From Vulcanimicrobiota bacterium (GTDB lineage Bacteria > Vulcanimicrobiota > Xenobia > Xenobiales > JADMJV01), in assembly GCA_022842865.1 (NCBI GenBank), contig JALHOV010000013.1:1-32781 (forward strand): a stretch of 32,781 nucleotides of DNA. The letters run 5' to 3'. Every line of letters begins with the position of its first letter. Within the stretch, counting starts at the first letter, position 1. A program made the translations under genes and the position numbers. Below are positions 1 through 32,781 of this stretch, one piece after another. The notes beneath the pieces were generated by a model. The model was not told the DNA's origin, did not search any database, and saw nothing but the letters and a program-made list of their open reading frames with translations.

Positions 1-829
1 GATTGATGTCGTCTCCGGTGTGCCCGGCCGGCAAGGCGGCCAGCTTCTCGGCCAACTCCCCTCGAGACAGCTCCTCGGGTAGATATTCGCGGCGCATCAA
101 GGTGTCGGGGTCGCTGGGGCTCTCATTGGGCTGCATCGGGGTCCAGGTCTCACTGGCCACCAGTTCTTGCACCGGATCCATCGATTTATCAAACAAGGTG
201 ACGCGCATGTTCTTGAGCACCCACACCTTGCCGTTCCAGACCGCCTCTTCGGCGAAAATCTCGCGGCGCCGCGACTGCCCATAAAAGTAGTGCAGGTAAA
301 CCCCATACATGGTCTTGCGATCCACGTCATACCCGTTGACGTAGAGCATCTGGGTCTCCCCGTTCTTCAGCCAGCGTGGAGCGGTCAAGAGGGCGTAGCG
401 GAACGGATCGCGCTTCTGGGCTTCAAAGAGGATGTCATAAGCACGTTTCATCGAGCGCGGCACCAGCGTATCGTTCACCCAAAGATTGAAGCAACTGATC
501 AGGGTGCACAGGATCAGGGCCGGGGTGGCGATTCGCAAAAAGCTGATTCCGGCCGCTTTCAGTGCGGTCAACTCGGAATCACCCGAAAGGCGACCCATGG
601 CCATCAGACTGGCCAGCAACACGGCCATGGGACAGGTGAAGATGATCACTTGCGGGAGTCGGTTGATCATGTACTCAGCGATCAGACTGAGGCCGAGCTT
701 GCTCTCTAACACCATGCGGGCTACGCCGCTCAGGCTCTCGACCGCAAAGAAAAGAATGGTAAAGGCGCCCAATCCAAACAGGAAGGGTCCCAACAACTCC
801 CGCGCCACCAGCCGAAAAAGCAGATTCAC
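1..829 (-). CDS. LptF/LptG-family lipopolysaccharide export permease (partial, C terminus off the left edge)
   Basis: Inner-membrane permease of the LptB2FG transporter, which extracts LPS from the inner membrane and feeds it to the periplasmic bridge. About 276 codons are visible from a GTG start. They show three hydrophobic segments (about residues 10-32, 55-78 and 97-118) and then a soluble part with the family's TLVPRSMKRAYDIL-like stretch and the start of the periplasmic jellyroll. The last three membrane helices expected for the family lie outside the window. The start GTG (829-827) overlaps the TGA stop of lptB as GTGA, so the two genes are probably translationally coupled. LptF and LptG are hard to tell apart here because the partner permease is not in view. 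The family call is firm and the choice between F and G is open. Confidence 0.85.
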   Translation of the reverse strand, partial: MNLLFRLVARELLGPFLFGLGAFTILFFAVESLSGVARMVLESKLGLSLIAEYMINRLPQVIIFTCPMAVLLASLMAMGRLSGDSELTALKAAGISFLRIATPALILCTLISCFNLWVNDTLVPRSMKRAYDILFEAQKRDPFRYALLTAPRWLKNGETQMLYVNGYDVDRKTMYGVYLHYFYGQSRRREIFAEEAVWNGKVWVLKNMRVTLFDKSMDPVQELVASETWTPMQPNESPSDPDTLMRREYLPEELSRGELAEKLAALPAGHTGDDIN

Positions 830-1563
830 CCGGTGGATTCCTCAAAACCGGTCTGATACTTGTCGCCTAAATAATACTTGCGAGCAATCGGGCTGGTGGC
901 GATGCTGGGGGCATCCCCAGCCACCAGAATCTTGCCGTCGCGAATGATGTAGGCCCGGTCCGTGATGGCCAGAGTCTCGCGCACGTTGTGGTCGGTAATC
1001 AGCACGCCCAGGCCGCGGCCACGCAAGCGGCGCACGATCTCCTGAATCTCGGCGACCTGAATCGGGTCGATGCCGGTAAAGGGTTCATCCAACAACAAAA
1101 ACCGCGGGGAAAACGCAAGCGAGCGTGCGATCTCCAGACGCCGGCGCTCGCCGCCCGAGAGGGAAATGGCCACGTTTTTACGACGCTCGTGCAGGCCAAA
1201 CTCCTCAAGCAACTCGTCGATGCGTTGTTTCTGGGCACGTCCACGAATCCCACGCTCCTGGAGCACCAGGCGAATGTTTTGCTCCACGGTCATGGTGCGG
1301 AAAGCAGACGCTTCCTGAGCCAGATAACTGATGCCCAGACGAGCCCTGCGGTAGAGCGGCAGATGTCCAATGCTCTTGTCATCCAGGAAAATCTTGCCGG
1401 CGCTGGGTTTGACCAGGCCCACAATCATGGTGAAAGTGGTGGTCTTACCGGCCCCGTTGGAGCCGAGCAGACCGACCACCTCGCCTGAATTGACCTCGAG
1501 ACCGACGCCGTCGACCACGCGACGGCCATTGTAGCTCTTGGCCAGATCAACGGCCCGAATCAA
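826..1563 (-). CDS. lptB: LptB, LPS export ABC transporter ATP-binding protein
   Basis: Cytoplasmic ATPase that powers LPS extraction together with LptF/LptG. It has all ABC landmarks: Walker A GSNGAGKTT, a Q-loop region (YLAQEASAFR), the signature LSGGERRR, Walker B FLLLDEPFTGIDP and the H-loop LITDHN. A TTG start at 1563 is chosen because it gives 245 residues, close to the about 241 of E. coli LptB, and has AAGGAG six bases upstream. A longer reading frame to 1614 adds residues unlike the family. The start lies 17 bases inside the end of lptC and the stop overlaps the lptF/G start, so the three genes form one operon. Confidence 0.96.
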   Translation of the reverse strand: MIRAVDLAKSYNGRRVVDGVGLEVNSGEVVGLLGSNGAGKTTTFTMIVGLVKPSAGKIFLDDKSIGHLPLYRRARLGISYLAQEASAFRTMTVEQNIRLVLQERGIRGRAQKQRIDELLEEFGLHERRKNVAISLSGGERRRLEIARSLAFSPRFLLLDEPFTGIDPIQVAEIQEIVRRLRGRGLGVLITDHNVRETLAITDRAYIIRDGKILVAGDAPSIATSPIARKYYLGDKYQTGFEESTG

Positions 1564-2122
1564 AAGGATCTCCTTCGAGCACGGTGGTGATCTTGACGTG
1601 TCCGTCGACCACAATGCGCTCCAGTTTATCGGTGGTGGTGGCGGTATCTCCCTGAACGTGAGTCTTACCGCGGTCCCAACTCACTCCCTGGCTTCCCTGG
1701 AGCACGCCTGTCTTACCGTCCCAGGTCATTTTGTTGGCTTTGATCAGGTCGCGTGTGTCAAAGCGCCGAGCCTGCACGCCCCCGGCGAATTCGACCCGTT
1801 CACTGTCGATCCGGTAAACCGCCTTGGGTGCTTGGATGCGGATCAGTTTCTTGCCGGAGGAGTCCGACAGCGTCCAATCCACGTTGTCAAGCTGGGCTTG
1901 CTGCTGGGCGTCCCTGTAGTGAACCTTAAACGCCTCCATCAACCATGGGCGGCCCTTCTTGGTGCGGATGATCGTTTTGCCCGCCTCGGTCAGGAAATTC
2001 GATGCAGACTTTGGCTTACTGGCAGCGGCCGTGGGCGTGGCCGTAGGCTCCGGAGCCGGCGGCGGCGCAGAGGAACAGCCCAGCAGGGCCAGGGCCAAAA
2101 GATATCGAGAGGGACGGTTCAT
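1547..2122 (-). CDS. lptC: LptC-like periplasmic LPS export lipoprotein
   Basis: Probable LptC/YrbK-family protein that receives LPS from LptB2FG and passes it to LptA. The N terminus is a lipoprotein signal (MNRPSRYLLALALLGCSS, lipobox ALLGC). A Pro/Ala/Thr-rich linker follows, then a beta-rich domain with the alternating pattern of the OstA/LptC fold (for example AKVYRI-type strands, VEFAGGVQARRF, VLQGSQGVSW, VDGHVKI). A start 24 bases upstream (2146) is also open but would put extra residues before the signal peptide, and neither start has a clear ribosome site. It is 191 residues, the right size for LptC. Position immediately before lptB and lptF/G is the strongest support. Unlike E. coli LptC, which is anchored by a transmembrane helix, this one appears lipid-anchored. 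Confidence 0.85.
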   Translation of the reverse strand: MNRPSRYLLALALLGCSSAPPPAPEPTATPTAAASKPKSASNFLTEAGKTIIRTKKGRPWLMEAFKVHYRDAQQQAQLDNVDWTLSDSSGKKLIRIQAPKAVYRIDSERVEFAGGVQARRFDTRDLIKANKMTWDGKTGVLQGSQGVSWDRGKTHVQGDTATTTDKLERIVVDGHVKITTVLEGDPFDSGR

Positions 2123-2266
2123 TGCCTGGAATGCACTCTTGCCCATACCAACACAAACGGAAAACCTTTGATACGCACCAAAGTCCAGTATTGTCGTCTG
2201 CCCCCTCTGGACAGCAGGAGTCTAACCCTCCGGCATGAAAAATCTTCAACACAGGAGATTCAATTC

Positions 2267-2965
2267 ATGGAAAACGTTCAAGACATTCCCACCTTCGAAG
2301 CCCGAGAACGGCTTACTTTAAAGGACGCCGTGCGACTGTCCGGCATGTCCGAGAAAACTCTGCGCCGCAAGTTAGAGGCCGGACTGCTGACCGGCCAGCG
2401 CGAGACGCTCGACTACGGCGGCTTTATGTGGATGATTGATGCTCGTTCGCTGGCCGAACTCTACCCTGATTCCGCGGCCGTGCGCGACTACGTGACTTAT
2501 CTGGAGAATTCGCTGCAGAGCGGCGCGGCCAGGCCGCAGTCCCCCCCGCCCAGTCGGCCTGAAGAGGCGGTGCCGACCCTTACCTCGCAACTGGAAGAGG
2601 TCGAAGACGAAGCGGCAACGCCCGCCCGCAATGACTTTGTACTCTACTTACTGGAAGAGAACCGCAATCTGAAGGAAGATCTGCGCGACCGGGAGCGTCA
2701 GTTGCGCACCCTCCAGGACCGGGCCCTCAACCTGGAGAGGGAGTGCGGCGAGCAACGCGGCACCGCCAGCACGCAGGCCCGAGTGCTGGAGTGGTTTCAA
2801 CGACAGCCACTGGCCATGCTGCCCGCGGGTGACCAGAAGGACGCGCCGACCCCTCCCCAGCCCCTGTCCAGCCCGCCCAGCGTAACCCTGTCCCGCACCA
2901 CCCTGGCGATCGGGGCCACGTTGATCAGCATGCTGGTGCTGCTGCTGGCTTTCCGAGCTTTTTGA
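2267..2965 (+). CDS. Tail-anchored helix-turn-helix / coiled-coil protein, function unknown
   Basis: No specific family recognised. The 232 residues fall into three parts. Residues about 15-66 look like a MerR/excisionase-type winged helix-turn-helix (LKDAVRLSGMSEKTLRRKLEAG, then a wing and ARSLAELYP). Residues about 120-170 are a charged heptad-rich coiled coil (LLEENRNLKEDLRDRERQL...). The last 22 residues are one strongly hydrophobic helix ending in RAF, giving a C-terminal tail anchor. Between them lie Pro-rich linkers. The ATG at 2267 is preferred over the longer open frame to 1538 because AGGAGA lies 8 bases upstream and the extra part would be antisense to lptC. It is divergent from lptC. 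A membrane-tethered DNA-binding or DNA-organising role is possible but is inference. Confidence 0.75.
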   Translation: MENVQDIPTFEARERLTLKDAVRLSGMSEKTLRRKLEAGLLTGQRETLDYGGFMWMIDARSLAELYPDSAAVRDYVTYLENSLQSGAARPQSPPPSRPEEAVPTLTSQLEEVEDEAATPARNDFVLYLLEENRNLKEDLRDRERQLRTLQDRALNLERECGEQRGTASTQARVLEWFQRQPLAMLPAGDQKDAPTPPQPLSSPPSVTLSRTTLAIGATLISMLVLLLAFRAF

Positions 2966-3059
2966 CTGAAACCCTCGGTTTCGCCGGTGACAGCGCCGGC
3001 GTTCCAAGCCTGGACGGCCGATCCCCACGTGCACACGGCGGAGATCCAGGCCATGAGCC

Positions 3060-3488
3060 ATGATTTGCCCTGAGTGTCAGGCTGAGGGCCCCACCGGTGC
3101 GGTTTTCTGCGTCGGCTGCGGGCTCTCGCTGCAGAGGCGCAGCGCGCCCATGCTCCGCTCCTTGCTGGGCGTGACTTTGATGGTCACCGGATTCGTGGTC
3201 ATCATGGCCGCCCTGGCACCCATGCTGATGGGGCATCCCGGAGACTGGACCCGGCTGGCAGCGGGCAGTTTGCTGCCGCCGTTCGGCGTGATCAGCCTTT
3301 ATCGTCGCCACTGCTCTCACGCCGATGGGGAAGGACGTCCCTTCTGCCCAGACTGCGGGGCCCGGACGGGGACGCGCCCGAATCCGTTTCGATTGGGCCT
3401 GTTCGTGTTGGGCAGCCTGGGGCTGGCCCTGCTGATTTACGCGCTGCCGGTGCTCTTCAACCTGGGCTCCTTAGCGGAACTCCTGTAA
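3060..3488 (+). CDS. Small zinc-ribbon membrane protein, function unknown
   Basis: A 142-residue protein with an N-terminal zinc ribbon (CPEC at residues 3-6, CVGC at 17-20), two hydrophobic helices (about 33-54 and 64-78), a second Cys-rich segment (HCSH...CPDCG), and a C-terminal hydrophobic helix (about 112-134). The two Cys motifs suggest two small metal-binding knuckles on the same membrane face. It follows the tail-anchored HTH gene by about 95 bases on the same strand and its end overlaps the convergent hydrolase gene by 18 bases. Zinc-ribbon plus membrane-helix proteins are common and usually uncharacterised, so no function is assigned. The ATG is preceded by GGAG about 12 bases upstream. 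Confidence 0.75.
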   Translation: MICPECQAEGPTGAVFCVGCGLSLQRRSAPMLRSLLGVTLMVTGFVVIMAALAPMLMGHPGDWTRLAAGSLLPPFGVISLYRRHCSHADGEGRPFCPDCGARTGTRPNPFRLGLFVLGSLGLALLIYALPVLFNLGSLAELL

Positions 3489-4106
3489 AAACGGGTTGCC
3501 GCGTCGCTCAGCGCCTACCGTAGTGGCCGGACCATGGCCTGGGAAAAGCCGATAGTCATCGGGCAGAGTGAGCACTTCGCGGCCAATGCTGTCAATCAAC
3601 TGACGGTGATTGCCGCCGGGCAGGTCGGTGCGCCCGATCGAGCCTTCAAAAACCACATCTCCCACAAAAACCACTTTGTGCGCATGGCTGATCAGCAGCA
3701 CCGAGCCAGGCGAGTGCCCGGGCGCGTGGCGAATTTCGAAGGTGAAGGGTGCGGCGACGAACTCCTTTTGCACGGTCAGTTCCCCATCGATCTTGGGAAC
3801 CGGCCCCGGCGGTAAACCAAACATGGCCGCCTGACGGGGCGCATTTTCGGCCATGGCCCAGTCATCCTTGTGTAACAGCATGGGCACTTTTAGAGCCTGA
3901 TGCATATCTTCGGCGTAGGCCACGTGGTCGATGTGCCCGTGGGTTAGCAAAATGTGGGAAAGCTGCAGCTCGAGTTTGCGAATGCGCTCGAGCAAAGCCG
4001 GCACCTCGTCGCCCGGGTCGAAAATCACGCCAGTTTTGCTGGCCTCGTCGTAGGCAAGGTAGCAATTCATCTGAAAGGGACCCACGGGAAAAATCTCAAT
4101 CTTCAT
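3471..4106 (-). CDS. Metallo-beta-lactamase-fold hydrolase, glyoxalase II (YcbL-like) group
   Basis: Likely binuclear-metal thioester hydrolase of the hydroxyacylglutathione-hydrolase-like group, cytoplasmic. Motifs in order: THGHIDH (the HxHxDH metal site), the conserved histidine in HAPGHSPGS, DVVFEGSIGRTDLPGG, and the terminal FPGHGP histidine. At 211 residues it matches the short YcbL-type proteins, which lack the C-terminal substrate domain of classical glyoxalase II, so glutathione thioesters are not assured as substrate. The start ATG (MKIEIFPVG) is the family-typical N terminus. An ATG four codons upstream (4118) is an alternative. It is divergent from the flavoprotein gene with only 56 bases between starts. 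Confidence 0.9.
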   Translation of the reverse strand: MKIEIFPVGPFQMNCYLAYDEASKTGVIFDPGDEVPALLERIRKLELQLSHILLTHGHIDHVAYAEDMHQALKVPMLLHKDDWAMAENAPRQAAMFGLPPGPVPKIDGELTVQKEFVAAPFTFEIRHAPGHSPGSVLLISHAHKVVFVGDVVFEGSIGRTDLPGGNHRQLIDSIGREVLTLPDDYRLFPGHGPATTVGAERRGNPFLQEFR

Positions 4107-4162
4107 GGGCGCCGCCATTCTCTGCAAAAGGGCCTGCGCCTCCCGAATCGAACGGCAAACCC

Positions 4163-6229
4163 ATGCCAACTCTACTTGAGAACGTCAAAGCCTTGCTGAC
4201 CGGGATGAAGGTCACGATTTCGAATTTCCGCAAAGAACCGGTCACCATCACCTACCCCTGGGCCTATGACGACATCCCCCCCAACTCGCGGGGGATGCTC
4301 CGAATGGTGGACTTCCACGACGCCGAGACCATCAGCAACAAAAGCGACTGGTATCACGGCACGCGCTGGGCGCCCTGCACCACCGGCTGTCCGGCCCACA
4401 CCGACGCCCGCGGCTACGTCACTCTGGCCGGCGAGGGCAACTGGCGCGAAGGCCTGGACATGCTGCGCAAAACCTATCCGTTCGTGGCCACTCTGGGCCG
4501 GGTTTGTCCCGCACCTTGCGAAAAATCGTGTAGCCGCGGCTTCACCGGCCCGGAGCCCATCTCCATTCGCAAGCTGAAGCGCACCTTTTCCGACTGGGAA
4601 GACACGCTGCCTCCGGAAGAGAAGTTCAGCTATCAAAATTACTGCTGCAGCCAACCGCTGAACGGAAAAACCGTGGGCATCATTGGCGGCGGACCGGCCG
4701 GTTACCAATGCGCCATGTTGCTTCGTTCCTGGGGCTTTGAGTGCCATATTTACGAGATGAAGGACGTTCCCGGTGGCTTTCTCACCCTGGGAATCCCGCT
4801 CTACCGCCTGCCCAGACATACCGTCAACAATGAAATGGAGCGAATCCACTCGCTCGAAGGCATCAAGTTGCACTGCAATATCGAAATTGGCAGCGATATC
4901 ACCTTCGACGACCTGGAAAGCCGCCACGACGAGGTCATCATCGCCGCCGGCGCCTGGAAACCTTATCGGCTCGAGCTGGCCAACGAAGAGAAACCCTGGG
5001 TCTGGTATGGTGAGGACTTCCTGGAGGAACAGATCTCCGGGCGCCTGACCGAAGTGCCTTCTCGAGTGGTGGTGGTCGGCGGAGGCAACACCGGCTTTGA
5101 CTGCGCCCGCACTTGTCGCCGCCTGGGCGCCGAGGTGGTCATGATTTATCGCCGCACACGCGCCGAGATGCCCTCCGAAGCCGAAGAAATCGAGGATGGC
5201 GAAGAGGAAGGCGTGGAATTGCGCTGGCTCACTTCCCCCAACGCGGTGGTGGTGGAAAACGGCGAACTCAAGGGCATGGAAGTGATCTTGAACCGGCTGG
5301 GCAACAAGGACGCCTCGGGCCGACGCAAGCCGGTGCCCATCAAAGGTTCCGAGCAACTGATTGAGTGCGGTATGATCATCACCGCTCTGGGTCGAGAAGT
5401 GGACCTTCCCTGGATTCCCAAGGATGTGACCCGCAACCGCAACGGCACCGTCAAAGTGGACGCCAGCGGCAAGACCACTCGCGAGAAGGTGTGGGCCTGC
5501 GGCGACGTCTGTCAGGTTTCCACCATCATCAACGCCATTGGCCAGGCCGACCGGGCCTGCATCGGCATCGCCAAAAAACACAACTGCCTGCCCGACAAAC
5601 TGCCTTTCCTTTACAATTTCGACCACGTCACGCCCCACGCCGACGGCAGCGACCCGGGCAAAGCGGCCCCGATTAAGGAGCGGATCGACGGGCTGGGCAT
5701 GATGCCGCATCCGCCGGCCCACCACTTCGAGGACATCGAGCCGTGGATGCGCCAGTCCAAAGAAAAGCCGTTTCGCAACATGAATCTGCAGGTGCCCATG
5801 CCCAAAATTCCCGGGCCGGTGCGGGTGCAGACCTTTGATGAACACGATATGGGCTTCAGCCTGGAGATGGCCCAACGCGAGGGCAAGCGCTGCTACGGTT
5901 GCGCGGCCGAGGTGTGCGTAGGTTGTGGCGTGTGTGTAGACGCGTGCCCCGACAGCTGCATCCACCTGGAGTCGCCCACCAATGAGAACGGCTACGAGTT
6001 CCCCGAGATCTACTCGATCGACCTGGCGCGCTGCTGTTACTGCGGACTGTGCACCGAGGCCTGTCCCACCGATTCGCTGGTCTTCACCTCTAACTTCGAG
6101 ATGGCCATACAAGAAAAACAGGACTCGTTTCTGACCAAGCCTCGCATGAATTTGGGGCTGGTGCACAAAGAGAAGGCCGAACAGGGTCCGCTGAAGTCCG
6201 GCCTGCAGCTACGTGTTATTCCTTCTTAG
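4163..6229 (+). CDS. Nested fusion: GltD-type NAD(P)H flavoprotein inside a NuoI-type 2x[4Fe-4S] protein
   Basis: A 688-residue cytoplasmic redox protein. Residues 1-50 resemble the N terminus of complex I subunit NuoI (LLTGMKVTISNFRKEPVTI, then PPNSRG). Residues about 55-145 are the Fe-S-binding N domain of GltD-type proteins (CTTGCPAHTD at 72-81, CPAPCEKSC at 115-123). Next come an FAD fold (GGGPAG at 175-180, closing with ACGD at 445-448) and an NAD(P) fold (GGGNTG at 306-311, YRRT). The C terminus returns to NuoI: CVGCGVC at 585-591, CCYCGLC at 624-630, ACPTD, then NFEMA. Expected chemistry is electron transfer between NAD(P)H, FAD and Fe-S clusters; the acceptor is unknown. No other complex I or glutamate synthase gene is nearby. 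The start is set by homology, since no clear ribosome site is seen. The longer open frame upstream is antisense to the hydrolase. Confidence 0.88.
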   Translation: MPTLLENVKALLTGMKVTISNFRKEPVTITYPWAYDDIPPNSRGMLRMVDFHDAETISNKSDWYHGTRWAPCTTGCPAHTDARGYVTLAGEGNWREGLDMLRKTYPFVATLGRVCPAPCEKSCSRGFTGPEPISIRKLKRTFSDWEDTLPPEEKFSYQNYCCSQPLNGKTVGIIGGGPAGYQCAMLLRSWGFECHIYEMKDVPGGFLTLGIPLYRLPRHTVNNEMERIHSLEGIKLHCNIEIGSDITFDDLESRHDEVIIAAGAWKPYRLELANEEKPWVWYGEDFLEEQISGRLTEVPSRVVVVGGGNTGFDCARTCRRLGAEVVMIYRRTRAEMPSEAEEIEDGEEEGVELRWLTSPNAVVVENGELKGMEVILNRLGNKDASGRRKPVPIKGSEQLIECGMIITALGREVDLPWIPKDVTRNRNGTVKVDASGKTTREKVWACGDVCQVSTIINAIGQADRACIGIAKKHNCLPDKLPFLYNFDHVTPHADGSDPGKAAPIKERIDGLGMMPHPPAHHFEDIEPWMRQSKEKPFRNMNLQVPMPKIPGPVRVQTFDEHDMGFSLEMAQREGKRCYGCAAEVCVGCGVCVDACPDSCIHLESPTNENGYEFPEIYSIDLARCCYCGLCTEACPTDSLVFTSNFEMAIQEKQDSFLTKPRMNLGLVHKEKAEQGPLKSGLQLRVIPS

Positions 6230-6755
6230 CTCGTCGTTTGCGCGGCCGTTCCAGCAATAGATCCCGCATATAGTCCAATAGAAAGCGCGCACTTTCACTC
6301 GGGTCGAGTGGATGCAGTTTGCGCAGAGCGGCACCGGCTCGTTCATCGAGCAGGGGCCTTAGCTTTTGCAGGTGTTCACCGGCCAGTTGGGCCCGGCTTT
6401 TCCAGGCCAGATCGCGGGGATCCCAAAATACCTCCAGGGGATCGTAGTCGTAGGGCGCTTCCAGAGACTTCAACTTCTCGGCTAAAGCCGGCACCTGGAA
6501 TCCCTGGTCCACCACCAGCGAACGAATGAATCGCAGTTCCACCAGATCCCGAGGGGTGTAGCGGCGGCTGCGCCCCTCCAGCGGCAGCTCGGGGTGAATC
6601 AATCCCTGACTCTCCCAATATTGGATCATGCGGACGGTCACCCCCAGCGCCCGGGCGGCATCGCTCTGCGAAAGGTACAGAAGGGTCTTTTGGAAAAAGT
6701 CCAGTTGAGTGTCCTGGGGAATTCGACGCACCACCAGTTCCGGAGTTCGCCACAT
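6216..6755 (-). CDS. MerR-family transcriptional regulator
   Basis: A 179-residue cytoplasmic DNA-binding regulator. The N-terminal helix-turn-helix and wing are clear (YLSQSDAARALGVTVRMIQYWE, then GRSRRYTPRDLVELRFIRSL). The remaining part is a helical, Leu-rich domain with a basic tail (RPRKRRAKKE) and no obvious metal-binding cysteines, so a metal sensor is unlikely. The ATG at 6755 is chosen because AAGAGG lies upstream and because a TTGACA/TGGAAT promoter (6782-6809) would place the transcript start between the promoter and this codon. The longer frame to 6809 would start inside the -35 box. It is divergent from the small-RNA/GH26 transcript, so that promoter is its most likely target. 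Its end overlaps the convergent flavoprotein gene by 14 bases. Confidence 0.88.
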   Translation of the reverse strand: MWRTPELVVRRIPQDTQLDFFQKTLLYLSQSDAARALGVTVRMIQYWESQGLIHPELPLEGRSRRYTPRDLVELRFIRSLVVDQGFQVPALAEKLKSLEAPYDYDPLEVFWDPRDLAWKSRAQLAGEHLQKLRPLLDERAGAALRKLHPLDPSESARFLLDYMRDLLLERPRKRRAKKE

Positions 6756-6781
6756 ATCTTGAGCCTCTTGCCTCAAAACGG

Positions 6782-6809
6782 ATTCCATCCCGCACAAGAA
6801 TTGTGTCAA
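6782..6809 (-). promoter_or_regulatory. Predicted sigma70-type promoter of the MerR-family gene
   Basis: On the minus strand TTGACA (6809-6804) is followed after 16 bases by TGGAAT (6787-6782), four of six matches to the -10 consensus. This would start transcription about 20 bases before the chosen MerR-type start codon. It is back to back with the plus-strand promoter at 6827-6855, leaving only 17 bases between the two -35 boxes. Confidence 0.55.
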
Positions 6810-6826
6810 ATCGAACAGTGTTTGGA

Positions 6827-6855
6827 TTGACTCCCCCTTGGCTGAGTACTATACT
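6827..6855 (+). promoter_or_regulatory. Predicted strong sigma70 promoter for the leader/small RNA
   Basis: TTGACT (6827-6832) and TATACT (6850-6855) are separated by exactly 17 bases. Each box matches the consensus in five of six positions. Transcription should start near 6861-6863. It is the clearest promoter in the window and drives either a short RNA or the leader of the GH26-like gene. Confidence 0.75.
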
Positions 6856-6860
6856 GAGCC

Positions 6861-6957
6861 CAGAGTCTTGCGGACTTCCCTCGGGAAGCTCCACCCAAGT
6901 GGGTACTCTGGTTCCTCCATGTTCGAAGGCACCCTGAAAAGGGTGCCTTTTCTTTTG
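6861..6957 (+). ncRNA. Short structured RNA: stand-alone sRNA or terminator-controlled leader of the GH26-like gene
   Basis: No protein is evident. Between the promoter and the terminator the sequence can form a closing stem of seven pairs (CCAGAGT 6860-6866 with ACTCTGG 6905-6911). This encloses two hairpins: CTTCC 6875-6879 with GGAAG 6884-6888 around a four-base loop, and ACCC 6893-6896 with GGGT 6901-6904. An unpaired CU-rich stretch with CCTCC (6914-6918) follows, then the terminator hairpin. The next gene starts 18 bases after the terminator. It matches no riboswitch class known to me. The CCUCC stretch could pair with Shine-Dalgarno sequences, as in C-rich-loop sRNAs, but that is inference. 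Confidence 0.55.
6926..6957 (+). terminator. Rho-independent terminator
   Basis: A perfect ten-pair stem (AAGGCACCCT 6926-6935 with AGGGTGCCTT 6940-6949) closes on a GAAA tetraloop and runs directly into TTCTTTTG. There is no U-tract on the opposite strand, so it acts on plus-strand transcripts. It ends the short RNA or attenuates readthrough into the gene starting at 6975. Confidence 0.88.
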
Positions 6958-6974
6958 TCCCGAAAGCGGAAGGC

Positions 6975-8609
6975 TTGAAAAGAATTGCCTGGCTCACTCT
7001 TCTCAGCCTGAGCGGATGCGGCAGCCCACCCGCCACTCCGCCCCCGGCTACCCGCAGCTACAGTCCTCATCCCGTGCGGGCCACCCCTCGGCCACTGGTG
7101 CCTGAAGCCACCCCCCAGCCTTTGTCCAGCCATCCCAAACCGACCCGGTCTCCCAGGCAAAGTCCCAAGGTGACGCTGGTGTTGCCCTCCCCCGACCGCC
7201 TCCAGACCCGCAGCCTGGGGGGGCCGGACGATCCGACCAGCGCCGCCAGTTGGAGAACTTTCGCGGAAAACTGCGTGAAACAGAAAGCCTTTGCCCAGGC
7301 CTCTTTGGCCTTCGCCCGCGAAGCCGCCATTTACCGGAAGAAAGGCGACCCCGAAGCGGCCATCGTTGAGCAGCTCAAGTCGGACCGTTATCGAACTCAG
7401 ATCGAGCTCTTTTACTGGCGACCGTCTGACGATCCGGTTCGACCTCTGGCTCGGCTGGAGCCATCCCAAGGTTGCATGGTGGGCGCTTTCGTGGACCGGG
7501 ACGACAGCCTGGAAAAACACATGTTCGGCCCGCAAACGCACGGCGACATTCCCCAGTTCAACGCGCTGACGGGAAAGCGGCATGCCAGCTTCTTCACCTA
7601 TCTCAGCCTGCAGCGCGAATTCCCGCGCCCCTGGGCCGACTATGTGCGCGAAAACGGCGCTATTCCTCACCTGGCCTGGGAGCCTTCCAATCTGGCCCAG
7701 GTCACCCCGCAACTAGTCGAGACCTTTGTGGACGCCCTGGTCGACTACGACGGGCCGGTCATTATCCGTTTCGCCAGCGAAATGAACGGAGAGTGGACCC
7801 GTTACCACCAGGACCCCGCCCGCTATCGCCAGGTTTTCCGCCAGCTTTACCAGGCCATGAGACGGGCTCCCAAAGCCGCCCTGCTCTGGTGCCCCAACGC
7901 CATGCCAGCGGACAACATCGATGAATATTACCCCGGCGACGACGGCTGCGACTGGGTGGGCGTCAACTTCTACAGCGTCCTCTACCTGGACAACGACCCC
8001 AAGCGGCCCGGCGACTGGATCCATCCCATCGACCTGCTTAACTCGGTCTACTCCAGATATTCCAAACGCAAGCCGATCGCCATTGGCGAATACGCCGCCA
8101 GTCACCAGTCGGTGCTCAACCCCACTCCCAAGATCGACTTCGCGCGCATTAAAATGGCCCAGCTTTATGAAAGCCTGCCTTTGCTCTATCAAGACGTCAA
8201 ATTGGTGAGCTGGTACGATTGCGACAACATCACCAAGGCTCGCAGCGAACGCCAGCTCAACAACTTTCGTCTCACCGATCAGCCGGACATTGTGGCCGAC
8301 TATAAACGCTGGGTCTCCGACCCCTGGTATCTGGGAGCCGGACAAAGTTCCGCTTCTCGCCAGGCCCAGCCTTTTCCCAAGCGGCTGCCGGGCTCGGTAG
8401 AAGTGCAGCCCTGGGTGCGCAGCTACGAACCCAACCCGCAGGTGTTTCTGCGCCTGGATGGGCGGCTGCTGCACGTCCAGCAATTGCCAGAAGGGGGCAA
8501 ATTCCGGCTGCCCTCGCTGAAAAGTGGCAAGCACAAGCTGGAGCTGCTGGTCTATGAACCCTCCGGCCGCTTCATCGAGAAACGCGTCTTCCCCTATACC
8601 CTGGACTGA
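6975..8609 (+). CDS. GH26-like glycoside hydrolase lipoprotein (beta-mannanase-type fold)
   Basis: A 544-residue predicted outer-surface or periplasmic lipoprotein. It starts at TTG with a short signal KRIAWLTLLSLSGC (lipobox LSGC) and a Pro-rich linker. The catalytic barrel shows the GH26 acid/base motif SEMNGEW with Glu269 and the nucleophile motif AIGEYAAS with Glu372. Their separation of about 100 residues is as in known GH26 enzymes. WVGVNFYSV and the YPG.D motifs also fit. The last 90 or so residues look like a small beta-sandwich. The substrate (mannan, xylan or mixed glucan) cannot be predicted. It follows the promoter/terminator leader directly and probably shares an operon with the GT-C-like gene 45 bases downstream. 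The ribosome site (GGAAGG) is unusually close to the TTG. Confidence 0.8.
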   Translation: MKRIAWLTLLSLSGCGSPPATPPPATRSYSPHPVRATPRPLVPEATPQPLSSHPKPTRSPRQSPKVTLVLPSPDRLQTRSLGGPDDPTSAASWRTFAENCVKQKAFAQASLAFAREAAIYRKKGDPEAAIVEQLKSDRYRTQIELFYWRPSDDPVRPLARLEPSQGCMVGAFVDRDDSLEKHMFGPQTHGDIPQFNALTGKRHASFFTYLSLQREFPRPWADYVRENGAIPHLAWEPSNLAQVTPQLVETFVDALVDYDGPVIIRFASEMNGEWTRYHQDPARYRQVFRQLYQAMRRAPKAALLWCPNAMPADNIDEYYPGDDGCDWVGVNFYSVLYLDNDPKRPGDWIHPIDLLNSVYSRYSKRKPIAIGEYAASHQSVLNPTPKIDFARIKMAQLYESLPLLYQDVKLVSWYDCDNITKARSERQLNNFRLTDQPDIVADYKRWVSDPWYLGAGQSSASRQAQPFPKRLPGSVEVQPWVRSYEPNPQVFLRLDGRLLHVQQLPEGGKFRLPSLKSGKHKLELLVYEPSGRFIEKRVFPYTLD

Positions 8610-8654
8610 TGGGCGCGAGGAGCCTGGGGCGATAGTCCGAACGGCTGCAGTCCA

Positions 8655-10778
8655 ATGTTCAAGTCCGGCTGGGCCTCGCGCTTCCTCCTTAGCTTTCTGT
8701 GCCTGGCCACTTTTTTTGTGGGCTACGAAATCTGGCCCTGGCAGCTAGGCGACCCGGTCGACCTGCAAGGCGATGTGCTCCAATGCACCCGCCTGCTCAA
8801 GTCGGTCACCGAGCCAGGCGGCGAATACCGCTGCCAGTCCCTGGGCGCCCCCTTTATCGCCGAGCACTATGGCTTTCCAGACCCCTTCGTTTTTCACCAT
8901 CCCTTGCTCTGGCTACTTTGCTTGCTTACCAAAAACGTCTATCTGGTGCTCAACCTGATTTTGTTGCTCACCTTTTGGAGCGCAGGTCTGGTCGCCTATG
9001 AGGTACTGCTGCAACTGGGCTGTCGCTCAGCCATGGCTGTGCCGGTCGCCTGGCTCTACGCCAGCCTGCCCAACCATCTGGAACGCTACGATCACTGGAG
9101 CCTGGCCTTTTATGCCAGCGCCCCGCTGGCCATTCTTTATGCAGTGCGCTGTCTGCGCGGAGAACGACTGAGCCGGCTCGAGTTGATGCTGGCGCCTCTG
9201 TGCGGCCTGTTTGGGGCCTACTTCGCCTTCTTCAGCTACCTGATCGTGCTGTCTTCCGGCCTGCTTGGCGCCATCTTCCGGCGCAGCCTCGGTCCTCTGC
9301 GCCCGGCTCTGCAGGTTTCCACACTGATCGCCCTGGCTTTTCTGCTGGCCCTGGCGCCGGCCCTCCGGGGGAAAAGCCCGGACTCCGCTTTCATGCCACC
9401 ACGCCAAACCACCGACCTGACCCGTTGGGCTCTCAACCTGGACCGGCTGATGCTACCCGCCCACAGCCGCAAAGGCCATCCTCTCGCACCGATTGCGCGA
9501 CGCTACTACGCCAACTTTCCCGCCCCCACCGAGGTGGATGAATCGCCCTACCTGGGGATCCTGGCCGTCCTCGGCGCGCTGGTGTTGTTTCTGGGCCGGG
9601 GAAAGAACCAGCCGGACTTCCCCCACCTCAAGGTTCTGGCAACCCTCATTTTCCTGACGGGCACGGTGGGCGGGTTTAGCGAATTGTTCACGCTGGTCAT
9701 CGGCCCCGCCATCCGTTGCTACAATCGCATCTCCTTCTACCTGGCTTTTGTGCTGCTGGCCGCTCTGGCGCTGCGCTTGCAGCAAGTGCGCTGGACGCGC
9801 GGCCGCCAATTTGCTCTGGTTCTGCTGATCCTCCTGGGCTTCGCGGACCAGTTGACCAGCGTGCAGCGACGCAATCCCTCGCAGTGGGCCCAACAAGTGC
9901 GTTCCGACCGTGAGTTCGTGGCCGCTCTGGAGCAACAACTACCCTCGGCCGCGCGCATCTGGCAATACCCCTACGTGGCCTATCCCGAGACGCCGCCCCT
10001 CTTTCGCGAAGGGGACTATGGGCTCGGCCGTTGCTACTCGGTTTCCAGCAAGATTCATTGGAGCTGGGGGGCCTTACGTGGCAGCAGTCAGGAGCGATAT
10101 CAGTCGGCCTTTACCAGACTGCCCCTGCTCCAGCAACTCAAGCTACTAAGGGAGAGCGGCTTCGCGGGCGTGACGGTGGAACGTCGGGCCTTCCAGGACA
10201 ACGGAGCCGAGTTGGAGGGTCAACTGCGCAGCCTCGGATTGAAGGCGCAGTTGCAAAGCCCGGACGAGTTCCTCGTCTACTACCCCCTTCCGGGAGGTGC
10301 CTCCGTTAGCCAGGTCGATTCGCAGCGCATCTTTGAGGACAACTTGATCCAGCGGACCTGGAACGGGGGCCAAATTAACTTTGGTCAAGGAGGCTGGGGC
10401 CATCTCTATTTGCGAGCAGGCTGGAGTGACCCGGAAGACGGCGGCTACTGGACGGTTCAGAAAAGTGGTTTTGTCCGGCTGCCCTGTCCCCCCGGACAGC
10501 CATCCGAAGTGGGCCTACAAATGCTGGTCTACCCCTACATAGGCCGCCCCAAGGTGCAGCGCCTGCAGATTTTCCAGGATGGCAAACCGGTGGCCTGGTT
10601 TGAGTTCCGTAAAGGCAAGCCCCACTGGATTCACTTCAACGTCAGCCTGCCCGCCCTCTTGGAACTGCGCGTGGAACGACCCACTCAGCCGTCCTACGAA
10701 TTTGAAGCGGACACGCGCAGCCTGGGCATCAAATTAGAAAGGCTCGAGGTCGTCGAGCCTTTCGCGAGTCCCTACTGA
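8655..10778 (+). CDS. Large polytopic membrane protein, GT-C glycosyltransferase-like
   Basis: 707 residues. The first 420 or so contain about ten to twelve hydrophobic helices. The first periplasmic loop holds an acidic motif (GDPVDLQGDVLQ) and a HYGFPDPF segment, the layout of GT-C enzymes that use polyprenyl-linked sugars. The C-terminal roughly 290 residues are soluble and beta-rich, with two parts (EFVAALEQQLPSAARIW..., then a jellyroll-like end with DGKPVAWFEF). It lies 45 bases after the GH26-like gene in the same direction, so a shared role in making and trimming a surface glycan is plausible. The exact family could not be fixed, and YfhO-like transporters are an alternative. The final 13 codons include the inverted repeat annotated at 10738-10762. 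Confidence 0.7.
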   Translation: MFKSGWASRFLLSFLCLATFFVGYEIWPWQLGDPVDLQGDVLQCTRLLKSVTEPGGEYRCQSLGAPFIAEHYGFPDPFVFHHPLLWLLCLLTKNVYLVLNLILLLTFWSAGLVAYEVLLQLGCRSAMAVPVAWLYASLPNHLERYDHWSLAFYASAPLAILYAVRCLRGERLSRLELMLAPLCGLFGAYFAFFSYLIVLSSGLLGAIFRRSLGPLRPALQVSTLIALAFLLALAPALRGKSPDSAFMPPRQTTDLTRWALNLDRLMLPAHSRKGHPLAPIARRYYANFPAPTEVDESPYLGILAVLGALVLFLGRGKNQPDFPHLKVLATLIFLTGTVGGFSELFTLVIGPAIRCYNRISFYLAFVLLAALALRLQQVRWTRGRQFALVLLILLGFADQLTSVQRRNPSQWAQQVRSDREFVAALEQQLPSAARIWQYPYVAYPETPPLFREGDYGLGRCYSVSSKIHWSWGALRGSSQERYQSAFTRLPLLQQLKLLRESGFAGVTVERRAFQDNGAELEGQLRSLGLKAQLQSPDEFLVYYPLPGGASVSQVDSQRIFEDNLIQRTWNGGQINFGQGGWGHLYLRAGWSDPEDGGYWTVQKSGFVRLPCPPGQPSEVGLQMLVYPYIGRPKVQRLQIFQDGKPVAWFEFRKGKPHWIHFNVSLPALLELRVERPTQPSYEFEADTRSLGIKLERLEVVEPFASPY
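10738..10762 (-). terminator. Convergent terminator inside the 3' end of the GT-C-like gene
   Basis: Perfect inverted repeat AAAGGCTCGA (10738-10747) and TCGAGCCTTT (10753-10762) with a five-base loop. Read on the minus strand it is followed by CTAATTT, giving a modest U-rich tail, so it most likely ends the transcript of the FASFNN-repeat gene. On the plus strand the tail is poor (TTTCGCG). It is encoded within the last codons of the converging gene. Confidence 0.6.
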
Positions 10779-10792
10779 ATTGGAGTAAGAAG

Positions 10793-11485
10793 CTAACCGA
10801 ACGGGATGAACTGGGTGGCCGGAAAGAGCGCGATCGCGCCCGTACCCTGACCAAACAGGGGCTGACCCGGAAACGTGCCGCCGAAGGAGGCGAACGGCGA
10901 AGCGCTGGGTGGCACGAAGGTGTTGTTAAACGACGCAAAGGGTCCCGCTCCGCCCACGAAGGTGTTGTTAAACGAGGCGAAAGGAGCCGCCCCACCCACA
11001 AAAACGTTGTTAAACGAGGCGAAAGGACCGGCCCCACCTACGAAAACATTGTTGAAGGACGCGAAAGGATCGGGCTGATTCGGAAACGAGCCGCTTCCGT
11101 TGGTGAACGGCGAAGCTCCGGGGCCAACAAAGACGTTGTTAAAAGACGCGAAGGGGTCGGGCTGACCTGGGAACGAGCCATTGCCGTTGGTGAACGGAGA
11201 GGCTCCGGGGCCGACAAAAACGTTATTGAAGGAAGCAAAGGGCTGGGGCTGACCAGGGAACAGGCTGTTGTTGTTCCCGTAGCCGTAACTGCTGCCGCCT
11301 AGAATGTCCAGGTAATTCCCCTGCATCTGGCCCAGGGCGCCCAGGGCGTAACCGGCCGTCTGCTGCGTCTGATAGGCTCCGAAGTTCGAACCCGTATAAG
11401 GCACGTTGTTGGTGGCGAAGCTGCTGGAAAAAGACGCCTGAAAATTAAACTGTGTGTTAAAACCGAAACCCGAAATGCCGGCCAT
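10793..11485 (-). CDS. FASFNN-repeat protein, possible structural/amyloid-like protein
   Basis: 230 residues, no known family recognised. Residues about 37-64 carry the motif QTQQTAGYALGALGQMQG followed by LDILGG, which recurs in the neighbouring repeat protein starting at 14554. From about residue 80 the protein consists of seven copies of PFASFNN(V/T)FV. The first two sit in 31-residue units with PGASPFTNGxGSFPxQP spacers, the next ones in 14-residue units ending GGA(G/A), and the last copies are degenerate. The composition is Gly/Asn/Phe/Ser/Pro-rich with almost no charge. There is no Sec signal peptide. A strong ribosome site AGGAGGGA precedes the ATG. The regular Phe-Asn-Asn spacing suggests a beta-solenoid or amyloid-like polymer (inference). 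It ends at the terminator 10738-10762. Confidence 0.8.
   Translation of the reverse strand: MAGISGFGFNTQFNFQASFSSSFATNNVPYTGSNFGAYQTQQTAGYALGALGQMQGNYLDILGGSSYGYGNNNSLFPGQPQPFASFNNVFVGPGASPFTNGNGSFPGQPDPFASFNNVFVGPGASPFTNGSGSFPNQPDPFASFNNVFVGGAGPFASFNNVFVGGAAPFASFNNTFVGGAGPFASFNNTFVPPSASPFASFGGTFPGQPLFGQGTGAIALFPATQFIPFG
10870..11262 (-). repeat. Tandem DNA repeat coding for the PFASFNN units
   Basis: Seven in-frame copies encode PFASFNN(V/T)FV or close variants. Two copies are in a long unit (about 93 bases) and the rest in a short unit of about 42 bases. The copies are very similar at DNA level (for example the recurring AACGTTGTTAAACGA-like segment on the plus strand), so copy number could change by slippage or recombination. 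Confidence 0.8.
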
Positions 11486-11573
11486 TTGGTCCCTCCTAGT
11501 ACTCTCTCTATATCTCTTACTCTATCTTGGTCAGAATCGGTGATTTTGGGAACCGGCAAACGATTAATATTCG

Positions 11574-13442
11574 TTAGGATTCGTCTTCTTCTTCGCCGGC
11601 TTCGGCCTCTTCTTGAGAGGCCTGATTTTGCTCGGACTCGGTGGCTTCGCCCTGCTTTTTGGGTTGCTGGGGAGAGGCCTGGTCAGCCTGGTCAGGCAAC
11701 TGAACCACTGGTCCCACCCGCTGGTCTATGATCCGACGAAGTTGCTCGCTGGCCGCCCGTCCCTCCTGGGTACTGCCAGCCGAATCCAACATCATCTGGG
11801 CTGCCCCGGCCGTCTTGGGGTCGGACCCCAGGCGTTGATACAGCTTGGTGAGACTGTCCGCGCCTTTCAGACTGCCGGCTGCGGTCAGTTGCATCTTCAC
11901 TTGCGAGGCGGCCGCCGCCGGGTTGCTGGACAGGTTGGCATAGAGGTCGCCGAGGGCTTTGCGTCCGCCCTTGCTCTTGGCGGCGCTGGCCTCCAGGGCC
12001 ACCGCCGAAGCAGCTGCGCGGGAGTTCTTGGCCAAATTGTTGTTCAGCTTCAGCTTGGCGGCCAATCCCGCCGGGTCGCGGGTAGCGGCAGCCTGCATGG
12101 CTACGGCCGGGCCGGCCGAAGTGGCGAAGCGGGACTGGTTCTCATTCATGACGGTGAGGGCTTCCAAACCGTCTTTGCTATCGCTGGCTGCCGCCTGCAG
12201 CTTCATCTCGGAAGCCGCCGCCTTGGGATCGGCTGCCAGGCCCTGGTTGTAACGAGCCAGCCCGGCCCGGCCCTCGCGGGTGGTGGTGGCGGTAGCCCGC
12301 ATTTGCGCCGCGGCTGCGGCCGCTTCGGGGTCTTTGGCCAGATTGCTGTTCAGGTTGATAACCGCCTGACGGCCCTGAGCCGACTCGGCGGCGGTGCCCA
12401 TCAGCACCGCCTGGCTTGAGGCTCCGTCGGCGCTCTTGGCCAGATTGCGGTTGAGCTGGGTCAGCGCTTTGCGGCCGGTCTCGGTGGTGCTGGCCGAGGC
12501 GTGGAGTTCCACGGCGGCCGCGGCCGATTCCGGCGTCTTGGCCAGGTTGCGGTTGAGTTGAGAGTAGGCCTCCATACCACCGGGGGTGGTGGTCGCGGTG
12601 GCCTGGAATTCGGTAACGGCCGTGGAGGCGCCAGGATCTTTGGCCACATTGTGATTGAACTCGGTGACCGCTTTGAGACCCTCGGGCGACTGACTGGCGG
12701 ACGCCTGCATGGACATGGTGGCCGCCGAGGCCGCTTTGTCCCTGGAGATTCCCTGGTAGAGCCCGGCGATCGCCTGACGACCTTCGGCGGTGCCGCTGGC
12801 CGCCGCCTGGACTCCCATGGCTGCGCCCGCATCGGCCGAGTCTCGGGCCAGATTGCCGTTGAGGTTGGTGAGAGCGGCGCGGCCCTGAGCGGTCCCCACC
12901 GCCGCGCTCTGGAGCGCCACCGCCGAGGTGGCCGCCAACGGGTCCTTGGCCAGATTCTGGTTTAGCTTGCGAATGGCCGTCGCACCGTCGGCGGTGTTGC
13001 TGGCCACGGACTGGACCGACAAGGCGGCGGCGGCGCTGTCGCCTCCCTGCGCCATACGTCGGTTGTGCTGAGTGACGACGGCCAGTCCTTCGCTGCTGTC
13101 GCTGGCCGAGGCCATCATGGCCATCTGACCGGCCGAGGCGGTGGAGCTCTTGGAGAGGTTTTTCTGGAGTTCTTCGCTACCCGGCCCCTTGACCTGAACT
13201 TGCAAAGCCGCGCTGGACGCCTGGGAGTCCTGAGCGAGATTGCTGAACAGCTCGCCTAAAGCGAGCTGCCCTTTGCCGGTGCGGCTGGCCGACGCCCAGG
13301 AACTGGCCAGCTGACCGCCATTGGCGGCGTCATCCTTGTAGAGAGAGGTGAGGGCGCCGCGACCGTCAGCGGTTTGCGAAGCGGCGGCGTGCAGCCCGAC
13401 GCCTGAGCCAGAAGTGGAGGCGTCCCCATCTAAAGCCGACAT
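11574..13442 (-). CDS. 34-residue Ala-rich repeat protein, downstream part (second ORF)
   Basis: About 620 residues, almost entirely tandem 34-residue units. A typical unit reads AAxALQAxAxxTxEGR, then xALTxLNxNLAKDP. About 15 units can be counted before a charged C-terminal tail (QPKKQGEATESE..., ending EAEAGEEEDES). The period and Leu/Ala pattern suggest two helices per unit, stacked into a superhelix like TPR or HEAT repeats, but the consensus is neither. No signal peptide is seen. The ORF can start at ATG 13442, which overlaps the upstream stop as TGATG, or at GTG 13454. The repeat register continues upstream of both, in a different frame from the preceding ORF, so this is probably the second half of one frameshifted gene. 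Confidence 0.75.
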   Translation of the reverse strand: MSALDGDASTSGSGVGLHAAASQTADGRGALTSLYKDDAANGGQLASSWASASRTGKGQLALGELFSNLAQDSQASSAALQVQVKGPGSEELQKNLSKSSTASAGQMAMMASASDSSEGLAVVTQHNRRMAQGGDSAAAALSVQSVASNTADGATAIRKLNQNLAKDPLAATSAVALQSAAVGTAQGRAALTNLNGNLARDSADAGAAMGVQAAASGTAEGRQAIAGLYQGISRDKAASAATMSMQASASQSPEGLKAVTEFNHNVAKDPGASTAVTEFQATATTTPGGMEAYSQLNRNLAKTPESAAAAVELHASASTTETGRKALTQLNRNLAKSADGASSQAVLMGTAAESAQGRQAVINLNSNLAKDPEAAAAAAQMRATATTTREGRAGLARYNQGLAADPKAAASEMKLQAAASDSKDGLEALTVMNENQSRFATSAGPAVAMQAAATRDPAGLAAKLKLNNNLAKNSRAAASAVALEASAAKSKGGRKALGDLYANLSSNPAAAASQVKMQLTAAGSLKGADSLTKLYQRLGSDPKTAGAAQMMLDSAGSTQEGRAASEQLRRIIDQRVGPVVQLPDQADQASPQQPKKQGEATESEQNQASQEEAEAGEEEDES

Positions 13443-14554
13443 CACGTTGGCCACGGCGGTGCCGGCGCCTCCGCGGCTGGCAGCGGCTGAGCCTGCACGG
13501 CTGCGGAAGCGGCCTGAGGATCTTTGGACAGGTTAGAATAGAGCGTAGCGATGGCGGCTTTGCCGCCGGACGAACCGGAGGCTGATTCCTGAGCTTTGGC
13601 ATCTGCCGCGGCAGCGTTCGAGTTGCCGGCCAGAGCCCGATAGTAGTCGGTCATCGCCCCCCTGCCCTCGCCGCTGGAGGAAGCGGTGGCCTGAACCATC
13701 ATATAACCGGCGGCCAGCTTGGGGTCGCTGGCGACCATGTAGAGGTAATCGGTGCCACCGCCCGACAGGTTGTCAGCGATCGCCTTCTGGTTGGCGGCGG
13801 CCAGGGTGGGGCTGCTTTGAATCGAGTCCAGCAGGCGTGCCTCCAAAAAGCTGCCCGCGCTAATCATCGTGCCTCGCGCCTTGATCAACATGGAAGCAGC
13901 GCTGGCGTCCCCCAAGAGCTGGGAAAGGGCCTGAGCGGGCGAGGGGCCACCGGGAGCGGCATCCATGTCGGAAGAGAGCCAGTTGAGGAACGATTCCGCT
14001 TTGCCTCCGTCACCCATGGCTTCCGACAGGCGCAACTTGGGATCGCGCGCATTCTCGAGATCCCTGGCTTCCTTGGCCTTGCGGGCCTGTTCGGCCCGGC
14101 GATTGAGTTCATCGACCTCGGCCTGGAGGAGCATCGATTCCAGAGAACGCGGCGCCGGGGGTCGGGCTTCCGCCTCGGGCTTCTCCGCAGTCTGCTCACC
14201 CGGCTTCTCCGCGGACTTTTCCGCCGGCTTTTCGCCGGACATCTGCTTCATCAAGCCAAAAGCGGACTTGTTCGAGGGCGTGAAGCCACTGGAAGTGGGC
14301 GGAGGGGCGGGAGTTTCCTCCTCGGGGTCGGCAGGCGGTTCGGGCAGAGTCAACTCCCCGCCCAAAATGCCCAGAAAGCTGCCCTGCAACTGACCTACGG
14401 CCGAGAGCGCGATGCGGGCCGTCTGCTGCGTCTGCTGGGTTGACAGGTTCAGCGGCCCGGTCTGAAATCCGACCAGAGGCAGAACTGGGCCCGCAGGACC
14501 CCCTGCATTGCCAAGCGGATGATTCGATCCGACTCCCTGGACGCCGAAGGCCAT
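13442..14554 (-). CDS. 34-residue repeat protein, upstream part with shared N-terminal motif (first ORF)
   Basis: 370 residues. Residues about 38-66 hold the motif TQQTQQTARIALSAVGQLQG followed by LGILGG, also found in the FASFNN protein. Then come an acidic Pro-rich linker, a stretch of KPAEKSAEKPGEQ-type repeats, a charged coiled-coil segment (VDELNRRAEQARKAKEARD) and a helical region. The last 90 or so residues are two complete 34-residue units identical in design to those of the next ORF. The reading then leaves the repeat pattern for the final 13 residues (Pro-rich PLPAAEAPAPPWPT) and stops. Joined by one -1 shift, the two ORFs give a protein of about 993 residues. The start has a GGAAGG about 14 bases upstream, somewhat far. 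Confidence 0.78.
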   Translation of the reverse strand: MAFGVQGVGSNHPLGNAGGPAGPVLPLVGFQTGPLNLSTQQTQQTARIALSAVGQLQGSFLGILGGELTLPEPPADPEEETPAPPPTSSGFTPSNKSAFGLMKQMSGEKPAEKSAEKPGEQTAEKPEAEARPPAPRSLESMLLQAEVDELNRRAEQARKAKEARDLENARDPKLRLSEAMGDGGKAESFLNWLSSDMDAAPGGPSPAQALSQLLGDASAASMLIKARGTMISAGSFLEARLLDSIQSSPTLAAANQKAIADNLSGGGTDYLYMVASDPKLAAGYMMVQATASSSGEGRGAMTDYYRALAGNSNAAAADAKAQESASGSSGGKAAIATLYSNLSKDPQAASAAVQAQPLPAAEAPAPPWPT

Positions 14555-14832
14555 AAAAACAAATTTACCTTCCCGATATCAGCTGATCTTGACTCGACCA
14601 AGGCCGATTTGGAACGGGGGATCGGTTAAGGTTCCACCCCAAAACCTGAGACGACCAGATGGACCAATGCGAGTCACTGAACTTCGAAGTCCACAAAACA
14701 AACGGGTCATACCGAAGACAAATGCTGAACACCGGTGCTCGCCTGGGGATCGGAGCGCGCCATCAGGCCCAGCCGAGAAGCCTTTCCACCTACAAAATTA
14801 ACCTGCAACGTTGCACGTGAAACAAGCCGCCG
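14555..14832 (-). other. 278-base gap without a gene
   Basis: It separates the 34-residue-repeat gene from the carboxypeptidase-like gene on the same strand. It contains the ten-base palindrome ATCAGCTGAT near 14577 but no convincing promoter, terminator, RNA gene or conserved small ORF. A promoter for the repeat gene is expected here on positional grounds only. Confidence 0.4.
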
Positions 14833-17205
14833 CTACTTTCCCTTCTCGCGCTTGCGCAGCAACAAGGGCGGCAACACCCGCGAGTCCATCGGATCGGGGG
14901 GCAAACCCATGTCATCGAAGTCGATTGAAGCCGGCGACTCCACCGGCTGAGAAGAAAAGGCCGACTTCATAGGCAGCCCAGGCGAGAAGGGCTCAAAATC
15001 CCCAGCCGGTTGGCGAGGGGGGGGTTCCTGACCGCCTGGTCGCTGCTGGTTGGCCTGGATCAACTCCCTGGCATGAGCGGCGAAGGCGCTGACCGGGTTC
15101 CCTGCTTTAGGCGGAGGAGTTCCCAGCACACGCCCCCCGCCTGGGGCCGGCGGCGGAGTGGGCGCCGCCAGCGGCACTGGCTGTGGCTGCGGGGCGTTGC
15201 CCGCGGCCAGCGCTGCCGCCGTCCCAGGAGGCTGGCCCAAAAGACCAGACCGGGGCGCAGGCTGAGGCACGGGCCTGGAGGGAGGAGCCTGAGGCGGCAC
15301 AGCAGGAGGGCCCGGCGGCTGCGCGGGCGCAGGCGGACGGGCAATTGCCGCAGGACGAACGGGAAGTTGCGGAACTCCAGGACGCGGAGGACCGGCGGCC
15401 GGGCGAGATGGAGCCGCCGGGGGTTGCGGGGGCGATTGCGGAGGGGCCGCCATGGGTGGAGGCGCGGGGCGCGCCGGTGAGCGGTTGGGTGGTGGGGGCG
15501 GCGGCGGCAAAGGAGCGGAGTAAGCGGGTGGGCGGGGCGCGGGGGCGGGTTCACTGGTTGGATGAGCAGCTCTTTCGCTGCTCACCTGGACATGGCACAC
15601 TCCGGCCCGGGGATGGCGCACATCCAACTGGACGCGACCGCTGCCCTGCACCAGCCATTCCACTTCGTAGCGGGCCTCCACCAGATCGCCCGACGTATAA
15701 GGGACCGGGGTTTCCAGCTCGTTGAGGCCCACACCCTGCAATTGATGTCCGTGGCTACGCTCTTTGCCCAACACCAGAGAGGTCGAGTGCTCCAAAATCA
15801 ACTGCAGCTCAAGCTGCTGGTGAGTTTCTCGTTGATTGCCGCGACAAACCCAGGTGGGCAGAAAGCCCCGGTTTTCCACCACAGCCCGCAGTTTGCGCAG
15901 CGGAGGGTAGTCCTCGCCCTCCTGCGCCTCGGCCCAACCCAGCGTCTCTTCCACAAATTCGGGCACGCTCAGGCGAGGCAGCGATTGAGCCACGCCCAAC
16001 ACCAGCTTGGAAAAGCGCTCCAATTCCGACTGCAGGAGTCCACCCGGAGGAGGATTGAGCCAGCTGTAAAGCCACTCCCAACCGCCCAGTTCTACCGGAC
16101 CCAACTGGGGGTGGTCAAAGGCTGTCCAGGGGTAAAAAGCGCCTGGACAATTTTGATCGAGCCAACGGATGACTCCCGCTTGCTCCGGTTCGTCCAAAGG
16201 TCGCTCCGGGTCAAACCGCTCGACACCCACCACTCGGGCCAGGTTCCAGGGCTCGGCCCGGACCACCAGCAAGCCCTGGTTTTGATGGGCCCACTGCAAA
16301 TATCCAGGGGACGAAGAATGACTGACGGTCAGTCCGGTCCATTCTTGCAGCTTGCGCGCCAGGCGCGCCATCAGGGGAGCATCGGCCGCGCAGGGTGCCG
16401 GCATAGAAAGCCCCGATCCCAGGTTTCCGAAGCTCACCACCGCGCCCAAATTCGCGTGGGAGCGGAAAAAATCTGCCACCACCCGAGTTTCCGGCTCCGA
16501 CAAGGGATAGGGCCCGCAAACCTGAGGATCCCAATCTCCGGCGGTGGGAAAATTTCGTTCCAAGTCCAGCCGGCTGCGCAGGCCGCCGTGAGTGGCACGG
16601 CCGCCGCCCTCGCACAATCCCTCCGGCATCAGCCGGTAAAAAGGCCCTTGCCGGTCGTCCGGACCACGCGGCACCATCAAACGAGCATCGCGCCGCGAAA
16701 CCTTCCAAGGGCCCAACGGGTCCACCTGACGCATTTGCAGACTGCGGCCGTCCCCGTTGGCGTCGCCTGGGCGCAGGCCGGCCAGACCGGGGGCCACCGG
16801 CCGAGTGGAAGACCAGCACCATTCTCCCGTATGCAAGCTCAGATCGCCGGCATCGGCGGCCAGGCGGGGACAGACGTAAAAGGTGACGTGGTCGAGTAAG
16901 TCGGTAATGACGGGGTCTCGCCCGTAATGGTCGGTGAGCTTGCGGACGAGTTCCAGGCAGGCCGAGGACCCCAGCAGTTGTCCACCCCTCCAGCCCCCGT
17001 CAATCCAAAGCGCGGGCTTTTCATGTCCCTCGCCGGTGGCGTGATTGGTGATCTCGGCCATAAACAATGGCCGGCCTTCGTACGAGGTTCCGATGGTGTA
17101 GAGGCGCAACAGGTGGGGGGCGGCCTCTTCGGCAATGCGCAGATAATCGCCAATCTCGTGATTGACATAGTAGCGGTCGGTGGCTACGGCGGGGACGACT
17201 GGCAA
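14833..17205 (-). CDS. M14 carboxypeptidase-like protein lacking zinc ligands, with a long Pro-rich tail
   Basis: 790 residues. Residues 1-480 follow the zinc carboxypeptidase (M14) fold: YYVNHEIGDYL and IGTSYEGRPL at the N terminus, a GDANGDG...MRQVDPLG insert typical of bacterial members, DLERNFP (214-220, substrate-binding Arg217), and HPQLGPVELGGW. The zinc site is gone. The HxxE motif after DGG reads WRGGQ (Arg73 and Gln76), and the third ligand His is Gly260 in SFGNLGSG. The catalytic Glu equivalent (Glu318) remains. Residues about 555-720 are a Pro/Ala-rich low-complexity linker, and a charged tail ends in KREKGK. No signal peptide is visible. Binding or scaffolding is therefore likelier than proteolysis. 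TTG start with GAGGA upstream; stop codons further upstream rule out a longer protein. Confidence 0.82.
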   Translation of the reverse strand: MPVVPAVATDRYYVNHEIGDYLRIAEEAAPHLLRLYTIGTSYEGRPLFMAEITNHATGEGHEKPALWIDGGWRGGQLLGSSACLELVRKLTDHYGRDPVITDLLDHVTFYVCPRLAADAGDLSLHTGEWCWSSTRPVAPGLAGLRPGDANGDGRSLQMRQVDPLGPWKVSRRDARLMVPRGPDDRQGPFYRLMPEGLCEGGGRATHGGLRSRLDLERNFPTAGDWDPQVCGPYPLSEPETRVVADFFRSHANLGAVVSFGNLGSGLSMPAPCAADAPLMARLARKLQEWTGLTVSHSSSPGYLQWAHQNQGLLVVRAEPWNLARVVGVERFDPERPLDEPEQAGVIRWLDQNCPGAFYPWTAFDHPQLGPVELGGWEWLYSWLNPPPGGLLQSELERFSKLVLGVAQSLPRLSVPEFVEETLGWAEAQEGEDYPPLRKLRAVVENRGFLPTWVCRGNQRETHQQLELQLILEHSTSLVLGKERSHGHQLQGVGLNELETPVPYTSGDLVEARYEVEWLVQGSGRVQLDVRHPRAGVCHVQVSSERAAHPTSEPAPAPRPPAYSAPLPPPPPPPNRSPARPAPPPMAAPPQSPPQPPAAPSRPAAGPPRPGVPQLPVRPAAIARPPAPAQPPGPPAVPPQAPPSRPVPQPAPRSGLLGQPPGTAAALAAGNAPQPQPVPLAAPTPPPAPGGGRVLGTPPPKAGNPVSAFAAHARELIQANQQRPGGQEPPPRQPAGDFEPFSPGLPMKSAFSSQPVESPASIDFDDMGLPPDPMDSRVLPPLLLRKREKGK

Positions 17206-17262
17206 AGGTTCCTCGTCAAGTGCGGTCGGTATTTGCTCTCAGGGGCATTAACCGCTCCTTGT

Positions 17263-18240
17263 CTATTCGACCTGATAGTCCTGATCTTCTTCCAAGTCCT
17301 CCAAAAGGGTCAACAACTCGTAGCGGAAGTCCGCACAAGGACGCGCCAGCATGCGCAGCCCGGCCACCAGCAAGAACCAGCCCTGATTCAGTGCCGAAAC
17401 CTGACGGCTCTGAGTGTAGGATTGCAGCATTTCCAGGGCCTGGCGGAGATTCTGCAGGCCGCCGAAAACCTGCTCGTAGCCTTCCACCAACTCGCGCGGA
17501 AGCCACTGCTCCTGCTCCTCCCAGCGCGGGATGTCGCGCAGACGGCCCTGAATCTCGACCACCTGGGAACGCAACTGGTCAATGCGAACACTCCAGTCGC
17601 CCAAGGGCGTCCCGCCAGCCACCAGTTTCTGGGTGTCGCGGTAGAACTGCAGCCAGGGATCGGCCACCTCATAAAACTCCTGGTCGACCTGAAACTCATC
17701 GCTCACCTCCCCCAGCGAGGCCTGGCAGCCTGAACATTCGGGATGTCCAGGGGGGGTGACAGCACCGCAGTGGTTGCATACGCGGCTGGTTTCGTGGCGC
17801 ACCACTCGGCACAACTCGATCCACCAGGCTTCAAGTATGATGATGGCCTGCTTACAGCGATCGATGCCCTGATTGACCCGGGGCAGATCTCCCTGGGAGA
17901 AACACGAGACCATCTCAGAAAGGCCGTCCGAAAACGATAGCAACGCCTGGGTGGACAGGCTCCCCAGGGCGGCCTGCGGAAAGGTCAGCGGCAGCGAATG
18001 AAGCAGTTGCTGGTGCAGAGCCAGGTAGACCTGGAGCCGGTTGGCCACGTCCTGGATCGAATCGACGAAACCGTGGTCATCCACCACGCCGGCCGTGTAG
18101 CGACGAGCGATGCGGATGAACTCACTCATGCCCGGCGAGAGCGTCTCATCAGGGAAGGGGTCTGTTTCGATATCGGGCAGCACCGAATCATCGCCGCCCC
18201 AGGCTTCGACCAGACTGGTCAGATACGGATTATCGGCCAT
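17263..18240 (-). CDS. Helical protein with a central zinc ribbon, function unknown
   Basis: 325 residues, family not recognised. The centre holds a four-cysteine zinc ribbon (Cys155, Cys158, Cys169, Cys172; pattern CNHCG...CSGCQ). Both flanks are predicted to be long amphipathic helices, with an acidic C terminus (LLEDLEEDQDYQVE). No signal peptide or membrane helix is visible, so it should be cytoplasmic. It lies 57 bases upstream of the carboxypeptidase-like gene and 59 bases after the sensor gene on the same strand, so it may share their transcript. A scaffold or adaptor role is possible but is only inference. Confidence 0.7.
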   Translation of the reverse strand: MADNPYLTSLVEAWGGDDSVLPDIETDPFPDETLSPGMSEFIRIARRYTAGVVDDHGFVDSIQDVANRLQVYLALHQQLLHSLPLTFPQAALGSLSTQALLSFSDGLSEMVSCFSQGDLPRVNQGIDRCKQAIIILEAWWIELCRVVRHETSRVCNHCGAVTPPGHPECSGCQASLGEVSDEFQVDQEFYEVADPWLQFYRDTQKLVAGGTPLGDWSVRIDQLRSQVVEIQGRLRDIPRWEEQEQWLPRELVEGYEQVFGGLQNLRQALEMLQSYTQSRQVSALNQGWFLLVAGLRMLARPCADFRYELLTLLEDLEEDQDYQVE

Positions 18241-18299
18241 TGCCAGCGTTTCTCCCGGGCGCCCTTATTTGCCTTCTGGGGGGGACTGCGTCTCCCCGC

Positions 18300-20012
18300 T
18301 TAGAGGAGGTCGAAGGCGGCGAAGGCTTCCAGCGGGTCGACCACTTTGCGGGTGATCTTGAGCATGACGCTGGTGCCTCCGGGATGGGTGCACAGGTAGA
18401 GAGCATCGGCCATTTCCAGCAAAATCGAATAGCCCATGCCCAGCGAGGGGGCGGTCGAGTAACCGGCCGTCAAGACCGCATTGGGCAGATTGGAGAAACT
18501 GATGCCCGGGCCCCGATCTTCGATGAGAATGAAAGCCTCTTCATCAATGACCCGGATTTCCAGTCGACCCGACTCGGCGTGTTTGACCACGTTGCCGGCT
18601 GCTTCGGTCGCGCACAAGGCCATGTCGTGGCAGCGCTCCTCGGTGAATCCCTCCGCACCCAATGTCTTCTCGACGAAGTGGCGCAGATCAGGCACGTCGG
18701 CGTAGCTGCGAATGGGACGTTCGCCGGCGGACACCCCGGCCTGCGACCAAACTTCGTCAAACTCGGGCGGCTCGCACAGGAACAGTTTGCCGCTGGTGAC
18801 CGCCTGCAGAGCGTCCCGATAGAACTGGCGGCGCGAGGCTTCTTCCTGCAACTCTTCGGCCACATGACGGAAGTTGTCGATGGCTACGGCCATCGGGATG
18901 CTCAGCGAAATCAGCAGCGAAACCACTTCTCGCGAAAAATGGCCGGGGTCGGTGGAGACAAACCAGAGACAGCCGGTGGGGCGCCCTTGCACCTGAAGCG
19001 GCACAATGGCCAGTCCCAGCACACCCGACTCGCGCAGCACCTGCAGGGGGCCTTCGTTCTCTTTGTTCAGGTGACGATAGATGAGCGATTTGCGGTCCTG
19101 CATGGTTTTGCGGCACAAGTCCCCGATGACTTCGCGCACATTGTCTTCCAGCACCAAACCCGGGGAGTGACCATAGGGGCCGTGGTCCAGCCAGGCACCG
19201 GCGGCAGCCAGGTCCATCAGCTCAATGCTTCGCTGCAGCACCGTCTCCAGCGCCTGGTCGACGCTGGCTGCCTGACTGAGCAGCGTAGCCACAGTGTAGA
19301 GTACGAAGAGCTCGCGGCCTCGGTCGGAATCCTGTGTATTGCGAATGCCGCGCAGCACCAGCGAGGAGCCCAGCACCGACCCGTCCTTGGAAAGTCGCAA
19401 ATTCGGGTCGAGCTCGACCATTTGCCCGTTGACCAGGCTGACGGGCACGGCCGCCACCACGCCCGCCTGGTGCTGTCGGCGCAGCATGCGCAGTTGGGCC
19501 ACATCGCTGGGCTTGACGATCTGCTCCAGCGAAAGGCCGACCAGGTCATCCACGGCCAGCGACTTCTGCAGCGAAGTATTAGACCAGCGAATCAGATCCT
19601 GAGCATCCAGCTCGAGGATGCCGTCGCTCACACGATTGAGTAGCTTGCGGTAACGCTCGTGCACGGAAGCTTCAGCTCCGCGCGTTTCCCAGACCTCGCC
19701 CAGTTTGCGCAGCAGGGCCAACGGTGGTTTTTGCGCGCCCACTCGCACACGCCAGTGGTAGAGCAACTTGGGCTGATCGTTTGGGCGGAAGATGCCGCTG
19801 AGCACGTAGCCGGCTTCGTCGGCCACACTCAAAGCGGCGTCGCGCCGAGGGTGGCTTTCGGAAATCAAAATAAGATCCGGCGTCGCATTCTGAAATTCAC
19901 GACCCAGTTGAGTCAGGTTGGGGATCCTGGTGAGAGACGTTCTCTCCGCGCCTAAAGCCCCACCCAACCACTCTCCGGCTTGAGAGCGGTTTTCCATTAA
20001 CCAGACGTTCAT
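18300..20012 (-). CDS. PAS-GAF sensor with RsbW-type ATPase domain
   Basis: 570-residue soluble signalling protein. Residues 1-110 form an N-terminal domain with a receiver-like look (PDLILISES) but no convincing phosphorylation site. Residues about 118-225 fit a PAS domain (NRVSDGILELDAQDLIRWSN). Residues about 235-390 fit GAF (LFVLYTVATLLSQAASVDQAL...LGLAIVPLQVQGRPTG). Residues about 440-560 are an HATPase_c_2 domain with the N-box ATEAAGNVVKHA, the G1 box EDRGPGI and the G2-like GMGYSILLEMAD. No histidine phosphoacceptor region is seen, so it resembles anti-sigma-factor serine kinases of the RsbW/SpoIIAB type rather than a classical two-component kinase. Its partner switch proteins are not in the window. 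Confidence 0.8.
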   Translation of the reverse strand: MNVWLMENRSQAGEWLGGALGAERTSLTRIPNLTQLGREFQNATPDLILISESHPRRDAALSVADEAGYVLSGIFRPNDQPKLLYHWRVRVGAQKPPLALLRKLGEVWETRGAEASVHERYRKLLNRVSDGILELDAQDLIRWSNTSLQKSLAVDDLVGLSLEQIVKPSDVAQLRMLRRQHQAGVVAAVPVSLVNGQMVELDPNLRLSKDGSVLGSSLVLRGIRNTQDSDRGRELFVLYTVATLLSQAASVDQALETVLQRSIELMDLAAAGAWLDHGPYGHSPGLVLEDNVREVIGDLCRKTMQDRKSLIYRHLNKENEGPLQVLRESGVLGLAIVPLQVQGRPTGCLWFVSTDPGHFSREVVSLLISLSIPMAVAIDNFRHVAEELQEEASRRQFYRDALQAVTSGKLFLCEPPEFDEVWSQAGVSAGERPIRSYADVPDLRHFVEKTLGAEGFTEERCHDMALCATEAAGNVVKHAESGRLEIRVIDEEAFILIEDRGPGISFSNLPNAVLTAGYSTAPSLGMGYSILLEMADALYLCTHPGGTSVMLKITRKVVDPLEAFAAFDLL

Positions 20013-20085
20013 GAAGTAATCAATACACCCACAGGCCTCGACCCCCCTCGGGCCTCAGGGGGCACTTACCCAGACATGGAAAATC

Positions 20086-20922
20086 TCAAGCCCCCAAGAG
20101 GTAAACGAAGACGGTCAGGTTCCACAAGGTATGCGTCAACACGGCCGCCGGTAGCCCCGCGCCCCAGCGCACCCAGGCGAAAACCACCCCCAGCCAGATC
20201 AACTGGGGTAGCGCGGCGGGGTCAGCATGCACGAAGCCAAAGAGACAGGCCGAAAAAAGCAGGCGGCCCCAACCCGGACCGCTGAGCAGGCTGCGATACC
20301 AGCTCTCCTCGACCAGGGGGGTGAGCAGGCAGATCTGCAGCAGCCACAGCCCACGTTCGGCCAGTCCAGCGCGCAGCAGCAGTGGGACAGCTGGATTGCC
20401 GGAAGGGGGAGGATGAACCAGCAGCCCATAGGCGACGGCCCCCCCCAGACATAAGCAATAACCGGCCCACACCCAGCGCGGCCAGGCCTTCGAGAACTTC
20501 CAGCCCAGTTGGGTTCGCCAGGGCCAAAGCCAGACCAGCATCCAAAAGCTGTAGAGAATCTGCTGGCCGAGCGGCGGCGCCCCTCTCCAAAGGGACATCC
20601 ATAAATAGGCTCCCAGATACACCCCCAGATAGGCCAGCGCGGACCTGTCCAGGGGGACGGCGCCGGGCCGGGGAGTGGGCCAGCGAAGCCGGGCCGCCCA
20701 GTAGACCCCGGCCAGAAAGACGAACCCAACCGGGACCAGCCAGGCCGGGTTCATGTGCGCAAAACGCTCCAACCACTGATCAGTGGGATCGAATCCGCCC
20801 GTTTCCAGAACCCGATGCTGCCAGCGCGCTCTGAGCAGGAGGAGCCACAGCGGCGCCAGACTCAAAAGGAGCAAACGCCGAAACAACAGCGAATCTGGCG
20901 CGTCAGTCCGGGGCACGTCCAT
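20086..20922 (-). CDS. CPBP-family intramembrane metalloprotease (CAAX protease-like)
   Basis: 278 residues with about eight hydrophobic helices. The three family motifs are present in order near the C terminus: EESWYR (EExxxR), FGFVHAD (FxxxH) and HTLWN (HxxxN/D). These form the metal and catalytic site of CPBP/Rce1-type membrane proteases. In bacteria such proteins process or protect against peptides or regulate membrane signalling; the substrate here is unknown. It is 73 bases upstream of the sensor gene on the same strand and divergent from the small gene at 20997. Confidence 0.88.
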   Translation of the reverse strand: MDVPRTDAPDSLLFRRLLLLSLAPLWLLLLRARWQHRVLETGGFDPTDQWLERFAHMNPAWLVPVGFVFLAGVYWAARLRWPTPRPGAVPLDRSALAYLGVYLGAYLWMSLWRGAPPLGQQILYSFWMLVWLWPWRTQLGWKFSKAWPRWVWAGYCLCLGGAVAYGLLVHPPPSGNPAVPLLLRAGLAERGLWLLQICLLTPLVEESWYRSLLSGPGWGRLLFSACLFGFVHADPAALPQLIWLGVVFAWVRWGAGLPAAVLTHTLWNLTVFVYLLGA

Positions 20923-20996
20923 GCGGTGCTAGTTTCTCAGAGCCCTTTTCTGGCCTGCACAGCTGCCAAAGTTCTCACATCAAGGAGCCCTTTCCG

Positions 20997-21248
20997 ATGC
21001 AAAACAGAAAACAAGAGCTGCTGAAACTAATACGCAGCACTCTGCGCCAGGAATGGGACCCCGAGTATTACGCCTACGCAGACCAGGTCTTTAGCAGGTT
21101 AATCCAACGCTGGGAACCGGCCAAAATTGCCGACTACCTGCATCAAATCGCCACCGAACATATTGGTATGAAGGCGACCCGCTATCAGTTGTCCCTCGAG
21201 GTGGCCAACAAGCTATCGGAAGCCTCACAGGAATACCTGACCGACTAG
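20997..21248 (+). CDS. Small DUF1871-like hypothetical protein
   Basis: 83-residue acidic, helical cytoplasmic protein. The pattern IRxxLRQEWDP, then IADYLHQIATEHIGM, resembles a widespread family of short proteins (DUF1871/YugE-like) whose members have EWDP and an EYLxxIETEHMGL-type motif. Such genes often occur beside toxins or polymorphic loci as presumed immunity-like proteins, but no toxin is adjacent here. The ATG has AAGGAG ten bases upstream (20982-20987). Its TAG stop is complementary to the TAG stop of convergent sdhB: both use the palindrome CTAG at 21245-21248. Confidence 0.75.
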   Translation: MQNRKQELLKLIRSTLRQEWDPEYYAYADQVFSRLIQRWEPAKIADYLHQIATEHIGMKATRYQLSLEVANKLSEASQEYLTD

Positions 21249-22024
21249 GGAGCCAGGCTGGCCATCATGTAGTCACGGCGCATCTGGGCGATGTGGTTGA
21301 TGCCGATTTCCTTGGGGCAGACGGCTTCGCATTCGCCGTGGTTCGAGCAATCGCCAAAACCGAGACGATCCATCTCTTCCACCATGGCCACCACGCGCTT
21401 TTTGCGCTCGGGCTGGCCCTGGGGCAGCATGGCTAGCTGGGTGATCTTGGCCGAGGTGAACAGCGCAGCGGACGCATTGGGACAGGCGGCCACGCAGGCG
21501 CCACAGCCGATGCAGGCTGCCGCGTCCATGGCTTTGTCGGCCGATTCTTTGCCCACCAGAATCGAGTTGGCGTCGGGAGCGGCGCCGGCATTGATGGAGA
21601 CGTACCCTCCGGCGGCAATGATCTGGTCAAAGGCGGTGCGGTCGACCACCAGGTCTTTGATGACCGGGAAGGCCTTGGCTCGGAAGGGCTCGACGGTGAT
21701 GGTCGACCCCGCGGGGAAATCGCGCATGCGCACGGCGCAGGTGGTGCAGCCGGAATGAGGACCGTGGGCCACACCGTCGATCACCAGGCTGCACATGCCG
21801 CAGATGCCCTCGCGGCAATCGCTGTCAAAGGCGATCGCGTCCTTGCCTTCTTTGACCAGCTTTTCGTTGAGCACGTCCAGCATTTCCAGAAAAGACATAT
21901 TGGGAATGATGCCCTCGACCGTGTAGGTCTGGAGACTGCCGGCCTTATCTTTACCGGCCTGACGCCAGGCGCGAATGGTGTAGCGCGAGCCTTGCTCTTT
22001 CTTTTGAGAAGTTTCCTGTGACAT
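21245..22024 (-). CDS. sdhB: Succinate dehydrogenase/fumarate reductase iron-sulfur subunit
   Basis: 259-residue cytoplasmic-face subunit that carries electrons from the flavoprotein to the membrane quinone site. The N-terminal [2Fe-2S] ligands are in CREGICGMC and the following HSGCTTC. The C-terminal clusters are in CIGCGACVAACPNAS and CEAVCPKEI. It is the last gene of sdhCAB, 12 bases after sdhA. The length and the CIGCGAC form match the SdhB of b558-type (Bacteroidetes/delta-proteobacteria-like) complexes. The stop overlaps that of the convergent small gene. Confidence 0.96.
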   Translation of the reverse strand: MSQETSQKKEQGSRYTIRAWRQAGKDKAGSLQTYTVEGIIPNMSFLEMLDVLNEKLVKEGKDAIAFDSDCREGICGMCSLVIDGVAHGPHSGCTTCAVRMRDFPAGSTITVEPFRAKAFPVIKDLVVDRTAFDQIIAAGGYVSINAGAAPDANSILVGKESADKAMDAAACIGCGACVAACPNASAALFTSAKITQLAMLPQGQPERKKRVVAMVEEMDRLGFGDCSNHGECEAVCPKEIGINHIAQMRRDYMMASLAP

Positions 22025-22036
22025 GGACTGGGCCTC

Positions 22037-23992
22037 CTACTTGTAATCGCGCTGCTGCAGTTTGATGGACTCAAAGTGCAGCGGTTCTTTGTGGAGTTCG
22101 GGCTGGCTTACGTCGCCGGTGTATTTCCAACCGGCCACGTAGCAGAACTTGTCGTCGTCGCGCAGAGCCTCGCCGTCCTTTTGGTATTCCTCGCGGAAGT
22201 GACCGCCGCAAGATTCCTCGCGGTTCAAGGCGTCGATGGCCATCAGTTCGCCCAATTCCAGATAGTCGGCAACGCGACCGGCGAATTCGAGGTTCTTGTT
22301 CAAGGTGTCGCCCTTGCCGTCGACTTTGACTTTCTTCCAGAACTCGGCCCGCAGGGCCTGGATCTCTGAGATCGCCTTCTTCAGACCCTCGGCGTTGCGG
22401 CCCATGCCGACGTGATCCCAGACGATCTTGCCCAGCGCCCGCCAGAACTCGGTGGGAGTAGTGTCGCCCTGGACGCTCAGCAGCTTGTCGGTCATTTCCT
22501 GCACCTTAGTCACGGCTACCTTGAAGGCTTCGTGCTCGGTGGTCAGGTTGTCGGCCGGCTGCTTGCTGGCCAGATAGTTGCCCAACGTGTAGGGAATCAC
22601 GAAATAGCCATCGGCCAGGCCCTGCATGAGCGCCGAGGCACCCAGGCGATTGGCGCCGTGGTCGGAGAAGTTGGCTTCTCCGAGGGCGAACAAACCGGGG
22701 ATATTGGTCATCAAATTGTAGTCCACCCAAAGGCCGCCCATGGTGTAGTGCGAGGCAGGGTAGATGCGCATGGGCACCTTGTAGGGGTCCTCGTTGGTGA
22801 TTTCGTGATACATCTGAAAAAGGTTACCGTAGCGCTCTGTGATGGTCTGCCTGCCGAGTCGCTTGATGGCATCCCGGAAGTCCAGGTAAACGGCTTTCCC
22901 GGTCAGACCCACACCCTTGCCGTTGTCGCATTCGAGCTTGGCGGCGCGGGAAGCGATGTCGCGCGGCACCAGATTGCCGAAGGCCGGGTAACGGCGCTCC
23001 AGGAAGTAATCGCGATCGTCCTCGGGAATTTCGTTGGGCTTGCGCTTTTCCCCCGGGGTTTTGGGCACCCAGACGCGGCCGTCGTTACGCAGGCTTTCGC
23101 TCATCAAGGTCAGTTTGGACTGATAGTCGCCCTCCTGCGGGATGCAGGTCGGGTGAATCTGGGTGTAACAGGGATTGGCGAAAAGCGCGCCGTGCTTGTG
23201 GCAACGCCAGGCGGCCGTCGGGTTGGAGTTGACGGCGTTGGTCGAAAGATAGAACACCGTGCCGTAACCACCGGTGCACAGCAACACCGCATGGCCGGCG
23301 TAGGTCTCCAGCTTGCCGTTGATCAAGTTGCGCACCACGATACCGCGAGCCTTGCCATCCACCATCACCAGCTCGAGCATCTCGCGGCGGGTGTAGAGGG
23401 TCACGGTCTTTTCGTGAACCTGGCGCATCAGCGAGCTGTAGGCCCCCAGCAGCAACTGCTGTCCGGTCTGGCCACGGGCGTAAAAGGTGCGTGAAACCTG
23501 AGCGCCACCGAAAGAGCGGTTGGTCAGAGCGCCGCCGTATTCGCGAGCGAAGGGCACACCTTGGGCGGCACATTGGTCGATGATGTTTACCGAGACTTCG
23601 GCCAGCCGATGCACATTGGCTTCGCGGGCGCGATAGTCGCCGCCCTTGATGGTGTCATAAAAGAGGCGGTAGACGCTGTCGCCGTCGTTGGCGTAATTTT
23701 TGGCGGCGTTGATGCCACCCTGAGCGGCCACGCTGTGGGCGCGACGCGGGGAATCCTGGATGCAGAAATTGAGCACATTGTAGCCCATTTCGCCCAGGCT
23801 GGCCGCGGCGGCGCCACCGGCCAGGCCGGTGCCTACCACGATGATGGTGTACTTCCGCTTGTTGGCCGGATTGACCAACTTCATGTGGCCCTTATAGTCA
23901 GTCCATTTGTTTTCCAGCGGCCCGTCCGGGACGTTGGAATTCATCAGAGGTGAGGCCACCGCTCTCAGGTCTTGTTCCAGGGTCGTGCTCAC
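22037..23992 (-). CDS. sdhA: Succinate dehydrogenase/fumarate reductase flavoprotein subunit
   Basis: 651-residue catalytic subunit of complex II, oxidising succinate to fumarate with covalently bound FAD. Visible are the dinucleotide fold [15 protein letters not shown], the flavin-attaching His in [15 protein letters not shown], the active-site region with HPTCIPQ, the [12 protein letters not shown] motif, and [15 protein letters not shown]. The length suits the b558-type complexes, longer than E. coli SdhA (588). GTG start at 23992 overlaps the sdhC TGA as GTGA, indicating translational coupling. No frameshift is seen. Confidence 0.97.
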
Positions 23993-24720
23993 AGGTGCAG
24001 TCCTCCCGCCGGTGCGGCGAAACTTTCATTCATTGCAAAGATGGTGACGGGCAAGAAAAGGAAGCCGATGGTCAGCAACACAGCCAGTGCCAGCGCCGCG
24101 TTGACGGCCAGGGGCGTGGTCTTTTTGTTGAGCAGGCCCAGCGACTGGAAAGCGCTCCAGACACCGTGCTTGAGATGCATACCGAAGAGCAGCATCACGG
24201 CCGTGTAGATGCCCACATACCAGGCCTGGCTGAAGCGTTCCACCACCACTCCGTAGAGATCCACATGCTCTTCACCGTTCAGGGTGTAGTTTTCCACGTG
24301 CCCGAACAGGTAAGCAAACTTGAACGTAATCAGGTGAAAGACCAAAAAGGCCAGGATGGTCAGGCCCGTCCAAATCATTCCCTGGGAGGCCGCGCCTTTG
24401 CGGCTGCGGCCTCCGGCGTTGCCGGTGACTTGATAGCCAATGGGTCTCGCTGCGGATTTGTCCACCAGGGCCACGCTGATTCCGTTCCATACGTGGATTC
24501 CGATCGTGACCAACAAAAAGGCCTCAGCCACGTAGATGGCCGCACCGTGCCCCAGCGTCTCTAGAAAAAGAGCGTAACCGTTGAAAGCTTCGCGGCCCAC
24601 CAGGAGCAGCAAGTTGCCGATCAGATGTCCGATGGCAAAACCAACCCAGACCAACCCGGTGAAGCCCATCAAATACTTCTTACCGAGCGAGGAGCGAAGC
24701 GCTCCTATGAATGTCGTCAT
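23989..24720 (-). CDS. sdhC: Succinate dehydrogenase cytochrome b subunit, b558 family
   Basis: 243-residue integral membrane subunit with five hydrophobic helices, which binds haem and quinone. It is the fused C/D-type subunit of the b558 family, so the lack of a separate sdhD is expected. Conserved histidines occur in [28 protein letters not shown] and GMHLKHG, which supply the haem ligands. First gene of sdhCAB; GGAG lies 6 bases before the ATG. The 5' leader holds a seven-pair hairpin (24736-24755) and, further upstream, a terminator-like hairpin (24836-24868). Confidence 0.94.
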
Positions 24721-24735
24721 AACCTACTCCCAACA

Positions 24736-24755
24736 CGCAAGCCCGTTCGCTTGCG
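24736..24755 (-). promoter_or_regulatory. Inverted repeat in the sdhC leader
   Basis: CGCAAGC (24736-24742) and GCTTGCG (24749-24755) form a perfect seven-base inverted repeat with a six-base centre, 16 bases before the sdhC start. It could be an operator or an RNA hairpin close to the ribosome site. No regulator can be named. Confidence 0.4.
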
Positions 24756-24835
24756 CAAAGCCAAACTACAAACAGCCTTCCAGTGCCGTTTCCAGCCTTC
24801 CTGGCTCGCTTCGTCCGGTAGAGAAAAATTCTCCC

Positions 24836-24868
24836 CTAACAAAAAGGGGCTCCGTCTTGGAAGCCCCC
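24836..24868 (-). terminator. Terminator-like hairpin upstream of sdhC
   Basis: On the minus strand GGGGCT pairs with AGCCCC (24867-24862 with 24851-24846). CC/GG inner pairs and one bulge extend the stem, and TTTTTGTT follows. It lies about 115 bases before sdhC with no minus-strand gene upstream, so it may attenuate the sdh operon or stop antisense transcription out of the DUF1800 gene. Confidence 0.6.
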
Positions 24869-24935
24869 GCCGTTCCCTTAGCTTCTTCCGCCACTGGGGG
24901 ATGAACAAACCTTTCGTACACGAAGCACCTGATCC

Positions 24936-26483
24936 ATGATCGTCCGGCTCTGCTTGCTGTGGGTCCTGATCGGCTGTGCGTCGGCCCGGCCTCTCAGCTT
25001 TCCCTATCAGCAGGCCGGCCTCACGTCGGAAGAAGCGGCCGCCCATTTGCTCAATCGCTTCAGCTATGGGCCCCGGCCCGGGCAGGTGCAAGAACTGGTC
25101 AGCGGCGGCCTCGAGACCTGGTTCGAAGCCCAGCTCAAGGCGCCCAGCGCAGGCGGGGACGGCGAATTTCCCCTGCTTGTCAGCGACCCCCGCAAACTGG
25201 GACAGCTCAAGCTGCAGCGGGCGGTCCGTTCGCGCTGGCAAGTGCGCGAAGTGATGACCGATTTCTGGTTCAACCACTTCAACGTTTCCACGACCGATGA
25301 CGATTGCCGCAAGTATGTGGCCGCTTACGAACGGGAGGCCATCGCTCCCAACGCCCTGGGTTCGTTCTCAAAAATTCTAAAGGCCAGCGCCCATCATCCG
25401 GCCATGCTCTACTACCTGGACAATGCCTACTCCAGCTGGGAGGAAGTCTACGACTCCCCCGACCGCAGCTATGACCCCCTCCACTACGGCAATCGTAAGC
25501 CCCGCAGCCACCAGGTCAAGACCAACCCCAACAAGCGCGGCCTCAACGAAAACTATGCCCGCGAGTTGCTCGAACTGCACACCCTGGGAGTGGACGGTGG
25601 CTACCGTCAGCAAGACGTGGGCGAACTGGCTCGCATCCTGACCGGCTGGACGGTAGACAAAGACGTGTTCCTATTCCAGCCCGAGCGCCACGACCCCAAA
25701 CCGAAAAAGCTGCTTTTTCAGCGGGTCGCCCCGGGCGGCCAGGGGGAAGGCGAGAAAGCCCTGGATTATCTAGCTCAGCACACCTCCACAGCCCGCCATC
25801 TGAGCCGCAAACTGGCCGTGCGCTTCGTCAGCGACCAGCCCCCCAAAAGCCTGGTCGACCGCCTGCAGCGGAAGTTCCAGAGCAGCCGAGGGGACACCCG
25901 CCAGTTGCTCGAGACGCTGGTGGAGTCACCCGAGTTCTGGTCGCGCGAGTCCATCGGCGCCAAGATCAAAAGTCCGTTTGAACTGGAGGCCAGTTCCCTG
26001 CGAATTCTCGGGGCGGAGTTGGCTCCCGACCAGGATGTCTCTGACCTTCTGGCGGGTATGGGCCAGGAGGTTTACGCCTGCCGCCCGCCCACCGGTTGGC
26101 CGGACAAGCCCGAAACCTGGCTGACTCCGGGCACCCTGGTGCAGCGTTTGAGCTTCGCCCACCGCCTCGCCGAAGGCAACTTTCGAGGGGTCAAACTGGA
26201 GCTGGCCAAAATCCGCCCGAGCCAGCCCATGAAGACCGCGCCGGCCGCTCTGCAAGCTTACGCGGAAAAACTGCTGCCCGGGCGAGCTATCAGCGATACC
26301 GTCAACCTTCTCAAAGACGGCGCTTCCGACCCCAACTACCGGCAGGTCGTGCTGGAGACCTCGCGGCGCGGCCAAAAGAGCATCCCCAGGCCCAATCCCA
26401 AAGCCCATTTCGAATTCACTCCGCAAGCCGAAGTGAACATCGTGGGGTTGTTGCTGGGTTGTCCGGAATTCCAGAGGCGTTGA
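24936..26483 (+). CDS. DUF1800-family secreted protein
   Basis: 515 residues beginning with a signal peptide that may be lipidated (LLWVLIGCAS). The DUF1800 landmarks are present: LLNRFSYGPRPGQV, MTDFWFNHFNVS, GLNENYARELLELHTLGVDGGY followed by LARILTGWT, and the C-terminal EVNIVGLLLGCPEFQRR. DUF1800 proteins usually pair with a DUF1501 protein and are exported, but their chemistry is unknown. No DUF1501 gene is in view. A second, isolated copy of its C-terminal 26 codons lies at 27865-27945. It is divergent from sdhC and convergent with the calpain-type gene, seven bases apart. Confidence 0.93.
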   Translation: MIVRLCLLWVLIGCASARPLSFPYQQAGLTSEEAAAHLLNRFSYGPRPGQVQELVSGGLETWFEAQLKAPSAGGDGEFPLLVSDPRKLGQLKLQRAVRSRWQVREVMTDFWFNHFNVSTTDDDCRKYVAAYEREAIAPNALGSFSKILKASAHHPAMLYYLDNAYSSWEEVYDSPDRSYDPLHYGNRKPRSHQVKTNPNKRGLNENYARELLELHTLGVDGGYRQQDVGELARILTGWTVDKDVFLFQPERHDPKPKKLLFQRVAPGGQGEGEKALDYLAQHTSTARHLSRKLAVRFVSDQPPKSLVDRLQRKFQSSRGDTRQLLETLVESPEFWSRESIGAKIKSPFELEASSLRILGAELAPDQDVSDLLAGMGQEVYACRPPTGWPDKPETWLTPGTLVQRLSFAHRLAEGNFRGVKLELAKIRPSQPMKTAPAALQAYAEKLLPGRAISDTVNLLKDGASDPNYRQVVLETSRRGQKSIPRPNPKAHFEFTPQAEVNIVGLLLGCPEFQRR

Positions 26484-26490
26484 CCAACAT

Positions 26491-27753
26491 CTACTGCTCG
26501 TAGGTCACATCCGAGAACATCTTACGAAATTCCCGCACGGTGAGCTTGAAAACGCCGTCCATCTTCCCGTCCTTGGCGGTGCCGTCGGCATTCTGCGGTT
26601 CGGCGCGGTTGCCGCCCGTACCCCATGGATTGCGAATGGTGACCGTGTCACTCTCCCGATCGTAACCAATCACAGTATACTCGTGGCCATCCTGAATCGG
26701 GCTGGTGCGGATCAGATCCTTGTTGAGGCCGGCCGTAATCATTTTGCGCTGGCTCACCGAGGACTGAAGCTTGCGCCGGGTGGTGGCCTCGGAGGTCAGG
26801 GTCAACATATCATTGTCGGCTCCATTTTTGGAGAAAGCGCTGATTCCGTCGGAACCTCTCCCGCCTTCCACCTTGTCCATGGCTTCCGTGTAGGGGAGCC
26901 AGGCTTCCTTATTTCGCATCCGGGCATAGGCCGTTTCCAGGACCGTGGCCCAGGTGCCGTTCTGGCCGGCGTTGGTTTTCATGAGCAGCTCGGTATCGGT
27001 AGGAGCGTTGACAGTCACCGGTTTGGCGCCAGCAAAGGTCACCGTATAGGTTCCGTTTCCGTTGTCTTTGATCATTTTCCGCAAGGCGGCGGGATCGAGT
27101 TGGGCCTTATGGACCATCGCCGAGATGAAGTAGCAGGTGCCAAAACGTCCCTGCTTGACCGCCATCGCATCCGGTTCGCCATTGAAGAGGTCACGACTCT
27201 TTGCTTCCAGCGCTTTTTGCTGCTGCAAAAAGATGCCGCCCAAAAAGCTGTTGAGAGGAAGCGAAGAGTCGCCCTCTTTGACGTTCTTCAATAGCTCTTT
27301 GGTGAGGCCGTTTTTCAGCTCCGCCTGCTGCTTTAAGGCGCTGTAAAGGGTGGATACGGCGGCCGCGTCAGCTCCCTTGAGAGCGGAGTCACCCATGCTG
27401 GCCTTGACTTCGTCCAGGTCCAACTTGCCGTCCTTATTCTTGTCAAGCTTGTCGAAGAGGGGCTCCAGAGCGATACAGAAATCCTTCGGGTCCCCCGACC
27501 CTTTGAGTTTCGAGTCGTCGGAGGACGTTTCCAGGGGCATCGGAATCCGGTGGATTCCGGCCGAAGAACTCGGAGCGGTGCGTCCGAGGGCAAGGTTGCG
27601 CAGCGAGGTCATGGGGTTCATCGACGAGTCCTGTTGGCTACCGGGCAGGAACCTATCGGAGCTCTCCAGGGCGGAACTGGCAACCGTCGACTGGCCGGCA
27701 AACGACCTCGGGACGAAAGTTTTGCCACACGATGCTAAATCTGCAATTTTCAC
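26491..27753 (-). CDS. Calpain-type (C2) cysteine protease with an EF-hand
   Basis: 420 residues. An N-terminal low-complexity part is followed by a canonical EF-hand loop at 104-115 (DKNKDGKLDLDE, with calcium ligands at loop positions 1, 3, 5, 9 and 12). The calpain catalytic core has QGRFGTCYFISA with Cys207, GHEYTVIGYD with His357 and IRNPWG with Asn375, a complete triad. Calcium control of proteolysis is therefore plausible. No signal peptide is seen, so location is open. GTG start with AGGAAGG upstream. It lies in opposite orientation between the DUF1800 gene and a remnant of a second DUF1800 gene, as if inserted. Bacterial calpains are sporadic, which fits horizontal spread. Confidence 0.9.
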   Translation of the reverse strand: MKIADLASCGKTFVPRSFAGQSTVASSALESSDRFLPGSQQDSSMNPMTSLRNLALGRTAPSSSAGIHRIPMPLETSSDDSKLKGSGDPKDFCIALEPLFDKLDKNKDGKLDLDEVKASMGDSALKGADAAAVSTLYSALKQQAELKNGLTKELLKNVKEGDSSLPLNSFLGGIFLQQQKALEAKSRDLFNGEPDAMAVKQGRFGTCYFISAMVHKAQLDPAALRKMIKDNGNGTYTVTFAGAKPVTVNAPTDTELLMKTNAGQNGTWATVLETAYARMRNKEAWLPYTEAMDKVEGGRGSDGISAFSKNGADNDMLTLTSEATTRRKLQSSVSQRKMITAGLNKDLIRTSPIQDGHEYTVIGYDRESDTVTIRNPWGTGGNRAEPQNADGTAKDGKMDGVFKLTVREFRKMFSDVTYEQ

Positions 27754-27864
27754 CGGAACCTTCCTCGCTTTTCCCTGTCTCTGTGAGCTCAGAATAAGAA
27801 AAAGGCGTCCGCCGCGACTCCGCTCTTAGCCGCTCGATGTGAACGGATTGTTAAAGGACTGGGA

Positions 27865-27945
27865 GCCAATTTCGAATTCACCCGACAGATCGAGGTCAAC
27901 ATCGTAGGTTTGTTGCCGGGCTGCCCGGAATTCCAGACACGCTGA
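27865..27945 (+). pseudogene. C-terminal remnant of a second DUF1800 gene
   Basis: 27 codons including the stop read ANFEFTRQIEVNIVGLL, then PGCPEFQTR. They match the end of the intact DUF1800 gene (26403-26483) at 21 of 26 residues and 64 of 81 bases. Most differences are at third positions, so the copy diverged under protein selection before it was truncated. No homology is seen upstream of 27865. Its TGA overlaps the ATG of the alpha/beta hydrolase as TGATG. Confidence 0.8.
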
Positions 27946-28676
27946 TGAAAGTTTGCCATAGCCGCTTTTCCCTACCTCACGACCCCGCCCGCCATCTGCA
28001 CGCCATCTCCACGGGCAAAACCGGAGGACCGGTCATGCTGTGCCTGCACGGTGCCACCGGCAACTGGACCAACTACCGGCCCCTGATCCGACATTTTGCC
28101 AGTCACTATCGAGTCGAGGCGGTGGACATGCGTGGACACGGGCGCTCCCCCTGGGCTGCCGGCACGCTTGAGGATTTCTATCAAGACCTGGAAAGCTACG
28201 TGGCCACGCTGCCCAAGCCCATTCTCTTGCTGGCTCATTCCTTCGGAGGCTACTTTGGGGTGCGCCTGGCCGCCACCCACCCGGACTGGTTCACTCATCT
28301 GGTGCTTTTTAATACCGCCAAAAAGCTACCGCGCGGTCTGCCCTTTCACTTCCTTCGCTTCTTCTGCCGCTGGGCCGATTGGATCGCTCGCCCGGAAGGA
28401 GTCATCGCCAGCGGCTCACTGGTCACCCGCTACCTGGTCGACCACGTGCTGGGCGACTGGGATTGCGACCCTTATTACGATAAAATCCGCTGTCCAGTGC
28501 TGGGCATCGCCGGCCGCTTCGACCCGCTGATCCCGCACGGCCTGGCCCGCTCCAGCCTGAGCCGCTTGCCCAGGCACCAGTTTCGCTCTTTGCCTCTGGG
28601 GATGCACATCGCCATGTGGGAGCGCCCGGCCTTACTGCACCGCTGGATCACCCGCTTTGTCGAGGAAACCCACTAA
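27945..28676 (+). CDS. Alpha/beta hydrolase
   Basis: 243-residue soluble hydrolase. The oxyanion region is CLHGATGN, and the nucleophile elbow is AHSFGG with Ser99 (the usual Gly before His is Ala). RFDPLIP supplies the likely acid and GMHIAMWERP the histidine. VDMRGHGRSPW is typical of esterase/lactonase/epoxide-hydrolase-like members; the substrate is unknown. The ATG overlaps the stop of the DUF1800 remnant, suggesting it was once translationally coupled to a full DUF1800 gene. Its stop overlaps that of the convergent acyltransferase (CTAA). Confidence 0.9.
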   Translation: MKVCHSRFSLPHDPARHLHAISTGKTGGPVMLCLHGATGNWTNYRPLIRHFASHYRVEAVDMRGHGRSPWAAGTLEDFYQDLESYVATLPKPILLLAHSFGGYFGVRLAATHPDWFTHLVLFNTAKKLPRGLPFHFLRFFCRWADWIARPEGVIASGSLVTRYLVDHVLGDWDCDPYYDKIRCPVLGIAGRFDPLIPHGLARSSLSRLPRHQFRSLPLGMHIAMWERPALLHRWITRFVEETH

Positions 28677-29377
28677 CGCTTGCCGCCGGGCCTCACGAAG
28701 TCGGCCAATTTGAGCAGCGCCCAGCTGATGGGAGTCCACAGGGCCGTGCACAACCAGTGGCTCAGGCGTTTCGGACGAGGCCGGGGTGCAGGCGGGCTTT
28801 GCAGCGGCAGCCGGATGGCCTCACGCATACGTTCCAGGAAATCGGCGGTCGGCTCCCCCTCTTGCCAATAGAGCGGCGGACCGAAGGTGATCCAGACGTA
28901 CCCACCACTGACATACTTGCAATCGGCCGCGCAAAGCTGGTCGCTGCCATAGACGCTGACCGGCACCACGGGAGCGCGCGTCCACTCTCCCACCAACGCA
29001 ACACCTTTATGGAAGGGCTGCAGTTCATAGCAGTGGGTGGGGTCCGCCTCGGGATAAAAACCCACACAGTCCCCCTGGCGTAGCGCCTCCAGAGTGCGGT
29101 CCATGGCACCCTCGCCACGACCCACCGGAATGAACCCGAGCGCGCGCAACCACCATCCCACCAAGGGCACCTTAAGCGGCTCGGTCGACACCAGAAAGCG
29201 CACCTTGCGGGGCAGCACGCTACCCAGCAGCAAACCGTCGAGCACGGTTGGGTGATTGGAAACCAGAATCAGGGGGCCCTCCACCGGGATGTTTTCCACC
29301 CCCTTCAGGACGGGCACCCAGAAGGGCAGCAACAGGGACTGCAAAGCCCGCAAGCTGGTCGAGTAGATCAAGCTCAT
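28673..29377 (-). CDS. PlsC-like 1-acyl-glycerol-3-phosphate acyltransferase
   Basis: 234-residue acyltransferase, probably membrane-associated. It has the catalytic HX4D motif NHPTVLD (His42, Asp47), a glycerol-phosphate-binding region around VGRGEG, and a YPEAD variant of the usual FPEG block. A hydrophobic segment follows near the C terminus. The altered third block means the acyl acceptor may not be lysophosphatidate. The ATG overlaps the stop of the aminotransferase gene by four bases (ATGA), so the two are coupled and may serve one lipid or aminolipid pathway. Confidence 0.88.
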   Translation of the reverse strand: MSLIYSTSLRALQSLLLPFWVPVLKGVENIPVEGPLILVSNHPTVLDGLLLGSVLPRKVRFLVSTEPLKVPLVGWWLRALGFIPVGRGEGAMDRTLEALRQGDCVGFYPEADPTHCYELQPFHKGVALVGEWTRAPVVPVSVYGSDQLCAADCKYVSGGYVWITFGPPLYWQEGEPTADFLERMREAIRLPLQSPPAPRPRPKRLSHWLCTALWTPISWALLKLADFVRPGGKR

Positions 29378-30516
29378 TCAAAGCTCCTTTGCACTTCCCG
29401 AAAGGCTTCCACCACCAGCGGCACTTCCTCTAGAGAATTCGGCCAATGAGGAGCGAGCCGGATATATCCGTCGGGGGTGGATATTTGCACGCCGCGCTGA
29501 TGCAAAGCTCGTTCCCAAGCACTCAGGTCGGTGCCCACGGGCGGGCGGAAAGAAAGCATACCGGAGGCGGCCTCAGGGCGGCGCAAGCTGGGCCAGCCCA
29601 AAAAGCCAAGCGCAGGCTCGAGCTGGTCGAGAACATCGGAAACGTGCGCGAAGATCCGATTCACGCCCAGCTCCAGCAGCAAGTTCAGGCTGGCCTCGAG
29701 AGCGGCCTGACACAAATTTGCGCTACTGCCGATCTCCAGCCCCTGAGGATCCGCGCGCAAAGGACGATCGTAGCGCAAGTGGCCAGGTCCTTGAAAGAGA
29801 AAATCCACGGCCTGCTGGTGACTGAGCCAGCCCGCCCAGTGACGATGCAAGTCCGCCTGGCGGTCGGGGCGGACATACAGGTAACCGCAGCCCTCCGCCC
29901 CCATCAGCCACTTATGAGCTCCCCCAGCCACGTAATCCAGTTCGCCCACCACAAAAGGAACCACCCCAACAGCCTGGATGGCGTCCACGAACACCTGGCA
30001 TTCATAGCGATGGGACAACTCAACCACTTGCTCCCAAGGCTGGCGCAGGCCGGTCTGAAAGGCCACCGCGCTCAAGGCCACAAGTCGCAATCCGTGGCGC
30101 AGTTGCTCCTCCAGATCGGCCAGGTCTTCCCGCAAAAAAATGAGTTCCAGGCCATGCTGAGCGGCCGCTGCTTGCCAGGGAGTGACGTTGGTGGGAAATT
30201 CCCCCTGCACGCAGGCGATGCGATCGCCGCGGCGCCAGGAAAAATTCTGAGCCACAGCCAGAACCCCCCACGAGGTTCCACCCGTTAAAGCCAGGTCTTG
30301 CGGGTTGCAAGCGAGCAGTTGTGCAAGCTTCTGACGCAGGCGTAAACGCATGGCCAGAACCTCCGGCACGGCGCCGACCCCCTCCCCAGCGAAGTCCAAC
30401 AGGTGGGCCTGCACTGCCTCCAGCACCGGCGCCGAAAGCGGTGACACCCCTGCGTGACTCAAGTAGCTGGCCACCTTCAGGTGCGGGAAAAGCTGGCGCG
30501 AACCTAACTCAGCCAT
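29374..30516 (-). CDS. Class-V PLP-dependent aminotransferase (cysteine desulfurase-like fold)
   Basis: 380-residue cytoplasmic enzyme. The PLP lysine is Lys202 in GGAHKWLMG. Asp178 and Gln181 in VDAIQAVG contact the cofactor, and TGGTSWG binds its phosphate. The C-terminal domain contains the usual SFRPP and IRLAPHW blocks. The GGAHKW form with short active-site loops resembles the isopenicillin-epimerase/kynureninase-like branch more than IscS/SufS, and no catalytic-cysteine loop is evident. Middle gene of a three-gene overlapping operon with a membrane protein (13 bases) and a PlsC-like acyltransferase (4 bases). Confidence 0.9.
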   Translation of the reverse strand: MAELGSRQLFPHLKVASYLSHAGVSPLSAPVLEAVQAHLLDFAGEGVGAVPEVLAMRLRLRQKLAQLLACNPQDLALTGGTSWGVLAVAQNFSWRRGDRIACVQGEFPTNVTPWQAAAAQHGLELIFLREDLADLEEQLRHGLRLVALSAVAFQTGLRQPWEQVVELSHRYECQVFVDAIQAVGVVPFVVGELDYVAGGAHKWLMGAEGCGYLYVRPDRQADLHRHWAGWLSHQQAVDFLFQGPGHLRYDRPLRADPQGLEIGSSANLCQAALEASLNLLLELGVNRIFAHVSDVLDQLEPALGFLGWPSLRRPEAASGMLSFRPPVGTDLSAWERALHQRGVQISTPDGYIRLAPHWPNSLEEVPLVVEAFREVQRSFE

Positions 30517-31019
30517 GCCAGCAACAAGGCTCCGCCGCCAGCCAACCCCAAGATCTGCACCGGCTCGCTGCGCGCCCAGCGGCCCACAGCAAGACCGACC
30601 GCCAGAGTCAGCGCCAGAGCGGGCCAGGAGGGATGAAGAGCGTAAAGAGTCAGGGTCTCAGCCACCAACAAGGGGCCCCAAATTTTCCAGGGCAGGCGCT
30701 CCGAGCGGCCCAACGAGACCACCAGCAAGGTGGCCAGCAGGGAAAGCGCTGCCAACTCGGGCCAGGCGCGCCCCCACAGCCAGAACTGCAAGAGGAGTGG
30801 CAAGGACCAGCTGGCCAGCAACGCCCCCCGGCCCATCCGCAGTTCCAGCGGCACGGCCGCCAGCATCAGCACCAGGGCCAGCGTTCCTAGAAAGAGGGGG
30901 TGGGCTGGGTGAAAGGCACTACCCAGGCCGGACCAGGGGGTGTGCAACCAGGCCGGGTCGATCCCCGCAGCCGTCAAACCGAGGGTAACGGCCAGCGCCA
31001 AGGTAATCCATGGAGTCAT
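30504..31019 (-). CDS. Small polytopic membrane protein, function unknown
   Basis: 171 residues, nearly all hydrophobic, with about six predicted helices and Trp-rich caps. No family is recognised. Its end overlaps the aminotransferase start by 13 bases, so it is the first gene of the membrane protein-aminotransferase-acyltransferase operon. A transporter or flippase-like partner is possible but unsupported by any motif. ATG start 30 bases after the small Cys-rich gene. Confidence 0.65.
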   Translation of the reverse strand: MTPWITLALAVTLGLTAAGIDPAWLHTPWSGLGSAFHPAHPLFLGTLALVLMLAAVPLELRMGRGALLASWSLPLLLQFWLWGRAWPELAALSLLATLLVVSLGRSERLPWKIWGPLLVAETLTLYALHPSWPALALTLAVGLAVGRWARSEPVQILGLAGGGALLLAWLS

Positions 31020-31049
31020 TGCCCCACCACTTTTGGAACGCCCGCGGAA

Positions 31050-31301
31050 TCACCTGGGGGGCGGGGGCAGCAGACGCCGAAACTCCGGCCCGTAGTCGCC
31101 CAAAATGAGGCGCAACCACTTCTGTCTATCCAATGGCACGCCACAACATTTGCAGGTCGGACCGTTGGCGCCGAAATGCATTTCCAGGGTATCCACCCCG
31201 TCTTCTTGAGTCCAATACGCTTCTCCATAGGCATTCATCCAGGCGATACGAGCGATGGCCGAGGCCATCCGGTAAGCAGAGAGTTTGGTCTTGTCCAACA
31301 T
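31050..31301 (-). CDS. Small Cys-rich hypothetical protein
   Basis: 83 residues containing a CKCCG motif, part of a possible small metal site, an aromatic-rich N-terminal half (IARIAWMNAYGEAYW) and a basic end finishing in four prolines. No family is recognised. The reading frame has ordinary codon use for this genome and fits the gap between the kinase and the membrane-protein gene on the same strand, but the ribosome site is weak, so it is only moderately supported. Other frames here look like shadows. Confidence 0.55.
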   Translation of the reverse strand: MLDKTKLSAYRMASAIARIAWMNAYGEAYWTQEDGVDTLEMHFGANGPTCKCCGVPLDRQKWLRLILGDYGPEFRRLLPPPPR

Positions 31302-31349
31302 AGGGCCGGACTTTGCAGGCGAGCCTTATAATCCTGCCCGGTGTTCTGC

Positions 31350-32781
31350 TCAACCAGAAGAGCGTTTTTCGCCCACACTCAGGTGCAGCAATTCCTCCAG
31401 GCGGGCCGGATCAAAAGGCTTGCTTAAAAACGCGTTGGCGCCAGCGCGCAGGCACATTTGCTCGTCCTCCAGACTGGCCAGGGCGGTAAGAGCGACAATG
31501 GGGAGCTTCAGCCCCCGCGCACGCAAGATCTGGATGGCCTGAAGCCCGTCCATTTCGGGCATGTGGATGTCCATCAAAATCAGGTCAAAGTTGCGCTCCT
31601 GGGCCATGGCCACAGCCTGGGCTCCGTCTCCCACGACCATCACCTCGTGACCCATCTCGGCTAAAAGTCTCTGGGCCACCTTCTGATTGACGCGATTGTC
31701 CTCAGCCAGCAGGATGCTCAAGCGAGCTCGATGCGGTTCTGGCACGGTGGGTGCGCTAGATCCAGTCAAAGCTCTCACCATGGCCGCCAGTCGAGTGGCC
31801 CGCAGAGGCCTGACGATCACCCGTTCCACAAGGTGCGCGGGCACCTCGACTCCCTGATCGGCGACGACCAGCACTTCCTGCTCGGGAGGCGCGGCGCTCA
31901 TTTCGCAGAGCACGATGGGTCGGGCTTCGGGGTCCGGCCGAGAGGCCCCCAGTCGCTCGCTGACCCAAAGTGCCAGGGCAGTCTCGCCAGGACTGCTCAA
32001 CTCGATTTGCAGATGGACCGGACTTTCCAAGGGTCGCCAGTGGCCGCTCTCGATGCGGCAATCGCGCCGCGGTAGGCGCACAACAAAGACCGAGCCAAGC
32101 TGGGGTTGGCTTTCAGCCCAAAGGCGGCCGCCCATGCGCTCGATCAGCCCTTTGCTGATGGTCAACCCCAGTCCGGTGCCCCCAAAGCGTCGTGCGATCG
32201 AGGAATCTGCCTGTGAGAATGGCTCGAACAGCCGCTCCAGGATCTCGGGGGGGATGCCGATGCCCTGGTCCCGGACCCGGATGATCCAGTCCCGCTCCTG
32301 CAACTCTAACTCGACCTGGACTTTGCAGTTTTCGCTGAACTTGACGGCGTTGCCTACCAGGTTGAGCAGAATCTGGCGCAGCCGGGTAGGGTCGCTCAGC
32401 ACGGTATAGGCCGGCAAGCGCTCGCCGATCAGAACCAATTCCAAAGTCAGGCCTCGATCCTGGGCTGGCTTGGCAAAGAGATCGAGCACACCGTCGACTA
32501 ACTCGATCAAATCGACAGGCCGCTCTTCCACCTCGAGACGATCGGAGTCTATTTTGCTGAAGTCGAGCACATCATTGAGAATGCGCAACAGGGAATTGCC
32601 GCTGGTGAGCAGCGTTTCGACGTAGTCTTTCTGCTGGGCGTTTAAAGGCGTATTCAGAAGCAAATGGCCCAGGCCCAGCACCCCGTTCATCGGCGTGCGA
32701 ATTTCGTGGCTCATGGTGGCCAAGAATCGCGACTTTGCAGCGTTTGCCGCCTCGGCAACTTCCATCGCGTCCCGAAGTTCG
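31350..32781 (-). CDS. Hybrid sensor histidine kinase (partial, N terminus off the right edge)
   Basis: At least 477 codons of a membrane or cytosolic two-component kinase. The visible part starts in the linker before the dimerisation domain. The H-box is [15 protein letters not shown]. The ATPase domain has [10 protein letters not shown] (N), DQGIGIP (G1), [10 protein letters not shown] (F) and GGTGLGLTI (G2). A roughly 100-residue stretch resembling a receiver without the phosphoacceptor Asp follows. The terminal receiver is complete: LLAEDN, the phospho-Asp in [14 protein letters not shown], and Lys in LSKPF. The reading continues in frame to the window edge (ELRDA before MEVAE), so the ATG at 32765 is not the true start. 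Confidence 0.93.

Follow-up and report, generated by a model that had tools for sequence, protein, structure and literature searches.

Introduction

Ordinarily, complex I is supplied with electrons by a separate NADH module made up of three proteins. In complex I without NuoEFG, the source of the electrons is presented as an open question in print (PMC11238625). The 11-subunit complex I of Desulfitobacterium and Saganbacteria, as well as the FpoF-fed and the cyanobacterial complexes, do without NuoEFG and rely on another input (PMC11238625; PMC6349859; PMC12361115), traits that they share with the complex described below, which is called here type 2. However, the Desulfitobacterium operon carries a nuoI of its own (nuoABCDHIJKLMN), and its donor is separate or unknown (PMC11238625).

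Other described proteins combine a GltD-type module with a further redox domain. StnC of the Stn transhydrogenase fuses a GltD-type NADPH domain to a complex-I subunit domain and agrees with the protein reported here in the Lys and the Arg close to the flavin, but its partner domain is NuoG, and StnABC is an electron-bifurcating transhydrogenase and not a quinone reductase (PMC10482914). In the ANME-1 proteins HdrA 9/10/11, a GltD-type (NfnB-like) insertion of 500 residues likewise lies within a ferredoxin domain; the host protein, however, is HdrA and not complex I (PMC9012536).

Two protein families come close as well. PRK13984 (NF010590, "putative oxidoreductase", 611 residues) unites a NuoI-like two-cluster domain (50-138) and GltD (198-604) in one chain, like the hybrid protein described here, but end to end and with the NuoI part first, whereas the hybrid has GltD inside. 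At E ≤ 1e-100 it was found, among 14 control genomes, only in Thermotoga maritima, over the cut-off, and in one of 149 genomes of the phylum, below it; the Thermotoga gene presumably belongs to the MBX cluster. PRK12771 (NF009410) shares with the hybrid the order of GltD followed by a C-terminal two-cluster tail, but the matched part of the model lacks the NuoI N terminus and the tail of the hybrid fits NuoI better. Searches of open-licence PMC papers listed neither a GltD module nested in NuoI nor a complex I that reduces quinone with such an input, which does not demonstrate absence from print. The nested gene represents a third way of attaching GltD to complex-I parts, besides fusion to NuoG (StnC) and the end-to-end arrangement (PRK13984).

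Domain layout and conserved residues

The window, i.e. the whole stretch of DNA that was analysed (32,781 nucleotides), is the complete contig C13 of a draft genome of 8.0 Mb (G000), assembled in 809 contigs and 82% complete. The protein under study and its parts are located as follows:

4163..6229, + strand: nested NuoI-GltD-NuoI protein, 688 residues plus stop (ATG at 4163, stop at 6227-6229)
4163..4312, + strand: NuoI N-terminal segment, residues 1-50 (NCBIfam and profile searches)
4370..4603, + strand: GltD-type Fe-S domain Fer4_20, residues 70-147 (Pfam and conservation; Cys72, 76, 115, 119, 123 and Lys139)
4673..5548, + strand: FAD/NAD(P) reductase domain Pyr_redox_2, residues 171-462 (Pfam and conservation; YRRT at 329-332)
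5888..5902, + strand: R-C-x2-C, residues 576-580 (invariant in 16/16 sequences)
5906..6142, + strand: NuoI two-[4Fe-4S] domain, residues 582-660 (with eight Cys that do not vary and, past the second cluster, the extension typical of NuoI)

The start methionine is also the start of the frame in G139, G140, G142 and G145, according to the alignment of homologues. A preliminary description of this DNA had proposed a GltD flavoprotein nested in NuoI, and the order NuoI N terminus, GltD, NuoI two-cluster domain was confirmed. The counterpart of residues 1-50 in NuoI is, we assume, the membrane-contact part. An N-terminal piece of 86 residues matched five NuoI models of NCBIfam weakly with residues 9-55 (E 0.0069-0.091), beside PRK12771, and a piece of 62 residues matched seven (E 0.0039-0.13). 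When 12 homologous N-terminal segments were considered, one NuoI model matched all of them at the lenient threshold of E ≤ 10, with a best E over the models of 1.4e-8. The profile made from the alignment of these segments retrieved 33 PDB sequences at E ≤ 1 (best 5e-10), 32 of which are NuoI/NdhI or their Mbh/Mbs counterparts, the remaining one being NdhL (E 0.35). The assignment of the first 50 residues to NuoI, for which a profile search had been named as the refuting test, thereby withstood it. T-x-x-Y-P and R-G, required of the NuoI N-terminal segment for membership, are both present.

At the other end, Pfam places a two-cluster ferredoxin at residues 585-637. The two CxxCxxCxxxC motifs and the extension that follows them are present, with 8/8 cysteines kept in 16/16 sequences, and the tail reaches 77.2 bits with NuoI models of NCBIfam vs 38.4 for the GltD-fused tail of PRK12771; the second possible refutation, a better fit to such ordinary tails, did not materialise either. 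From the Pfam, NCBIfam and PDB profile matches taken together it follows that, as far as sequence can tell, NuoI accounts for both ends and GltD for the middle. A simple end-to-end fusion of NuoI and GltD was rejected, since GltD lies inside.

The claim that the middle is a complete GltD-like module stood only in part. Fer4_20 and Pyr_redox_2 are both there, but the module departs from a textbook GltD in one place. In ordinary GltD an R-C-x2-C element precedes the GltD cluster motif; here it is missing from that position and stands directly before the NuoI cluster domain (576-580), where it likely supplies two ligands, the last ones, to the second cluster of GltD type, a role that is inferred.

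No established family takes in the whole protein. The NuoI cut-off of NCBIfam (113 bits as one uninterrupted domain) was not reached (74-80 bits, model positions 40-118 only), and the protein is accordingly classed as a NuoI-like hybrid and not as NuoI. The glutamate synthase GltD cut-offs were missed as well (TIGR01318, 210 of 483; TIGR01316, 271 of 472), as was that of PRK13984 (290 of 946 bits), where the order is NuoI first and GltD second instead of nested. PRK12771 is the best whole-protein NCBIfam profile, with 380.9 bits over residues 63 to 639; this is below its cut-off of 516, and ordinary membership was rejected. The fold is without model support, because an AlphaFold2 model from an 8-row alignment had a mean pLDDT of only 35.

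Ligands were compared in 16 sequences, 10 one-piece and 6 two-piece, the latter joined for the alignment. All 15 expected cluster cysteines (72, 76, 115, 119, 123, 577, 580, 585, 588, 591, 595, 624, 627, 630 and 634) are invariant in 16/16, as are Lys139, Arg215 and the YRRT of residues 329-332, which we read as an NADP-binding motif after GltD and adrenodoxin reductase. Four [4Fe-4S] clusters are inferred, namely Cys76/115/119/Lys139, Cys72/123/577/580 and the two of NuoI, with the assignment of cysteines to clusters being itself an inference. By counting along the alignment, Lys139 corresponds to K170 and Arg215 to R239 of StnC, residues that were studied by mutation in this NADPH-oxidising GltD domain, where K170 helps to bind the FAD-near cluster (PMC10482914). 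NADPH is probably a likelier donor than NADH, which is not excluded in the absence of binding or activity data.

Two complex I gene sets in the genome

An ordinary complex I is encoded on contig C33 of the same genome, with nuoA-D, nuoE, F and nuoG-L readable and a NuoI of its own. A second set, on C97, comprises nuoA, B, C, D, H, J and K, with a 4-base overlap of nuoH with nuoJ; tblastn with the genome's own proteins (E ≤ 1e-4) gave no match in it to any of nuoI, E, F and G. C132 carries the nuoL, M and N that come closest to the second type of its order, and a NuoI search of the whole genome gave two matches only, the NuoI of C33 and the 688-residue hybrid. The full genome had been proposed as the place to look for a nuo set without nuoI and nuoEFG, and the second set (C97 and C132) is one.

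The NuoD of this set carries GPQHPSTHG and LDY, and its NuoB carries GLACC, as read by eye in the sequence; we take these to be the quinone-site and N2 residues. Type-2 NuoB is over two NCBIfam cut-offs and NuoD over one; NuoC and two NuoD models remained below theirs. In the presence of nuoA-D, H and J-N and the absence of nuoEFG, the second set fits the 11-subunit complex I (in G000, and as complete operons in G005 and G012). The stand-alone nuoI expected in that complex is not in the set, its slot being filled by the hybrid or by two halves. The type-2 complex would thus work like the 11-subunit complex I and yet is a variant of it.

The one-piece gene itself stands outside the nuo operon, next to genes for a metallo-hydrolase and a MerR regulator. 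In three genomes of the same genus (G135, G136 and G138) it is approximately 31-32 kb from the second-set nuoD on the same contig. Approximately 15 kb downstream of the nested gene, the window holds a further locus:

21245..24720, - strand: succinate dehydrogenase genes (context), SdhB-like 21245-22024, SdhA 22037-23992 and SdhC 23989-24720 (Pfam; SdhC just below the cut-off)

In G138 the SdhC is 92% identical and lies between the nested gene and nuoA. The nuoA of the second set is preceded by a polyprenyl synthetase gene (L072 10019-12314; L016 9843-10814), and in G138 a class-III aminotransferase gene, hemL-like, also stands before it; a link of these genes to quinone synthesis is possible.

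Distribution and origin

Among 149 genomes of the phylum, 25 gave a protein match at 1e-60. In 20 of them the match begins no later than residue 9 and so takes in the N-terminal segment, and in G132 it is cut by a contig end; G003, G004, G011 and G014 match in the GltD part only. Beyond the 25, G134 has a tail fragment at a contig end, and carriers total 22/149. A single frame runs from the N terminus to the tail in 13 (G000, G013, G133, G135-G140, G142, G145, G147 and G148), down to 44% identity, and in G132 a single frame holds GltD and the tail; the contig ends of G134 and G146 conceal the number of pieces, one or two. The whole frame in 13 genomes, together with five close loci at 73-96% identity from a further contig scan, leaves practically no room for an assembly or gene-calling artefact, for which only the origin of the window in an 809-contig draft could be cited. 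At least three of these five loci overlap with the 13 one-piece genomes; two more loci of that scan match residues 72-481 only.

Six carriers (G005, G007-G010 and G012) have a two-piece form, [NuoI-N+GltD] and [NuoI clusters]. In four of them (G005, G009, G010 and G012) the halves are adjacent, among nuo genes without nuoEFG. The order in G005, G009 and G012 is nuoA-B-C-D-H-[NuoI-N+GltD]-[NuoI clusters]-J-K(-L-M-N), the contig of G009 ending in nuoK; the pair thus stands where nuoI would be expected, after nuoH and before nuoJ, and the split homologues of these three genomes accordingly occupy that slot in operons without nuoI or nuoEFG. G010 has nuoC-[NuoI-N+GltD]-[NuoI clusters]-J-K-L-M-N, with A, B, D and H on a separate contig. 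The halves in G007 and G008 are away from the nuo genes seen, with a further ORF between them. These two genomes also have a glutamyl/glutaminyl-tRNA synthetase gene between nuoD and nuoH (L079 8648-12941; L080 5837-10142).

Where the two-gene form is lacking, nuoH, J and K follow in a row in all 13 readable loci (G000, G132, G133, G135-G139, G142 and G145-G148), and no NuoI, E, F or G match was found in these stretches by tblastn with the G000 proteins (E ≤ 1e-4). G134 and G140 are outside this count, as their contigs end inside nuoH.

A NuoD tree of 31 sequences separates type 1 (9) from type 2 (22) with branch support 100/100. Only these nine represent type 1 on the tree; the remaining genomes were assigned to type 1 by Pfam pattern, which alone can mislead on NuoD type, as G007 and G008 demonstrate. 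The type-2 clade contains 21 of the 22 carriers, the exception being G013, in which no NuoD match was found in a genome 62% complete, with the protein present. Over the 149 genomes there are 22 carriers, 22 genomes with type-2 NuoD and 21 with both (Fisher p 2.5e-23, kinship ignored). Among the 22 type-2 sequences, the sole one from a genome without the hybrid is that of G014, which has an ordinary NuoI of 200 residues and no GltD form. Its type-2 complex I is spread over two clusters, nuoM-N-B-I apart from nuoA-C-D-H-J-K-L (L086 4507-8755; L077 2-5219); this arrangement with an ordinary NuoI is possibly the ancestral state.

On the tree the two-piece forms branch off near the base, and a single group (82/79) unites the one-piece forms, G134 and G146. 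Since the two-piece forms are basal and the one-piece forms a later group, the nested gene probably arose by the joining of two neighbouring genes; the opposite order is not ruled out by the tree, which has modest support and a poorly resolved base and lacks the one-piece carrier G013. A single origin of the two-piece form is not ruled out either. The earlier suggestion of a domain insertion instead of an end-to-end fusion is thus borne out for the nested layout, but with two-gene forms basal a single insertion event is probably not how it came about.

Carrier counts are limited to the phylum, and the distribution beyond it was not properly sampled. Two scans of viral contigs gave three relatives matching the GltD part and one matching the ferredoxin part. 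A plasmid search returned 105 records, two of which match 80% or more of the protein, starting at residues 56 and 72; among the 15 matches listed, two Deinococcus records begin at residues 16 and 31.

Other electron inputs in the carriers

No NuoI over the curated cut-off was found in 15 of the 22 carriers. The other seven (G000 and G135-G140) have one, together with an extra ordinary NuoD, and G134 has ordinary nuo genes too, without a NuoI over the cut-off. NuoF was searched in 17 chosen genomes, which took in 14 of the 15 NuoI-less carriers (not G134), with a cut-off of 559 bits. It is over the cut-off in G000, G138 and G013; this search gave no match in G007, G008 and G132 and only matches below 45 bits in G010 and G142. 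The statement that no NADH module is left in carriers rests on these five last-named genomes, two of which are incomplete (G132, 61%; G142, 71%).

Eight carriers with type 2 only contain NuoF-like proteins below the threshold, at 459-523 bits in G005, G009, G012 and G145-G148 and as a 204-bit piece in G133. Their frames mostly have 587-1073 residues, the long ones being HydB-like in our reading; those of G005 (415) and G009 (411) have the length of NuoF. The proteins of NuoF length, on G005:C4 and G009:C177, occur where the only complex I seen is of the GltD type.

Proposed function and alternatives

The protein is very likely the NuoI of a complex I that lacks NuoEFG, with a built-in GltD-type NAD(P)H dehydrogenase; the activity is inferred, without expression, binding or activity data. 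The observations behind this explanation are the domain order, the conserved ligands, the lack of nuoI in the partner set and the split version in the nuoI slot. The complex would consist of NuoA, B, C, D, H, J, K, L, M and N plus the hybrid, as a second complex I in G000. NAD(P)H, more likely NADPH, would give a hydride to FAD, and electrons would pass one at a time from there to the FAD-near [4Fe-4S] cluster (Cys76, 115, 119, Lys139) and the second one (Cys72, 123, 577, 580), then through the two NuoI clusters N6a and N6b to the N2 cluster of NuoB and on to quinone, with the membrane arm presumably pumping ions. Where two genes encode the protein, both products would share the second cluster. 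The hybrid may in this way replace NuoI and NuoEFG together.

For these bacteria, the answer to the question of the electron source seems to be written in one gene, a docking subunit with its own NAD(P)H dehydrogenase, which offers a testable, probably NADPH-specific complex I. Ordinary NuoI (G014), the split and the nested form make up a natural series for input-module swapping. We lean, only slightly, to a wider proposal of a distinct lineage of respiratory complex I with a newly devised electron entry, in which NuoI was split at the border of the cluster domain and joined to a GltD NADPH dehydrogenase, the two chains were stapled by a shared [4Fe-4S] cluster, and they were later re-fused in nested form, giving an NADPH:quinone oxidoreductase of 11 proteins instead of 14.

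The preliminary description had suggested that NAD(P)H feeds a complex-I-like docking subunit, for example as an input for a complex I without NADH or for a soluble ferredoxin. The protein could be a soluble NAD(P)H:ferredoxin or transhydrogenase-type flavoprotein that does not dock, its NuoI-like ends being leftovers, with NuoF-like proteins elsewhere in some genomes feeding the complex. The solitary position of the one-piece gene beside the metallo-hydrolase and MerR genes would suit such an enzyme, as would G013, with the protein and no detected NuoD, and the sub-threshold NuoF-like proteins of the eight carriers with type 2 only. However, the NuoI N terminus, needless for a soluble enzyme, is kept in 16 sequences, split genes stand inside nuo gene sets, the partner sets lack nuoI, and five carriers have nuo genes with no NuoF seen. 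Input into a docking subunit is therefore retained, supported by the nuo set without nuoI and nuoEFG and by the split genes in the nuoI slot, and the soluble alternative is regarded as quite improbable.

Docking could also be accepted and the flow reversed, with quinol and the ion gradient normally driving the reduction of NADP+. Complex I and GltD-type modules are reversible, and the window also contains genes for succinate dehydrogenase, but the cellular NADPH/NADP+ ratio usually favours oxidation; nothing in this analysis decides either way, and we consider reverse operation as the usual mode unlikely. Still more doubtful than either of these is a flavin that bifurcates as in NfnB, sending NAD(P)H electrons partly to quinone and partly to ferredoxin. 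The flavin-adjacent Arg215 is kept in 16/16 and equals NfnB R201 and StnC R239, but the Lys is that of StnC (K170), where NfnB has glutamate, and StnC does not bifurcate (PMC10482914); a second branch of clusters is not visible. Oxidation of NAD(P)H by a docked NuoI-type subunit remains the preferred reading.

Other genes in the window

Three further loci of the window were recorded. At 2-2146 (- strand), LptF/LptG, ABC transporter and LptC genes make up a lipopolysaccharide export set. A protein of 707 residues at 8655-10778 (+ strand) has no Pfam match at E 0.001 and recurs with 70-85% identity in L004, L005 and L008. Finally, a cysteine protease of the calpain type, which also matches an EF-hand weakly, is encoded in this bacterium at 26491-27753 (- strand).
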